DNA of 64,000 nucleotides from Betaproteobacteria bacterium HGW-Betaproteobacteria-22 (GTDB lineage Bacteria > Pseudomonadota > Gammaproteobacteria > Burkholderiales > Methylophilaceae). Under the pieces are notes generated by a model. That model saw only the letters and a program-made list of their open reading frames with translations, had not been told where the DNA came from and ran no database searches. This document shows, piece by piece, positions 1 to 64,000 of this stretch. The stretch spans positions 1 through 64,000 of the forward strand of contig PHCJ01000013.1 in the NCBI GenBank assembly GCA_002842285.1, in the 5' to 3' direction. Made by a program: the position numbers and the translations under genes. Each line of letters opens with the position of its first letter. Positions within the stretch are counted from its first letter, which is position 1.

Positions 1-42
1 TGCAATTGTTAGTCGCCGCTATACAGCAGTATTTAAATATCG

Positions 43-77
43 CTCAGTTCAATCAGTTAGAAACTGCTTGAACTGAG
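43..77. repeat. Hairpin-forming inverted repeat downstream of hxlB
   Basis: Outer arms CTCAGTTCAA (43-52) and TTGAACTGAG (68-77) are perfect complements; inside them CAGTT (54-58) pairs with AACTG (62-66) around the loop AGA. It lies about 65 bases beyond the hxlB stop. There is no T-run in either direction, so it is not a classic intrinsic terminator; it may be a 3'-end stabilising or processing hairpin for the RuMP transcript. Confidence 0.5.
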
Positions 78-140
78 TTGTTCAGGTTCGACTAATTAAG
101 CCTGTAAATTGCGACTATTCCATTGTCATCAATCTGGCAA

Positions 141-680
141 TTACTCAAGATTCGCGTGAATAGCGCGCATGCCTTCTTCAGTGAGCCCTTTGGCAAAAAT
201 CAAATCAGCAATCGTTGCTTCCAGGAAAATCAATGTTGAAAGTTCAAACTGTGAACCCATAGGCATGCCTTTTGTCAACGGGAAACTGTTGTCATTACCG
301 ATTTGAATCACCAAGTCTGCGGCATCAGCCATCGGTGATGATTTCTTCATTGAAATCACCGCCAGTTTAGCACCCACAGATTTTGCCTTTTTCACAAATG
401 GCAATAATGTTTCTGTGCCGCCAGAGCCTGAAACCAGAATCAATAAATCGCCCGCTTTAATTGCTGGGGTAACCACTTCACCGACCATGCTCACATTGTA
501 GCCGGCGTGTACTAAACGCATTGCGAAGAAACGTGAAACCAGCAACGAACGGCCAGCACCACCAATAAATGTACGGCCAGCTTCTTCAACCAGTTTTAAA
601 AGCTCAGCTGATTTAGAATTATCTGTTTCTGCCAAGATACTGGTTAATTTGTCTAGAATTAATTTTTGACTACTGCTCAT
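141..680 (-). CDS. hxlB: 6-phospho-3-hexuloisomerase (Phi)
   Basis: Converts D-arabino-3-hexulose 6-phosphate to fructose 6-phosphate, the second RuMP step of formaldehyde fixation in the cytoplasm. The 179-residue protein is a single SIS sugar-isomerase domain: GGAGRS near residues 40-45, the sugar-phosphate loop SGSGGTE at about 84-90, and a C-terminal helix rich in acidic residues, as in the family. The ATG follows an AGGAGA ribosome-binding site. It lies 254 bases downstream of hxlA on the same strand, but a terminator and a MITE-like element lie between them, so it may have its own promoter. Family and context agree; the identification is secure. Confidence 0.95.
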   Translation of the reverse strand: MSSSQKLILDKLTSILAETDNSKSAELLKLVEEAGRTFIGGAGRSLLVSRFFAMRLVHAGYNVSMVGEVVTPAIKAGDLLILVSGSGGTETLLPFVKKAKSVGAKLAVISMKKSSPMADAADLVIQIGNDNSFPLTKGMPMGSQFELSTLIFLEATIADLIFAKGLTEEGMRAIHANLE

Positions 681-690
681 GATGTCTCCT

Positions 691-724
691 TATTTAATCT
701 AATACTTTATTTAATCTAATACTT
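691..724. repeat. 17-bp tandem duplication
   Basis: The unit TATTTAATCTAATACTT occurs twice head to tail (691-707 and 708-724), directly upstream of the hxlB ribosome-binding site. It is A+T rich and may add or duplicate a promoter -10 region for hxlB; no function is shown. Confidence 0.8.
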
Positions 725-728
725 TTTA

Positions 729-845
729 ATAAACCAGATTTTCCATTAGGCAATTTTACATCTATTTGAATGTCAACTTGCCAACTTGTTTGGTTTTAGT
801 GTTGATTGTCAGCCGAAGGCAAGTCCTAATGGAAAATATGGGATA
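729..845 (-). mobile_element. MITE-like element, copy A (short form)
   Basis: Terminal inverted repeats of about 20 bases: ATTTTCCATTAGG near 737-750 and its complement CCTAATGGAAAAT near 826-838. Read on the minus strand it matches the other three copies (5.2, 21.8 and 57.3 kb): CGGCTGA-AATCAACACTAAA, then AACAAGTTGGCAAGT, ending GCCTAATGGAAAATCTGG. It lacks the internal TGTTGCTAAAAATGGCAAC segment of the longer copies. There is no coding capacity. It sits between hxlA and hxlB. Confidence 0.75.
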
Positions 846-860
846 AAAATTAGTATATAA

Positions 861-895
861 AAAAATCCCGACCCATTGCTGAGTCAGGATTTTTA
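861..895 (-). terminator. Rho-independent terminator after hxlA
   Basis: On the minus strand AAAAATCCTGAC pairs with GTCGGGATTTTT around a short loop and runs into a T tract. It lies 40 bases beyond the hxlA stop, so much of the hxlA message should end before hxlB. Confidence 0.75.
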
Positions 896-902
896 TTCGC
901 TC

Positions 903-926
903 ATTTCAATAACTGCTTATTGAAAT
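903..926 (-). repeat. Perfect stem-loop just after the hxlA stop codon
   Basis: ATTTCAATAA (903-912) and TTATTGAAAT (917-926) form a perfect 10-bp stem with loop CTGC, 8 bases after the hxlA stop and just before the terminator. A stem placed here could protect the 3' end of the hxlA mRNA; that role is inference. Confidence 0.6.
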
Positions 927-934
927 AGGTTAAA

Positions 935-1567
935 TTAACCGTGAACGATAGCTGTGATTTCTGCAGCAGCAGCAGCTGGGTCAGCAGCGCCGTAGATAGC
1001 AGCACCAGCAACAACGATTGTTGCGCCAGCGTCAACTACTTGTTTAGCTGTAGCAGCTTTAACGCCACCAGCAACTGAGATTTCAACGCCTAAGTTCAAA
1101 CCAGCAACTAAAGCCAAATCAGCGAATGGTGTTTGACCAGCAGCTTGTTGGTCCAAACCAGTATGAACGCCAATGATGTGTGCGCCAGCAGCAGCAACTG
1201 CTTTGGTCACAGCAGCTTTGTCAGCCACGTTGATCAAGTCAACTTGTGCTTTTTTGCCGTATTTGTTAGCAACATCGATTACACCTTTGATAGTACCAAT
1301 ATCAGAAATACCCAATACAGTAACGATGTCAGCACCAGCTTTGAAGAATGGCTCAGCTTCGTAGAAACCAGCGTCAGCTGTTTTCAAGTCAACCAAGATT
1401 TTGTTGTTTGGGAATTTAGCGCGCAATGTTTCAAGCAATTTGATACCGTTGTGCTTGATGCATGGTGTACCGATTTCCAAAATGTCCACGTGTGGAGCAA
1501 CTGTAGTTGCTAAAGCAACTGTTGCGTCAAAATCTAATGAATCTAGTGCCATTTGGGTTAATGCCAT
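935..1567 (-). CDS. hxlA: 3-hexulose-6-phosphate synthase (Hps)
   Basis: Condenses formaldehyde with ribulose 5-phosphate to hexulose 6-phosphate, the entry reaction of the RuMP cycle. The 210-residue protein is an orotidine-decarboxylase-type TIM barrel: EIGTP near residue 31, DLKTAD at about 60-65 (the metal and substrate motif of the Hps/KGPDC family), VDLINV, GVHTG, and the phosphate loops VAGGV and GAAIYG at the C-terminus. The start ATG follows CGGAG at a good distance. The protein is strongly enriched in GCA/GCT alanine codons, as expected of a very abundant enzyme. Transaldolase is the upstream neighbour. Secure assignment. Confidence 0.97.
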   Translation of the reverse strand: MALTQMALDSLDFDATVALATTVAPHVDILEIGTPCIKHNGIKLLETLRAKFPNNKILVDLKTADAGFYEAEPFFKAGADIVTVLGISDIGTIKGVIDVANKYGKKAQVDLINVADKAAVTKAVAAAGAHIIGVHTGLDQQAAGQTPFADLALVAGLNLGVEISVAGGVKAATAKQVVDAGATIVVAGAAIYGAADPAAAAAEITAIVHG

Positions 1568-1680
1568 GGTGTTTTCTCCGATTAATAATTTTTCAAGTTA
1601 CTACTTTTATTGCTTATTTGCATGGAACTCAATTAACAGCTTGCACTGTTAAAATTAAGTTTCATAATTCAAATTCAGTA

Positions 1681-1698
1681 AGTGCTAAATTTAGCGCT
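1681..1698. promoter_or_regulatory. Near-perfect 18-bp palindrome upstream of hxlA
   Basis: AGTGCTAAA followed by TTTAGCGCT forms an inverted repeat with one mismatched pair, about 115-130 bases before the hxlA ATG. Nearer the gene, on the minus strand, TTGAGT and TAAAAG are spaced by 17 bases (about 1610-1638), a plausible but weak sigma70 promoter. The palindrome could be a regulator site; no regulator is identified. Confidence 0.35.
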
Positions 1699-1817
1699 AT
1701 AAAAACTGGACACTTATAGTAAATGCCCAGCCGTCATATGTCAATTATAAAGCGACTAAATTAAGCTTTTATTACAAAATTCTTCTAATTAAAGACCTTA
1801 AATTTAAAGACCTGAAA

Positions 1818-2771
1818 TTAAAGCTTCTCGCTCAACGCTGCTTCAAGTTTGTTTTGGTCTACAACAAAACCGCGAATACCTTCTGCAAGTTTCTCTGTCG
1901 CCATTGGGTCCTGATTTAACTCAAAACGGAACTCTGCTTCAGTCATTTTTGCTGGCGGTGTTTTAGTTGCGCCATTATCTTTCAGCACTTGCACCAATGT
2001 GCCTTCAGTTGCTGCCAGGTCTTGCAAGAGATTTGGTGACACAGTGAGTCGATCACAACCAGCCAAAGCGATCAACTCACCGGTGTTACGGAATGAAGCG
2101 CCCATTACCACGGTTTTGTAGCCATGCTCTTTGTAATATTGGTAGATAGCGCGTACTGAAACAACGCCTGGATCAGTTTCCTGCGTGTATTCTGTACCTG
2201 GGTTTTTCGCTTTGTACCAGTCAAGGATACGGCCCACAAACGGTGAAATCAGGAATACGCCAGCTTCAGCACACGCACGTGCCTGGCCAAAGCCGAATAA
2301 CAATGTCAGATTACATTGGATGCCTTCTTTTTCAAGAATTTCACCCGCTTTGATGCCTTCCCATGTTGACGCCAACTTGATTAGCACTCGGTCTTTGCTT
2401 ACACCTGACTCTTCGTACAGTTTGATCAATTTTCGGCCTTTAGCCACCATTGCGTCAAGATTGAAAGACAAACGCGCATCTACTTCAGTTGAGATGCGGC
2501 CCGGCACTTCTTTGGTAATTTCCGTACCGATTAACACTGCCAATTTGTCAGCAGCATTATCAATTTGCTCAGCTTTAGTGCCGCCTTGTGCTTTTGCGTA
2601 GGCAATCGCCTCTTCAATCAATGGTGCGTATTGCGGCAATTGGCTTGCTTTTAAAACCAATGATGGGTTAGTAGTTGCATCAACAGGTTTCACTGCTTTA
2701 ATCGCCTCAACATCACCAGTATCTGCCACGATAGTGGTCATCGCTTTTAACTGCTCTAATAAATTAGCCAT
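1818..2771 (-). CDS. tal: Transaldolase
   Basis: Transfers a dihydroxyacetone unit between sugar phosphates; in RuMP methylotrophs it regenerates ribulose 5-phosphate, the formaldehyde acceptor. It has 317 residues, the same length as the E. coli TalB type. Asp17, the TTNPS motif (residues 33-37) and the Schiff-base lysine Lys132 in IKLAST are present, followed by CNLTLLF and the [10 protein letters not shown] segment. A textbook AGGAGG precedes the ATG. It lies upstream of hxlA on the same strand, so the three RuMP genes are clustered. Secure assignment. Confidence 0.97.
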
Positions 2772-2828
2772 TACTGCCTCCTAAAAGTTTATGTTTAATA
2801 CATCAATCTGTACAAAATCAAGCTCAAC

Positions 2829-2834
2829 ATTATA
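2829..2834 (-). promoter_or_regulatory. Candidate -10 box for tal
   Basis: Reads TATAAT on the minus strand, about 58 bases before the tal ATG and just outside the histidine kinase stop. The -35 position (near 2852-2857) is only TTTTAA, so strength or activator dependence is uncertain. Confidence 0.4.
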
Positions 2835-2857
2835 TCTTATTATTACGCTCTTTAAAA

Positions 2858-4147
2858 TCAAATACTGTCACTAAACATCGCAGGAATGAGTGCGCGTCTT
2901 TCGTTATCTACCGGATTATTAATTTTTCTGCGCTCCAGTGGAAGTGTAATGATAAATGTAGCACCACGACCCTCTTCACTTTGCGCGACTACTGTACCAC
3001 GGTGTTTTCTGAGCGTCACATTCACAAAATATAAACCCAGACCACTCCCCTCCTGCGCCTGGTGCTCACCGTCGGCGCGGCTGAATCTTTTAAAAATCTT
3101 GGTGACTTTCTTTGCGGGGATACCTGGCCCCTGATCAATCACTTTAAGTGTGAGCGACTGCGCATCGCTTGTCATCAAGACCTTTACTTCACTTTGGTCT
3201 GGGGAATATTTCACTGCATTTAATAACACATTAGAAACAGCCCTCAGCAAAAGACCAAAATCTCCCCTCACCCACAACGGATCTTCAGGGAGTTGCGTGC
3301 TAAGTTGTAGCTGCTTAGCCAGTGCAATTTCATAAACATCATCAACGGCTTGCTGAGTCAAGCTGACCATATCAAGTTCCTGAAACTTATTCACATTGAC
3401 CATCTCTGCGCGTGACGCTTGCAGGAAACCTTCAGCCATGGCGTGAGCACGCGTAATCATCCGCTCCATGCGCTCTGTATATTTATTATTCTCGAACTTA
3501 TCCAGCAACAGCATCGCGGCACCGAGGGGCGCGCGAATGTCGTGCGATATAAAGGTGAGGGTATCACTCCTGCTTTTATGCAAATCACGCAAGTGCTTTG
3601 CAGTGAGTTGGACTCTAGAAATTCGGTACTGCAGGGGATCTTCATTTACCACACCCACCTCTTCTTCCTGCTCCATCCCCAATGCTGCCAGCTCATCGCG
3701 CAGGTTTTGCAGCTCCCTATCTAAAAACAATTGTGCAGAATCCAATCTGCGCCATCTCCACACGGGATAGGCGAGCAATATCGCCAACAAAGCGCCTGAT
3801 GGTCTAACCCATAAGCGGAACAACACCGCGCCAGCATATACAATGAAAATGACAGCGATTAAATACAGAAAATTTACCATCAATGACTTGCATGGCGTCA
3901 ATTTCGGTAGCCACAACAACGGCAAGATCGCCAGCAACACACTTGTAGCGATTGTCACTGGCAAAGATACCAAACGCACTACGCTGTCGGAGGCTTCCTC
4001 ATAGTGCAACCACTGCATTCCCTCATAAATTAGGCGATCAACGCCCGTGAATACGCCACTCGATGAGAACAATGCCGATAGCAGTATCAGAACGATGGTA
4101 GTGAAAATTTTATCATTAAGCCGCATAGCGCTTACAAACATATTCAT
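2858..4147 (-). CDS. Membrane sensor histidine kinase
   Basis: Autophosphorylating sensor of a two-component pair. In 429 residues: an N-terminal membrane region with about four hydrophobic segments (roughly 13-31, 62-80, 92-110, 118-130), a short coiled linker, the H-box SHDIRAPLG with phospho-acceptor His202, and an ATPase domain with the N-box around Asn310, DQGPGIP and the G-box EGSGLGLYF. The membrane linker motif (YPVWRWRRL followed by FLDREL) is what follows a CHASE2 domain in CHASE2 kinases, yet there is no large periplasmic sensor here, so this looks like a CHASE2-kinase core that lost its input domain. Its likely partner is the OmpR-type regulator 140 bases upstream. The stimulus is unknown. 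Confidence 0.85.
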   Translation of the reverse strand: MNMFVSAMRLNDKIFTTIVLILLSALFSSSGVFTGVDRLIYEGMQWLHYEEASDSVVRLVSLPVTIATSVLLAILPLLWLPKLTPCKSLMVNFLYLIAVIFIVYAGAVLFRLWVRPSGALLAILLAYPVWRWRRLDSAQLFLDRELQNLRDELAALGMEQEEEVGVVNEDPLQYRISRVQLTAKHLRDLHKSRSDTLTFISHDIRAPLGAAMLLLDKFENNKYTERMERMITRAHAMAEGFLQASRAEMVNVNKFQELDMVSLTQQAVDDVYEIALAKQLQLSTQLPEDPLWVRGDFGLLLRAVSNVLLNAVKYSPDQSEVKVLMTSDAQSLTLKVIDQGPGIPAKKVTKIFKRFSRADGEHQAQEGSGLGLYFVNVTLRKHRGTVVAQSEEGRGATFIITLPLERRKINNPVDNERRALIPAMFSDSI

Positions 4148-4287
4148 TCACATTTCCTATGCAGATTTTACCTGACATCTTAATTGCGCATTCTATTTTC
4201 AGATACTTTGATCTTAGATACAAACTCGCTTTGATGCGACCTCGTGTCTGCATAGTGAGCCATTTGCTCGCGCGCGCATATATCGCT

Positions 4288-4974
4288 TCAGCGATTGCGC
4301 TCTAAACGATAGCCCTGCTGATAAATAGACGTTAACTTCCAGCCATTTTCGGGGACAAGCTTTAATTTAGAACGAAGGTGACTGACGTGCACATCAACCT
4401 TACGCGTTTCCAATTCCGAGACAGCTCCCCAAACCACGTTCATCAAATGCGTTCTTGACAATAGCACCCCTTCATTTTTAAAAAAATAAAGCGCCAGATC
4501 AAACTCTTTATCTGTCAGCTTAACCTCTTCTCCCGCAAGGGTGACCACTCTCGATCTAGTGTCCAGTTTTAATGCGCCATACTCATAGCACGCTTCAACC
4601 TGTGACTGACTGGCAACACGCCGTAGCAGGGCATTGACACGTGCCATCAACATCGCCCGACTGGCTGGCTTGACAACGTAATCATCGGCACCGGCTTCCA
4701 TCACACGCACAATATCGTCTTCTTCAGAACGGCCTGTAAAAAATATAATCGGTGGAAGCTTGTTTGACCTTAACCTAACGCTCACCATGACATCTGGCCC
4801 TTCCATATCAGGCAATGCCCAATCAAAGATGAAAAGATCATACTGCAGGTTCGGAAACTCTTTTAAAAAATCCAGACCGGTTTCAAAGTGGTCCACTTCA
4901 AAGTGCGCTTCTTCTAACCATTCGATAACAGTTTCAGCAAAGGCTAAATCATCTTCTAACAAGGCTATTTTCAT
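4288..4974 (-). CDS. OmpR-family response regulator
   Basis: A DNA-binding transcription regulator of 228 residues. The receiver domain has the acidic pair at 8-9, phospho-acceptor Asp51 in FIFDWALPDMEG, and the lysine in DDYVVKPAS near residue 102. The C-terminal winged helix-turn-helix includes LTDKEFDLALYFFKN and VDVHVSHLRSKL. It is transcribed ahead of the sensor kinase, and the pair lies immediately upstream of the RuMP genes; control of those genes is possible but the sequence does not show it. The 140-base gap to the kinase is long for a co-translated pair. Confidence 0.88.
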   Translation of the reverse strand: MKIALLEDDLAFAETVIEWLEEAHFEVDHFETGLDFLKEFPNLQYDLFIFDWALPDMEGPDVMVSVRLRSNKLPPIIFFTGRSEEDDIVRVMEAGADDYVVKPASRAMLMARVNALLRRVASQSQVEACYEYGALKLDTRSRVVTLAGEEVKLTDKEFDLALYFFKNEGVLLSRTHLMNVVWGAVSELETRKVDVHVSHLRSKLKLVPENGWKLTSIYQQGYRLERNR

Positions 4975-5228
4975 CTTGATCCATGTTCCGCAGAATTAAT
5001 GCATGCTCACGCTGTTGAAATTACATTCATCAAAACCTATCGAGCTGGCCAACCATGGCCAAGGCGTGCTCAACCCATGAGAGGTCTTTGTAAAAGCGCA
5101 TCTCGTATAGTATTGCATGACATTGTAACGATTTAATCCAACCTCACCAACCTAAACTAAAGCGTTTTTATAGATAAGGACTCACGAAAATAAATCACTT
5201 ACTTTCGTTCCGAACACGGATAGTGATC
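4975..5228. other. Intergenic region without a recognised gene
   Basis: Leader of the response regulator gene followed by unassigned sequence up to the MITE-like copy B. No plausible ORF, RNA gene or clear promoter is seen. Confidence 0.6.
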
Positions 5229-5400
5229 TTTTAACCCAGATTTTCCATTAAGACTCGGCAGCGGCAGATAATCAACACTAAAAGCCAACAAGTTGGCAAG
5301 TGCTGCTAAAAATGGCAACACCGCACAGTTTAATGAGCAAGTTGACATGCAAGTAGATGTCAAGTGGATGTGAAATCGCCTAATAATGGAATGGACGCCC
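5229..5400 (+). mobile_element. MITE-like element, copy B
   Basis: Left end TTAACCCAGATTTTCCATTA (5231-5250), then CGGCAGATAATCAACACTAAA, AACAAGTTGGCAAGTG, TGCTAAAAATGGCAACACC, and GTAGATGT...TGAAATCGCC, in the same order as copy D at 57.3 kb. The right end is diverged (TAATAATGGAATGG) but matches the left end of copy C (CCATTCCATTATTA), so two terminal variants exist. A 67-codon minus-strand ORF across it (5199-5402) is a by-product of the repeat. Confidence 0.8.
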
Positions 5401-5468
5401 ACTTCCTAAAACGGCATCAAAGTGCCAAAGTAATGGTTCTATAAACTACTTAACATCCAGAAGCATGC

Positions 5469-5828
5469 ATGATTGGCATGAAAGCCTGTGGCAGCGCTCA
5501 TCACTGGGCAAGGAAACTTGGTGAGTTCGGACATACGATCAAGCTAATGACAGCGCAATTCGTAAAGCCGTATGTGAAGACCAACAAGAACGACATGGCA
5601 GATGCAGAATCCATCCCCGGCATTGGCCCGATTGCCGCGAGTGCGATTGTAGCGACAGTAGGATCTGCGACGGAGTTCAAGAATGGCAGGCAACTGGCGG
5701 CGTGGATGGGGTTGGTGCCTCGGCAGTACGCCAGTGGTGGCAAACAGAATTGCTGGGCATCAGTAAGCGCGGTGATGCTTAATTTACGCACTTTGCTGAT
5801 TCACGGTGCGCGGGCAGTCATGAAATGA
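5469..5828 (+). pseudogene. Decayed IS110-family transposase (internally deleted)
   Basis: The N-terminal half matches the DEDD/RuvC-like domain of IS110/IS1111 transposases (ACGSAHHWARKLGEFGH, FVKPYVKTNKND.ADAE) and the C-terminal half the Transposase_20 domain (IPGIGPIAASAIVATVG, FKNGRQLAAWMGLVPRQ, LRTLLIHGARAVM). The middle of about 150 residues is missing at the AES/IPG junction, and the first 50 or so residues and the C-terminal tail are also gone. Between KQN and LRTLLIHG the frame is shifted: the expected LLGISKRGDA reads in the +1 frame (about 5752-5783), so there are two compensating frameshifts. A dead element beside MITE copy B. Confidence 0.85.
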
Positions 5829-6103
5829 TGGCGAGAAAGGTCAGACTGTGAGTAACCTAACCAGTATTTTCCATCGCACCGAGAGTGCGTCTTAATGTTC
5901 TGGCCTTACTCAGCAAATTCCATCAGGGATAGAAGCAATGTGCTTCACATAAAATTATTTACACCCTCAAAATCCGGAGGGTTGGCTGCAGTCTTTGCCT
6001 ATTCAAAATCATCAAATGAAACCTTGGCGAATGTGGACATCCATGTATGGATAATTTGGGTTTGATCAAGGAAATACTTGTTCCGTGAATCCACTGGCGA
6101 CCG
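5829..6103. other. Intergenic region, possible IS scar
   Basis: No gene is seen. A small inverted repeat (ACCCTC/GAGGGT, 5963-5982) is present. Part may be the eroded 3' end of the IS110 element; this cannot be established by eye. Confidence 0.4.
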
Positions 6104-6943
6104 CTACATGTTCGCTACAAATAGCGTTGCCACCACCAAGTCCGCACTGGTTCCCGGATTAATTCCGCGCTGTTTGAGCGAATGATCCCAGTCTAGCAGA
6201 CGTTTCTGAATAAGTTTGGGATTATCAAAAGTCCAGTAGTCTGCCTCAAAACCAAGCGCCTCATCCATCAGCTGTTGTGCAACGAGCACTCCATGCTTTC
6301 TGACTACATGCGTATCCGGATGCAATGTTAAAAAAGCGAGATAAAGCGCTGTGGTTGCCCAGGCAGCGTTTTGCCATTTATTCATAGCTGCTTTATATCT
6401 TGTTAAGCCAAATTCCAGCACATCATTGAATTGGTTAGCATATTGCCAGGCTATACGATCTTTCTGCTGTGCGTAACGCATCATTTCCAGCAGGCCAATC
6501 TTCACGTCATCGCGTACATCATGCGCAACCGCATATCCCAGTCCGCCGGGATTAGCCATTAAAATCGACTGTGCGACCAATGAGGCGTCGCGGCTATCCA
6601 ACTGTGACAAAGTATGGCTTAATGCAGTCTGCAAATCCTGCCTCTCGCTACGCACCAGTTCAGCATGCGCTAAAGGGGCGCATAGCAACAGCAATCCCAG
6701 ATTTGTATTTTGACCTACCGCATTCTTTGTCGCCCGCACTGCATAAAAAACACGTTCACCTACTGTGTAGTCAGGCGTCACAATGACATTTGCAGTCACA
6801 TCTGCACTTTTAATGAAATCATGCACAGTCATGCCATGACCATCGGCAAACACATGCACATTACCAGGCTTAATCGCCTGCAACTCAGCCATGCATGCTG
6901 ATTGATAAGCTACCGCCAAACCCCTGGTAAAGTCTTGCTTCAT
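6104..6943 (-). CDS. CitG-like triphosphoribosyl-dephospho-CoA synthase family protein of the H4MPT cluster
   Basis: A 279-residue member of the CitG/MdcB family, whose founding members make triphosphoribosyl-dephospho-CoA. In C1-metabolising bacteria a divergent relative is always found with H4MPT genes and is needed for cofactor synthesis; I believe it corresponds to the gene called orf7 in Methylobacterium extorquens, from memory. Seen here: AIKPGNVHVFADGHGM near residue 24 (the family's KPGNV-H motif), TKNAVGQNTNLGLLLLCAPLA, and NPGGLG. It overlaps the upstream ATP-grasp gene by 4 bases, implying translational coupling. The exact reaction is unknown. Confidence 0.8.
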   Translation of the reverse strand: MKQDFTRGLAVAYQSACMAELQAIKPGNVHVFADGHGMTVHDFIKSADVTANVIVTPDYTVGERVFYAVRATKNAVGQNTNLGLLLLCAPLAHAELVRSERQDLQTALSHTLSQLDSRDASLVAQSILMANPGGLGYAVAHDVRDDVKIGLLEMMRYAQQKDRIAWQYANQFNDVLEFGLTRYKAAMNKWQNAAWATTALYLAFLTLHPDTHVVRKHGVLVAQQLMDEALGFEADYWTFDNPKLIQKRLLDWDHSLKQRGINPGTSADLVVATLFVANM

Positions 6944-7833
6944 GACCTGACCTCCACCAGTTTGCTTAGAAAGTCATCAACCAGCATTTCGGCAATATTG
7001 CACGTTGTAACACTCTGCAAGCCACGCCAAGCCGGAATACTATTGACCTCCAGCACGGAGTAGGTGCCATCTTTTGCGCGAATAATATCAATACCACAGT
7101 AATCAATATCCACCGCTTTTGCAGCAGCCAAAGCAAGTGTAGCCATTGGTTTATCAGGTATAACAAACTCACACCGCCCACCTGCCGCCACGTTGTTGAC
7201 AAAACCATCGCCAAGCCTGCGCATTGCTGCTACCACCTGGTTCCCAATCACAAACACGCGATAATCATGGGAGATATCAGCTGATTCAATATACTGCTGC
7301 AGATAATAAACACCATCAACATATTGTTGCATAGGCACGGGTAGCGGCTCATGCACCAGCAGTTTACGCACCCCCTGCCCTTGTGAGCCGAATAATGGCT
7401 TCATCACCAGTTGCATGTTGTTTTGTAAAGCCCGCTCACGTATCAATGCAATTTGCGCTCTGGATTCACACACCCATGTTGCCGGCGTTGCCACTTCGTG
7501 CCTGCGCAGCAAAAAGCTGGTCATTGCCTTATCGACCGTACGTTCTATCGCCCTTACATCGTTATAAATGCGCACTCCAACACTGCTTAGCATATGCAAT
7601 ATATTCAAGCGGGTAATCACTTGCGGCAAAGTGCCGCCAGCTACCCCTCGAACAAAAGCTGCGGGGGGGGCACATTCAAAACCAGGAATAACGATACTTG
7701 GCTTGGGCAGCGACAGATCAATCACACAGTCCTGCAGTGACACAAACGATGCGTCAACGCCACGTTTGGCAAAAGCCAACTTTAGCTGGGCACCTTGCCA
7801 GCCTGGCTCGTCTGTAAAAATAGGGAGTTTCAA
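6940..7833 (-). CDS. RimK-type ATP-grasp ligase of the H4MPT cluster
   Basis: A 297-residue ATP-grasp ligase of the RimK/MptN type, in which ATP activates a carboxylate for amide-bond formation. Visible elements: a lysine-bearing segment VMKPLFGSQGQGV, the region DYRVFVIGNQVVAAMRR, and the metal site with DIDYCGIDIIRAKDG and LEVNSIPAWRGLQ. By position (after mch, before the CitG-like gene) it is probably the gene known as orf5 in methylotrophs; a glutamate-adding role in methanopterin synthesis is inference from the archaeal relative. A run of eight C on the coding strand encodes the APPAAF segment (about 7661-7670) and could be slippage prone. Confidence 0.82.
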   Translation of the reverse strand: MKLPIFTDEPGWQGAQLKLAFAKRGVDASFVSLQDCVIDLSLPKPSIVIPGFECAPPAAFVRGVAGGTLPQVITRLNILHMLSSVGVRIYNDVRAIERTVDKAMTSFLLRRHEVATPATWVCESRAQIALIRERALQNNMQLVMKPLFGSQGQGVRKLLVHEPLPVPMQQYVDGVYYLQQYIESADISHDYRVFVIGNQVVAAMRRLGDGFVNNVAAGGRCEFVIPDKPMATLALAAAKAVDIDYCGIDIIRAKDGTYSVLEVNSIPAWRGLQSVTTCNIAEMLVDDFLSKLVEVRS

Positions 7834-7892
7834 ACGAAAATAAACCCTGGAATTTTTTAACGCGCTTTGAAAAACAATTAAATATTACGGCG

Positions 7893-8864
7893 TTAATTAA
7901 ATGAAAGTGCAATTAAATCAGCATTCAGTTGACCGGCTTCAAATACGCTGCCCGTATCCACATTAGCAACCGTCACTTTGGCGGGAGAGAATAAAAATGG
8001 ATCAATTTTGTAAAAATCCATATTGTAGAACTTGAACACTTCTGCAAAAGTTTTACCATAATCCTTAGATGCGCTACTTGGTAAATTTTTTGCCAGTTCT
8101 GCCGCTGCCTGATCTTCCCCGCGTACTTGCAGGTTAACATCCCCGCCAAAGAGAATGGCATCGTTGGTACGCCCCATCCCTGTCATAAAATCCTTAGCCA
8201 CTGGCGGCAAAACCGCCAAACCAGTGCCGCTCACGATATTTTCTAACGGAAAATGCAAAGTATGAGCTTTGTGCAGCGCCACCTCAAGCACACGCCCGAC
8301 AATTTGCACAACACCGGCAATGCTGGTGGTTGGTGTCAAAATAATGGTTAATTTATCCACGGCAATGTTTGTGTCGCGCACGATTTTTTCAATCACCGCC
8401 TGCGGCGGGATTTTATCAGTTTCGAGTACGATGCATGTACTGTCTGCGCTATCCTGATAATTCAGCTCTTTAAACAAATCTTCCCGCTGCGCCAACGCAC
8501 GCGCAGGGCCAGACCCTAAAGAAAAAAACTTCTCATGACTTAAAGCCCAGCCAGCATACTGGCTCGCCAGACAAGCTAAAACCGGCTGCGTAGAACTAAC
8601 GGCGATTGCTTCATTCCAGCCCGTAAAACGGTTATCTGGCTGCAGGGAAACCTCACCTAACCCACCCATACAAATCTCCGCAATCAGCCTGCCAGCTTCA
8701 GCACTCCCCGCTGACTGAATGCCTGCATCCACAATCAAACAGCCTGTATCATGCTTTGAAACCCCGATATTTAAGCGTTCGGCTTGCGCTATCAACTGCT
8801 GCACCAGCACTGCACTTAATTGATTCACGCTAGGCTTGGATTGTGATGTAGATTGACTTTGCAT
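7893..8864 (-). CDS. mch: Methenyl-tetrahydromethanopterin cyclohydrolase
   Basis: Hydrolyses methenyl-H4MPT to formyl-H4MPT in formaldehyde oxidation. The 323-residue protein matches bacterial and archaeal Mch along its length: HDTGCLIVDAG near the start, GGLGEVSL, the SLGSGPARALAQRE motif, PPQAVIEKIVRDTN, and the C-terminal GRTNDAILFGGDVNLQV. It begins 3 bases after the upstream ATP-grasp gene's stop, so it is part of one operon. The first 16 residues (Ser/Gln rich) are variable in the family. Secure assignment. Confidence 0.96.
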   Translation of the reverse strand: MQSQSTSQSKPSVNQLSAVLVQQLIAQAERLNIGVSKHDTGCLIVDAGIQSAGSAEAGRLIAEICMGGLGEVSLQPDNRFTGWNEAIAVSSTQPVLACLASQYAGWALSHEKFFSLGSGPARALAQREDLFKELNYQDSADSTCIVLETDKIPPQAVIEKIVRDTNIAVDKLTIILTPTTSIAGVVQIVGRVLEVALHKAHTLHFPLENIVSGTGLAVLPPVAKDFMTGMGRTNDAILFGGDVNLQVRGEDQAAAELAKNLPSSASKDYGKTFAEVFKFYNMDFYKIDPFLFSPAKVTVANVDTGSVFEAGQLNADLIALSFN

Positions 8865-8866
8865 GT

Positions 8867-10096
8867 TTACCCTTTACCAAAAATTGATGCGTTATCACTG
8901 TTATTCTGCAGTAAATTCTTAATCCACTGCACCCTATGCTGCAAGAGATGCCTCACCTCCTGCAGACTAACCCCACTGGCATTAACGCTGCATATAGGTT
9001 CCGCCTTTTGCACATACACCTCACTCTGAGCCAAGGGGTTATCCTTAACCCAACTGGGCCATGCAAGCCTGCCATCATATGAAAATGCTATATCAGCATA
9101 AACAATTGCCTGCGCGTGGTATAGACTGCTACACAAGTTCAGGGGTATTGTATCGCAACTATTGAACGCTGCTGATTTTTTACCGAGCAAAATATGTTGT
9201 TCGATTAGCCAAGAGTTTATCTCACCATACAGATCCAGGCTCGCACTTAACCTTGGATTAACTTCCAATACGTATAACTCTGCCTGCTCTGCTTTTACCT
9301 GGCCTCGCGCGCTCGACTTGGCAACTACCGCATCCAAGCTATTCAAGCCACGCAGACCAAATTTTGCGGTAATCTGCCTGGCAGCATGGATGAACTGACG
9401 CTGAATATCCTGAGAGATTAATGCACCACGCACAACCCCACCGTAACGAAAAGGTGTATCAGGAGAAGGGCTGATCAATTGCTCATTAAACCCTACCACC
9501 CTGATATCGCTACCATCTGCCAGAAACAGCAGAGATACAGGCAAACCATCAATCCATTGCTGATAATAACCATTGCCTGCTTTTACATGCACTTTGTCAG
9601 ACGCAGGCATGACGTGTACTCCGCCACATCCGCCCTCCATTTTATACAAATACCGGCATGATTCGCCTTGCAAGGGCAGGGTTAACACCACCTCAGGATG
9701 CCTGATACCCATGCTTTTCAGGCCAGAAAAAAAAGAGCCTGCACTTTTTACCGCTAGCACCACGGCTGGACAATTCCCAACTAGCGGTAATAAACGAGCA
9801 ATCTTCTCCAACAATGCTGGCTGTGCTTCAAAACCACTGCCATAAATAAACCCTACAGGATGGCCGGACGAACTTTGATGAGGCAAAAGGCCGGATAGCA
9901 ACACTTGAAGCTTAGCCAGCAAATCACTTGCATCAAAACCTGACGCATCAAAATCGGCAACCATAACCTTGTGCGCAAGCGCAACAGTCTGCCTATCTGC
10001 AAAACCATCAATGACAAAAACACGATAGCCTGCAGCAACCGCCGCCTCTACGTAAGGACGTGCAGATAACGCAATGATTAAGATTGATTTTTTAAT
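8867..10096 (-). CDS. ATP-grasp enzyme of the H4MPT cluster, unusual start
   Basis: An ATP-grasp family protein (COG2232-like, predicted carboligase) located between mtdB and mch, the place of the gene called orf17 in methylotrophs (from memory). Core motifs: LRGLNSLDAVV and LYVLEVNPRLSASLDLY near the C-terminus. The first canonical start is ATG at 9964 (365 residues), but the frame stays open upstream to a TGA at 10100-10102 and encodes a convincing N-terminal beta-alpha unit (SARPYVEAAVAAGYRVFVID). That stretch has no ATG, GTG or TTG; an ATT at 10094-10096 would give 409 residues and overlap the mtdB end. I place the start there provisionally; a sequencing error or another rare start are alternatives. 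Confidence 0.72.
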   Translation of the reverse strand: MKKSILIIALSARPYVEAAVAAGYRVFVIDGFADRQTVALAHKVMVADFDASGFDASDLLAKLQVLLSGLLPHQSSSGHPVGFIYGSGFEAQPALLEKIARLLPLVGNCPAVVLAVKSAGSFFSGLKSMGIRHPEVVLTLPLQGESCRYLYKMEGGCGGVHVMPASDKVHVKAGNGYYQQWIDGLPVSLLFLADGSDIRVVGFNEQLISPSPDTPFRYGGVVRGALISQDIQRQFIHAARQITAKFGLRGLNSLDAVVAKSSARGQVKAEQAELYVLEVNPRLSASLDLYGEINSWLIEQHILLGKKSAAFNSCDTIPLNLCSSLYHAQAIVYADIAFSYDGRLAWPSWVKDNPLAQSEVYVQKAEPICSVNASGVSLQEVRHLLQHRVQWIKNLLQNNSDNASIFGKG

Positions 10097-10995
10097 ATTT
10101 CACGCGCCAACTTGAACGCCGCCAAAAATTCAAGATACTTAGGTTTTTCAAATGGCTGATCCGAAGGGAGCATAAGCTTGAGCAACTGATGCTGTGTGGT
10201 ATATTTCAACTGCCCTACTGCGATTGCGCCAATACCATAAATTTGCGTGTCTGCAATCAAAACACCATCATCATTTACACCCACGCCTTGCACACCCAAT
10301 GGCGCAACCGCATTAACATCAGCGACAATTTTTAATTGATTTGCAATAGCAAGTTGCTCTTTACAGATAACCTGCACACCTGCCGCTGCTGCTGAAATCA
10401 CAATCTCAGTTTGCGCCAGAATCTCCGCTTTTTTAGCCTCAGTCGTACCGTCCACCACCTGCAAATTCACCTGATACTTTTCGTTCCAGGCAGTCACCTT
10501 GGGTACCACAGCCTCAACGGAACTATGTGCAACCATCTGCACATTTGCTCCCTGCTGCGCAGCAATAATGGACGCACAGCTACCCACTGGCCCTGTAGCG
10601 CCAAATATACTTAAAGTTTTACCTGATAACTCTTCATTAAATTTGTCTTTTAAGTGCGCTTCTACCTTGGCAATCATCGCCGCAGCTGTTGTAAAAGCAC
10701 CTGACGGGTCTGCAAAGGCAGAACAGGCAAAAGGTGCAAACATTGCTTTTTGGGCGGATTCCAGCATATCAATCGCCAAATCTATGTCACGCCCACCGAT
10801 AAAAATCGCCTCTCGCTTAACGCCAGATAGTCCGCGCGAGAAAATCGCATCCTGGGTTAGGCCCGTCACCTCTGCAAGCGCAACATTTGTATAGGGCATG
10901 ATCTTGTCAAAACCAGCATCAAATGCCATGTTGACATCAAACGGACTCGCATTCTTGGCCGCCGTAAATAAATGCAAAATGCTAGCTTTTTCCAT
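10078..10995 (-). CDS. mtdB: NAD(P)-dependent methylene-tetrahydromethanopterin dehydrogenase
   Basis: Oxidises methylene-H4MPT to methenyl-H4MPT, delivering electrons to NAD(P)+. The 305-residue protein opens with ILHLFTAAKNASPFDVNMA, the hallmark N-terminus of the MtdA/MtdB family, followed by LTQDAIFSRG, FIGGRDIDLA, and the dinucleotide-binding loop GATGPVGS near residue 130. Partner genes mch (next reaction) and mptG (cofactor) favour MtdB over MtdA. It lies 75 bases downstream of mptG. Secure as a family member; cofactor preference cannot be read here. Confidence 0.93.
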   Translation of the reverse strand: MEKASILHLFTAAKNASPFDVNMAFDAGFDKIMPYTNVALAEVTGLTQDAIFSRGLSGVKREAIFIGGRDIDLAIDMLESAQKAMFAPFACSAFADPSGAFTTAAAMIAKVEAHLKDKFNEELSGKTLSIFGATGPVGSCASIIAAQQGANVQMVAHSSVEAVVPKVTAWNEKYQVNLQVVDGTTEAKKAEILAQTEIVISAAAAGVQVICKEQLAIANQLKIVADVNAVAPLGVQGVGVNDDGVLIADTQIYGIGAIAVGQLKYTTQHQLLKLMLPSDQPFEKPKYLEFLAAFKLAREILKNQS

Positions 10996-11070
10996 TGTTT
11001 TTTCCTTATCTGTCTGCTAAAAGTCTAATTGACCTACCCATTTAAACAACTGATGACGAACTTCAATTAC

Positions 11071-12051
11071 TCATGAATTACTCACAGTGAATTCTGCACC
11101 ATGATTGGATGCAGTGCAAATCTTCCATGAGAGCGAAGCATCCTTAAATCGTGATTCCAACTGCAACAGTGCTTTTTTAGCATCGACTTCTGTCTCAAAT
11201 ATTGCAAAACCCGTAGGTCCCCATGAGCTCTGCCCATAACAAGCGACACCGGCACCTCCAAGATACTCCAACACCTCCCCCACCTTTTTACTGGCATAAC
11301 GTCCGCCTTGAGCAGGGGCAAAGTAATCACCTATATGCTGCTGCAATACCTGAATACTTTCTCCAAAAGCCGCTAAATCACGCTCTACTATGGCCGGCAT
11401 GGCCTGCATCAGTACATGACGACACAAGTGTGCCGACAACGCCTCAGGAAAAGCCGGCAACTCATGAAATGCGATTATCTCCTGATCACCATGCACACCT
11501 GATTGACTTTCATCAAAGATAAGTAAAATAGGCCAATCTTCAGGAAAGTCATAACGCGCCAGCAAGGGTGGAACATCGCCACCTGTAATCAATTGACGTC
11601 CACCATCGACAATTAACCCCCCTTCATCAAATGCGGCAATTCCCACCCCGGAGCGTGCGCCACGGCCAGTGTGGCGCGCAATTTCACGGGCGCTCAGATT
11701 TAACCGGTATAAATGATTGATTGCAGCACCCACAGTCAGCCCCAGCTGCGTACCTGAACCTAAACCTGAATGCTCCGGCATTGCTTCATTAATATGCAGC
11801 TTGACAGCCCCCTCCAAACCCAGTTCGGCAAATAACGCCATAGCGATTTTCCGCACTTTATCCTGAATTGTCACCGGGATACCGGGATGAGCACTCACCT
11901 CAAAATCAGTCGATTTCTCAGCGTTCACCACTAGATTTGGCGCTGACAGACTGAGTCCTATACTTCCATACTTGCGGCCCAAATTACCGTTTAAATCAAA
12001 AAAACCCATATGCAGACGGCCACTAGATTTAATTTTTACGCTGGCAGTCAT
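11071..12051 (-). CDS. mptG: Beta-ribofuranosylaminobenzene 5'-phosphate synthase
   Basis: Condenses p-aminobenzoate-type acid with PRPP, releasing CO2 and pyrophosphate: the first committed step of the methanopterin side chain. The 326-residue protein has the GHMP-like fold of RFAP synthases: SSGRLHMGFFDLNG at the N-terminus, MPEHSGLGSGTQLGL in the middle, then TGRGARSGVGIAAFDEGGLIVDGG, all characteristic. It is the first gene of the H4MPT operon reading leftward, with its promoter in the 390-base region shared with ppsA. Known as orf4 in Methylobacterium. Confidence 0.94.
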   Translation of the reverse strand: MTASVKIKSSGRLHMGFFDLNGNLGRKYGSIGLSLSAPNLVVNAEKSTDFEVSAHPGIPVTIQDKVRKIAMALFAELGLEGAVKLHINEAMPEHSGLGSGTQLGLTVGAAINHLYRLNLSAREIARHTGRGARSGVGIAAFDEGGLIVDGGRQLITGGDVPPLLARYDFPEDWPILLIFDESQSGVHGDQEIIAFHELPAFPEALSAHLCRHVLMQAMPAIVERDLAAFGESIQVLQQHIGDYFAPAQGGRYASKKVGEVLEYLGGAGVACYGQSSWGPTGFAIFETEVDAKKALLQLESRFKDASLSWKICTASNHGAEFTVSNS

Positions 12052-12442
12052 GGTAAATCCTTAAACTCCAATTCGATTATTGCGTGTGTCTTTGATGATG
12101 GTACGTTACTGGTACGTTACTGGTACGTTGCATTTTTGTGCGATTGTCAAACGTACGTGCCTATATTTTAGCTGAGCATCGTCAATTTAGGCAGAGAATA
12201 TAAATTTCACCCATGTTGCTTGACATTTTAGTGCGGATAAAAAAGATTTTTCGACAAGCGCTGTTTTTCAGGTGACAACACGCCGATATTTAGGCAGAAT
12301 AAAGCCTTATCAAGAATAATCTAATAGATTTAACCCCTCGTTTTACGTATTGCATCTAAAATATACCTACTGCAAAGCGCTCATAACTAGCAGGCTAAAA
12401 ATTAGAACATTAATCACTCGTTTGAACATCTAAGGAACTATC
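12052..12442. promoter_or_regulatory. Divergent control region between the H4MPT operon and ppsA
   Basis: No ORF. It must hold both promoters. A TTGACA at 12220-12225 on the plus strand has no good -10 at 17 bases, so neither promoter can be fixed by eye. The region includes three tandem 11-bp repeats near the mptG side, listed separately. The ppsA ATG is preceded by a weak AAGGA. Confidence 0.5.
12100..12130. repeat. Three tandem copies of an 11-bp unit
   Basis: GGTACGTTACT repeats at 12100-12110 and 12111-12121, with a third, partial copy GGTACGTTG at 12122-12130, about 50 bases upstream of mptG. An inverted AACGTACG occurs 30 bases further on (about 12149). Spacing of one helical turn would suit cooperative binding of a regulator to the mptG or ppsA promoters; this is inference. 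Confidence 0.6.
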
Positions 12443-14815
12443 ATGTCAGCCCACGTTATTCCATTTGAAAATTTACGTAATGTAGATGTCCCTTCTGTTG
12501 GCGGTAAGAACGCTTCATTAGGCGAAATGATTTCTCAGTTATCCGCAAAAGGTGTGCGAGTGCCCACCGGCTTTGCGACCACAGCGGATGCATATCGAGA
12601 GTTTCTGGCACAAAACGGCCTGGATGAAAAAATCAACGCGGAACTAGATAAGCTGAATGTGGATGACACGCAGGCACTTGCAGTCTGCGGCAAGCAAGTG
12701 CGCGAATGGATTATGGCCGCGCCATTTCCTGCCGCACTGGAGCAAGCCATTAAAGAGAATTACGAGCTGTTGACTGCAAAGTCAGGTAACGGCGCAACTT
12801 TTGCGGTACGCTCTTCAGCCACGGCCGAAGACTTGCCCGACGCCTCATTTGCGGGCCAGCAGGAATCTTTCCTGAACATTCAGGGGCTGGATAACATCCT
12901 GCATGCGATTAAAGAGGTTTTCGCCTCCCTGTACAATGACCGTGCAATTTCATACCGCGTACACAAGGGCTTTGTACATGCGGATGTTGCCCTTTCAGCC
13001 GGCGTACAGCAAATGGTACGCTCAGACATCGGCTGTGCAGGCGTGATGTTCACCATTGATACTGAATCCGGCTTTCAGGATGTGGTGTTTATCACCTCTT
13101 CATACGGACTAGGTGAAACGGTCGTGCAAGGCGCGGTTAACCCTGACGAGTTTTATGTGCACAAACCAACCTTGGCACAGGGAAAACCCTCCATTGTGCG
13201 CCGCACCATGGGTTCAAAACTCATCAAAATGGTGTTCTCTGATGCGACACAGGCAGGCAAGAGCACACACACCGTTGAAGTTGACCCTGTCGACAGTGAC
13301 CGTTACTCATTAAGCGATGCAGACGTACTCGAACTCGCACGCTATGCCATGACCATTGAAGCACACTACGGCTGTCCAATGGACATCGAGTGGGGTAAAA
13401 ACGGGGTGGATAACAAGCTCTACATCCTGCAAGCCCGTCCTGAAACGGTAAAATCACAAGAGTCCGTGAATAACGTCACAGAAACGTTCACACTCAACAA
13501 ACACAGCGAAAAACCACTGGTGGTAGGTCGTGCAGTCACGCAAAAAATCGGCGTAGGCCCTGTGCGTATCGTGCTTGACCCAGCGCATATGCATGAAGTG
13601 CAACCCGGAGACGTACTGGTTGCAGACATGACCGACCCGAACTGGGAGCCGGTGATGAAACGCGCAAGTGCTTTAGTCACCAATCGCGGCGGGCGCACTT
13701 GTCACGCAGCCATTATTGCACGTGAATTAGGTATTCCAGCGATTGTAGGTGCGGTCAATGCAACAGACGTGCTGCGTGAAGGCGAAATCGTCACGGTATC
13801 CTGTGCCGAAGGGGAATCAGGTTTTGTTTATCACGGCAAAATTGAATATGACGTGAGTACGCAGGCACAAGCTGCACTTGCCCCCGCACCATGCAAAATC
13901 ATGATGAACGTAGGCAACCCGGATATGGCATTTGGTTTTGCAAAAACACCAAATGACGGTGTGGGTTTGGCGCGCCTGGAGTTTGTCATTAACAACATGG
14001 TCGGCATTCACCCCAAAGCGATTCTAAATGTTGATGCTATGCCGGCTGCAATTCAGGCAACAATTAAGAATCGTGCACGTGGCTACGCAAGCCCCAAACA
14101 ATTCTACATCGACAAAGTGGCTGAAGGTGTGGCGACAATTGCCGCAGCCTTCTATCCAAAACCTGTGATTGTGCGTACTTCCGATTTCAAATCCAATGAG
14201 TATAAGAAACTGGTTGGCGGAGAGATTTATGAGCCAGATGAAGAGAATCCGATGATTGGCTTCCGCGGTGCAGCACGCTATATGGCACCGGATTTTAAAG
14301 AGTGCTTTGCCATGGAGTGTATCGCCATGAAAAAAGTACGTGACGAAATGGGCTTGACCAATGTGGAACTGATGATTCCATTTGTGCGCACGCTGGACGA
14401 AGCGAAAGCGGTTACAGAGATCATGGCGGCAAATGGCCTTAAACGCGGGGAAAATGGCCTGCGCTTAATCATGATGTGCGAGATTCCGGCTAACGCCTTG
14501 ATTGCGGAACAATTTTTGGACTATTTTGACGGCTTCTCAATCGGTTCAAACGATTTGACGCAGCTTACATTAGGCATGGATCGTGATTCAGGCATTCTGG
14601 CTGATGGCTTTGATGAGCGCAATGATGCAGTGAAAGAGTTGCTGAAAATGGCCATTAGCACCTGTAACCGCCTGGGCAAATATGTCGGCATTTGCGGTCA
14701 AGGACCTTCAGATCATCCGGACTTTGCAGAATGGCTGGTAGCGCAAGGCATTAAATCTATTTCACTTAACCCTGACACCGTGGTCAATACATGGCAGCGA
14801 TTGACTAAAAAATAA
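12443..14815 (+). CDS. ppsA: Phosphoenolpyruvate synthase
   Basis: Makes PEP from pyruvate and ATP (AMP and phosphate released), the gluconeogenic entry from pyruvate. In 790 residues: N-terminal nucleotide-binding domain ([10 protein letters not shown] near residue 20, [20 protein letters not shown]), the swivelling phosphohistidine domain with His421 in [15 protein letters not shown], and the PEP/pyruvate barrel ending with [10 protein letters not shown], Cys751. Positions of His421 and Cys751 equal those in the E. coli enzyme. The regulator ppsR follows 28 bases later, so the pair is an operon. Secure. Confidence 0.97.
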
Positions 14816-14843
14816 CCACCTAATTAAACAGAGAAAGCTGATC

Positions 14844-15662
14844 ATGATTAAGCGCACCGCCTTTTTTATCTCTGACGGGACCGGTATTACAGCAGGTGCA
14901 CTAGGAAAACTACTAGAGCACTTTCCTGGCACGCAATTTACACAGGTGCGCCTGCCGTTTACCAACACGCTGGATAAAATAAAACTGGCGCAACACGCCA
15001 TCCTTCAAGCCACACAGGAAGATGGTGGCCGCCCGATCGTGATCATGACGCTGGGGGACATTGTTTTGCGCAATGCAATCAAGCAAAGCAATGCCTACTT
15101 TATTGATCTTTTCAATACCTTTATTGATCCTTTAGGCGTTGAACTCAGCCAAAACCCGCTTACAGGTGCAGGGATTGCGCATAGCGTTATGGGCAGCAGC
15201 TATAACGAGCGCATGGAGGCCGTTAACTTTACCCTCAACCATGATGATGGGATGACCAACTCCGGGCTTGAAGAAGCGCAGGTCATTCTTGTCGGCGTTT
15301 CGCGTTGCGGAAAAACGCCAACCAGCGTTTATCTAGCCATGCAATTTGGTGTTAAAGCCGCCAATTATCCGCTGATACCGGAAGATTTTGAAAGAGGAAC
15401 GCTACCTGCCGTATTACACAAGCATCTGGATAAAATCTTTGGATTAACCATCAAACCTGAGCGTCTACACGCAGTGCGCAATGAACGTAGAGCAGGCAGT
15501 TTTTATGCTTCTTTAGATAATTGCCGGCAAGAAATTGCCACTGCCGAGAACCTGATGCGCAACGCAGGCATTACCTGGGCAGACTCCACCAGCCGCTCGG
15601 TAGAGGAGCTCTCGGCCATTATTCTAGAGAAAATCCGCTACGCGACTACAAAAAAAGCGTAA
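14844..15662 (+). CDS. ppsR: PEP synthase regulatory protein (ADP-dependent kinase/pyrophosphorylase)
   Basis: Bifunctional regulator that inactivates PEP synthase by phosphorylating a threonine beside its catalytic histidine and reactivates it by Pi-dependent dephosphorylation. The 272-residue protein shows the family's N-terminus (FFISDGTGITAGALG), the central P-loop VGVSRCGKTPTSVYLA and AANYPLIPED, and the C-terminal R-rich LHAVRNERR. Sited directly after ppsA, as in many proteobacteria. Secure. Confidence 0.95.
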   Translation: MIKRTAFFISDGTGITAGALGKLLEHFPGTQFTQVRLPFTNTLDKIKLAQHAILQATQEDGGRPIVIMTLGDIVLRNAIKQSNAYFIDLFNTFIDPLGVELSQNPLTGAGIAHSVMGSSYNERMEAVNFTLNHDDGMTNSGLEEAQVILVGVSRCGKTPTSVYLAMQFGVKAANYPLIPEDFERGTLPAVLHKHLDKIFGLTIKPERLHAVRNERRAGSFYASLDNCRQEIATAENLMRNAGITWADSTSRSVEELSAIILEKIRYATTKKA

Positions 15663-15691
15663 AAAAAGCACAAAAAAAGACGCAGCGCACC

Positions 15692-16090
15692 TCAACCATG
15701 CTTTAAATATTGTATAAACGCAAGACCGATAGTCGCCATCAACAACGCGCCAAACACATGGCCAGCACTGTGCAGTGCTGCAAGATAATATTCCTGCCTG
15801 TGGAGTAGCGTGAGACTCTCGCCTGTAAAAGCAGAAAAAGTGGTCAAACCACCTAAAAAGCCCGTGACGACAAACAACCTCAGACCGGGATTTTCCAGGC
15901 CTCCCAGACCAATCAGGCCGATAGCAACACCCATCAGCAAACCACCCGCCCAATTTGCCACCAAGGTACCAAGTGGCAAATTGGGCAGCAATGCATTCAA
16001 GGCCAGACCCAATCCCCATCTCAACCATGCGCCCAATGCAGCACCTACGCCTACTGACAATACATTTGCAAAATTTATTGCATAATTCAT
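15692..16090 (-). CDS. crcB: Fluoride channel FluC/CrcB
   Basis: Dual-topology fluoride exporter of the inner membrane; 132 residues with four hydrophobic helices. The signature elements GALGAWLRWGLG, GTLVANWAGG (pore Asn) and GFLGGLTTFSAFTGE (Phe box) are all present. It converges on ppsR with 29 bases between stops. I looked for a fluoride riboswitch in its leader and saw none. Single-copy rather than paired crcB genes. Confidence 0.94.
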   Translation of the reverse strand: MNYAINFANVLSVGVGAALGAWLRWGLGLALNALLPNLPLGTLVANWAGGLLMGVAIGLIGLGGLENPGLRLFVVTGFLGGLTTFSAFTGESLTLLHRQEYYLAALHSAGHVFGALLMATIGLAFIQYLKHG

Positions 16091-16131
16091 GAGGCAACTC
16101 TCATATCAACATATTCGTATAGTAAAATCAT

Positions 16132-16160
16132 TTGTAACAATCTGTCACTTAAAATATTAG
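16132..16160 (+). promoter_or_regulatory. Candidate sigma70 promoter for glgA
   Basis: TTGTAA (16132-16137) and TATTAG (16155-16160) are spaced by 17 bases, giving a leader of about 55 bases to the ATG at 16222. Each box matches 4 of 6 consensus positions. Confidence 0.35.
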
Positions 16161-16221
16161 GCGGAATTAAATCCGGCTTAAGGTGCAACAAGGTGGCCTA
16201 AAGAACTTTAGCGAGAAAATC

Positions 16222-17682
16222 ATGGCAATGAAAGTGTTATTTGTAAGTTCAGAAGTTTTTCCACTGATCAAAACGGGGGGGTTGGCAGACGTCAGTGGCT
16301 CACTGCCAACTGCATTGCAGCAGCTTGGGGTTGACATAAGAATCTTGATGCCAGGCTACCCATCAGTGCTACAACAACTCAAGAATTTACAAGCAATCAC
16401 ACCCATACATCATTTACCGCATATCGGCCATGCTGAACTCCTGATTGGCAACATAGAGAATACAGATACGCAGGTCTACGTCATTCAGGCCCCTCAGCTT
16501 TACGAGCGTGACGGCGGCCCGTATTCAGATGTGCGGGGTGATGCGTGGCAAGACAACCCCATTCGCTTTGGTGTGCTTTCAAAAATAGCGGCTATTCTCG
16601 CATCACCAAACTCTCCAGTAAAGAATTGGCAACCGCATATTGTGCACTGTAACGATTGGCAGACCGGCCTAGCCCCCGCCTACATGAAACTCACTGAACA
16701 TAGCATGGCAAAATCTGTGATCAGCCTGCACAACATGGCATTCCAGGGTTGCTATCCTCCGCATTGGGTGACAACGCTAGGCCTGCCTAGCGCAGGGTTT
16801 AGCATAGAAGGCTTTGAATATCACGGTCAGTTATCATTTTTGAAGGCAGGTATTTTTTATGCTGATGCGATTTCAACCGTTAGCCCACGTTATGCCAAGG
16901 AGATTCAAACTGCGGCTTTTGGCTTTGGGCTAGAAGGCATATTAAGTAAACGTGGTGATGAAATCAAAGGCATCTTGAATGGGATCGAGCCTGAAGAATG
17001 GAATCCGAAAAACGACATTCACCTGCCAGCCAATTATCATGCTGGTGACATGTCGGGGAAAGCGCTGGTCAAACAGTCGTTACAATCGCAATTAGGGCTC
17101 ACTATTGATGCAGATGCACCATTATTAGGCGTAGTCAGCCGACTCACTTACCAAAAAGGTTTGGATATGCTGTTGCCAAATCTGCAAAAACTGCTGGACT
17201 TGGGCTGTCAGTTTGCACTGCTAGGCGGTGGCGAAAAAGACTTGGAACACGCATTTGCGGATATAGCCGCGAAGAACCCGGGCAAAGCCAGCGTAACCAT
17301 AGGCTACAACGAGCCACTTTCACACAGAATCATGGCGGGATGTGATATGTTTATCATGCCATCGCGCTTTGAGCCATGTGGACTTAATCAGATGTATGGC
17401 TTAGCTTATGGCACGCCGCCTATTGTAAATGCTACAGGAGGTCTTGCTGACTCGGTGACAGACACAAATACCGCGCATCTTGAAAACAAAACCGCCAATG
17501 GCTTTGTGATGGTTGAAGCAAGCGCAGATGGCTTGATTGCCTGTGTTTTACGTGCGCTGGAAATATTCAGAAATCAGCCAACAACCTGGGCACAGATTGT
17601 TCACAATGGCATGTCACAGGATTTAAGCTGGAAGCACAGCGCCAAAGAATATCTTGTCATGTATCAGGCGTTAGTGCATTAA
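16222..17682 (+). CDS. glgA: Glycogen synthase (ADP-glucose type)
   Basis: Elongates alpha-1,4-glucan from ADP-glucose for glycogen storage. With the start at ATG 16222 (MAMKVLFVSSEVFPLIKTGG) it has 486 residues, close to the usual 477-490; an upstream GTG at 16183 would add 13 residues foreign to the family. GT5 features: the KTGGLADV substrate loop near residue 18, HNMAFQG, SRLTYQKGLD in the C-terminal Rossmann domain, and PSRFEPCGLNQMYGLAYGTPP with the catalytic glutamate. It stands alone without glgB/glgC nearby. Confidence 0.95.
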   Translation: MAMKVLFVSSEVFPLIKTGGLADVSGSLPTALQQLGVDIRILMPGYPSVLQQLKNLQAITPIHHLPHIGHAELLIGNIENTDTQVYVIQAPQLYERDGGPYSDVRGDAWQDNPIRFGVLSKIAAILASPNSPVKNWQPHIVHCNDWQTGLAPAYMKLTEHSMAKSVISLHNMAFQGCYPPHWVTTLGLPSAGFSIEGFEYHGQLSFLKAGIFYADAISTVSPRYAKEIQTAAFGFGLEGILSKRGDEIKGILNGIEPEEWNPKNDIHLPANYHAGDMSGKALVKQSLQSQLGLTIDADAPLLGVVSRLTYQKGLDMLLPNLQKLLDLGCQFALLGGGEKDLEHAFADIAAKNPGKASVTIGYNEPLSHRIMAGCDMFIMPSRFEPCGLNQMYGLAYGTPPIVNATGGLADSVTDTNTAHLENKTANGFVMVEASADGLIACVLRALEIFRNQPTTWAQIVHNGMSQDLSWKHSAKEYLVMYQALVH

Positions 17683-17720
17683 ACCCAGAAAACAAATAAA
17701 AAAAGTGGGGGAAACGAGCC

Positions 17721-17738
17721 TTGGCACGCTTAATGCTT
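17721..17738 (+). promoter_or_regulatory. Sigma54 (-24/-12) promoter
   Basis: TTGGCACGCTTAATGCTT: the GG at 17723-17724 and the GC at 17735-17736 are exactly 10 bases apart, and TGGCACG is the full -24 consensus; the -12 box is ATGCT instead of TTGCW. Transcription would begin near 17748. No plus-strand gene follows before 18539, and a terminator occurs at 17786, so the product would be a short RNA. Confidence 0.6.
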
Positions 17739-17747
17739 GGTTTAAAT

Positions 17748-17814
17748 TGAGCATAATTGCTCTCCAAAGCATGTTTCTCCCCTTCGGGCGTCTTCATTGG
17801 GGCGCCCTTTTTTT
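17748..17814 (+). ncRNA. Candidate sigma54-dependent small RNA (about 67 nt)
   Basis: Begins just after the -24/-12 promoter, with a 5' stem GAGCA-TAAT-TGCTC (17749-17762), then a pyrimidine-rich single-stranded stretch containing GTTTCTCCCCTTC (which could pair with a GGGGAG-like ribosome-binding site), then a GC-rich terminator and seven T. This layout is typical of trans-acting, Hfq-binding sRNAs. No ORF is present. It is supported by sequence layout only. Confidence 0.5.
17786..17814 (+). terminator. Rho-independent terminator
   Basis: GGGCG (17786-17790) pairs with CGCCC (17803-17807), extendable with G-U pairs towards a tiny loop, followed by TTTTTTT. It ends the candidate small RNA and any glgA read-through. 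Confidence 0.85.
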
Positions 17815-17866
17815 ATGGTTAACCTTGTATGACAAGCTTAAGCTGTAGACGCGTTAGACTTGAAAG

Positions 17867-18430
17867 TTATTTCACAATAAAATGTTCTCGATAGTATTTT
17901 AATTCATCAATCGATTCATAAATATCTGCCAATGCTTCATGGCGACTGGCTTTTTTAAAACCGGAGTATATTTCAGGTTTCCAGCGACGTGCCAGCTCCT
18001 TGAACACACTTACATCCAAATTGCGATAATGAAAGAAATTTTCAAGCTCTGGCATATAGCGTGCCATAAAGCGCCTGTCCTGACATATGGAATTTCCGCA
18101 CATCGGAGATTTTCCTGCCGGTACATGCTGCTTTAAAAAAGCAATCATTTGTGCTGAAGCATCCGCTTCAGACAGGATTGAGGCCTTTACTTTGTCAATC
18201 AGGCCAGAGCGTCCATGCGTGCCTTTATTCCAGGCATCCATGCCTTCTAGCACGGCATCGCTTTGGTGTATAACCAATACAGGTGATTCACCAATTACAT
18301 TGAGGTCAGCATCAGTCACCACCGCTGCCAACTCTAAAATACGGTCAGTATCAGGGAGCAAGCCACTCATCTCCATATCCAGCCAAATTAAATTATTCTG
18401 ATTTGTCGTATTCTCAGCAGTTGCCATCAT
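17867..18430 (-). CDS. orn: Oligoribonuclease
   Basis: 3'-5' exonuclease that degrades 2-5 nt RNAs (including pGpG from c-di-GMP turnover). DEDDh family: WLDMEMSGL (first Asp and Glu), a central [16 protein letters not shown], and RHEALADI (final His and Asp). I start at ATG 18430 (MMATAE, 187 residues), preceded by TGGAAA; the frame is open further upstream to 18481, but that part does not resemble family N-termini. Divergent from the M48 protease gene. Confidence 0.94.
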
Positions 18431-18538
18431 GATTTCCATTAAAATAGTTGTAATTAAATAATTGCCGTGAACCATCACCATAAAAATGATTCACAATATA
18501 CGTATATTAACTTAATTCAATTTTGAACGAACAATAAA

Positions 18539-19789
18539 ATGGCTTTCACACTCACTACGACCTTTGTCGTTTTACTCATTGCAACCACATTGATCAGAAT
18601 CTGGCTGGGCACACGTCATATCCGGCATGTGCAGCAATATCGCAATGAAGTACCCCAGGCGTTTAGTGCCAACATTACTTTACAGGCACACCAAAAAGCG
18701 GCTGATTACACCACTGACAAAACTAAATTAGTGTTAATGGAAACTGGCGCACAGGCCGTTTTACTTGCGATTCTAACCATAGGCGGCGGCTTGCAGTGGA
18801 TAGATGCCGTATGGCGTGACATTTTGCCAGCGCATGAAATTGCACGTGGTGCCCTGGTCATCTGCAGCGCCATGCTCATCAGCGGCCTGATTGATATTCC
18901 CTTTGACTATTACAAAACCTTTACCATAGACGAAAAATTTGGTTTTAATAAAATGACCCGCGCAATGTTTGTGAGCGACCTTTGCAAACAGACACTGGTG
19001 GGACTTGCACTAGGCGCTCCTATCCTGTTTGCGGCATTGTGGTTAATGCAAGGTGCGGGAGAATATTGGTGGCTGTATTTATGGGTTGTGTGGAGCCTTT
19101 TTAATTTACTCATGCTCGCTATCTACCCGACCGTGATTGCACCTTTTTTTAATAAATTCAACCCATTGCAGGATGAAGGCTTAAAACAGCGAATTGAAGC
19201 ACTGTTAACCAAATGCGGTTTTAAATCACAAGGTTTGTTTGTTATGGATGGCTCAGCACGTAGCAGTCATGGCAATGCCTATTTCACAGGATTTGGTGCC
19301 TCAAAACGGGTAGTGTTTTTTGACACTCTGCTTGACAGACTGAATACGGATGAGATTGAAGCGGTACTTGCACATGAATTGGGGCATTTTAAACATAAAC
19401 ACGTAGTTAAACGCATTGCACTGATGTTTTTTGTAAGTTTTTTAGGCTTGGCGCTGCTTGGTTGGCTCATGAACCAACCCTGGTTTTATACCGGACTGGG
19501 CGTAACCGAGCCTAGCAACTATATGGCGCTGTTGCTGTTTTTATTGGTTTCCCCTGTATTCCTGTTTCTATTGCGGCCGATAATGGCAAGCTATTCACGT
19601 AAAAATGAGTTCGAAGCAGATCGTTATGCCGCCACACATGCTAATGCAAAACATCTGGTAGAGGCGCTCGTCAAGTTATACCGTGATAACGCTTCGACCC
19701 TGACACCGGACCCTTTGCACTCGGCATTTTATGACTCTCATCCACCTGCCAGCATCAGGGTTTCAAAATTGGCAGCTTATACCCGCTAA
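18539..19789 (+). CDS. M48 family zinc metalloprotease (Ste24/CAAX protease type)
   Basis: A 416-residue integral membrane peptidase. Zinc site HELGHFKHKH (around residue 283) and third ligand in EFEADRYAA (around 359), with several hydrophobic helices at the N-terminus (6-22, 64-84, 105-125, 152-172, 176-196) and two between the zinc motifs. The N-terminal domain FDYYKTFTIDEKFGFN is typical of the Ste24-like M48 peptidases. In bacteria these act in membrane protein quality control; the substrates of this group are mostly unknown. It stands alone between orn and rsgA. Confidence 0.9.
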   Translation: MAFTLTTTFVVLLIATTLIRIWLGTRHIRHVQQYRNEVPQAFSANITLQAHQKAADYTTDKTKLVLMETGAQAVLLAILTIGGGLQWIDAVWRDILPAHEIARGALVICSAMLISGLIDIPFDYYKTFTIDEKFGFNKMTRAMFVSDLCKQTLVGLALGAPILFAALWLMQGAGEYWWLYLWVVWSLFNLLMLAIYPTVIAPFFNKFNPLQDEGLKQRIEALLTKCGFKSQGLFVMDGSARSSHGNAYFTGFGASKRVVFFDTLLDRLNTDEIEAVLAHELGHFKHKHVVKRIALMFFVSFLGLALLGWLMNQPWFYTGLGVTEPSNYMALLLFLLVSPVFLFLLRPIMASYSRKNEFEADRYAATHANAKHLVEALVKLYRDNASTLTPDPLHSAFYDSHPPASIRVSKLAAYTR

Positions 19790-19835
19790 TCAGGTGAACG
19801 CAATATAATGCTGCTTGTATTATAGCTAAATGACT

Positions 19836-19879
19836 AGTATTGTGGCTGCATGGATAATAAATGATGCAGCCACAATACT
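19836..19879. terminator. Perfect 16-bp stem-loop between the protease gene and rsgA
   Basis: AGTATTGTGGCTGCAT (19836-19851) and ATGCAGCCACAATACT (19864-19879) are exact complements with a 12-base loop. It lies 47 bases after the protease stop and just ahead of the rsgA start. The T-run after it is short (TTT), so termination efficiency is uncertain; it could also occlude the rsgA leader. Confidence 0.6.
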
Positions 19880-19900
19880 TTAAAAACGAATACTTTTCAC

Positions 19901-20800
19901 GTGCACCCATCGCAAAATAAACACTCTGATACACATGTGCAAGGTATAGTCGTTGCTGCTTATGGTAAGCGCTATCAGGTTGAACTTAACGACAGCAAAT
20001 TGCGCGTGAGTTGCGTTACCCGGGGCAAGAAAACCGACCTTGCCTGTGGTGATCACGTCACCATCCATCTCACGGACCATCATGAAGGGGTCGTGGAAAC
20101 CACGCATCCACGTAAAACGCTGCTATTTAGAAGCAACGCTTTTAAAAGTAAATTGTTGGCCGCCAATGTCACACAAATTATTATTGTGCTGGCGACACAG
20201 CCCAGTTTCTACGAAGCACTGCTTAACCGCTGCTTAATCGCTGCCGAAGCTGCAGGTATCAAGGCTTTAATCGTACTCAATAAATGTGATTTGTCTGACA
20301 ATCATCACGCTATAGATAAATTAAACCTTTATCAACAATTGGGCTACACTGTCTTGGCGCTATCCGCAACACAAGACATTTCTGTACTAAAACCATACTT
20401 AAAAAACGAAACCAGCATTCTAGTTGGCCAGTCAGGCATGGGAAAATCAACCATCATTAACGCCTTGCTGCCGCAAGAAGCGGTACGCACACAAGAAGTT
20501 AGCGTTGTGCTCGACAGTGGCAAACACACCACTACAGCTGCACATTTATACCACCTTGATACACAAAGTCAGTTGATAGACTCGCCTGGCTTGCAGGAAT
20601 TCGGTTTACATCATTTAAGCATCTATGAGCTTGAGCATGCGTTTATTGAGTTCCGACCCTATCTTGGTCACTGTAGATTTAATAATTGCAGACATCTGCA
20701 AGAGCCTGATTGCGCTATCACACAAGCAGCCCTGTCAGGTAAAATCAGCGCTGAACGATTGGCGATTTACAAAATGCTTAGAACTGAAATTGAACGTTAG
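19901..20800 (+). CDS. rsgA: Small-subunit ribosome biogenesis GTPase RsgA
   Basis: GTPase that checks late maturation of the 30S subunit. Circularly permuted GTPase order is visible: OB-fold N-terminus, the G4 motif VLNKCDLSD, then the P-loop GQSGMGKSTIINAL, G3 DSPGLQEF, and a C-terminal zinc finger (GHCRFNNCRHLQEPDC). It has 299 residues from a GTG at 19901 with no obvious ribosome-binding site; a second GTG at 19940 would also fit family N-termini. The start is therefore uncertain, the identity is not. Confidence 0.93.
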   Translation: MHPSQNKHSDTHVQGIVVAAYGKRYQVELNDSKLRVSCVTRGKKTDLACGDHVTIHLTDHHEGVVETTHPRKTLLFRSNAFKSKLLAANVTQIIIVLATQPSFYEALLNRCLIAAEAAGIKALIVLNKCDLSDNHHAIDKLNLYQQLGYTVLALSATQDISVLKPYLKNETSILVGQSGMGKSTIINALLPQEAVRTQEVSVVLDSGKHTTTAAHLYHLDTQSQLIDSPGLQEFGLHHLSIYELEHAFIEFRPYLGHCRFNNCRHLQEPDCAITQAALSGKISAERLAIYKMLRTEIER

Positions 20801-20820
20801 TTTTACGGTATTAATTTGAC

Positions 20821-21741
20821 ATGACTACTGCCTTTATCAGCCACCCGGATACCCTGCTGCATATCATGGATGGCAATCACCCGGAATCGCCCGCGCGCAT
20901 CACCGCGATTAAAAACGCTCTCATACAACGTGGGCTGTATCAAAAACTCGCAATTTACGAAGCCCCTATCGCTACTGACGTACAGCTAACGCGTGTACAT
21001 AGCCCGGATTACATTAAAAAAATTCGCGCATCATCCCCCAAAGCAGGCTTGGTTAGATTGGACGCAGACACTGCCATGGGGCCCATGAGTTTATCGGCGG
21101 CATTGCACGCGAGTGGTGCCGCTATTTTGGCGACCGACCTGGTCTTGCAAGGCAAAGTGAACAATGCTTTCTGCTGCGTCAGGCCGCCTGGTCACCATGC
21201 AGGACGCGCCAATAGTGCAGGATTCTGTATCTTTAATCATGTTGCGACAGGCGTTGCACATGCAATGGCGATATATGGCGTAAAGCGTATCGCTATTATT
21301 GATTTTGACGTGCATCATGGGGATGGCACCGAAAATATTTTTAAAGATGATGCACGCGTAATGCTGTGTTCAACGTTTCAGCATCCGTTTTACCCGCATC
21401 GTGGCGCAGATACACGCAGCGACACCATGATCAACGTCCCGCTTGCTGCAAACTCCGGACGCGAAGCCTACCAAACTGCATTTGAGGAGGAGTTTCTGCC
21501 TGCAATTAACCGTTTTAAGCCTGAGGTTATTTATGTTTCCGCAGGCTTCGATGCCCATGCTGATGACCCGCTGGCCAGCATGAATCTAACCGATCACGAC
21601 TATGTCTGGATAACAACTTTTATCAAAAATATAGCGAATCAGCATGCTAAAGGCCGCATCGTTTCGCTGCTTGAAGGAGGCTACCACTTGCCTGCACTCG
21701 CACAGGCCGCGTCCGCACATATTCATCAACTATTACTATAA
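20821..21741 (+). CDS. Histone deacetylase-like amidohydrolase
   Basis: A zinc-dependent deacetylase of the arginase/deacetylase fold, 306 residues. Conserved: RPPGHHAGRANSAGFC (catalytic His pair), DFDVHHGDGT (zinc Asp and His), SAGFDAHADDPL and EGGYHLPAL. In bacteria such class II-like proteins act on acetylpolyamines, acetylated lysines or unknown amides; the substrate cannot be predicted. It begins 20 bases after rsgA and is probably co-transcribed. Confidence 0.9.
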   Translation: MTTAFISHPDTLLHIMDGNHPESPARITAIKNALIQRGLYQKLAIYEAPIATDVQLTRVHSPDYIKKIRASSPKAGLVRLDADTAMGPMSLSAALHASGAAILATDLVLQGKVNNAFCCVRPPGHHAGRANSAGFCIFNHVATGVAHAMAIYGVKRIAIIDFDVHHGDGTENIFKDDARVMLCSTFQHPFYPHRGADTRSDTMINVPLAANSGREAYQTAFEEEFLPAINRFKPEVIYVSAGFDAHADDPLASMNLTDHDYVWITTFIKNIANQHAKGRIVSLLEGGYHLPALAQAASAHIHQLLL

Positions 21742-22063
21742 ACAGCACACTACCAACTGCACAAGCTCGTCTTCTGGCGTATGCTAATTCAATCTTCATC
21801 TGCCAAAACAAACTACTAGTCAACTACATTAAACCCATTCCATTATTAGGACTTGCCAGCGGCTGATAATCAACACTCAAGCCAACAAGTTGGCAAGTGT
21901 TGCTAAAAATCGCAACTGCGCGCAAACAATTGAGATGTTCGTTTACTATTGTCCTATTCACCTATCAACACTGTTACAGGCTTAACCGAATAACACAAAC
22001 AAAAACCTCGTATCTGAGTATAATATTGCGGTTACTATTATTCGCCTGTCAAAGCGCCACACC
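21742..22063. other. Intergenic region holding MITE copy C
   Basis: Apart from the repeat at 21829-21920 there is no gene. The queD promoter must lie between about 21920 and 22063, but no clear boxes are seen. No preQ1-type riboswitch was recognised upstream of queD. Confidence 0.5.
21829..21920 (+). mobile_element. MITE-like element, copy C (3'-truncated)
   Basis: The left end TTAAACCCATTCCATTATTA then AGGACTTGCCAGCGGCTGAT, AATCAACACT, GCCAACAAGTTGGCAAGTG and TTGCTAAAAATCGCAAC follow the family order, after which homology stops (no GTAGATGTGAAATCGCC end). The terminal variant CCATTCCATTATTA is shared with the right end of copy B. Confidence 0.75.
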
Positions 22064-22504
22064 ATGCACATTACCACCCGCCTAGAGTTTGATGCAGGGC
22101 ATCGTATCCCCAACCATAAGAGCCAGTGCAGAAACCTGCATGGGCACCGTTATGTGCTGGAAATCACACTGTCCGGTGATATTATCAAGCAGGAAAATGC
22201 CTCTGAGAATGGTATGGTAATGGATTTTTCCGATGTTAAGGCGATTGCCAAGGAATCTGTAGTAAATGTCTGGGATCATGCATTTCTGGTATACCAGCAT
22301 GATACAGATGTGCTGAACTTTTTAAACTCGCTGCCTGATCACAAAACAGTTGTGTTCCCCACTGTACCAACCGCCGAGAATATGGCATTAGAAGCTTTTA
22401 AAATACTCAAATCGAAATATCATCACACCTATGGCAATCACTTAAAGCTGGAAAAAGTGCGCCTGTATGAAACGCCGAACAGCTGGGCTGATGCTTTAGG
22501 TTAA
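22064..22504 (+). CDS. queD: 6-carboxy-5,6,7,8-tetrahydropterin synthase (QueD/PTPS family)
   Basis: Converts dihydroneopterin triphosphate to 6-carboxytetrahydropterin on the way to queuosine. 146 residues with the zinc and catalytic pattern FDAGHRIPNH, QCRNLHGHRY (Cys and two His) and the C-terminal YETPNSWADA glutamate. The 3' end overlaps the convergent rfbD gene by 9 bases. A pterin-side role in methanopterin synthesis is conceivable in this organism but nothing here shows it. Confidence 0.88.
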   Translation: MHITTRLEFDAGHRIPNHKSQCRNLHGHRYVLEITLSGDIIKQENASENGMVMDFSDVKAIAKESVVNVWDHAFLVYQHDTDVLNFLNSLPDHKTVVFPTVPTAENMALEAFKILKSKYHHTYGNHLKLEKVRLYETPNSWADALG

Positions 22505-23401
22505 TTTTAGCAACTCGAAGACCAATGCCGCCCGCCAGTCTGGGAGTGTCACTCGAAAATCTCTTGCCAGTTTGCTGCAATCCAGACAAGAGTTAGCTGG
22601 ACGCGCTGCCGGTGTTGGATACTCTTGCGTGCTGATTGCATGTATGTTTTCCGGACTCACTTTAAGTGGTAACAGATGATGAGCCTGTTGAATACGATTG
22701 TATTCTTGCACAATCGCAATTGCAAAACCGTGCCACGAAGTCTGACCGGCATTGACCAGATGATAAGTGCCGGTTAGCGCACTATCCCACCGAGCCATCA
22801 CGGATAGAATCGCTTCAGCAATAGCTGAACTGCTAGTAGGTGCGCCAAACTGATCTGCCACGATACGTAGTTCATCCCGCTCAGCCCCCAGACGCAGGAT
22901 GGTTTTCATGAAATTCTTGCCGTAAGCGCCATACACCCAGGATGTACGAAAAATCAAATGCGGCACACCCACGGCGTGAATGGCATCCTCGCCGGCCAGT
23001 TTGCTTTTGCCATATACGCTTAATGGCTGTGTTTGATCTTCCTCAATATACGGAGCTGACTTAACGCCGGCATATACATAATCCGTAGAAAAATGAATGA
23101 GCCTGGCACCCATCTTTGCCGCCTCTTCTGCCAATACCCGTGGTGCGGTTGCATTGATTGCATACGCCAGCTCCGCCTCTGATTCAGCTTTGTCTACCAT
23201 GGTGTAAGCGGCGGGATTAATAATCACCTCAGGTTGAATATCCTGAACGACACGGCGTATTGCTGTCTTGTCAGATAAATCCAGCTGATTTCTATCCAGA
23301 CCAATCACCTCATAAGGCGACTGTTCGTACATTGCGAAAGCACGACTCAGGGCATGGCCTACTTGTCCATTTACGCCTGTCAGCAATATTCTTTTTTGCA
23401 T
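22496..23401 (-). CDS. rfbD: dTDP-4-dehydrorhamnose reductase
   Basis: Last step of dTDP-L-rhamnose synthesis. A 301-residue short-chain reductase: GVNGQVGHAL dinucleotide loop near residue 8, INPAAYTMVDKAE, STDYVYAG, and the YGKSKLAGE catalytic Tyr/Lys. It is the last gene of rfbBACD; 8 bases separate it from rfbC. Confidence 0.95.
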   Translation of the reverse strand: MQKRILLTGVNGQVGHALSRAFAMYEQSPYEVIGLDRNQLDLSDKTAIRRVVQDIQPEVIINPAAYTMVDKAESEAELAYAINATAPRVLAEEAAKMGARLIHFSTDYVYAGVKSAPYIEEDQTQPLSVYGKSKLAGEDAIHAVGVPHLIFRTSWVYGAYGKNFMKTILRLGAERDELRIVADQFGAPTSSSAIAEAILSVMARWDSALTGTYHLVNAGQTSWHGFAIAIVQEYNRIQQAHHLLPLKVSPENIHAISTQEYPTPAARPANSCLDCSKLARDFRVTLPDWRAALVFELLKLT

Positions 23402-23409
23402 GGACGACC

Positions 23410-23961
23410 TTAGATCACGTCAAAAACTTCCGACTCTGCCAGGCGCAGGCCTACTTTATCTTTGGCCGATAAGATAGGCTCAACGCCACGCGGCCATGCT
23501 ATCCCGATATCCGCATCGTCCCAACGTATGCAACGCTCATGTTGAGGCGCATAATAGTCTGTTGTTTTATATAAAAATTCGGTATTGTCTTTTAACACCA
23601 GAAAGCCATGCGCGAAACCAGGCGGGATCCACATCTGCCGATTATTTTCAGCTGAAAGCACAGCACCCACCCAGTGACCGAAGGTCGAAGACTGCCGACG
23701 GATATCCACCGCCACGTCAAACACTTCGCCAGCAACCACTCGCACCAATTTACCTTGCACCTGCTCAATCTGGTAATGCAGGCCACGCAATACATTGCTT
23801 GCAGATTTAGAGTGATTATCCTGCACGAATTGGGCATTCACACCCGTTAGCTTTTCAAAAACCTGCTGATTGAAACTCTCAAAAAAGAAACCCCTATCAT
23901 CGCCAAACACCTTGGGTTCTAAAATGAGCACATCAGGTATTGCGGTTGTAACTACCTGCAT
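23410..23961 (-). CDS. rfbC: dTDP-4-dehydrorhamnose 3,5-epimerase
   Basis: Third enzyme of dTDP-rhamnose synthesis, a cupin of 183 residues. FGDDRGFFFESFNQ near the start, LRGLHYQIEQVQGKLVRV with the catalytic His, and PPGFAHGFLVL are conserved. Its start is adjacent to the rfbA stop with no gap. Confidence 0.96.
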   Translation of the reverse strand: MQVVTTAIPDVLILEPKVFGDDRGFFFESFNQQVFEKLTGVNAQFVQDNHSKSASNVLRGLHYQIEQVQGKLVRVVAGEVFDVAVDIRRQSSTFGHWVGAVLSAENNRQMWIPPGFAHGFLVLKDNTEFLYKTTDYYAPQHERCIRWDDADIGIAWPRGVEPILSAKDKVGLRLAESEVFDVI

Positions 23962-24837
23962 TTAGTACACCTGCTCAGTTAGCAACATTTTCAGATACTG
24001 GCCGTATGCATTTTTGATGTATCTATCAGCGAGCTTAGCTAGCGCATCGCCGTCGATATACTGCATGCGATAAGCCACTTCTTCCGGACTAGCCACTTTT
24101 AAACCCTGACGTTTCTCTATGGTTTCAATAAACAATGAAGCTTCCAGTAACGATTCATGCGTGCCAGTATCGAGCCATGCAATGCCACGTCCCATGACCT
24201 CTACCTGCAAATCCCCCCGCTGCAGATAGGCACGATTGACATCGGTAATTTCCAGTTCACCCCGAGGTGAAGGTGTTAATTGAGCGGCGATATCGATGAC
24301 ATCATTGTCATAAAAATACAAACCGGTCACGGCATATCTGGATTTAGGTGCTTTGGGTTTTTCTTCCAGGCTCACTGCCTGGCCTTGTGCGTTAAATTCC
24401 ACAACACCATAACGCTCAGGGTCACGCACGGGATAGGCAAATACGGTGGCACCAGTTTCGAGCCTTGATGCTGCCTGTGTTTTAATCGCCAGTTCATGCC
24501 CGTAAAAAATATTATCTCCCAACACCAGCGCGCAGCTGTCATGACCGATAAAATCCTTACCGATAATAAATGCTTGCGCCAATCCGTCAGGCGATGGTTG
24601 CACTGCATATTGAATTGAAATGCCCCACTGGCTGCCATCTCCCAGCAATTGCGTAAAGCGTGGGGTATCTTCCGGGGTGGAAATCACCAGAATATCGCGT
24701 ATCCCTGCTAGCATCAGTGTGCTCAATGGATAATAGATCATGGGCTTGTCGTACACAGGCAGCAACTGCTTTGAAACTACCTGGGTGACGGGATGCAACC
24801 TTGTGCCGGAGCCACCTGCCAGGATAATCCCTTTCAT
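23962..24837 (-). CDS. rfbA: Glucose-1-phosphate thymidylyltransferase
   Basis: Makes dTDP-glucose from glucose 1-phosphate and dTTP. 291 residues with the nucleotidyltransferase signature [11 protein letters not shown] and [26 protein letters not shown], and EKPKAPKS. It overlaps the upstream rfbB by 4 bases. Confidence 0.96.
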
Positions 24838-25919
24838 GCCAACTCCTCGCCGCGCTCTGCATAATGCGTTTGCAGCCAGTTACGATAATCACCGCTGGTG
24901 ATGTTGCTGACCCAGTCTTGATGCGACAAGTACCAATTGACTGTTTTTTCTATGCCTGTTTCAAAGGTTTCTGCGGGTTTCCAGCCTAATTTTTTTGATA
25001 GCTTGCCGGCGTCTATCGCGTAGCGCTGATCATGGCCTGGTCTATCCGCAACGTAGGTAATTTGCTCCGCATAGGATTTGCCGTCAGTGCGAGGCTGCTT
25101 CTCATCCAGCATATGGCATAGCGTTCTGACGATATCAATATTGGTTTTTTCGTTCCAGCCCCCTATGTTGTATACCTCTCCCACTTGCCCTGCCTCCAGC
25201 ACTCTACGAATCGCAGCACAGTGATCTTCTACATAGAGCCAGTCGCGCACCTGCAATCCGTTACCGTAAACGGGTAGCGGCTTGCCAGCAAGGGCATGGT
25301 GTATCACCAGGGGGATCAATTTTTCAGGAAAATGATAAGGACCATAATTATTGGAACAGTTTGTCGTGAGTGTCGGCAAACCATAGGTATGATGATAAGC
25401 GCGCACCAAATGGTCTGACGCTGCTTTAGAAGCAGAATACGGGCTGTTTGGTGCATAAGGCGTGGTTTCGGTAAAGGCCGGTGCATCTTTGGTCAGAGAA
25501 CCATAAACCTCGTCAGTCGAAACATGCAAAAAACGAAAATCAGCTTTATCTGCCGCATTAAGCGTGCTCCAGTAGGCACGCACTGACTCCAGCAGGTGAA
25601 AAGTCCCCACAACATTCGTTTGAATAAAATCCTCAGGCCCGTGAATGGAACGATCCACATGACTTTCTGCTGCAAAGTTCACCACAGCGCATGGCTTGTG
25701 TTCCGCCAGCAAGTGAGCCACTAGATGCTGGTCACCGATATCACCACGCACAAAAACATGCTGTGCACTATGTTTTAATGACTCCAGATTAGCGAGGTTG
25801 CCCGCATAGGTGAGCTTATCGAGATTGATGACCGTACCTAACTGTTGATTAACCCAGGCGAGTACAAAGTTCGCACCAATGAATCCTGCACCACCTGTGA
25901 CTAAAATCGTTTTACTCAT
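24834..25919 (-). CDS. rfbB: dTDP-glucose 4,6-dehydratase
   Basis: Second step of dTDP-rhamnose synthesis. Extended SDR of 361 residues: [10 protein letters not shown] at residue 8, [10 protein letters not shown], and [15 protein letters not shown] with catalytic Tyr/Lys. First gene of rfbBACD reading leftward; it begins 30 bases after dnaQ. The rhamnose is presumably for lipopolysaccharide or another surface glycan; no glycosyltransferases are adjacent. Confidence 0.96.
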
Positions 25920-25949
25920 GCGTTTACTTTCTTAAAATAAAGATCAGAA

Positions 25950-26642
25950 TCAAGACGGTTTCCAAATGCAATTACCTGATTTTGCCAGACCCGCAAGGTA
26001 TGCCTCATGTGCAGATAGCTCGTCACTATTTGCCAACTGAACCAGTAAAGGTAAGTCATTTGCCTGCGAAATTTCGAGATGATTCTGTTTAGGCTCATCC
26101 ACTGCCATCATCAGGCTTTCCTGCCCACGGGTCATTGCCATATAGACATCGGCCAACAACTCGGCATCCAATAGCGCGCCATGTAAGGTGCGTTTGGAGT
26201 TATCTATACCAAAATGCTTACATAAGGCATCCAGATTATTGCGCTGACCTGGCCGCATTTCTTTGGCAATTTTTAGCGTATCAGTTACCTTGGCTGTAAT
26301 TTTTTCTACAGTGTAATCACCAAGCAGACCAAACTCGCAATTCAAAAACCCCACATCAAATGGCGCGTTATGCATGATGAGTTCAGCATCGGCGATAAAA
26401 GCCACCAGATCATCTGCGATATCAGCAAAGCGCGGTTTATCCTGCAGGAACTCAAGGGAAATACCATGCACTTCCTGTGCACCCTGATCAATCTCACGAT
26501 CCGGATTTAGGTAGTAATGAAAATGATTCTTAGTGAGTCGTCTATTTACCACCTCCACCGCCGCCACCTCAATGATGCGATGCCCTTGTGCATGATACAA
26601 ACCTGTTGTTTCGGTATCTAAAAAAACCTGCCTCAAAATCAC
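25950..26642 (-). CDS. dnaQ: DNA polymerase III epsilon subunit (3'-5' proofreading exonuclease)
   Basis: Proofreader of the replicase. 230 residues with Exo [10 protein letters not shown], Exo [13 protein letters not shown] and Exo [17 protein letters not shown], and a short C-terminal tail for binding the alpha subunit. It overlaps rnhA by 4 bases, the usual rnhA-dnaQ pair. Confidence 0.95.
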
Positions 26643-27100
26643 CCCCTTCGACTTAACACTTGCTCCACCCCCTGATTGGCAAGCCTATCAGCACGCTCGT
26701 TTCCCACGTTCCCCGCGTGCCCTTTGACCCAAACCCACTCAACAGTATGCTGCTGCGCCAAAACATCCAGCACACGCCACAAATCGTCATTTTTAACGGG
26801 TTTCCTATCTGCCGTGCGCCAGTTGCGTGACTTCCAGCCTAGAATCCATTCAGAAATCCCTTTTTGCACATATACTGAATCTGTAAACACTTTAGCATGA
26901 CAGGTGCGCTTGAGGGCCTCAAGCGCACGAATAACAGCGGTCAACTCCATGCGGTTATTTGTTGTTTCCAGCTCTCCGCCATATAATTCTTTTTCGTGCT
27001 CACCATAACTGATCCACGCCCCCCAGCCTCCTGGACCGGGGTTCCCTTTACATGCACCATCTGCGTAAATCTCGACAGGCTTATTTTGTTTAACATTCAT
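26639..27100 (-). CDS. rnhA: Ribonuclease HI
   Basis: Cleaves RNA in RNA-DNA hybrids. 153 residues with all catalytic acidic residues in context: [39 protein letters not shown] and [15 protein letters not shown]. First of the rnhA-dnaQ pair. Confidence 0.97.
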
Positions 27101-27267
27101 GTTGAATCAATATTTTTTTATTTTTATGCTGATTTGAGATTATAGAACATCAAAAGGCTCAAAATACTATCTTATTCGCAATTCACCTTTTTAAAGTATG
27201 AGGCAAATAAAAAAATTAAGCGGTTAAGGCACGCTTACTCCCGACATTAAACAGCGGTTGCAACGCT

Positions 27268-27273
27268 TATAAT
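27268..27273 (+). promoter_or_regulatory. Candidate -10 box for the carbonic anhydrase fusion gene
   Basis: TATAAT, 59 bases before the ATG at 27332. No good -35 at 16-18 bases was found. Confidence 0.3.
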
Positions 27274-27331
27274 ATGAGTTGATTATTAAAAGATAATTGC
27301 AAACAATTGCGACATCAGTACTGGAAACGCT

Positions 27332-28594
27332 ATGCCAAAGAAATTTATTTTTTCACTCGTTTTAATATCCAGCCTTTCTTTCATTGCGCTGAACAGCCAT
27401 GCGGCTGCTTGGGTGAAATTAAGTGAAAACAAAACCAGCAAGCTATCCATCGACAAACAATCGATCCTTGAGAAAGACAAACTCAAGCGTGCCTGGGTGA
27501 AAATTGAATACAAGACTCCACAAAAAAACCTGGAGTTTCCTGACAAGGAATACAATCAGGCAAAGCTATTGTGGTATTTTGACTGCGACTCACAAAAATC
27601 TGCAGCTGCGCAGGTATTTCAATATTTAGACACGACGCTCGTCCACTCAGCGGCTATAGACATCAAAAATGCCGAGTTTATTGAACCCGTACCTGAAACC
27701 GAATTTGACCGTGCGATGCGTTATACCTGCGCCAGAAAGAACCGCGCGCAAACCAGCGCTCCAAAAGCTAACCCACCGGCAACACAGGCACCCGCAAAAA
27801 CCGACACCTCACCTAAGCCCTCATCAGAGAGCGGTAGCGTTACCGCACCGCCAGCTCCACCGCCTGTGGTAGAAAAATCCGCTGATGCACCCGCACCCGA
27901 GCCAGAAAACGAAGCCGCTCACTCAGCACACTGGTCTTATGAAGGCAAGGCAGGTCCTAAAGAATGGGGAAAACTAAAACCGGAGTTTGCAACTTGTGAT
28001 ACAGGCAAAAATCAATCTCCCATCGACATTGACAGCGCTATTGATGCAGATCTTAGACCGCTGAAGACTTTACAGAAATTCCCTGTCAAGGATATCGTCA
28101 ATAATGGTCACACCATACAGGCTAATTTTAAGGACGGTAATAATTTAATATTAGACAATATAGTTTTTAAACTTAAGCAGGTGCACTTTCATACCCCGAG
28201 CGAAAATACGATTAAAGGCAAAGCCTTTGCGATGGAAGCACATTTTGTGCATGCCGACAGCAAAGGTAATTTAGCAGTAATCGGCGTAATGTTTAATGAA
28301 GGCAAAGCCAATACTGGCGTCGAGAAATTATGGAAACAGATGCCTAAAGCTATCGATAAGCCTGTCAATATTATTTCGAGAATTCTGCCAAGTGAGATGA
28401 TGCCAAAAAACCTGGATTATTATCGCTTTAATGGCTCGCTAACCACACCACCCTGTTCTGAAGGAGTAAGATGGATTGTGATCAAAACGCCTTTAACGGC
28501 CTCCAAGGCGCAGATTGAAGCTTTTAGAAACATTATGAAACACCACAACAACAGGCCTGTGCAGGATATTAATGGCCGGATCATTGTTGAATAA
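27332..28594 (+). CDS. Secreted alpha-type carbonic anhydrase with N-terminal adhesin-E-like domain
   Basis: 420 residues in three parts. A signal peptide (KKFIFSLVLISSLSFIALNSHAAA, cleavage near 25) is followed by a domain of about 110 residues with the pattern of the surface-adhesin E-like family: AWVKLSENKTSK, RAWVKIEYKTPQ, LWYFDC and RYTC. A Pro/Ala-rich linker (about 140-200) leads to an alpha carbonic anhydrase from HWSYEG (about 209): QSPIDID, the zinc ligands in QVHFHTPSEN and EAHFVHAD, and LTTPPCSEGV. It hydrates CO2 in the periplasm, relevant where C1 oxidation yields CO2. The N-terminal domain's job is unknown; the fusion is unusual to my knowledge. Confidence 0.85.
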   Translation: MPKKFIFSLVLISSLSFIALNSHAAAWVKLSENKTSKLSIDKQSILEKDKLKRAWVKIEYKTPQKNLEFPDKEYNQAKLLWYFDCDSQKSAAAQVFQYLDTTLVHSAAIDIKNAEFIEPVPETEFDRAMRYTCARKNRAQTSAPKANPPATQAPAKTDTSPKPSSESGSVTAPPAPPPVVEKSADAPAPEPENEAAHSAHWSYEGKAGPKEWGKLKPEFATCDTGKNQSPIDIDSAIDADLRPLKTLQKFPVKDIVNNGHTIQANFKDGNNLILDNIVFKLKQVHFHTPSENTIKGKAFAMEAHFVHADSKGNLAVIGVMFNEGKANTGVEKLWKQMPKAIDKPVNIISRILPSEMMPKNLDYYRFNGSLTTPPCSEGVRWIVIKTPLTASKAQIEAFRNIMKHHNNRPVQDINGRIIVE

Positions 28595-28610
28595 GTAAGT
28601 TGAATAAGTA
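28585..28610. repeat. 13-bp tandem duplication over a stop codon
   Basis: GTTGAATAAGTAA is repeated twice, the first copy carrying the stop codon of the carbonic anhydrase gene. A second in-phase-like stop results; no other role is evident. Confidence 0.7.
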
Positions 28611-28641
28611 AAAAAAGCACCTTACTTCAGGTGCTTTTTTT
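28611..28641. terminator. Bidirectional Rho-independent terminator
   Basis: AAAAAAGCACCT (28611-28622) and AGGTGCTTTTTT (28629-28640) form a 12-bp stem with a 6-base loop; T-runs occur on both strands. It serves both convergent genes, the carbonic anhydrase fusion and argG. Confidence 0.9.
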
Positions 28642-28664
28642 CATTCAAATAATACTTTTGCGCG

Positions 28665-29888
28665 TTATTTTTTATTTCTCAAATTACCGGCAATACGCAT
28701 CCTTAATGCATTGAGTTTGATAAAGCCACCTGCATCTTTTTGATCATAAGCGCCTTTGTCATCTTCAAAGGTAGCGATATTAGGATCAAACAGTGAGTTT
28801 GTTTTGCTGTCGCGTCCTGTCACAATCACATTGCCTTTGTACAGCTTCACACGTACCCAGCCATTAACAGATGCCTGTGTGTGATCAATCAAGGTTTGTA
28901 ATGCAAGACGTTCAGGACTCCACCAGTAACCGTTATAAATCATGCTGGCATAACGTGGCATGAGATCATCTTTCAAATGCGCCACTTCACGGTCTAGCGT
29001 AATGGACTCAATGGCACGATGCGCTTTTAATAAAATAGTGCCCCCGGGAGTTTCATAACAGCCACGTGATTTCATACCCACAAAACGGTTTTCAACCAAA
29101 TCTAAACGGCCTACACCATGCTTGCCACCCAGCTTATTGAGATGCGCTAACAAATCATGTGGTTTCATCACTTCACCGTTAAGGCTAACAGGGTCGCCGT
29201 TCACATACTCGATATCCAGGTACTCAGCTGCATCCGGCGCCTGCTCAGGACTCACGCTCCAGCGCCACATGGATTCCTCAGCCTCGGCTGCAGGGTCTTC
29301 CAGATGACGGCCTTCGTATGAAATATGCAACAGGTTCGCATCCATACTGTAAGGACTGCCGCCCTGCTTATGCTTCATGTCCACAGGAATGCCGTGCTTT
29401 TCAGCGTAGGCCATGAGTTTCTCACGGCTTAACAAATCCCATTCACGCCATGGCGCAATAATTTGAATATTGGGATTCAACGCATAGGCACCCAACTCAA
29501 AACGCACCTGATCATTGCCCTTACCTGTCGCGCCGTGCGATATCGCATCTGCATTGGTATCACGAGCAACTTCAATCAAACGTTTGGCGATTAAAGGGCG
29601 CGCGATAGAAGTACCTAACAGATACTCGCCTTCATAGACGGTGTTGGCGCGAAACATAGGGAACACAAAGTCACGCACAAACTCCTCGCGCACATCATCG
29701 ATAAAAATCTCTTTCACTCCAGCCGCTTTGGCTTTTGCGCGTGCAGGCTCCAACTCTTCACCCTGGCCCAAATCAGCCGTATAAGTCACCACCTCACATT
29801 GATACTCATCCTGTAGCCACTTAAGGATAACCGATGTATCCAAACCGCCAGAATAAGCCAACACCACTTTATTTACTTTTTTGCTCAT
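28665..29888 (-). CDS. argG: Argininosuccinate synthase
   Basis: Joins citrulline and aspartate with ATP in arginine synthesis. 407 residues; the PP-loop [15 protein letters not shown] at residue 10, [11 protein letters not shown]-type segment ([15 protein letters not shown]) and the C-terminal [20 protein letters not shown] are typical. Third of the argD-argF-argG series on this strand; a palindromic repeat occupies the space to argF. Confidence 0.97.
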
Positions 29889-29899
29889 ATTTTCCTTTA

Positions 29900-30067
29900 T
29901 TTATTCGCTATAGATGAACATGGATGAACACAGATGATATTTCTTAAAACTGTCATTTCAAGCATGGCAAGAAATCTTGACTTTTCATTCATATGATTAA
30001 AATTTCTCGTTGCACCCGAAATCACATGAAGAAATGGTTTTGTCCGTGTTTGTCTATGGCTAATAAA
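29900..30067. repeat. GATGAACA-type palindromic repeat, copy 1 (argF/argG gap)
   Basis: The left end TTATTCGCTATAGATGAACA (29901-29920) is mirrored by the right end, which on the minus strand reads TTATTAGCCATAGACAAACA (about 30066-30047). The repeat fills the whole 178-base gap between argF and argG. Related ends occur at 59.35-59.48 and 60.33-60.44 kb. Confidence 0.7.
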
Positions 30068-30982
30068 TCAAACCTCTCCCAATAATAAATATTCCATCAA
30101 TGCTTTTTGCGTATGCAGTCTGTTTTCAGCCTCATCCCATACGACACTTTGCACGCCATCTATCACTTCGGCGGAGACCTCTTCACCGCGGTGTGCTGGC
30201 AGGCAATGCATAAACAGTGCATCCTTTGCTGCTACGCGCATCATGTCACTATCCACTTGCCAATCAGCAAAATCACGCATACGTTCTTCATTTTCAGCCT
30301 CGAAGCCCATGCTTGTCCATACATCGGTCGTCACCAAATCAGCACCTTTTGCCGCGTCCATCGGGTCTGCAAACACCTCAAAGTGATCGGTGCCATATAA
30401 ATTGGCACGCTCTGGCTCTACTTCATAACCTGGCGGTGTAGAGACATGTACATTAAAATCCAGCAATTCTGCCGCCTGTAACCAGGTATTACACATATTA
30501 TTGCTATCCCCGATCCAAGCAACCGTCTTGCCCTTGATGCTACCGCGATGCTCTATATACGTGTATATGTCAGCCAGAATCTGGCATGGATGATACTCAT
30601 TGGTTAAGCCATTAATCACAGGCACACGCGAATTTGCAGCAAAACGCTCGATAATTTCCTGTTCATAGGTACGAATCATCACCAAGTCGCTCATACGTGA
30701 AATCACCTGCGCGGCATCTTCCACCGGCTCACCGCGTCCTAGCTGTGAATCTCGGGTATTCAAATAAATCGCCGAACCACCCAGCTGTTGCATACCAGCC
30801 TCAAATGAAAGACGAGTGCGTGTACTCGCCTTCTCAAAAATCATCACCAAAGTGCGATCCTGGAGTGGCCAGTATTTTTGATAATCCTTAAATTGATTTT
30901 TAATCCAGCGCGTACGTTCAAACACATGCGCAAGCTCATCGTGGTTAAGATCATTAAATTGTAAAAAATGTTTGATTGCCAT
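30068..30982 (-). CDS. argF: Ornithine carbamoyltransferase
   Basis: Forms citrulline from ornithine and carbamoyl phosphate. 304 residues with the carbamoyl-phosphate loop STRTRLSFE, HPCQILADI, and the ornithine-side HCLPAHRGEEV. Its stop codon abuts repeat copy 1. It follows argD by 55 bases. Confidence 0.96.
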   Translation of the reverse strand: MAIKHFLQFNDLNHDELAHVFERTRWIKNQFKDYQKYWPLQDRTLVMIFEKASTRTRLSFEAGMQQLGGSAIYLNTRDSQLGRGEPVEDAAQVISRMSDLVMIRTYEQEIIERFAANSRVPVINGLTNEYHPCQILADIYTYIEHRGSIKGKTVAWIGDSNNMCNTWLQAAELLDFNVHVSTPPGYEVEPERANLYGTDHFEVFADPMDAAKGADLVTTDVWTSMGFEAENEERMRDFADWQVDSDMMRVAAKDALFMHCLPAHRGEEVSAEVIDGVQSVVWDEAENRLHTQKALMEYLLLGEV

Positions 30983-31037
30983 TGTCGTTTGTGGCCTGGT
31001 TTTTATTAAAATCGGCCTTAGTTTAAGTTATCAATAA

Positions 31038-32216
31038 TTACTTGGATAAAAACGCTTTAATTAATGCAGAAAGTCGCTGCACCAGTTCTGCGGCTTCCGT
31101 CTCATTCATAATCAGTGGCGGTAGCAGGCGCACAACCGTATCTGCCGTCACGTTAATCAGCAGCCTGGCTTCCAGTGCTGTTTTCACCAATTCCCCGCAT
31201 GGCCTGTCAAGTTCAATACCGATCATCAAGCCGGCATTACGCACTGTCACAACACCTTGTGTATTTTTCAAAGCTGCAAGCAGGTTTTCGCGTATCAAAT
31301 CACCAATTTTTTCTGCGTTGGCTAACAGGCCCTCCTCTTCGATGATGTTCAAGGTAGCCAGCCCAGCTGCTGTTGCTAGTGGATTACCTCCAAAAGTAGA
31401 GCCATGCTTACCATATGTAAACACTTCGGCTGCTTTACCAGCCGCAACGCATGCACCGATAGGCACACCGGAGCCTAAACCTTTGGCAAGGCTCATGACA
31501 TCAGGCTTGATACTGGTGTGCTGAAAAGCAAACCAGGTACCCGTGCGTGCAACCCCTGTTTGCACTTCATCCAGCATCAGCAGCCAGTCGTGAGCATCGC
31601 ATATCTGACGCAAGTTTTCCAAGTATGCACCCGCATCTTTAGGAATATTAATACCGCCCTCACCCTGCACAGGCTCAACCAGCACGGCGACCACATTCGG
31701 GTGATGCAGGGCTACTTGCCTAACCGCTTCAACATCATCATAAGGCACGCGAATAAAACCACCGACCAGCGGCTCAAAACCAGCCTGCACTTTGCGGTTA
31801 CCTGTAGCGGAGAGTGTCGCGAGTGTGCGCCCATGAAACGACTGATCCATCACGATAATCTCAGGTGACTGAATCCCTTTATTGTGGCCATATAGTCGCG
31901 CCAGCTTGATTGCAGCCTCATTTGCCTCACAGCCAGAGTTGCAAAAAAACACCTTATCCATGCCAGATACTTCACATAGCTTGTCCGCGAGGGCTTCCTG
32001 CTCGGCAATGTGGTAAATATTCGAAACATGAATCAGCTTGCCTGCCTGCTTAGCGATAGCATCCACCAACTTGGGATGCGCATGCCCCAAGCCATTAACC
32101 GCAACGCCTGACAAGGCATCCAGATATTTCTCATGATGATCCCATAGCCACACCCCTTCGCCTTTGGTGAAGGTAACAGGTTGACGCATATAGGTATTCA
32201 TTAAATGATCGGACAT
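31038..32216 (-). CDS. argD: Acetylornithine aminotransferase
   Basis: PLP enzyme giving N-acetylornithine in arginine synthesis (and possibly succinyl-diaminopimelate in lysine synthesis). 392 residues; GVAVNGLGHAHP, NSGCEANEAAIKLAR, LDEVQTGVARTGTWFAFQ, and the Schiff-base lysine in SLAKGLGSGVPIGA. First of the arg series; the divergent Rieske gene is upstream. Confidence 0.95.
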   Translation of the reverse strand: MSDHLMNTYMRQPVTFTKGEGVWLWDHHEKYLDALSGVAVNGLGHAHPKLVDAIAKQAGKLIHVSNIYHIAEQEALADKLCEVSGMDKVFFCNSGCEANEAAIKLARLYGHNKGIQSPEIIVMDQSFHGRTLATLSATGNRKVQAGFEPLVGGFIRVPYDDVEAVRQVALHHPNVVAVLVEPVQGEGGINIPKDAGAYLENLRQICDAHDWLLMLDEVQTGVARTGTWFAFQHTSIKPDVMSLAKGLGSGVPIGACVAAGKAAEVFTYGKHGSTFGGNPLATAAGLATLNIIEEEGLLANAEKIGDLIRENLLAALKNTQGVVTVRNAGLMIGIELDRPCGELVKTALEARLLINVTADTVVRLLPPLIMNETEAAELVQRLSALIKAFLSK

Positions 32217-32438
32217 GACAAATTACTCAAGTTACTTACAACGAATAACGCCTAAAAACGGCTAAAAACAAAGCGACTCACAACTTTTAAAGATTTAGAA
32301 AATCTATAGTCAGATGATTTTATTTTTTCTCTAAAAACATGTGGCTGCATGCTATCAGGCGGGCGCAAACCAAATAGCGAGAGTAGCTTAAAACCTCATA
32401 TTTGGCAAGTTTCACAGCACTATTTCGCCCGAAAACGC

Positions 32439-32444
32439 TATAAT
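32439..32444 (+). promoter_or_regulatory. Candidate -10 box for the Rieske oxygenase gene
   Basis: TATAAT located 70 bases before ATG 32514. It argues that translation starts at 32514 and not at the upstream in-frame start 32349, which would precede the transcript. Confidence 0.35.
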
Positions 32445-32513
32445 AATCACTTGATAAAATTAGCAATTTGGGCAAAAATCGCCATCCCTGTAATTTATTG
32501 CCTATTTATTTTT

Positions 32514-33623
32514 ATGGCATTGTTAACTTTGACTTCCCAACAGAAAATTGAACCTCAACTACCCGTGGCATGGTATGTTGATGCTGACATTTACGCACAG
32601 GAGCAGAAACATCTGTTTTCCGTAGCGCCTCGCTACCTTGGTCATGCGCTGATGGTGCCCAATGCCAATGACTACCATGTGCTTGACTGGACAGGCGAAG
32701 CCAGTGCACTTGTTCATCAGCAAGACGGCATTCGTCTTATCAGCAATGTTTGCAGACACCGCCAGGCAGTTATGCTAAAAGGCCGTGGCCAGGTTAACAA
32801 CATTGTATGCCCACTGCACCGCTGGACATACAATCTGGATGGCAAACTGCTTGGTGCGCCGCACTTTAAAGAAAATCCCTGTTTAAATCTTGAGAGAAAA
32901 CCTCTACAAAACTGGCAAGGCTTGTTATTTGACAGTAAACGAGATATTGCAAAAGATTTGGCCAAGCTAGGCTGCAAACAGGATTTTGACTTCACCAATT
33001 ACATGCTGGATCGCATTATGGTGGACGAGTATACGTATAACTGGAAAACCTTCATCGAGGTCTACCTGGAAGACTATCACGTAGGCCCATTCCATCCAGG
33101 CTTGAATCAATTTGTAAACTGCAACGAATTAAATTGGGAATTCGGTGCCAACTACAGCGTGCAGACCGTTGGCTTCCGACAATCGCTCAACAAAGCCGGC
33201 TCTGATATTTATCAAAAATGGCAGCAGCAGGTTGCCCGCTATCACGGGGAAAAAACACCTAAATACGGCGCAATCTGGATGGTGTACTACCCATTCCTGA
33301 TGATTGAATGGTATCCTAACGTGCTGGTAGTTTCTCACATCATCCCACGTGGTGTTGATGCCTGTACCAATGTCGTGGAGTTTTACTACCCTGAGGACAT
33401 TGCACTATTCGAACGTGAGTATGTAGCCGCACAACAAGCGGCGTACGAAGAAACCGCCGTTGAAGATAATGACATCTGCCAACGCATGCATGATGGACGC
33501 CACGCCTTATTTACCCAAGGCATTGACGAGCGAGGCCCTTATCAGCACCCGATGGAAACCGGCATGGAGCACTTTCATCAGTGGTATCGCCAACAGATGC
33601 AGGCACACCTGCCTAATATTTAA
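32514..33623 (+). CDS. Rieske non-haem iron oxygenase (aromatic-ring-hydroxylating alpha-subunit type)
   Basis: About 369 residues from ATG 32514. The Rieske cluster motif is present as CRH ... CPLHRW (two Cys-X-His pairs 17 apart), followed by a catalytic domain with mononuclear-iron histidines in LEDYHVGPFHPGL. The frame is open to 32349 but the extra 55 residues have no family resemblance and a TATAAT lies within them. Relatives include choline/carnitine monooxygenases and phenylpropionate dioxygenases; no ferredoxin or reductase gene is adjacent, so substrate and redox partner are unknown. Confidence 0.85.
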   Translation: MALLTLTSQQKIEPQLPVAWYVDADIYAQEQKHLFSVAPRYLGHALMVPNANDYHVLDWTGEASALVHQQDGIRLISNVCRHRQAVMLKGRGQVNNIVCPLHRWTYNLDGKLLGAPHFKENPCLNLERKPLQNWQGLLFDSKRDIAKDLAKLGCKQDFDFTNYMLDRIMVDEYTYNWKTFIEVYLEDYHVGPFHPGLNQFVNCNELNWEFGANYSVQTVGFRQSLNKAGSDIYQKWQQQVARYHGEKTPKYGAIWMVYYPFLMIEWYPNVLVVSHIIPRGVDACTNVVEFYYPEDIALFEREYVAAQQAAYEETAVEDNDICQRMHDGRHALFTQGIDERGPYQHPMETGMEHFHQWYRQQMQAHLPNI

Positions 33624-33688
33624 TTAATCACGTCTGCCTTACATCCAACAGCATCATCAATAGAAGACAACCTCTTGAATCGATTCAA

Positions 33689-34555
33689 TTGATAAAAACC
33701 AACCCAATTAAACTGCCCAATTTAGGAAACTTATGGATGCTGGTCGCAGCGCTTGGGTTTGCCATCATGGGCACACTCGTTAAAATAGGCGCACAGAAAT
33801 TCAGTAGTGCCGAACTGGTATTTTATCGCTCTTTATTTGGTTTGGTGTTTATTTGGGCTTTTTGCTTCCGCCATAAAAGGCCGCTTAGCTCGCCCATGCT
33901 AGGCAAACATATTTCACGGTCTTTAGTTGGCTTTGTCGCCTTGATTTTATTCTTCTACGCCATTGCCAAATTACCTTTGGCAACAGCGATCACCCTGAAC
34001 TACACCTCGCCTTTATTTGTAGCACTCCTATCAACCCTGTTACTAAAAGAAAAGGTAAAAAAAACCTTACTTCTGGCACTTGTGATTGGATTTGCAGGCG
34101 TGATTCTATTACTCAAGCCAACCCTAAACAATGATAACTGGGTTGCTGGGTTAATGGGTCTACTCTCCGGGTTTGGCGCAGGTTTGGCCTACATTTATGT
34201 CAAACAACTAGGTCAGGCGAACGAGCCTGACTGGCGTACGGTATTTTACTTCACATTGATATCCACGATGTGTGCAGGTTGCTGGATGCTGTTTGACCAA
34301 TTTAACGCCTTAAGCTGGCAGGATTTGCCAGTATTGCTAGGGTTAGGATTAACCGCTACCATTGCGCAACTGGCACTCACCCGCGCCTATCGCACAGGTC
34401 ATGTTTTAGTCGTGGCAAGCCTAGCCTACACCACCATACTAATTGCCAGCCTTCTAGGCATATTGTTGTGGCATGAACACCTCAGCCTAGATGCATGGTT
34501 AGCCATAGCACTGATCATACTGAGCGGCATTATCAGTTTGCGTAGCAAGACCTGA
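33689..34555 (+). CDS. EamA/DMT-family transporter
   Basis: A 288-residue drug/metabolite transporter-type inner-membrane protein with ten predicted helices in two EamA repeats (motifs FYRSLFGLVFIW, LNYTSPLFVALLSTLLLKEKV, and ALTRAYRTGHVLVVASLAY). Such carriers export amino acids or other small metabolites; substrate unknown. The start shown is a TTG at 33689; an ATG at residue 16-17 (NLWMLVAALGF) would trim the N-terminus and could be the true one. It follows the Rieske gene by 65 bases. Confidence 0.85.
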   Translation: MIKTNPIKLPNLGNLWMLVAALGFAIMGTLVKIGAQKFSSAELVFYRSLFGLVFIWAFCFRHKRPLSSPMLGKHISRSLVGFVALILFFYAIAKLPLATAITLNYTSPLFVALLSTLLLKEKVKKTLLLALVIGFAGVILLLKPTLNNDNWVAGLMGLLSGFGAGLAYIYVKQLGQANEPDWRTVFYFTLISTMCAGCWMLFDQFNALSWQDLPVLLGLGLTATIAQLALTRAYRTGHVLVVASLAYTTILIASLLGILLWHEHLSLDAWLAIALIILSGIISLRSKT

Positions 34556-34704
34556 CAGCATTGGACTTTCCCTTCAGTGAAGTCGTTACGTTGCGAGTAA
34601 ACACACATGAAGTGCTTACTTAACAAGAATTAACACTTTAACCCTAGACAATCAGTTTATTCGGCAGTAATCTAACCCTCCCGCGTTAAAAACATAGCGA
34701 TGTG

Positions 34705-35322
34705 ATGACTGTTCGGCCGATTTCTCTGTGTAAGTATTGTCAGCGACTTGCGCTGGCATTCGCCTTGTGCATGCTTAGCGGATGCTTTGGCGGCACAGTT
34801 GCACAGCAAATCGCCAGATCCATGCTGATGCAAGGCGCAGATCAAGCCGCAGCGGCTGCCATGGATGCGCACCTGTTAAAACAAAAAATTGCCGCTCAAA
34901 CATTAAAACTTCCTCAAAACACTGAATTTGATGATTACCAGATTGCGTTTTTACGTTCTGGTTTTGAGAATGTAAAAACGCAAATTGAAACCCTCCCCAC
35001 TGCAACTGCTGAAGAACCCAAAAGCCTTGCCGTGAGCATCGAACAAACAAGGCTTGTCAGCGTAGAAGTCTGGAATCTCCTCGCCGGGCAGGAGAAACTG
35101 CAATTACTCGAAAATGCACGTTTAAAAGGTTCTGAACTCATTCCGCCGAAATCTGAGTGGTCAAACTGGTTTATCGCAGTGGGCGGCAGTGACGACCCCG
35201 GCAACAGTACGATCACTTTTTTAATCCCGCCCAATATCGGCAAAGTTGCCAGTGGCAGCAAGGCGATTGTGGAGCTCTCAAACAACGGCGAACTCAATAT
35301 TGCACGCTATGCGCTTAACTAG
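34705..35322 (+). CDS. Predicted lipoprotein of unknown function
   Basis: About 205 residues. The N-terminus is a type II signal peptide (LALAFALCMLSGC, lipobox LSGC) so the mature protein is likely membrane anchored by a lipidated cysteine near residue 27. The rest is soluble, with an alanine-rich stretch (GADQAAAAAMDAHLL) and no domain I recognise. The start is ATG 34705, with a GTG just ahead as an alternative. It is followed by another lipoprotein gene 67 bases on; the two may act together. Confidence 0.65.
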   Translation: MTVRPISLCKYCQRLALAFALCMLSGCFGGTVAQQIARSMLMQGADQAAAAAMDAHLLKQKIAAQTLKLPQNTEFDDYQIAFLRSGFENVKTQIETLPTATAEEPKSLAVSIEQTRLVSVEVWNLLAGQEKLQLLENARLKGSELIPPKSEWSNWFIAVGGSDDPGNSTITFLIPPNIGKVASGSKAIVELSNNGELNIARYALN

Positions 35323-35389
35323 GCGCTTGAATTTTAACGAAAATTTTAATTTCAATCTTACCAGCCCCTTAAAATCAGCTAAAAACAAC

Positions 35390-35974
35390 ATGCCAACCTT
35401 TCAAGCCAAACACAGCCTTAACTTTATTTTACTAATCTTCTGCCTCCTCATCTTCAGCGCCTGCTCTACGGCATCAAAATCTTCCGGCCAAATTAGTGAC
35501 GATGTGCAAATCAAAGACTCAAAGTTTGACACCAGCAGAACTTACATTGGCCCTGTGATTGATTACAAAACAGAAGTGCATCCTACAGAAAAAACAACCA
35601 CTGCCATTACACACAAGATTTTTGCGACACAAAATAAAAAAACGGGCATCGTTGATGCTTACCTATATGTGAAGCTTGCCTGGCGTGACCGATATGGCTG
35701 GCGCCACTATAACTCCGCAAGTTTTGATGGCGGCAAGATTGTGAGCGCCGACCCACTTAGCAATAAAGATGGCGCTTGCGCACCGGGCAGGGTTTGCAAC
35801 TACGAAGAAATCATTGCTGTTCGCTTAAAACCTGAAATTTTGCAGGAGGTTGAGAAATCCAAAGCAGGCTTTTCTGCCCGGATTAATTCACAGTCAGGGA
35901 AATCGCACGTCGTCGATGTGCCGATGAATTACATCTATGGTTTTTTTGAAGGGATGTCAAAAAAACAACCGTAA
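35390..35974 (+). CDS. Predicted lipoprotein of unknown function
   Basis: 194 residues from ATG 35390: MPTFQAKHSLN then a hydrophobic core and the lipobox FSAC, giving a lipidated cysteine near residue 24. The longer frame from 35246 overlaps the preceding gene and lacks family-like sequence, so I reject that start. The mature domain (YVKLAWRDRYGWRHYNSASFDGGK, then an acidic/aromatic C-terminus) is not one I can name. Two cysteines (CAPGRVC) could form a disulfide. It converges on the NarL-type regulator gene with 6 bases between stops. Confidence 0.65.
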   Translation: MPTFQAKHSLNFILLIFCLLIFSACSTASKSSGQISDDVQIKDSKFDTSRTYIGPVIDYKTEVHPTEKTTTAITHKIFATQNKKTGIVDAYLYVKLAWRDRYGWRHYNSASFDGGKIVSADPLSNKDGACAPGRVCNYEEIIAVRLKPEILQEVEKSKAGFSARINSQSGKSHVVDVPMNYIYGFFEGMSKKQP

Positions 35975-35980
35975 TCAGCA

Positions 35981-36619
35981 CTATGCATCCAGCAGGCCGC
36001 TACGCATTGCGATTAGCGCAATTTCCGCTGAATTGTTGGCATTTAATTTTTGCTTGATGTTATATAAATGCGTGCCAACTGTGCGCGGACTTAAAAACAA
36101 GGTTTCGGCAATTTCATTGGTGGTTTTACCTTTTGCCAAGGCCATAAACACCTCAAACTCACGTGGTGAGAGTACGTCTACTGGGTTTTGCTCTCCAGAT
36201 AACTGCTGAATCGCCATTTGTTGGGCAACGCTTGCTTCGAGATACTTTTTACCCGTTGCCACGGTACGTATTGCTTTAATTAATTCCTCTGCTGCGCTGC
36301 GTTTGGTTAAATAACCCATCGCTCCCGCATTGAGCACCCGCTTGGGGTGCACTGAATCTTCGTGGGCAGACAGCACCAGGATTCTTGCTGCATTATCTTT
36401 AGCCAAAATACGCTCTATGGCCTCCAGCCCACCGATGCCGGGCATTGTAATGTCCATCACTACCACGCTGGGCTTAAACTCCACATAACGCTGGATAGCC
36501 TGCTCACCGCTTTCAGCCTCGGTAACTACTTTAATATCAGCGTCAGACTCAAGCAGCATCTTAAATCCCATACGTACTACAGCATGATCATCGACCAGCA
36601 TCACGTTAATTTGGCTCAT
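35981..36619 (-). CDS. NarL/FixJ-family response regulator
   Basis: 212 residues: receiver with the acidic pair in MLVDDHAVVRMG, phospho-acceptor Asp in VVVMDITMPGIGG (about residue 55) and a lysine in YLTKRSA; C-terminal LuxR-type helix-turn-helix LSPREFEVFMALAKGKTTNEIAETLFLSPRTV. Downstream partner of the sensor kinase encoded 49 bases upstream. Targets unknown; the lipoprotein and dha genes are neighbours. Confidence 0.9.
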   Translation of the reverse strand: MSQINVMLVDDHAVVRMGFKMLLESDADIKVVTEAESGEQAIQRYVEFKPSVVVMDITMPGIGGLEAIERILAKDNAARILVLSAHEDSVHPKRVLNAGAMGYLTKRSAAEELIKAIRTVATGKKYLEASVAQQMAIQQLSGEQNPVDVLSPREFEVFMALAKGKTTNEIAETLFLSPRTVGTHLYNIKQKLNANNSAEIALIAMRSGLLDA

Positions 36620-36668
36620 GCAACACCCTTTTCTTTAATAATTTGCAAAAATTCAATCGCTAATATGA

Positions 36669-38042
36669 CTAATCGATCGCCCGAGTTGGAATCTTAATGT
36701 CAATGGTAGTTCCTGCATCAGGTGCGGTTACGATATCAAAAACACCGTTTAAAGCCTGCACCCGCTCGCGCATCCCCAGCAAGCCAAAATGCTTGGTCTG
36801 GTCAACCGCGCAGACATCCATCCCCACCCCATCATCCTGGATAATTAGCGACAACTCACCTGTAGCTGATTTTGAAAGGCTGATATTAATTGCTGATGCC
36901 TGTGCATATTTAATCGTGTTATTGAGCGCTTCCTGCACGATGCGATACAAATTGATGCTGACTGTTTCACCAATCACATGCGCGTCCGTATGGGTTAGTT
37001 CCAGATTATCGGATAAATGAAACTGCATCTTGATTTGCGGATGCTGCATCTGGTAGCTACTCACCAGATCTTTCAATGTTTCAGCCAAGCCTAGATTATC
37101 CAATGCGCCAGGCCTTAGCTGGCGAATTATATTATGCATACCATCATAAATCTGGTTTGCCGCAGACACAATCACTTGCGCGCTGGAACTGATGTCTTTT
37201 AGTTCAGATGCATTGGCATTGGCTTTAACACGATTGCCAATCCCGACTGCAAATGTTTTGATAGCAGTCACATATTGACCTAATTCATCATGCAATTCAC
37301 GTGCAAGACTGCGGCGTTCATCCTCGATATGTTTTTGAATCAACTGCGTTAATTGGCGGTTTTCTTCGAGCAGGCGCTCAGCATTAAGCGACTCCGCCAT
37401 TCGGTTTAAGCTATGGCCGATGCGATCAAAGTCGGGCAAAGAGAATTTGGGTAGACGTGTTGTTAAATCTCCATGCTCAATACGGTTAATCGCGGCTAAA
37501 ATCTTATTAATCGGCCTTAATGAATGGCTCAATAACAAATACACCATGGCATTAAGTACGATAAAAAATACCAGCCCCACCCACATAATCTGGCTGAAAC
37601 CAGACCATGCCTCACGCACTGAGCCAGAAGAAGATGAAGTAATGACCAACTTGCCAAAACGCACTATGCGCTCTTCGCGCTCTTCTTTAGGAGCAACCAG
37701 TTTTACGAACCACTCAGGTGGCACCACGTCGATTTTAAAAGTCGAATCAGGCGAGCTATATAACGCTCGCCCTTCATAGTCATACAGCACTATATGGCTG
37801 CTACGTACATAGCCCAATGAAAGCAGAAAACTTTGCAACACCAGGTGCGTAGGGCCCATTTCCGGATTTAAGGCAGAACTCACAATCACCGTATCCAGTA
37901 ATTGCACCGTTACACGGTTAGCCGCTTCAACACGCTCACGGATTGAAACGCGCGTATCACTCACCAGAATCGTACCCACCACCATAATAAATGCCAGTGA
38001 CAATAGCGTAATCAGTAAATTTAAGCGAAAACGTAAGCTCAT
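36669..38042 (-). CDS. Sensor histidine kinase (NarX/UhpB type, HisKA_3)
   Basis: 457 residues. An N-terminal membrane helix (about 5-27), a periplasmic segment of about 120 residues, a second helix (about 150-172, VGLVFFIVLNAMVYLLL), a HAMP domain, then the HisKA_3 box ERRSLARELHDELGQYVTAIK with phospho-acceptor His, and an ATPase domain (NLYRIVQEALNNTIKYA, DDGVGMD, GLLGMRERV). Transcribed ahead of and with the NarL-type regulator; divergent from dhaL. Its stimulus is unknown. Confidence 0.9.
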   Translation of the reverse strand: MSLRFRLNLLITLLSLAFIMVVGTILVSDTRVSIRERVEAANRVTVQLLDTVIVSSALNPEMGPTHLVLQSFLLSLGYVRSSHIVLYDYEGRALYSSPDSTFKIDVVPPEWFVKLVAPKEEREERIVRFGKLVITSSSSGSVREAWSGFSQIMWVGLVFFIVLNAMVYLLLSHSLRPINKILAAINRIEHGDLTTRLPKFSLPDFDRIGHSLNRMAESLNAERLLEENRQLTQLIQKHIEDERRSLARELHDELGQYVTAIKTFAVGIGNRVKANANASELKDISSSAQVIVSAANQIYDGMHNIIRQLRPGALDNLGLAETLKDLVSSYQMQHPQIKMQFHLSDNLELTHTDAHVIGETVSINLYRIVQEALNNTIKYAQASAINISLSKSATGELSLIIQDDGVGMDVCAVDQTKHFGLLGMRERVQALNGVFDIVTAPDAGTTIDIKIPTRAID

Positions 38043-38116
38043 GTGTTGTAATCAAGGGTTGACATGTGTAGAGTTTAACAACTTTCAACCATTCACAGTA
38101 TAGTGTTATTCATGAT

Positions 38117-38749
38117 ATGACGACTTCAGTGATATTACAGTCCCTGCTGGACATACACGCCACCATTTTACAACATGAATCTGAAATAGAGTCTTTAGAC
38201 CGTGCGATAGGGGATGGTGATCACTACATCAACATGAAGCGCGGTGCATCTGCCATTGTTGAAATGCACGATGAACTGGCAGACCTCACACCAGATGCAG
38301 CGCTCAACAAAATCGGCCTAAAATTGCTCAGCACCATTGGCGGTGCTTCAGGGCCGCTGCTCGCAAGTTTTTTTATGGGTATGGCCAAAGTGCTCAAAGA
38401 AAAAGGGGATACTTCCGCAAAAACCTACGCACTGGCTTTTGCCAGCGGAGTGGATTTAATTCGCCAGCGCGGTAAAGCCGATGTCGGTGAAAAAACCATG
38501 CTGGATGTGCTTATTCCTGTTGCGAACCGGTTTAGCGAGTTGGCCAATGCCAATGCCGATAATAAAACCATATGCGAAGCGCTCGCTGACACCGCTGAAG
38601 CAGGCATGCGCTCAACCATGAATCTGATCGCAACCAAAGGGCGTGCTGCGGGTTTAGGTGAGCGGGCGATTGGCCACATTGACCCAGGTGCTAAAAGTTG
38701 CCAGTTAATGATCATGACCGTGTGTAATGCCTTGCTAAAACATGAGTAA
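38117..38749 (+). CDS. dhaL: Dihydroxyacetone kinase, ADP/phosphoryl-transfer subunit DhaL
   Basis: ADP-binding subunit of dihydroxyacetone kinase, 210 residues like E. coli DhaL. The metal-binding aspartates are in LDRAIGDGDHYINMKRGA near residue 30, GGASGPLLASFFMG binds nucleotide phosphates, and RGKADVGEKTMLD and GLGERAIGHIDPGA are conserved. Here dhaL precedes dhaK, the reverse of E. coli. No dhaM (PTS partner) follows. Confidence 0.93.
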   Translation: MTTSVILQSLLDIHATILQHESEIESLDRAIGDGDHYINMKRGASAIVEMHDELADLTPDAALNKIGLKLLSTIGGASGPLLASFFMGMAKVLKEKGDTSAKTYALAFASGVDLIRQRGKADVGEKTMLDVLIPVANRFSELANANADNKTICEALADTAEAGMRSTMNLIATKGRAAGLGERAIGHIDPGAKSCQLMIMTVCNALLKHE

Positions 38750-38850
38750 CCAAATATAAATCAATCTGAACACCGCACAAAAAAACCTCACCAAGCATAT
38801 TTGCAAAAACGGGTTTTCATAACAAATGTTTGTTTAGTCAGGACAAAGAA

Positions 38851-39858
38851 ATGAAAAAATTTATCAACAAAGTAGATGATGTACTGGTGGAAAGCCTGAG
38901 CGGTTTTGCCGCGGCACATAGTGATATTGTCAGCTTGCACCTGAACCCTAATTTTCTGACACGCAAACAGAAAGCGCTTAATAAGGTCGCGATCATTTCT
39001 GGCGGAGGCTCCGGGCATGAGCCATTACACGCTGGCTACATCGGGTATGGCATGCTGGATGCTGCCTGCCCTGGACATGTATTCACCTCTCCCACTCCTG
39101 ACCAAATGCTTGCCGCAGCAGAGAGTGTGCATGCTAACAAGGGCGTGCTATTTATCGTTAAAAATTATGCGGGTGACGTAATGAACTTTGAAATGGCAGC
39201 CGAAATGCTGCCCATAGTCAATGGGTTGCATATTGAAAGTGCAACTGTACTCACCAGCGATGACTGCGCTGTGATTAACAGCACCTACACAACAGGCCGC
39301 CGCGGCGTGGCCGGTACAGTGATTGTTGAAAAATGTGTCGGCAGCCTGGCCGAAACAGGTGCCGACCTGCAATCTTGCAAGCTGCTGGGTGATAAAATCA
39401 ATCAGCGCACTGCCAGTATGGGAGTTGCACTGACAAGCTGCACTGTACCTGCCGCGGGACGCCCTACTTTTGACATCGGCGACAATGAGCTGGAAATGGG
39501 GGTAGGCATTCACGGCGAGCCGGGTCGTAAACGTGCACAGATGGATGAGGCAGATGCCATTACTCAGGAACTGGTCAACGCCATTTTAGACACTTTAAAG
39601 CCAGTCCCCAACAGCGAAGCGTTGCTCCTGATCAATGGCTTTGGCGCAACACCTCTGATGGAGCTTTATTTGCTTTACAATACCGCCGCCAATTTATTTA
39701 AGCAGCACGGCATCCGGATTACACGCTCACTGGTAGGCAATTACACCACAGCGCTCGATATGGCAGGCGCATCTGTGACACTCTGCCTGCTGGATGATGA
39801 GATCAAACAGCACTGGGACAGCCCTGTGCATACTGCAGCATTGCGCTGGGGTAAATAA
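38851..39858 (+). CDS. dhaK: Dihydroxyacetone kinase, substrate-binding subunit DhaK
   Basis: Binds dihydroxyacetone covalently as a hemiaminal on a histidine and receives phosphate from DhaL. About 335 residues from ATG 38851 (after CAGGAC; a TTG at 38830 is a less likely start). Conserved: ISGGGSGHEPLHAGYIG, FIVKNYAGDVMNFEMA, RRGVAGT, and GVGIHGEPGRKR containing the substrate histidine. It could salvage dihydroxyacetone to DHAP, linking free triose to the RuMP cycle. Confidence 0.93.
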   Translation: MKKFINKVDDVLVESLSGFAAAHSDIVSLHLNPNFLTRKQKALNKVAIISGGGSGHEPLHAGYIGYGMLDAACPGHVFTSPTPDQMLAAAESVHANKGVLFIVKNYAGDVMNFEMAAEMLPIVNGLHIESATVLTSDDCAVINSTYTTGRRGVAGTVIVEKCVGSLAETGADLQSCKLLGDKINQRTASMGVALTSCTVPAAGRPTFDIGDNELEMGVGIHGEPGRKRAQMDEADAITQELVNAILDTLKPVPNSEALLLINGFGATPLMELYLLYNTAANLFKQHGIRITRSLVGNYTTALDMAGASVTLCLLDDEIKQHWDSPVHTAALRWGK

Positions 39859-39880
39859 AATAAACTGGAGCAAAAGTATT

Positions 39881-40915
39881 TTGCAACAACCATTTGACAT
39901 AGGTACATTACTAACACAGATAAACGCGCTGACAGAAATTCGAGATGATGACGCACTAAAAATTGTACTCATCAATATGTTAAATAACCTGCTTACCATC
40001 ACCCATGGTCGCCATATTGACTCAACCGTCATTTATCATATCAACGACGCAATCAAACGTGACTTTGTACCCTACTCCATCCATAGAGATAAGACCAGCC
40101 TTGAGCTTGACGAAGTGACAAAGCAGGCTGTGATCGAATGTGCAGCATCAGGCAAAATGCGTGAATCCAATCATGATGGTGCGATCAGGACAAGGTTTTA
40201 TCCAATCAAGGCAGCATCAGGCAAAGCGGTGTCCGGCAAGATTGAAGATGTGGTGAGCGTTGAATCGCATCTCGCTGATATGCAAACCGAAGGCGCAATC
40301 AACCTGATATTGAGTATCTACAACAATTTTGTTTCCCTCATTAATGACAATGAATCTGACACGCTGACAGGACTGCTGAACAGAAAAACCTTTGATCTAA
40401 AAATCAATAGGCTGCTGGCGAAAATGCAGGGCGGTTCCAACCGTAAAGAAGACAAACCGCCACAATTACATTTTTTGGCTATTTTTGATATTGATCACTT
40501 TAAACACGTGAACGATGATTTTGGCCACTTGATCGGAGATGAAGTGCTGCTGATGTTTGCCCAACTTATGCAGCAGTCTTTTCGCGAGAGCGATGCCTTA
40601 TTCAGATTTGGCGGCGAAGAATTTGTGGGGTTGTTTGAATGTGCGAACAGCAGCAACATCGCGGTGATTCTTGAGCGCTTTAGAGCCAAGATCGAGCATT
40701 ATCCATTTTCACAGGTGGGTAAAATCACGGTCAGCACAGGCTACACTGAGATACTGGACTTTGACACTGCCAGCCTGTTGATAGACCGCGCAGATGCAGC
40801 CTTATATTTTTCTAAAAACAATGGCCGCAACCAAATTGCATTCTATGAAGAACTGGTGACGAACGGACTACTGGAAGAATCGAGAAAAGAAGGCGATATC
40901 GAACTGTTTGACTAA
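39881..40915 (+). CDS. Diguanylate cyclase (GGDEF domain)
   Basis: Makes cyclic di-GMP. With a TTG start at 39881 (preceded by GGAG, 22 bases after the dhaK stop) it has 344 residues; the open frame back to ATG 39794 overlaps dhaK and looks spurious. The N-terminal 180 residues are an unnamed helical sensory region; the GGDEF domain starts at DTLTGLLNRKTFD. The active site is the functional variant GGEEF, and an intact inhibitory RxxD site (RESD) sits exactly five residues ahead. Probably co-transcribed with dhaLK. Confidence 0.88.
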   Translation: MQQPFDIGTLLTQINALTEIRDDDALKIVLINMLNNLLTITHGRHIDSTVIYHINDAIKRDFVPYSIHRDKTSLELDEVTKQAVIECAASGKMRESNHDGAIRTRFYPIKAASGKAVSGKIEDVVSVESHLADMQTEGAINLILSIYNNFVSLINDNESDTLTGLLNRKTFDLKINRLLAKMQGGSNRKEDKPPQLHFLAIFDIDHFKHVNDDFGHLIGDEVLLMFAQLMQQSFRESDALFRFGGEEFVGLFECANSSNIAVILERFRAKIEHYPFSQVGKITVSTGYTEILDFDTASLLIDRADAALYFSKNNGRNQIAFYEELVTNGLLEESRKEGDIELFD

Positions 40916-41013
40916 TAGAGATTTTACACCTTGCGTTAGCTGTCAAGGCCACATGGTTCGATGTTTTTATTTGTACTAGTTCATATTAGTTCATTTTATT
41001 GATGGAATTTTGC

Positions 41014-43755
41014 CTAATCTGCAAACACCTGCTGCCATAAACTTGCAACCGCTTGTGCATGAACATGCACTTCGGCTTGTGCAACCTCCAGTTTGGTAGC
41101 GCCCTGCAATTTGAGCATATGCTGCATATGGCGCATAGTTCTGTAAGCAATCACCGCGTGCTCAGCGATTACCGCATCAATAATTTTTAACGCGGACAAT
41201 CGTTTTAAAAGTCCGATATTACCGATATTCTTTGTCAACTCTGCATAACGCGACGCATGCACCAACACAAGGTACTGCACCAGAAACTCAACATCAACAA
41301 TCCCACCAACGCTTTGTTTTAAATCAAACATTCCCTCATGCACATAGTGCGCACTGCGCATTTTTTCACGCATATTGAGCACTTCTGTTTTTAGTTTTGC
41401 CTGGTCACGCGTATGCGTCATGACTTCTACGCGGATTTGCTCAAACACCTTACCGATTGAGGCATCTCCAGCAACAAAGCGTGCACGCGTCAGTGCCTGA
41501 TGTTCCCAAACCCATGCTTTTTGTAGTTGATACTCCCTAAAAGCTGCCAAGCTACTGACTAATAAACCACTATTTCCATCCGGTCTTAATTGCAAGTCGG
41601 TTTCATACAACAAACCCGCCGAGGTAAGACTATTGAACCAGGTATTAATGCGCTGCGCAAAGCGCGCGTACACCTCACTCGCTTCAGAGGCGTCATCATC
41701 ATATAGAAAAATAATATCCAGGTCTGAGGCGTAGCCTAGTTCTTTGCCGCCCAGCTTGCCATAGCCGATGACTGCAAATTTCGGCACTTCAAGATGTCTG
41801 CCGCGCACGTTGGGCCATATAAACATCAAGCCTACACTTAAAATCAAATCTGCCAGGTCACTTAAGTAGTCAGAAATTATTTCCAGCGTCAATTCGCCAT
41901 TGATATCCTGCACGGCAAAGCGGAATACATAGGCATGCTTAAAGTGCCGCATCACGTCCATCTGGCGCTCAACATCTCCTTGTGCCTCTTGCAAACGGGC
42001 CACAAGCTCAGCACGCATTGCGGCAAAATCAGGAATCGCATACAAGGTCCGGGTGTCAAGCAATTCATCCAGCAAAATAGGGTGTTGCGTCAGATAGTTG
42101 GCGAGCCAAGGGCTGCTGCTGCAAAGCCTGATCAGTAACTGCATGGCTTGAGGATGCTCCGCCAATAACGCCAGATAACTCGCACGGCGGCATATGGCCT
42201 CAAGCAGTGTAATAACCCTTGTCAACGTCACATCCGCGTTTTGCATCACGGATGACTTGGAAATCACATAGGGCATTAACGCATCAAATCGCTGACGACT
42301 TGACTCAGGCAACTGCAAATAGCGTCCGCTTTGATGTAAGACACTTAAACGGCGGCTCGTTTCCTCAGCCTCGGCAAAGCCCAAGTCAGTTAGCAGTTTA
42401 ATTGACGCCACTTCACTGACATCGGCATTCCAAATGGATTTTTCAGATTGCAGTGCATCTTGCTCGGATTTATCATCATCAAAAGTGGCATCAAAATTTT
42501 TCTGAACCCGTGTACGATGCACATTAAGCGCCGCAATAAAGGCCTGCCAATTTTCAAAATTCATTGCTTTGGCAATCATAGCTTTTGCTTCATCAGACGC
42601 TGGCAACTCCTGCGTTTGCGCATCCTCCAGATACATCAGCCGATGCTCCAGGTTTCTTAAAAACACATAGGCCTGGCTTAATTCAAGTACAGCTTCTTCC
42701 GTAAGCAAGCCTTTTTCTTTTAGTAATTGCAATACTGCCAAAGTGGGTTTAACCTGGAGGGTGGCGTCCTTCCCACCGCGTATTAACTGAAACACTTGCG
42801 CAATAAACTCAACCTCGCGTATGCCGCCACGGCCCAGTTTGATATTGTCGTGCATGCCTTTGCTGTTCACATCGCGTTGAATTTGAGTTTTTAAATCACG
42901 CATGCTGGCATATGCACCAAAATCCAGATATTTACGAAACACAAAGGGCTTCAGAATTTCGGAAACCTGATTGCCTCCTGTCACCTCGCGCCCTTTTATC
43001 CAGGCATAACGCTCCCATTCACGCCCATTATTCTGATAATAATCTTCCAGCGCATCCAGGCTGCACACCAGCACCCCTTCAGAACCAAAAGGCCGCAGAC
43101 GCATATCTACTCTAAACACAAAACCATCTTCGGTAATCTCATCAATTGCGGCAATCAGCTTTTTAGCCAGACGGATAAAAAAATCCTGATTACTTATTGA
43201 CTTCTCACCATCAGTAACACCTTCCATAACATAGGCAAAAATCAAATCGATATCGGACGACACATTGAGTTCGCCACCACCGAGCTTACCCATACCCACC
43301 ACAACTAAATTTTGTAAATGACCATCCGCATCGCGAGGTTGACCGTATGTTTGTGCCAACCAGTTGCTTAGATAAAAAATCGCAGTATTAATCGCACACT
43401 CGGCCAGACTAGAAGTGGTTTGCATTACCTCGTTCAAATCTGCCAAACCATTTAAATCTCTCACAATCATACGTGCCATGACATCTGCACGCAGCCGACG
43501 CAACGCACGTTTCAAACCAGGCTCATCTGTAATATCCTGTTTCGATAAAAAAGCTTGCATATCCATCTGCAGATAAGGCTGATGCATGTATTTCAGCACA
43601 TGATTGAGCAACACTTCATCTTTATTTAATAGCCTTTTTACAAACGGGCTACACGCAACGGCATGCTCAACATAAGCCTCATTGCTTGCGGGCGCGTGGT
43701 CATGCAAGAGTAAATTATCAAGTGTTAGCATAAGATTTTTCAGGTAAGATGGCAT
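41014..43755 (-). CDS. glnE: Bifunctional glutamine synthetase adenylyltransferase/deadenylase
   Basis: Controls glutamine synthetase by adenylylating or removing AMP in response to PII and glutamine. 913 residues with two nucleotidyltransferase halves: VVGMGKLGGGELNVSSDIDLIF (about 150-172) and VIGYGKLGGKELGYASDLDIIF (C-terminal half), each with the G-X11-DXD pattern. The N-terminus may begin a few residues later at MLTLDNLLL (43731). No partner genes adjacent. Confidence 0.95.
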   Translation of the reverse strand: MPSYLKNLMLTLDNLLLHDHAPASNEAYVEHAVACSPFVKRLLNKDEVLLNHVLKYMHQPYLQMDMQAFLSKQDITDEPGLKRALRRLRADVMARMIVRDLNGLADLNEVMQTTSSLAECAINTAIFYLSNWLAQTYGQPRDADGHLQNLVVVGMGKLGGGELNVSSDIDLIFAYVMEGVTDGEKSISNQDFFIRLAKKLIAAIDEITEDGFVFRVDMRLRPFGSEGVLVCSLDALEDYYQNNGREWERYAWIKGREVTGGNQVSEILKPFVFRKYLDFGAYASMRDLKTQIQRDVNSKGMHDNIKLGRGGIREVEFIAQVFQLIRGGKDATLQVKPTLAVLQLLKEKGLLTEEAVLELSQAYVFLRNLEHRLMYLEDAQTQELPASDEAKAMIAKAMNFENWQAFIAALNVHRTRVQKNFDATFDDDKSEQDALQSEKSIWNADVSEVASIKLLTDLGFAEAEETSRRLSVLHQSGRYLQLPESSRQRFDALMPYVISKSSVMQNADVTLTRVITLLEAICRRASYLALLAEHPQAMQLLIRLCSSSPWLANYLTQHPILLDELLDTRTLYAIPDFAAMRAELVARLQEAQGDVERQMDVMRHFKHAYVFRFAVQDINGELTLEIISDYLSDLADLILSVGLMFIWPNVRGRHLEVPKFAVIGYGKLGGKELGYASDLDIIFLYDDDASEASEVYARFAQRINTWFNSLTSAGLLYETDLQLRPDGNSGLLVSSLAAFREYQLQKAWVWEHQALTRARFVAGDASIGKVFEQIRVEVMTHTRDQAKLKTEVLNMREKMRSAHYVHEGMFDLKQSVGGIVDVEFLVQYLVLVHASRYAELTKNIGNIGLLKRLSALKIIDAVIAEHAVIAYRTMRHMQHMLKLQGATKLEVAQAEVHVHAQAVASLWQQVFAD

Positions 43756-43865
43756 TGTTACAAATGAGTAACAACTTAAAATTTTAGTCGTTAGCTGTTT
43801 GTTGCTATCAGACTATTCATACGCTAAATTATAAACGGGTCACAAAGATTTAAGGGGATTTAAGC

Positions 43866-45842
43866 ATGTCTATCGAGTCAGTTCTTCATGAAAACCGCGT
43901 TTTTGAACCCAGCGCAGACTTTGTCAAATCGGCTAACGTCTCGGGCATGGCTGCATACAATGCGTTATGTGAAGAAGCCGCGGCAGACTACGAAGGTTTC
44001 TGGGCTAAATTAGCCCGTGAGCTGCTGGTTTGGCATAAATCTTTCACCAAAACGCTCAATGAAGAAAACGCACCCTTCTACAAATGGTTTGAAGATGGCG
44101 AACTCAACGTTTCTGCCAACTGTCTGGACAAACACTTAAACACCATCCCTAACAAAGTCGCGATCATTTTCGAAGGTGACGACGGCAACGTCAAAAACGT
44201 CACCTACAAAGAGCTGTACCATCAGGTTTGCCAGTTTGCGAATGGCCTTAAAAAACTCAACCTCAGCGTAGGTGACCGTGTCATTATCTACCTGCCAATG
44301 GGCATTGAAGCCATTGTTGCCATGCAGGCCTGCGCACGTTTGGGTTTAGTGCACTCGGTGGTATTTGGTGGTTTTTCTGCAAAAAGCCTGAACGAGCGCA
44401 TCATCGACGCAGGCGCAAAAGCAGTCATCACCTCAGACGGCCAGTTCCGTGGTGGCAAAACCATGCCGCTCAAAGCCGCAGTGGATGAAGGCATCGGAAT
44501 GGGCGGCTGCCACTCTATTGAAAAAGTCATCGTATTGAAGAAAACCGGTATCGATATCGCGTGGAACGCGAATGACTTGTGGTGGCACGATTTGATTGAA
44601 GGCGTTGCAAACACCTGCGAACCAGTCATGGTTGGCGCAGAGCATCCGCTGTTCCTGCTTTACACCTCAGGTTCCACCGGTAAACCAAAAGGTGTGCAGC
44701 ACAGTTCCGCCGGCTACCTGCTCCACGCCATGAATACCATGCGCTGGACATTCGACATCAAGGCTGATGACGTATTCTGGTGTACAGCAGACGTGGGCTG
44801 GATCACAGGCCACAGCTACGTTGCATACGGCCCGCTCGCCATGGGTGCCACGCAGGTCGTGTTTGAAGGCATCCCCACTTACCCTAACGCCGGCCGCTTC
44901 TGGCAGATGATAGAAAAACACAAAGTGTCTATTTTCTACACCGCACCAACGGCTATTCGCTCGCTCATTAAAGCATCTGAAACCAATCCGGAAGTGCACC
45001 CGAAAAACTACAATCTCTCCAGCCTGCGCTTGCTCGGCTCAGTGGGCGAGCCAATCAACCCGGAAGCATGGATGTGGTATTACGAACAGGTAGGCGGCAG
45101 CCGCTGTCCGATTGCCGACACTTTCTGGCAGACAGAAACCGGTGGTCATGTGATTACGCCGCTGCCAGGCGTCACCCCGCTGGTGCCCGGCTCGTGCACA
45201 CTCCCCTTCCCCGGCATTGATATCGACGTTGTAGATGAAACCGGCAAAGACGTACCCTGGGGCACAGGCGGGTTACTGGTCATTAAAAAACCTTGGCCTG
45301 CCATGATCCGCACGATTTACAACGACCCTGAGCGTTACAAAACCAGCTACTACCCGGTTGATTTGGGCGGCAAGATCTACCTTGCAGGCGACGGCGCCGT
45401 GCGCGATGCCAAAACAGGCAACTTCACCATCATGGGCCGTATCGATGACGTGCTCAATGTATCAGGCCACCGTTTGGGCACCATGGAGATTGAATCTGCA
45501 CTGGTAGCTAACCACCTAGTGGCAGAAGCCGCCGTAGTAGGCAAACCGCATGACGTAAAAGGTGAATCCGTTGTGGCCTACGTCGTGCTCAAAGGCCCCC
45601 GCCCAACAGGTGATGAGGCCAGAAAAATCGTCGCCGAACTGCGCGACTGGGTGGGCAAGGAAATTGGCCCGATCGCCAAGCCGGACGAAATCCGCTTTGG
45701 TGACAACCTGCCCAAGACTCGCTCAGGCAAGATCATGCGCAGGCTGTTGCGTACACTAGCTAAAGGTGAAGAAATCACCTCGGATATTTCAACTTTAGAT
45801 AACCCGGCAATTTTGGATCAGTTAAAAGAAGTGACGAAATGA
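43866..45842 (+). CDS. acs: Acetyl-CoA synthetase
   Basis: Activates acetate to acetyl-CoA through acetyl-AMP. 658 residues, as usual: [20 protein letters not shown] (P-loop), the [11 protein letters not shown] motif, [16 protein letters not shown] hinge and the C-terminal [11 protein letters not shown] whose Lys622 is the site normally silenced by acetylation. Codon choice is rich in C-ending codons compared with neighbours, consistent with high expression. ATG follows AAGGGGAT. Monocistronic by context. Confidence 0.97.
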
Positions 45843-45912
45843 GAGATACCACTCAAGCGCAACTAGGTGTGATCATTTTCAACCTATGCTGTCAATCAAA
45901 GAGTCCAACGGG

Positions 45913-46034
45913 TTAAGCCGCCTGCAATTTTTTATAGTATTGCTGCGTAAAAATAGCAGGGAATAAATATCCTAAACTTGCCTGTTTTCTTTGTCGGTTA
46001 TAGTAGACTTCAATGTATGGCATTTGTTGCACAG
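45913..46034 (-). pseudogene. IS3-family transposase C-terminal fragment
   Basis: On the minus strand an open stretch of about 40 codons reads YIEVYYNRQRKQASLGYLFP followed by AIFTQQYYKK, then a stop. This is the conserved end of IS3/IS150-type integrase-core transposases (YIE.FYNR.R.H..LGY.SP). Upstream the frame continues for only about 17 more codons before a stop near 46076, and no IS ends are evident, so it is a relic. Confidence 0.75.
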
Positions 46035-46130
46035 ACACTGCTAGGTTGATAACAGTACTGAGGATAATGCATTTCTATTAACTATCGTTAGTTATGATTT
46101 GAAGTAAGCTAATGTAAGTGATTCCGCAAC

Positions 46131-46158
46131 TAATCGACTAAGATTAATCGACTAAGAT
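46131..46158. repeat. 14-bp tandem duplication
   Basis: TAATCGACTAAGAT occurs twice head to tail (46131-46144, 46145-46158), next to the IS3 remnant and 40 bases downstream of fabB. Confidence 0.85.
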
Positions 46159-46199
46159 CATCCTCTGCCCTGTAGCACCCTCTTTCCGTTAATTGCCAG

Positions 46200-47432
46200 T
46201 TACAGACGTTTACGAGAGAACGTTAATGTCGCGTTCGTTCCGCCAAAACCAAAGCTATTGGATAGCGCAGTGTCAATGCGCGCATGCTCTATCGGTGCCC
46301 GGACGATATTTAAACCTTCAGCCGCAGGATCTAAAGTTTCGATATTGGCTGAAGCAGCAATGAAATTATGTTCCATCATCAACAAGGTGTATATCGCTTC
46401 ATTGACGCCCGCTGCGCCCAAAGCGTGCCCTGACAATGATTTGGTCGAGGCAATGGCTGGATTTTGGTTTAAGCCGCTTTTGCCAAACACCTCACGAATC
46501 GCTTCTAACTCCTTAACATCGCCCACAGGCGTACTTGTACCATGTGTATTGATGTAATCCACTGACTCATCAACACCTTCCAGGGCTAAGCGCATACAGC
46601 GCACCGCACCTTCACCGCTTGGTGCCACCATATCGTAGCCATCAGAAGTGGCCCCGTATCCAATCACCTCAGCGTAAATTTTCGCACCACGCGCTTTTGC
46701 GTGTTCATATTCTTCCAGCACCACAATACCACCGCCACCGGAAATCACAAAACCATCACGGTTGGCATCATAGGTACGCGAAGCTTTGTCTGGTGTCTCG
46801 TTATATTTACTGCTTAATGCACCCATTGCATCGAACATAAACGACAATGTCCAATGCTCCTCCTCAGCACCGCCTGCAAAAATAACATCCTGTTTACCCA
46901 GCTGAATCTGCTCAACGCCTGCACCAATACAATGCGCACTGGTGGAGCAGGCAGAGCTGATGCCGTAATTGATGCCTTTAATTTTGGCGCCAGTCGCCAG
47001 GCAGGCAGAAACCCCGCTTGCCATCGCTTTTGTTACCATGTAAGGCCCCACGCGGCGCACACCTTTTTCACGCAAGGTATCCACACCCTCCAGAATACTC
47101 TCATGGGAAGCACCACCCGCCCCTACAATCAGGCCCGTCCGTGGATTCGACACTAAAGCTTCTGGCAATTTGGCATCAGCTATCGCCTCCTGCATGGCAA
47201 GCCATGCATAAGCATGTCCTTTTGCCATAAAACGCATGAGTTTTCGATCAATGAGCGCTTCTACATTCAGGTTTTTGATCGACCCGGCCACATGGGAGCG
47301 CAGTCCCATTTGTTCATATTGCGGTTGATAAGTAATACCGGATTTCCCAGCTCTCAGACTATCCAGCACTTCTGATTGATTGTTTCCCAAGCTGGAAACA
47401 ATACCGAACCCTGTAACGACGACACGACGCAT
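46200..47432 (-). CDS. fabB: Beta-ketoacyl-ACP synthase I
   Basis: Condensing enzyme required for unsaturated fatty acid synthesis. 410 residues: active-site Cys in [14 protein letters not shown] (about residue 163), His in [11 protein letters not shown] and His in [12 protein letters not shown]. Paired with fabA, which it follows by 36 bases; the fabA-fabB operon is the classic anaerobic unsaturated-fatty-acid route. Confidence 0.96.
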
Positions 47433-47468
47433 TTCGTGCTCCTTAAAATACTTTTTTTCTACTAAAAA

Positions 47469-47984
47469 CTAAAAATTGTCTGTTCGCGTAAACAAACCCA
47501 CGCGCAAGTCATTGGCTGCGTATATTTCACGGCCATCTATCTGCATCGTGGCATCGGCAATACCCATCACTAATTTACGCATAATAACGCGTTTTAAATC
47601 GATGGTATAAGTAGCCAATTTGGCGCTAGGCAATACTTGTCCTGTAAATTTTACCTCGCCTGCGCCTAATGCGCGACCACGACCAGGACCACCCATCCAG
47701 CCCAAATAAAACCCCACCAACTGCCACATCGCGTCCAGACCCAAGCAGCCAGGCATGACCGGATCACCGGTAAAATGACAATCAAAAAACCAAAGATCAG
47801 GCCTGATATCAAGCTCGGCGATTATTTGACCATTGCCATATTTTCCACCTTCTTCGGTAATGGAAACGATACGGTCGAACATCAACATAGGCGGCAATGG
47901 CAATTGTGCATTGCCTGCACCGAACATTTCGCCACGGCCACATTTAAGTAACTCTTCTTTGGTAAAGCTATTTTGTTTTTGCAT
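47469..47984 (-). CDS. fabA: 3-hydroxydecanoyl-ACP dehydratase/isomerase
   Basis: Introduces the cis double bond at the C10 stage. 171 residues as in E. coli: [23 protein letters not shown] carries the catalytic His (about residue 70) and Asp. First gene of fabAB, reading leftward. Confidence 0.97.
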
Positions 47985-48164
47985 AGGATTTATTTCTTTT
48001 AATTTTATTTAAACGATCGCGCGCAACAAACTTGCAACTTTATCTGTGCACTTTTATCTCAATAGAGTGTTATTTTCGCTGGAAAACCAAATTTGCGAAA
48101 GGGATATTCACTTATTTTCGCGTTTTTTTAAAAGACATAACTAAGAATAAAGAAATATGCATTA

Positions 48165-48206
48165 GGGTATACAGATCTGTTTACCCCCGAACAAAAAACG
48201 TTTACC
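48165..48206. promoter_or_regulatory. Candidate operator upstream of mxaR
   Basis: GGGTATAC (48165-48172) and GTTTACCC (48179-48186) flank the self-complementary AGATCT, giving a 22-bp palindrome with a single mismatched pair. A further half-site GTTTACC occurs at 48200-48206, 21 bases (two helical turns) from the second arm. It lies 70-110 bases before the mxaR ATG. A regulator of the mxa operon is implied but not identified. Confidence 0.45.
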
Positions 48207-48276
48207 ATACATAAAGTTTATTTTACTTCAGAACACATTTTAACCATTTCTCACCATAAAGAGACGGAAAAATCCA

Positions 48277-49293
48277 ATGAGTGATAGTCAGTTAGTCGAT
48301 TGGCGCAACCATGCGCTCAACCTAGAATCAGAAGTTAATCAAGTAGTCGTTGGCCAGCATGGCCCTATCAGGCTGATTACCACTGCTATTTTTGCACGAG
48401 GCCACGTTCTGCTCGAGGGGGATGTCGGGGTAGGCAAAACCACACTGCTTCGGGCTTTTACTCGCGGCATTGGGGGTGGTTACCAGCGTATTGAAGGTAC
48501 GATTGACCTAATGCCCAATGATTTAGTCTATCACACCTATCTGGGCGAAGACGGCAAACCGCACGTCAGCCCCGGCCCATTGCTCATGTCCGGAGAGAAT
48601 TTGTCGGTGTTCTTTTTTAATGAAATCAACCGCGCACGCCCGCAAGTCCACTCATTATTGTTACGGGTGATGGCTGAGCGAAGTTTATCCGCATTTAATG
48701 CCGAACATTATTTCCCGCACATGATCGTGTTTGCTGATCGCAACCAGGTAGAAAAAGAAGAAACCTTTGAAATTCCATCTGCAGCGCGCGACCGCTTCAT
48801 GATGGAAATTCCTATCGTGGTGCCAAACGATGATGACATCATGCAGGCGCTGGTGTTTGATACTAAATTCCACAACGTTGATGCGCTGGTTGAAACAGTA
48901 AAACCTGACATTCTGCAATTTGACGAGCTCAATGCTTTTTCCAGTATCATTCAAAACAACATTGAAGCAAGCGACACGCTCAAAAGATACGCATTAAATC
49001 TTTGGAAAGCGACCAAAAACCCGCTTGATTATGGCGTTAAGGTATCAGGCGTAGACATGAACCGCCTGGTGCTGGCTGGTGCCAGCCCGCGTGGCATGAG
49101 TATGATGCTGCGTGCCGCACGTGTCAATGCGTGGTTGAATGGCCGCACAGCGGTATTGCCTGATGACATTCATGCAGTATTTCATGCGACGATTGCACAC
49201 AGACTGGTATTCAGCCCGGTTTACGAGATGCGCCGTACCGAGATCGCACGTGAAATGTTGACGGGGATTATCAATGCAGTTGCTGCGCCTTAA
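48277..49293 (+). CDS. mxaR: MoxR-family AAA+ ATPase MxaR
   Basis: AAA+ ATPase thought to act as chaperone in activating methanol dehydrogenase. 338 residues: Walker A GDVGVGKTTLLRA (about residue 48), a Walker B in which the usual Asp is replaced (FFFNEINRARPQ), sensor SAARDRFMMEIP, and a C-terminal lid. The order MoxR-DUF58-MxaA-VWA-MxaK-VWA that follows is diagnostic for mxaRSACKL. GAGACGGAAAAATCC precedes the ATG. Confidence 0.92.
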   Translation: MSDSQLVDWRNHALNLESEVNQVVVGQHGPIRLITTAIFARGHVLLEGDVGVGKTTLLRAFTRGIGGGYQRIEGTIDLMPNDLVYHTYLGEDGKPHVSPGPLLMSGENLSVFFFNEINRARPQVHSLLLRVMAERSLSAFNAEHYFPHMIVFADRNQVEKEETFEIPSAARDRFMMEIPIVVPNDDDIMQALVFDTKFHNVDALVETVKPDILQFDELNAFSSIIQNNIEASDTLKRYALNLWKATKNPLDYGVKVSGVDMNRLVLAGASPRGMSMMLRAARVNAWLNGRTAVLPDDIHAVFHATIAHRLVFSPVYEMRRTEIAREMLTGIINAVAAP

Positions 49294-49489
49294 ACTCACT
49301 GAGCGCTATGCTTGCCCTCAGATAAAGGAGACATACGAGCGTAATTATGCTTTAGCGAATGCCATGCATTTATGTTGGGTTGGCCGCATAGATGCTGCCA
49401 GTGAATGTTTACCTACTTTTGTTTTACCTGCTGTGAAAGTTTTTAGTTTGCAGGCCTCAGCGTATGTCTACGGCCATATATCACAATGA
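49274..49489 (+). CDS. Small ORF between mxaR and mxaS, translationally coupled
   Basis: 71 codons, starting within the last 20 bases of mxaR after GGGGA with 6-base spacing, and ending in an ATGA overlap with the mxaS start codon. These junctions are what co-translated operon genes show, and the ORF fills an otherwise unexplained 190-base gap. The product has three or four cysteines (RYACPQ, LCWVG, SECLP), a hydrophobic middle, and no family I recognise. It could be an overlooked mxa component or a chance open frame. Confidence 0.45.
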   Translation: MQLLRLKLTERYACPQIKETYERNYALANAMHLCWVGRIDAASECLPTFVLPAVKVFSLQASAYVYGHISQ

Positions 49490-50349
49490 CAACCCCATTT
49501 ATTAAATCTTTTGATTATCACATAGGCTGGCGCTCACGCGGGCGACATCCCGGCAGGCATGCCAGCACACAACGCGGAATGGGGATGGAGTTCCGCGGAC
49601 ACACTACGCTGCTTTCATACCCGGACCCCAGGCGCATTGATATCCGCCAGACCATACGTGATCCGCTAGAGCAGGTGTATGTAAGACTATTTAATCAAAA
49701 GAGTGCAACACCCGTGTTTGTGATTTGCGATTTGTCCGGCAGCATGAACTTTGGCGCAAAAAAACGCAAAATCAAACTCGCAGCCGAAATCGCAGAGTCC
49801 ATTGCGCAATCTGCTAGCGAGCACCATGATCCGTTTGGCTTTATCGGCTTTGACGCAAAGGTGCGTGAAGACTGGATCAGCACCACCTCATTCAAATCCC
49901 ATCACGCCATCACCATGGCCGAGTCACTCAAAGACTTTCACCCCGCACCCGTTAATTGCAACGGCATTACCGAAGTTTACCGTTATTTGCCGCGTGAGCG
50001 CTCACTGGTATTTTTAATTTCCGACTTTCACATGCCGAATCAATTGCTGGAAGACGCATTATCGAATTTGTTGCGCCACCATATCGTACCCATGGTACTG
50101 TGGGATGCCTCTGAATATAAAAACCTGCCCGAGTTTGGCCTGGTGAATGTTAATGATGCAGAGTCTGGAGAAAAACGTACTTTATTTTTGCGCCGTGAGT
50201 TGCGAGAAAAAATCGTGCAGTCATTCGAACACAGACGGCATGAAATACATGAGCTCTTTATGCGTTTTGACATGCCTCCGTTTTATATAGAGGGTGCATT
50301 TGATGCAGACGCCATGACGGAATACTTTCACCAATTTGTAGCTGCTTAA
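49486..50349 (+). CDS. mxaS: DUF58-family protein MxaS
   Basis: 287 residues, DUF58 protein with a von Willebrand A-like core (FVICDLSGSMNFGAKKRK near residue 85, the MIDAS-like DxSxS). DUF58 and MoxR proteins form pairs that assemble or activate partner enzymes; in methylotrophs this pair supports methanol dehydrogenase maturation. Its start overlaps the small ORF's stop. Next gene mxaA is 17 bases on. Confidence 0.9.
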   Translation: MTTPFIKSFDYHIGWRSRGRHPGRHASTQRGMGMEFRGHTTLLSYPDPRRIDIRQTIRDPLEQVYVRLFNQKSATPVFVICDLSGSMNFGAKKRKIKLAAEIAESIAQSASEHHDPFGFIGFDAKVREDWISTTSFKSHHAITMAESLKDFHPAPVNCNGITEVYRYLPRERSLVFLISDFHMPNQLLEDALSNLLRHHIVPMVLWDASEYKNLPEFGLVNVNDAESGEKRTLFLRRELREKIVQSFEHRRHEIHELFMRFDMPPFYIEGAFDADAMTEYFHQFVAA

Positions 50350-50366
50350 CCTTAAGATAAAACAAC

Positions 50367-51362
50367 ATGATGAAAAACATGCTTCAACGCCTGATTCTTA
50401 CCTTTTTATTATCATGTGTAGCGCCATACTGCCTGGCGTTGGATAGCCAGACCTTACCGGATGTTAAAGCCGGCATCGTGCACATGACGACAAAAGATCC
50501 CGACAAGCGCGTGGGCTATAGCATAGGAGACATTGTCGAGCGCGAGGTGATCTTGACCATTAAAGCACCTTACAAACTGATTGAAACTTCATTGCCGATT
50601 GTGGGCTACGAAAAACGCTACAGAGGCAAACCGATTGGTGTTGATCTGCAAGCCATTGCGCACAGCAAACAGGAATACAAAGATTACACCACGCACAAGA
50701 TCAAACTGAACTATCAAATTTTTGTGAGCACTGTGGTTGCCAAGAATATCGCGCTCGGCCCAGAATACCTTAACCTGATTAACACACAGGATAAAAAGGA
50801 TATTGTTAAATACCGCATTCCAATATTGAATGTTTCCACATCGCCACTTGCCATTTTCGGGCAGGTAAAGGTTGAAAATAACATGAGTCCATTCTTGCCT
50901 CCCCCGTTATTATCAGCCGAGAAAGAATACGTCCGTCTCAAAATTGCTTTGGGGATTCTTACGCTCAGCTTACTTGCTCTCGTTTATATTGTAGGCCAGC
51001 GCGCGTGGTTGCCACGCATGGGCGGAAGATTTGCCACTGCTTATCGGGCAATTAAAAAATTACCTGATGACGATGCAGGCATCAAACAGGCCATTTCAAA
51101 TCTACACCTCGCATTTAACCAGACGGCAGGTATCGCCATATTCAATGACAATCTGGAAGATTTCTTAAAACAACACCCTGATTTCCTGCCTTTAAAAACT
51201 GAAATTCAGCAATTCTTTGGCTTATCCCGCCAAATATATTTTGAACCAGATGCAGTACATGGCGCAGGAGATGCACCTATGCCCTGGCTCTTGCACTTTG
51301 TTCGCCGCTGTCGCGACTGCGAGCGTGGGCTGCTACCTTCCCCTGTAATGGGTGGGGTGTAA
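50367..51362 (+). CDS. mxaA: MxaA, methanol dehydrogenase maturation protein
   Basis: 331 residues: N-terminal signal sequence (MLQRLILTFLLSCVAPYCLA), a periplasmic beta-rich domain of about 170 residues, a membrane helix (about 192-210, LGILTLSLLALVYIVG), and a cytoplasmic helical tail with cysteines near the end. Assigned by position and architecture. MxaA, C, K and L have been implicated in calcium insertion into the methanol dehydrogenase. Confidence 0.85.
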   Translation: MMKNMLQRLILTFLLSCVAPYCLALDSQTLPDVKAGIVHMTTKDPDKRVGYSIGDIVEREVILTIKAPYKLIETSLPIVGYEKRYRGKPIGVDLQAIAHSKQEYKDYTTHKIKLNYQIFVSTVVAKNIALGPEYLNLINTQDKKDIVKYRIPILNVSTSPLAIFGQVKVENNMSPFLPPPLLSAEKEYVRLKIALGILTLSLLALVYIVGQRAWLPRMGGRFATAYRAIKKLPDDDAGIKQAISNLHLAFNQTAGIAIFNDNLEDFLKQHPDFLPLKTEIQQFFGLSRQIYFEPDAVHGAGDAPMPWLLHFVRRCRDCERGLLPSPVMGGV

Positions 51363-51365
51363 GTC

Positions 51366-52355
51366 ATGGTTTTTTCTCACCCTTGGGTTTTATGGCTTCT
51401 GCCGCTGGCGGCATTGCCATTGTTATTACAGCGCGCACACGCCAAACAGTATTCCTGGGTTAATATGCTGCCTGCTGATCCGCTCTCTGACCTGATTAGC
51501 CTGATTTTAAAATGCCTGGCAGTGCTCGCATTGTTTTTTATAATCTTGGGACTATCCGCACCCCATACCACCGAGCAGAAGGTTGAACGGATTGGCGTCG
51601 GCGCACAAATCGCACTGGTGCTTGATCGTAGCGCGAGCATGGATGACCCTTTTTCCGGCATGGCAGACAATGCCGGCAACATGACTGTGGGTGAAACAAA
51701 ATCTGTAGCTGCCGCCAGACTGATTACCGATTTTGTCAAATTACGCCAACAGGATATGTTCGGCATGATTACCTTCAGTAATTCGGCCATGTATGTATTG
51801 CCCTTAACTGAAAATAAAAATGCGATTATCGCCGCAGTGCAGGCCACAAGTGGCAACGCCCTGTTTCAAACCAACATCGGTAGCGGGCTCACCAGTAGCG
51901 CGGCACTATTTGACAAGATTCCCGACTCAGGCTCGCGTGCTGTCATTTTACTATCAGACGGGGCAGGGCGTATCGATGCCCATACCCAGCAGAAAATCAA
52001 AGACTGGTTTGAGCGCCTGAAAATCAGCCTGTACTGGATTGTGTTACGCCAGCCTGGCGGCTTGAGTATCTTTGACACCACTTTTGTGCCAGCAGAAGAC
52101 CAACCCCTGCCGGCTGAAATGGAGCTCTATGAATATTTCCAGACTTACAAAACCCCATTCAAGGCTTATGAAGCAGAAGACCCAAAATCGCTGCAATCAG
52201 CTATGAATGATATTAACAATCGCGAGAAAAAACCTATTAAGTATTTTGAAAAAATACCGGGTAAAAGCTACACCAATCTGTGCTTTATGCTCGCGGCGAT
52301 CATGGTTGCACTTTTACTTGGCGTAAAACATCTTGAGGTCAGAACATGGCACTAA
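51366..52355 (+). CDS. mxaC: MxaC, membrane VWA-domain protein
   Basis: 329 residues. Two N-terminal helices (about 4-20 and 52-72) anchor a periplasmic VWA domain with an intact MIDAS motif VLDRSASMDD (DxSxS) near residue 82 and SDGAG; a C-terminal helix closes the protein (LAAIMVALLLGV). BatA-like. It starts 3 bases after mxaA and overlaps mxaK by 10 bases. Confidence 0.9.
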   Translation: MVFSHPWVLWLLPLAALPLLLQRAHAKQYSWVNMLPADPLSDLISLILKCLAVLALFFIILGLSAPHTTEQKVERIGVGAQIALVLDRSASMDDPFSGMADNAGNMTVGETKSVAAARLITDFVKLRQQDMFGMITFSNSAMYVLPLTENKNAIIAAVQATSGNALFQTNIGSGLTSSAALFDKIPDSGSRAVILLSDGAGRIDAHTQQKIKDWFERLKISLYWIVLRQPGGLSIFDTTFVPAEDQPLPAEMELYEYFQTYKTPFKAYEAEDPKSLQSAMNDINNREKKPIKYFEKIPGKSYTNLCFMLAAIMVALLLGVKHLEVRTWH

Positions 52356-52921
52356 ATTTTCAACCAAACTTAAACAAATTCACTCGGCTATTCACGGCTA
52401 AGGTGCTTAGCAGTCTACTAACTATCATCGCGATTACATCCGTCGCGACCGCAACTTATTTATACTATCGCATTGGTCAGATTGATGCTTTCAATCAGGC
52501 AATCAGTTCTGGCAAAACACCACAGACAGACCAGCAAAGCTTCGAAGCGAAATTCTCAACCGCCTATTGGCTTGCACAGAACGAACGCTATAAAGAGGCC
52601 GCCCTGCTATTTAACAAAGCACTTAACAATGCCAGCCCTAAACAAAAGGCGGCGATTCAATACAATATCGGCAATATCTTTTTCAGGAGAGGTCTTGCCA
52701 TTGCCGGCACCAATTACACCGTGAAAGATGAGGCTGAATACCTGCTCATGCAGGCCAAAACCGCTTATATGGCATCCATCAGACTGGATAACACCAACTG
52801 GGGTGCGCGCCATAACCTGGACAGGCTCATGACAATGCTGCCGGAAAATCCCACCCCTGGCGTGGGTGAAAGCGATTCACCCGGCTTGATCATGGGCAAT
52901 ATTCCTGTCGGCCTGCCTTAA
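52346..52921 (+). CDS. mxaK: MxaK, TPR-like membrane protein
   Basis: 191 residues with one N-terminal helix (about 14-36) and a periplasmic tetratricopeptide-like helical region (NERYKEAALLFNKALNNASPKQ, AAIQYNIGNIFFRRG). Assigned by position between two VWA genes in the mxa order. Probably a scaffold for the VWA partners. Confidence 0.85.
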   Translation: MALNFQPNLNKFTRLFTAKVLSSLLTIIAITSVATATYLYYRIGQIDAFNQAISSGKTPQTDQQSFEAKFSTAYWLAQNERYKEAALLFNKALNNASPKQKAAIQYNIGNIFFRRGLAIAGTNYTVKDEAEYLLMQAKTAYMASIRLDNTNWGARHNLDRLMTMLPENPTPGVGESDSPGLIMGNIPVGLP

Positions 52922-52938
52922 GAAAGGCGCGCAATATC

Positions 52939-53934
52939 ATGTATAAACTTTTCAACTACCTGCGCCATCGCCGTGATGTCACCCTGCTCACAGCAGCATT
53001 ATTGTTACTAGTCTTCAGTCTGTTTAACCCAAAAGTTCCGATTAAGCGCGACATTTACAGCTATATTTTTGTGGTAGACATTTCTCAAAGCATGAATGTA
53101 ATCGACATGTCATTAAATGGCAAACCTTTATCACGTCTTGCTTATTTGCAAGATACCTTGCATAAATTAATCAGTGAATTGCCATGCGGCACCAATGTCA
53201 GTATCGGAGTATTTGCTGGCGTAAGTGTTGCTGCGCTGTATACGCCAATTGAAGTCTGCGAAAATTTTGATGCGATCAAGGATACCATTGACCACTTTGA
53301 CTGGCGCACAGGCTGGTCCGGCAACAGCAGAATTCGCTCCAGCATGCTGACACTGGCCAAGACCATACGCTCTTTCCCTGCACCCGCGCAGGTGGTCTAC
53401 TTTACGGATGGTGAAGAAGCACCAAGACTACACGTATTCAATCGTGAGGATTTAACAACATTTCAGGGCGGTGAAGACTGGCTCTTTGTCGGCATAGGCT
53501 CTGACAAAGGCAGCGCGATTCCAAAATATGATGCCAACAACCAACTCATCGGTTACTGGGACAACGACAGCTTTGCCATGCAGCCGGGTATTGCGCAAAT
53601 TTCAGAGTCAAATTTAGGGGTCCGAAATGATAGTGTCGCAGGTGGCGAAAGTGACCGCTATCTTTCTAAATTAGATGAAACCTATCTAAAAGAGTTGGCT
53701 GGCGAATTAAATGGCTTCTACGTGCGTGGTGATAGCGTATCAAACATATTAGGTGCCATGCAGAAACAAAAACCTGCACGCAGAGATAAAGCCGATTTCG
53801 AGCTGCGCTGGATTTTAGCGGCATTTGCCGGGATACTATTCGTTTTGGCATATACCCCAAAACACCCCATCCGTGAGTTAAGGTTGCGATTGGCTAATTT
53901 CATCACGCGCCGGCGTCAAGCTCAATCGCCTTAA
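52939..53934 (+). CDS. mxaL: MxaL, membrane VWA-domain protein
   Basis: 331 residues: N-terminal helix (about 15-28), VWA domain with MIDAS motif VVDISQSMNV near residue 52 and YFTDGEEAP, and a C-terminal helix (WILAAFAGILFVLAY). BatB-like partner of MxaC. Its last 32 bases overlap the convergent ygfX gene. No mxaF, mxaI, mxaJ or mxaG occurs anywhere in the window. Confidence 0.9.
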   Translation: MYKLFNYLRHRRDVTLLTAALLLLVFSLFNPKVPIKRDIYSYIFVVDISQSMNVIDMSLNGKPLSRLAYLQDTLHKLISELPCGTNVSIGVFAGVSVAALYTPIEVCENFDAIKDTIDHFDWRTGWSGNSRIRSSMLTLAKTIRSFPAPAQVVYFTDGEEAPRLHVFNREDLTTFQGGEDWLFVGIGSDKGSAIPKYDANNQLIGYWDNDSFAMQPGIAQISESNLGVRNDSVAGGESDRYLSKLDETYLKELAGELNGFYVRGDSVSNILGAMQKQKPARRDKADFELRWILAAFAGILFVLAYTPKHPIRELRLRLANFITRRRQAQSP

Positions 53935-54382
53935 ATGCATGTGGTGCGCCCCAACGTAGCCAAACCCGCAACCTTCTAAAACTCTCGGCATCCAGCATAT
54001 CGGACATAATGATGATGGAGGTGGGCCATAGCTGCCTTAACTTGGATGATGACGTCATTTCAAGTCGAATCACGACGAGAAATGGCATGACCACGGTATC
54101 TGCAAGCACTTTTTGTGCAAAAGCTTGCGTTCCGTTTTGAAAAGTAAGCATCAGCCCATGCTGATCTGTGATTTCCAGCTTGTTTACTGACCATGGCAAC
54201 GATAGAAGGCCTCTTAGCAATAGGGCGTAAGCGACAGACAGTAATACCAAGAATGACAACAACATTTGCACTTGCCATGAAAGTGGCAACGAACCTATGA
54301 CATATAGAACGCCTGAACCAACCATCAGCAACGATAACATAATAATTTTTGAAGGCTTGAAAATAAGGTAAAGTGGCTTCAC
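53903..54382 (-). CDS. YgfX (CptA)-like membrane protein
   Basis: 159 residues; two adjacent N-terminal helices (about 12-32 and 36-58) and a soluble C-terminal domain ending RRLRVWLRWG, the layout of the YgfX/CptA family. YgfX has been described as toxin of an antitoxin pair with the succinate-dehydrogenase flavinylation factor SdhE (YgfY). No sdhE is next to it here; the neighbour is ygfZ, divergent by 38 bases. Family assignment is moderately confident. Confidence 0.65.
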   Translation of the reverse strand: MKPLYLIFKPSKIIMLSLLMVGSGVLYVIGSLPLSWQVQMLLSFLVLLSVAYALLLRGLLSLPWSVNKLEITDQHGLMLTFQNGTQAFAQKVLADTVVMPFLVVIRLEMTSSSKLRQLWPTSIIIMSDMLDAESFRRLRVWLRWGAPHAFKAIELDAGA

Positions 54383-54420
54383 AGTAGAAACATCAACAGT
54401 TCAAATTAAAGAAAGTTAGC

Positions 54421-55425
54421 ATGAGCATACAGCAATGGCATCAGTTTTTGCAACATTCAGCCATCCAATATCCACTGAGTGAAATCAACCCTTCGCTGAC
54501 TGAAAAAACGGTGATTTGCGATTTATCACACTTGGGTCTACTCCAGATACAAGGCAGTGACGCCAGCACTTTTCTGCAAGGCCAGTTGACTAACGACATT
54601 AAGCAACTTCATGGAAGCAATGCCCATTACACCGCTTACTGTAATGCAAAAGGCCGCATGCTCGCTATATTTCTGGCATTTGCACAGGATAGCCAGTTTT
54701 TTATGCAATTACCAAAAGCGCTCGTCGAGCCGATTACCAAGCGACTTCGGATGTTTATACTGCGCAGCAAAGTGGAAATTCACGACGCCAGTGCATCCAT
54801 GATTAAAATCGGACTTAACGGCCCTCATGCGCCCAGCTTGTTAAGCACACTTTTTTCTGAGATACCAACGCAGGAAAATACATTCACCACACACGACAAT
54901 ATAACGCTACTGAGGTTATCAGGGACACAGCCACGCTTTGAGATTTTAACCGACATTGAACATGCATCTGAAATCTGGCAGATACTGAGCGCTCAGGCCA
55001 CCCCGGTAACAGCCGATGTTTGGGAATGGCTGGATATTCATTCTGGCATCCCTGATATTAAAACCAGCACGCAGGAAGCGTTTGTACCGCAAATGCTCAA
55101 CCTTGATTTATTAGATGGCATCAACTTTAAAAAAGGCTGTTATACAGGCCAGGAGATTGTTGCCCGCACCCATTATCTAGGAAAAGTTAAACGCCGTATG
55201 CACCTAGCGCATCTTGACACCAGCGCCGTGCCTCAACCTGGTGAAATCATCACCGACAGCACGCATGAGCCTGCTGGAAAAATCGCACGCTGCGCGCCAG
55301 CACCCGGTGGCGGGTATGATATCTTAGCTGAATTAAGGTTAGACAGCTTAGAAAACTCACCACTGCTGGTAAATGCAGTCCAGCTCGAGATCAAAACGCT
55401 GCCCTACGCACTGACAAGTGCATAA
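54421..55425 (+). CDS. ygfZ: Folate-binding protein YgfZ
   Basis: 334 residues of the GcvT/YgfZ superfamily, linked to repair or assembly of certain Fe-S enzymes through tetrahydrofolate. The signature KKGCYTGQEIVARTHYLGKVKRR, with its essential cysteine (about residue 240), is intact; the N-terminal FLQGQLTNDI is typical. Divergent from the YgfX-like gene. Confidence 0.93.
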   Translation: MSIQQWHQFLQHSAIQYPLSEINPSLTEKTVICDLSHLGLLQIQGSDASTFLQGQLTNDIKQLHGSNAHYTAYCNAKGRMLAIFLAFAQDSQFFMQLPKALVEPITKRLRMFILRSKVEIHDASASMIKIGLNGPHAPSLLSTLFSEIPTQENTFTTHDNITLLRLSGTQPRFEILTDIEHASEIWQILSAQATPVTADVWEWLDIHSGIPDIKTSTQEAFVPQMLNLDLLDGINFKKGCYTGQEIVARTHYLGKVKRRMHLAHLDTSAVPQPGEIITDSTHEPAGKIARCAPAPGGGYDILAELRLDSLENSPLLVNAVQLEIKTLPYALTSA

Positions 55426-55455
55426 CGCACACACGCGAAATATCGTGCGCAGGTG

Positions 55456-57150
55456 CTACAGCTCGGGACCCAATTCACTATTGGCATCCTGAGCCTGCCC
55501 GAACAGCTTCTCTCTCGTCGTCATGACCATCACATGCTCACTCTCACGTCGCTCATCGCCATGCTGTCGCCGCCACAACTGGTGACGCACCTGATATTCA
55601 CGCTCGGCTTCAATTTCTTGCTGCAGGTGTGATAGGTCACCGCCTATATCGTTTTGTATCATATTGAAATATCGCTCTGAAATATTAAAAGGCGTAGCGC
55701 GCACATAATGTGCAAGCTTGGCTTCCTCTTCAATCTTCATAAACGCTGCCATATTTTTTTGGTGCGCCGCCATACTGTCTTCAAGACTTACGCGTAACAA
55801 TTCCTCTACCTGCATCCCAAAAGCTTCAGCTCGCTCGTTAAGGCCTAAGAGTTCGAGTTTTACTTTTAAATCCTCAATATTTGCATGCATTTTTTCCCAG
55901 TAAATATGGTGCTGCAATTCTCTTTCCGTAGGGCTTCTGGGTGTCACACTTCTATTGTAGCCAACGCTGTCAGGGTTAAGCCTTGCCTCTTCCTGGCGCT
56001 GGTAACTCGCCTCCTGCTGTGCAAGATCACGCATATTATTAAGCCGCTCAAGCTCAATATACTGTGTCATTTGTAAGAAATGTGTATTGAGTGAGTGTGT
56101 GGCATTCATGGCTGCAACCTCTGCAACTGCATCTGTTTGGGCGGTTAGCAGTATCGAATTATCCGCCTGATCAACCAGTGTCTTTGTAACGGCGAGCATC
56201 TGCTGATACTCTTCTGCTGATTGTGTAATGCGCACGTCAAGCAGATAGTCCAGATTCTGTTTGATTAACTTGTATTCATTTTTTAAGCCGTAGTTATCCA
56301 TCACGTCTTTAAACTGATTTAACTGGTAGAGGAACTTATCCTTGGCTAAAAAACGAGGCATATCAAAATCAGGATCAGGAAATTCATATTTTCTGATATC
56401 GAAACCTTTAACTGCAGTTGGAACGTTGCCTTCATAGCCCTTAGACGCCATGGTCATGATGCTAGACCCTGCCAAATCAACCGCAGGCTCTACGCTTGCC
56501 AGAGCTGGCAAATTTCCACCGTAACTAATCGGGTAATGCCCCAATTCAAGCGTGGCTCCCTGCTTCGCATCACCCAACACAAGCCCGGCCCGCTTACCAA
56601 CATTAGGTAAAATGCTGGGCAAAGAGCCTAGTGCCACCATTGAAGCGGTATCTTGCAGGGTCATACCATGTAAAGCCTCTATACGCTGTTGATGCGGTAA
56701 ATCATAGATCTCGGCCAAGCGCATACGCTCCTCCATCGACATAAGCCCTGCTTCATGCTCAAACAGGCGTTTAGCAGACTCACCAGTCGCCTCAACACCA
56801 TGCCAGAGTGCTTTTAGATTGGCTAAAGGATCACGGCTCAAATCCATCATATGGTACGCAGCAGAGGCAAGAAAACTGCCGTCATGCAGACTTGAAGCCA
56901 GCTGATTCACAGGATATATCATAGCCTGCATGACGGCACCTGAGTTTTCAGTAACACTTGCTGCTGCGGCAATGTTTTTAAGCGGTTTGTAAGTTTGCAA
57001 CAAGTCCAAACCCGATATATCGGGGTCGCGCAGCGCATTGGCATACACATGAGACGCAATTTCTCGCCATCTGTTATGCATTGCTTCTGGTGAAATACTG
57101 TAATACCCATGAACAATAGCGTTCACGTTTTCTTGCACAATTTTATTCAC
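55456..57150 (-). CDS. Large uncharacterised protein, cysteine-free
   Basis: 564 residues without a single cysteine, no signal peptide and no membrane helix. I recognise no domain. The N-terminal 200 residues are mostly helical (ALWHGVEATGESAKRLFEHE, MSMEERMRLAEIYDLPHQQRI); a central glycine/proline-bearing section (about 180-265) may be a linker; the C-terminal half is long amphipathic helix, likely coiled coil (ERLNNMRDLAQQEASYQRQE and EDLKVKLELLGLNERAEAFG), with a charged tail. ATG at 57150 is preceded by GGAG. Codon use looks like the neighbours. Monocistronic, next to MITE copy D and ygfZ. Confidence 0.6.
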   Translation of the reverse strand: MNKIVQENVNAIVHGYYSISPEAMHNRWREIASHVYANALRDPDISGLDLLQTYKPLKNIAAAASVTENSGAVMQAMIYPVNQLASSLHDGSFLASAAYHMMDLSRDPLANLKALWHGVEATGESAKRLFEHEAGLMSMEERMRLAEIYDLPHQQRIEALHGMTLQDTASMVALGSLPSILPNVGKRAGLVLGDAKQGATLELGHYPISYGGNLPALASVEPAVDLAGSSIMTMASKGYEGNVPTAVKGFDIRKYEFPDPDFDMPRFLAKDKFLYQLNQFKDVMDNYGLKNEYKLIKQNLDYLLDVRITQSAEEYQQMLAVTKTLVDQADNSILLTAQTDAVAEVAAMNATHSLNTHFLQMTQYIELERLNNMRDLAQQEASYQRQEEARLNPDSVGYNRSVTPRSPTERELQHHIYWEKMHANIEDLKVKLELLGLNERAEAFGMQVEELLRVSLEDSMAAHQKNMAAFMKIEEEAKLAHYVRATPFNISERYFNMIQNDIGGDLSHLQQEIEAEREYQVRHQLWRRQHGDERRESEHVMVMTTREKLFGQAQDANSELGPEL

Positions 57151-57578
57151 GATCGTTACTCCTGCATTGGTAATCCTACACTACCAATGCAAAAGCCATA
57201 CCAACAATTATTTCATTAAAATCAAATAATTAAAAATTTTTAATCTGTTGGTTTGTCGTGATATAACGACATTAACGCATCACAGGGTGATTTACGATTG
57301 AGGAATATTTTGACATTTAAAAATCAGTCATTAAACCCAGACTTTCTATTAGGACTTGTCAGCGGCTGATAATCAACACTAAAGTCAACAAGCTAGCAAG
57401 TGTTGCTAAAAATGGCAACGCCACACAGTTTGATGGATTTTTTGTGCAAATAAAGATGCAGAATAGGCAAGTTGAGATTCAAGTAGATGTGAAATCGCCT
57501 GATGGAAAATCTGGGTTAAAACATACCGCTGTTACGACGCGTCGATTGTGCCACAGCGCCAAAATTATCTGCCAAATT
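57151..57578. other. Intergenic region with MITE copy D
   Basis: Includes the leader of the 564-residue gene (57151-57330), the MITE-like element, and about 60 bases before the ftsB stop. TTGACA at 57309-57314 on the plus strand has no consensus -10 at 17 bases. No gene is seen. Confidence 0.5.
57332..57520 (+). mobile_element. MITE-like element, copy D (full form)
   Basis: The most complete copy, about 189 bp. The left terminus TAAACCCAGACTTTCTATTA (57332-57351) mirrors the right terminus GATGGAAAATCTGGGTTAAA (57501-57520). Internal landmarks in order: CGGCTGATAATCAACACT, CAACAAGCTAGCAAGTGTTG, CTAAAAATGGCAACGCC, ACAGTTTGATGG, GTAGATGTGAAATCGCC. It has no coding capacity; the plus-strand frame 57444-57683 across it is an artefact. 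Confidence 0.85.
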
Positions 57579-57905
57579 TTAAGGATTTGTGGGCTCAACT
57601 TTAGAAGTGGCGGGAGGATGTGGTACAGGCAATGGCTGTTCAATTACCTGGTAAAACACTTCATCTTGCTTGATCATCCCTAACTCACTGCGCGCGCGTT
57701 CTTCAATAGCGGCACGTCCAGCTTTCAAGTCTCGGACTTCAGCATTAAGCGTTTCATTTCTGAGAATCAATACTTCATTTTTTTCTTGCTGTTGTGTTAC
57801 CTGACGATTTAAATCCCAAACGCGTAACCAGCTACCTTTACCAAGCCATAGGGGGTACTGTAATAAAGCAATCAATATTACAAAAATGAGCGTAAGCGCT
57901 TTCAC
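57579..57905 (-). CDS. ftsB: Cell division protein FtsB
   Basis: 108 residues: N-terminal inner-membrane helix ([17 protein letters not shown]), then a leucine-zipper coiled coil ([20 protein letters not shown]) and the [16 protein letters not shown] motif that ends the family's conserved part. Works with FtsL and FtsQ at the division septum. Downstream of eno, the usual betaproteobacterial order. Confidence 0.93.
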
Positions 57906-57960
57906 TTAATGCCTTATTTAAATTAAATTACACCTAAGCTAAAATGGCAATACGTAGACA

Positions 57961-57992
57961 AAAGCCTACCTACGCGTAGCGAGGTAGGCTTT
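57961..57992. terminator. Stem-loop between eno and ftsB
   Basis: AAAGCCTACCT (57961-57971) and AGGTAGGCTTT (57982-57992) form an 11-bp stem with a 10-base loop. On the minus strand it is followed by TTTTG, so it may be a weak terminator that reduces ftsB expression. Confidence 0.55.
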
Positions 57993-58043
57993 AAACCCAT
58001 GCTGACAAGTTCAGTCTGCCATCATTTCAAGCTAAATTAAATG

Positions 58044-59345
<1,302 letters not shown>

Positions 59346-59481
59346 TTATTATTAACCACAGATGAACTACAGATACATTCATAAAACCACAAAAAAGCTA
59401 ATTCATTTAGCTTTGCATAATCATAATGAATTTTTTAGTGAGGTTTATCCTTGTTTATCTGTGTTCATCTCTGGCTGAAAT
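59346..59481. repeat. GATGAACA-type palindromic repeat, copy 2 (kdsA/eno gap)
   Basis: The left end TTAACCACAGATGAACTACA (59352-59371) is mirrored by the right end, whose complement reads CAGAGATGAACACAGATAAA (near 59474-59455). The core holds a second inverted repeat (AGCTAAT/ATTTAGCT). The element spans nearly the whole gap and ends at the kdsA stop. Confidence 0.7.
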
Positions 59482-60321
59482 TTATAAAGTACTTTCAATA
59501 AAACCAGCTTTTTTGACTAACTTATCTAAATCCACCAACACTTCCAGCAAATCTTTCATTTTGTGCAATGGCCATGCATTTGGTCCATCAGATAACGCTT
59601 TTGACGGGTCAGGATGCGTTTCCATAAACACTCCCGCAATTCCGCTTGCCACGGCTGCGCGGGCCAAGACAGGCACATGTTCACGCTGCCCGCCGCTTTT
59701 ATCGCCCTGCCCGCCAGGCTGCTGCACAGAATGCGTGGCATCAAACACCACCGGACAATGCGTTTCACGCATAATAGCAAGACCGCGCATATCTGAAACC
59801 AGTGTGTTATAGCCAAACGATGCACCACGCTCACAGACCATAATATTGTCTATGCCGCCATTAGCCTCTTTCGCTTTCTGCACCACATTTTTCATGTCAC
59901 CTGGCGCCATAAACTGACCTTTTTTGATATTTACAGGTTTACCGGATTTTGCACACGCGGTAATAAAGTCGGTTTGGCGACATAGAAAAGCCGGTGTTTG
60001 CAGTACGTCCACTACCGCCGCCACATGAGGCACCTGCTCTTCAGTATGCACATCAGTGAGAATAGGCACACTAATTTGTGCACGCACATCATCTAAAATC
60101 CGCAAGCCCTCTTCCATGCCAAAACCGCGAAAAGTTTTATTTGAGCTACGGTTGGCTTTGTCGTATGAAGATTTGTAAATAAACGGAATATTGAGTGCCG
60201 CGGCTATTTCTTTCAACTGACCAGCTGTGTCAATTGCCATTTGCCTGGACTCAATCACGCATGGGCCTGCAATCAGAAACAGCGGATGCTCCAGACCAAC
60301 ATCAAAGTTACATAGTTTCAT
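59482..60321 (-). CDS. kdsA: 3-deoxy-D-manno-octulosonate-8-phosphate synthase
   Basis: Condenses arabinose 5-phosphate with PEP to KDO-8-phosphate for the lipopolysaccharide core. 279 residues: [33 protein letters not shown] and [13 protein letters not shown]. The Cys of CVIES suggests nothing decisive about metal dependence. Between pyrG and eno, in the conserved order. Confidence 0.96.
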
Positions 60322-60329
60322 TTTAAAAC

Positions 60330-60437
60330 CTTTTTAGTTACCACAGGTGAACACGGATAGGCACAGATTAGACCCATTCAGCTTGATCCATTGTAAAAAG
60401 ATGGATGCCTTTGATTTTATCTATGTTTATCTTGTGG

Positions 60438-60440
<3 letters not shown>
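60330..60440. repeat. GATGAACA-type palindromic repeat, copy 3 (pyrG/kdsA gap)
   Basis: The left end TAGTTACCACAGGTGAACAC (60334-60353) is mirrored by the right end, whose complement reads AGCCACAAGATAAACATAGA (near 60440-60421). The pyrG stop codon lies within or next to the right end. Same family as copies 1 and 2. Confidence 0.7.
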
Positions 60441-62111
<1,671 letters not shown>

Positions 62112-62218
62112 TTACTTTAAAGCCACTTAACCGACAATTAAAACACACGTTCAAACAGTTTTAATTTGGCGGGCCTTAAGGCTTTTGAGTTTAGCCGATC
62201 AGGAACTAAATGGTTATT

Positions 62219-62232
62219 GATATAAATCAAGC
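62219..62232 (+). promoter_or_regulatory. FNR/ANR-type binding site
   Basis: TTGATATAAATCAA matches the FNR consensus TTGAT-N4-ATCAA without mismatch. The centre (62225.5) is about 41 bases before the start expected from a -10-like TAAAAT at 62254-62259, which is the spacing of a class II FNR-activated promoter. It would drive the 43-codon gene at 62301. Confidence 0.6.
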
Positions 62233-62300
62233 TGCTATTTATCAGAAGCAATAAAATGCAGGGAGCGTTTCAATCCATCATTTTAGTAAAGGAATAAATC

Positions 62301-62432
62301 ATGTACGAAGAACTATTCAGCTCATATACCGGCCTGCTGAGCTTAGGCGTTATTGTTTTCGTATTGGTAATGGCCGCCTTTTTTATTCGTCTGTTTTTAA
62401 CAGCTACACCTAACGATGAAAACAAGCAGTAG
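62301..62432 (+). CDS. Small membrane protein (DUF3149-like)
   Basis: 43 residues, too short for most gene finders: MYEELFSSYTGLLSLGVIVF then a continuing hydrophobic helix (about 12-33) and a short polar tail (ATPNDENKQ). AAGGAA precedes the ATG at a good distance. It resembles the DUF3149 family of short single-pass proteins found in betaproteobacteria. The upstream FNR-type site suggests expression when oxygen is low. It is divergent from pyrG. Confidence 0.75.
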   Translation: MYEELFSSYTGLLSLGVIVFVLVMAAFFIRLFLTATPNDENKQ

Positions 62433-62494
62433 CTGCATACAAACACATACATTGTTTGGCAAGATTTGATGAAGCACGGAATGAGTGCACTTAA

Positions 62495-63175
62495 TCACCC
62501 CGTGCTTCCTGAAGTGTTTTCGGCCCAGCTACCGTAGCCTTTAAACCGCTCCTGCACTTCCTGCATTTCTTGCTGCGTCAGCAGATGCGGATTCCCCACT
62601 TGCATAGCGTGCAGATATTGCTCACATAAAGTTTCCACCTCTATCGCAATACCCAGCGCGTTTTCGATACTGTTGCCAAGCGCAATCATGCCGTGATTTG
62701 CAAGCAAACAGGCCTTGCGGTTTTTCAGTGCAAGTAAGGCATGGTCCGACAACTCCTGGCTGCCAAACAATGCATATGATGCACAACGGATGCTGTCGCC
62801 CCCGGCCACGGCAACCATATAGTGAAATGCGGGCACATCCTGCCTTAACGTACTTAAACTTGTGCTATACATGCTATGTGTGTGAATCACCGCATTCACT
62901 TCTGCTCTTTGTTTTAATATGTCAAAATGAAACCGCCACTCACTGGAAGGGGCGCAACGTCCCGTGACTTGCCCATCAAAACCCATCCACACCATATCAA
63001 CGAGTGCCATTTTCTGTGGCAAAAGCCCAGACGGGGTGATTAACAACCCGCCATTCCCTGCATCATCATTTAAGCGCAGGCTTACGTTGCCCGAAGTGCC
63101 TCTATTCAGGCCTAGTCGGCACAACTCCAGACTGACCGATAATAGCTGCTCACGTGCATCCTGCATATCAAGCAT
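62495..63175 (-). CDS. Class II aldolase (FucA/Ald2-like)
   Basis: 226 residues from ATG 63175, which overlaps the mtnA stop by 8 bases after GAGG. It resembles L-fuculose-phosphate aldolase: [31 protein letters not shown], zinc ligands in VIHTHSMYS and [11 protein letters not shown]. Methylthioribulose-phosphate dehydratase (MtnB) is a distant relative that could also sit next to mtnA, but the GTSGNVS and PSSEWRFH motifs favour the aldolase. With MtnA it could split the isomerised sugar phosphate into DHAP and an aldehyde (the DHAP shunt). The upstream frame to 63250 is not family-like. Confidence 0.75.
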
Positions 63176-64000
63176 ACGCACCTCGCCCAAGCACTCCGCG
63201 TAACTGATCAGGTGCATACACGCCCTGCTCGGTAATAATCCCTGTGACAAACTTTGCAGGCGTCACATCGAAAGCAGGATTTGCCACCTGAGTATCACTC
63301 GGCAATATATTCACACTTGCAATGGCACCATTGGCTAGCTTACCGCTCATCCAAGCCAACTCATCTGCATGACGCTCTTCAATCTCTATATCTGGCACAC
63401 CATCTTCAATAGTCCAGTCAATAGTGGGTGACGGCACTGCTGCATAAAACGGAATTCTGACGCCGGCAACATCGCCGTGATACGCAGCCAAGGCTTTCAA
63501 ATAAGTGCCTATCTTGTTGCAAACGTCACCCTTAGCTGTCACGCGATCAGCCCCAACGATAACCATGTCGACTTGCCCCTGCATCATTAAATGACCGCCG
63601 GCATTGTCACTAATCACGGTATGCGGCACCCCATGCTGGCCCAGTTCCCACGAAGTAAGGCTTGCTCCCTGGTTACGCGGGCGCGTTTCCCCCACCCACA
63701 CATGGATATGAATCCCTGCGTCATGCGCAGCATAAATAGGCGCCAATGCCGTACCAAAATCTACCGTGGCCAGCCAGCCAGCATTACAATGAGTCAATAT
63801 ATTGATTGTGCGTGGTTTATTTTCGGACTGTAACCGGATAATCTCCAGGCCATGCTTGGCTATTGCCTGATTGAGCAAGACATCTTCATCACATATTGCT
63901 GCCGCCTCAGCCCATGCCCCGTGCAACCTGTCCTGCAACGGCAATGGCAATAGCCTTGCCAGCATACGATCTACTGCCCATTTCAGATTCACAGCAGTTG
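63168..64000 (-). CDS. mtnA: Methylthioribose-1-phosphate isomerase, 5' end beyond window
   Basis: Isomerises 5-methylthioribose 1-phosphate (or 5-deoxyribose 1-phosphate) to the ribulose form. About 277 codons are in the window, of a usual 340-370; the frame is open past 64000, where [12 protein letters not shown] is the family's conserved PTAVNL-W motif, so the true start is outside. Active-site Cys in [12 protein letters not shown] (about 95 residues from the edge) and Asp in [19 protein letters not shown] are present. Translationally coupled to the aldolase. Confidence 0.93.

What the first reader, a model, noticed from the sequence alone, without database searches (positions are those of the whole stretch)
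17721..17814. Sigma54 promoter driving a candidate 67-nt small RNA
A full TGGCACG -24 box with exact GG-N10-GC spacing is followed about 50 bases after the predicted start by a GC-rich hairpin and seven T. No plus-strand gene is available to this promoter. The RNA would have a 5' stem, a CTCCCC-containing single-stranded stretch suited to pairing with ribosome-binding sites, and a U-tailed terminator, the pattern of Hfq-dependent sRNAs. Sigma54 control would tie it to nitrogen or carbon state in a methylotroph.
Basis: partly seen in the sequence, partly recalled or inferred. Interest (0 to 1): 0.75.

Follow-up and report, generated by a model that had tools for sequence, protein, structure and literature searches.

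The report
Sigma54-driven small RNA in methylotrophs
Between two ordinary genes this methylotroph carries a promoter for the sigma54 form of RNA polymerase and a roughly 67-letter regulatory RNA; both are conserved in many relatives, so this is very probably a real small RNA, whose targets and trigger are still unknown.

Summary
At 17722-17737 lies TGGCACG-N4-ATGCT (GG-N10-GC), predicted start 17748, terminator ending at 17814: 67 nt between convergent glgA and orn. Alone it proves nothing, as such a box occurs about once per window by chance. Conservation decides it. A covariance model of the RNA without its promoter hits 124 of 187 Methylophilaceae genomes. Of 117 best hits beside glgA and/or orn, 116 have the box; among those whose RNA was not in the model's training set, 69 of 70. 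Both helices covary.

Two CU-rich anti-Shine-Dalgarno patches, one usually in a hairpin loop, one in the linker, make repression at ribosome-binding sites the best mechanism. That is inferred: no target was established, Hfq dependence is untested, no activator site was found.

A nitrogen link through NtrC is not supported for this RNA, whereas a second sigma54 RNA beside amtB/gshA in sister genera has NtrC-type sites (13 of 14); the window genome has no such box there.

Rfam has no matching family. Nearest in design is rhizobial MmgR, whose threshold no genome meets (0 of 187).

The parts
16222..17682 (+). glgA (glycogen synthase), upstream neighbour, same strand
   Evidence: NCBIfam NF001899 599.6 bits over cut-off 459; upstream of the RNA in 114 of 123 best hits
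17722..17737 (+). sigma54 (-24/-12) promoter TGGCACG-N4-(A)TGCT, GG-N10-GC
   Evidence: box at 10 or more of 11 positions in 118 of 123 model hits, 71 of 76 outside the training set; 1.39 bits/position against 0.19 upstream
17748..17814 (+). predicted 67-nt small RNA
   Evidence: start inferred from -24/-12 spacing, end from T-run; model hits in the family
   Evidence: in 98 of 108 distinct RNAs the first patch is instead in a hairpin loop
17758..17771 (+). alternative, family-type hairpin UGCU-CUCCAA-AGCA with the first anti-Shine-Dalgarno patch (UCUCC 17761-17765) at its loop
   Evidence: alignment A2; covariation of this helix in relatives; not the minimum-energy form in the window
17774..17782 (+). 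second CU-rich patch UUUCUCCCC in the single-stranded linker
   Evidence: a patch downstream of position 18 is fully unpaired in 96 of 108 distinct RNAs' folds, partly paired in 7, not found by the script in 5
17786..17814 (+). intrinsic terminator, stem 17786-17807 plus T7
   Evidence: terminator helix 99.3% paired, 6 of 7 pairs with two-sided changes in relatives
17867..18481 (-). orn (oligoribonuclease), convergent downstream neighbour; its true start may be further in (about 18424)
   Evidence: NCBIfam NF003765 289.2 bits over cut-off 106 for 17870-18424; downstream in 109 of 123 best hits

Best explanation
The region is a stand-alone gene for a short trans-acting small RNA made by sigma54 RNA polymerase when an as yet unidentified enhancer-binding protein is active (gene and promoter: supported by conservation; expression: inferred). 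Transcription starts near 17748 and stops at the terminator at 17814. The RNA offers two CU-rich patches complementary to ribosome-binding sites, one near the 5' end (in a hairpin loop in most relatives, single-stranded in the window's minimum-energy fold) and one in the linker before the terminator. It most likely represses translation of several mRNAs by pairing with their ribosome-binding sites, helped by Hfq docking on the U-tail (inferred from anatomy).
For: R1 model hits in 124 of 187 Methylophilaceae genomes, 93 of 119 good-quality ones, 20 of 24 genera; at least five of the 124 are not this RNA (G021, G031, G041, G049, G100). Box in 118 of 123 best hits read, starting 23-34 bases before the model start except in G021; in 71 of 76 outside the training set. 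glgA upstream and orn downstream in 106 of 123, at least one in 117. Structure on an alignment of 45 RNAs made without structure: 92.2% of cells paired, 9 of 12 pairs with two-sided changes, covariation 0.271 against 0.133 shuffled and at most 0.133 slid. On 97 distinct rows fitted to the model: 94.0%, 10 of 12 pairs (17 of 500 shuffles reach that), 0.435 against 0.209 shuffled and at most 0.165 slid. First patch in a hairpin loop in 98 of 108 distinct RNAs. rpoN domain in 176 of 187 genomes, hfq in the own genome. In about 12 of 26 upstream regions printed (read by eye) a separate terminator-like hairpin closes glgA before the box. An extra copy with its own box lies away from glgA in G026.
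Against: No transcript data. The box alone is not above chance in the window. G043 has the RNA at glgA-orn without a recognisable box, and G010 has TGTT for TGCT. 63 of 187 genomes gave no match, and rpoN is present in genera g13 and g15, none of whose genomes matched. 8 of 53 named GlgA loci have no box downstream, two because the contig ends. No tested enhancer dyad is enriched upstream. Pattern scans found no recurring target; one of the two patterns was rarer than its reversed control (5 against 15). glgA's own start region gives no pairing signal (0 of 14 loci). A weak sigma70-like match TTGGCA-16-TAAATT overlaps the box.
Confidence: 0.78

Rival explanations
1. The hairpin is only the glgA transcription terminator (or a 3'-UTR-derived RNA cut from glgA mRNA) and the sigma54-like box is accidental.
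For: The hairpin follows glgA by about 100 nt on the same strand; the scan of 17500-18000 shows no other plus-strand terminator between glgA and the box; the box alone is at chance level.
Against: The box is kept in 116 of 117 hits beside glgA and/or orn, mostly at 25-27 bases before the model start, also where glgA has its own terminator-like hairpin upstream (about 12 of 26 printed, read by eye) and where the gap from glgA to the RNA is 130-300 nt. The 5' part of the RNA is conserved and covarying, not just the terminator.
Confidence: 0.08
2. The RNA is real but its promoter is read by the housekeeping sigma factor.
For: A 9-of-12 sigma70-like match TTGGCA-16-TAAATT ends at 17748 (3 such matches in the 501 bases against 1.0 in shuffles).
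Against: In relatives the GG and GC of the -24/-12 box are the fixed positions (2.0 bits, and 1.93 for the C), whereas between -9 and -1 only position -2 reaches 0.9 bits, so no -10 hexamer is conserved (sequences chosen by the box).
Confidence: 0.06
3. The RNA is a protein-titrating decoy (like CsrB/RsmZ for CsrA or CrcZ for Hfq/Crc) rather than an mRNA-pairing RNA.
For: CrcZ is also made from an RpoN promoter (PMC8395346, passages read).
Against: The window RNA has no GGA motif, and 3 of the 45 aligned RNAs have any; no repeated A-rich motif is seen; it is about 67 nt against about 407 for CrcZ. The most constant letters include CU-rich patches complementary to Shine-Dalgarno sequences.
Confidence: 0.05
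4. It encodes a small protein or leader peptide.
For: An ATG at 17771 opens a frame of about 25 codons that runs through the terminator (read).
Against: Only 2 of 45 aligned RNAs have ATG at that column and 16 of 45 have any ATG; both helices are maintained by compensatory change.
Confidence: 0.02

Closest known systems
MmgR (alpha-r8 sRNA, Sinorhizobium meliloti; Rfam RF00519 suhB/mmgR)
   Same: Short (77 nt), Hfq-dependent, predicted anti-Shine-Dalgarno motif in the first loop, tabulated with RpoD/RpoN, induced by NtrC, linked to carbon storage (PMC7143759, passages). Its Rfam model is the best match to the window RNA (20.6 bits, E 0.028 for 211 bases).
   Different: Gathering score 41 not reached in any of 187 family genomes; alphaproteobacterial; NtrC-type sites at background upstream of the window-type RNA.
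NrsZ (Pseudomonas aeruginosa)
   Same: sRNA made by RpoN with a response-regulator activator (PMC8395346, passages).
   Different: About 226 nt, processed, NtrC-dependent, activates rhlA translation.
CrcZ/CrcY (Pseudomonas)
   Same: CrcZ is made from an RpoN-dependent promoter in an intergenic region.
   Different: About 407 nt, A-rich Hfq decoy, CbrB-activated.
GlmY/GlmZ (enterobacteria)
   Same: glmY is activated by QseF (GlrR) from a sigma54 promoter (abstract start of PMC6075780, listing). The window genome has a GlrR-like activator (537.6 bits, below cut-off 763).
   Different: The GlrR-type dyad TGTC-N10-GACA (recalled) is not enriched upstream; the RapZ-linked mechanism of GlmY/GlmZ (listing) was not tested here.
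S17S of Bordetella pertussis / bdhR1 (RF02278) of Burkholderia
   Same: Betaproteobacterial, 67 nt, starts near a C/U-rich loop, single-stranded sites complementary to ribosome-binding sites, Hfq-dependent (PMC11722255, abstract and passages).
   Different: S17S is cut by RNase E from a sigmaA transcript; RF02278 is not among the six matches up to E 10 for 17650-17860.

Membership tests
sigma54-dependent small RNA (functional class) | -24/-12 promoter with GG-N10-GC, conserved in orthologues | tested here: met
   box in 118 of 123 hits, 71 of 76 outside the training set
sigma54-dependent small RNA (functional class) | no gene between promoter and an intrinsic terminator within about 100 nt | tested here: met
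   terminator helix 99.3% paired in relatives
sigma54-dependent small RNA (functional class) | transcript lost without rpoN | not testable with these tools
   needs RNA from wild type and rpoN deletion
sigma54-dependent small RNA (functional class) | upstream binding site for an enhancer-binding protein | tested here: inconclusive
   none of the recalled dyads (NtrC, GlrR, NifA, NorR) enriched in 117 upstream regions of 220 bases; activator unknown
MmgR / alpha-r8 (RF00519) | covariance-model score at or above gathering 41 bits | tested here: not met
   0 of 187 genomes over cut-off; 25 of 187 have a weak match, 6 of these at this locus by coordinates
MmgR / alpha-r8 (RF00519) | anti-Shine-Dalgarno motif in first loop | tested here: inconclusive
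   first patch in a hairpin loop in 98 of 108 distinct RNAs, but not in the window's minimum-energy fold
Hfq-dependent base-pairing sRNA | Hfq binding / hfq dependence | not testable with these tools
   hfq gene present; U-tail present
Hfq-dependent base-pairing sRNA | conserved mRNA target | tested here: inconclusive
   exact-complement patterns in 24 and 16 genomes gave no recurring start-codon context among the 20 and 5 places read
NtrC-regulated sRNA (NrsZ-like) | NtrC dyad upstream (motif recalled) | tested here: not met
   9 of 117 at the NtrC spacing, within the 5-15 seen at other spacings, one of the 9 being G021's second RNA; positive contrast 13 of 14 for the second RNA
bdhR1/S17-type (RF02278) | Rfam model match | tested here: not met
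   absent from matches up to E 10 in 17650-17860

The most novel reading that the evidence does not exclude
Methylophilaceae use a pair of sigma54-driven anti-Shine-Dalgarno RNAs as two inputs to one translational switch. The glgA-orn RNA (this finding) would answer a non-NtrC activator, perhaps of carbon or envelope state. The amtB-gshA RNA would answer NtrC and nitrogen limitation. Sharing CUCC patches, both would act on overlapping ribosome-binding sites. The second RNA may have arisen from an amtB 3'-UTR terminator that gained its own sigma54 promoter; the window's genome kept only the first, as far as the amtB and gshA places show.
Probability: 0.25. Interest if true: 0.72.

Novelty: new member of a known kind. 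Interest (0 to 1): 0.56.

Why it matters
It gives an environmentally important family of methylotrophs a conserved candidate regulatory RNA with a defined sigma54 promoter. Searches pairing the family or its genera with small-RNA terms listed 6, 3 and 10 papers (10 of 98), none describing such an RNA by title and abstract start; none was opened for this question, so this is not proof of absence. The promoter class, the presence in named strains (Methylotenera mobilis, Methylobacillus flagellatus) and the short length make it directly testable, and an NtrC-linked second RNA gives a built-in comparison.

Tried and rejected
Plain nucleotide search reached only close relatives: 13 of 150 genomes, 2 of them (L013, L014) without glgA or orn, which understates conservation; the covariance model replaced it. 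RNAalifold on A2 found only the terminator helix, as MAFFT does not align the 5' hairpin by structure; I wrote that helix in by hand from single folds before counting, so A2's structure is partly derived from these sequences. A2's RNAs were picked by a script requiring the box; therefore separates training rows (47 of 123, all with box) from the other 76.

Enhancer sites: NtrC, GlrR, NifA and NorR dyads and an open search for 4-mer dyads gave nothing above shuffles for this RNA. IHF consensus 7 of 116 against 1.75 shuffled, too weak to use.

Targets: a 9-mer complement before ATG gave 67 matches in 22 of 24 genomes, against 16 for the pattern read backwards (that control is not matched for codon use, and at least six matches are the antisense of the RNA gene itself). 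Of 20 places read, one has a convincing start context, an mlaD-like gene in G002 (name recalled), and no gene recurs at a start codon. The second motif gave 5 matches in 16 genomes against 15 for its reversed control, one with a convincing start (a 227-residue protein in G016), no recurrence. glgA's own start region: no signal in the 14 loci where the script found it. Best duplex among 51 window start regions is acs (43866; -22.4 kcal/mol, z -2.8), about what the best of 51 may reach by chance: a lead only.

rpoN presence does not explain absence of the RNA: 176 of 187 genomes have it, including many of g13 and g15.

Out-of-family model hits (15 genomes of the 300 drawn from the order) have no box (best 7-8 of 11), so the glgA-orn RNA was not found outside the family in that sample.

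Rows dropped: 27 of 80 GlgA loci (Nitrosomonas and more distant) were left out, though the script also scanned those up to L086 and kept none; G028 was not fetched (1 of 124); three RNA ends cut short by the script (L035, L044, L050) were set by hand; one search was given 100 sources, its cap, leaving out about 20 available loci. The synteny count was wrong for minus-strand 'genome search' loci and was redone.

Full report
What is there. The window holds glgA (plus strand, ends 17682) and orn (minus strand, ends 17867), converging on 184 bases (names from NCBIfam). In between lies TGGCACGCTTAATGCT at 17722-17737: GG-N10-GC, a good match to the sigma54 -24/-12 consensus (consensus recalled). 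The spacing puts the start at 17748. A 9-pair terminator stem at 17786-17807 is followed by seven T, so the RNA would be 67 nt. Past orn the next plus-strand gene-sized ORF begins at 18539. Rfam has nothing at gathering thresholds in the window.

Chance. The strict pattern occurs twice in the window against 0.96 expected. The box by itself is therefore unremarkable, and everything depends on conservation.

Conservation of the RNA. The GlgA protein brought 80 named loci. Of the 53 closest examined, 45 have the box followed by an RNA of the same design; 8 do not, two of these because the contig ends. The 45 include Methylotenera mobilis 13, Methylotenera oryzisoli La3113, Methylobacillus flagellatus L1B and Pseudomethylobacillus aquaticus H-5. 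From 47 loci (these 45, the window and L011), 45 distinct RNAs were aligned. A covariance model of the RNA alone, without promoter (R1), found 124 of 187 genomes of the family, in 20 of 24 genera, 93 of 119 among good-quality genomes; no genome of g12, g13, g15 or g23 is among the matches, and the only hit in g21 is the second RNA below. Of 300 genomes drawn from the order (some of the same family), 20 had matches; the 15 outside the family were weak (best E 6e-5) and without a box.

Conservation of the promoter. Of 123 best hits whose surroundings were read (G028 was not), 113 have 11 of 11 box positions and 5 have 10 of 11; random 66-base stretches of the same loci reach 10 or more in 470 of 20,000. 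Since the training RNAs had been picked with a box, the fair subset is the 76 hits whose RNA is not in the training set: 71 have the box. 106 of 123 lie between glgA and orn, 8 beside glgA only, 3 beside orn only, 6 beside neither. Of the 117 beside at least one of these genes, only G043 lacks the box; outside the training set it is 69 of 70. The six others are G021 (really the second RNA described below), G026 (an extra copy with its own box; its glgA-side copy also has one), and four weak hits without box (G031, G041, G049, G100). Information content is 2.0 bits at TGGCA and at TG of the -12 element, 1.7-1.9 at the following C, T and T, and 0.19 on average from -80 to -31.

Structure. With the 5' hairpin written in by hand and the terminator from RNAalifold, the alignment made without structure gives 92.2% paired cells and 9 of 12 pairs with two-sided changes; covariation 0.271 against 0.133 in shuffles and at most 0.133 when slid; the count of further pair types is reached by 12 of 500 shuffles. 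On 97 distinct rows fitted to the model: 94.0%, 10 of 12 (reached by 17 of 500 shuffles), 0.435 against 0.209 (this alignment leans towards the model). The 5' helix is the weaker one: 82.9% and 86.6% of its cells pair. Examples of compensatory change in the first stem are AGCUU/AAGCU, AAGUCU/AGACUU (L043) and GGCCA/UGGCC (L175), visible. Folding each RNA alone, the first CUCC-type patch is in a hairpin loop in 98 of 108 distinct RNAs, single-stranded in 8 and touched by pairing in 2; some of the 8 are mislabelled because their first patch is degenerate, and one of the 108 is G021's second RNA.

How it probably works. Supported: conserved promoter, conserved RNA, exposed CU-rich patches. Inferred: transcription by sigma54 polymerase, Hfq binding, repression by pairing at ribosome-binding sites. 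The own genome has rpoN, hfq and seven strong enhancer-binding-protein domains. One is NtrC over its cut-off and one is GlrR-like below its cut-off. No tested enhancer dyad is enriched upstream of this RNA, so the trigger is unknown. Target scans gave no conserved target; acs in the window has the best duplex of 51 starts but not clearly beyond chance.

A second RNA, and a control for the method. Weak model hits away from glgA-orn led to another sigma54 RNA. Of 31 loci scanned, 14 in 12 genera have a box, 66-114 nt and a TCCTCC patch with terminator. By the motifs printed, it lies between an amtB end and gshA in 7, after amtB only in 2 (L348, L174) and before gshA without amtB close by in 5; amtB and gshA were named on one member each and linked by similarity. 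Thirteen of 14 have TGCAC-N7-GTGCA with at most two mismatches upstream (12 of them 77-108 bases before the box, one at 184) against about one in shuffles; other spacings give 1-5 of 14. This is the recalled NtrC dyad. The same test on the glgA-orn RNA gives 9 of 117 (one of these, G021, is really the second RNA), against 5-15 at other spacings. The window genome shows no such box in the 700 bases after its best amtB or the 450 before its gshA. So the NtrC link belongs to the second RNA, and its absence for the first is a meaningful negative.

Comparison. In design the closest is MmgR of Sinorhizobium meliloti: 77 nt, Hfq-dependent, anti-Shine-Dalgarno loop, RpoD/RpoN, NtrC-induced (PMC7143759, passages), and its Rfam model RF00519 is the top sub-threshold match. 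But 0 of 187 genomes pass the gathering score, so it is not filed there. NrsZ and CrcZ share RpoN control but not size (PMC8395346, passages). S17S/bdhR1 share size and single-stranded sites for ribosome-binding sites but not promoter class (PMC11722255, abstract and passages). Searches for Methylotenera with small RNA and for Methylophilaceae with sRNA listed 6 and 3 papers, none on such an RNA by title and abstract start. A wider search held 98 papers, of which ten were listed, none naming Methylobacillus or Methylophilus; two searches listed 2 and 3 papers. Papers not said to be read in passages were seen as listings only.

Verdict. A real, conserved sigma54-driven sRNA gene is much the best reading; it is a new family of a known kind. 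Its function is open.

Noticed in passing
L313-L320, L323, L335, L337, L339, L348, L174 (coordinates): A second sigma54-driven CU-rich RNA (66-114 nt) lies after amtB and/or before gshA in 12 genera; 13 of 14 carry an NtrC-type dyad TGCAC-N7-GTGCA upstream. No such box at those genes in the window genome.
   Followed up: yes
L130, L131, L137, L138, L143: Outside the family, five of the model's weak hits sit directly after what looks like an amtB stop codon (C-terminus recognised by eye): a terminator preceded by a CTCC-type patch, suggesting amtB 3'-UTR-derived RNAs in other bacteria of the order.
   Followed up: partly
L149 and relatives of genus g10 (G010, G053, G062, G071; sequences): An inverted repeat of about 11-12 bases per arm, GCAAACTGTTA...TAACAGTTTGC, lies about 100 bases upstream of the sigma54 box in four genomes; possible activator site or terminator.
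   Followed up: no
window 43831-43880: The acs (acetate--CoA ligase) start region gives the strongest predicted duplex with the RNA among 51 window start regions (-22.4 kcal/mol).
   Followed up: partly
window 39048-39063, plus strand: The only other strict sigma54-box match in the window, TGGCATGCTGGATGCT; not examined.
   Followed up: no
L231 (G026:C41:41125-41183): An extra copy of the RNA with its own 11/11 sigma54 box away from glgA and orn; the genome is listed as 3% contaminated, so it could be foreign.
   Followed up: partly
L178 (G043:C12): An orthologous RNA between glgA and orn without a recognisable sigma54 box; a natural test case for expression loss.
   Followed up: no
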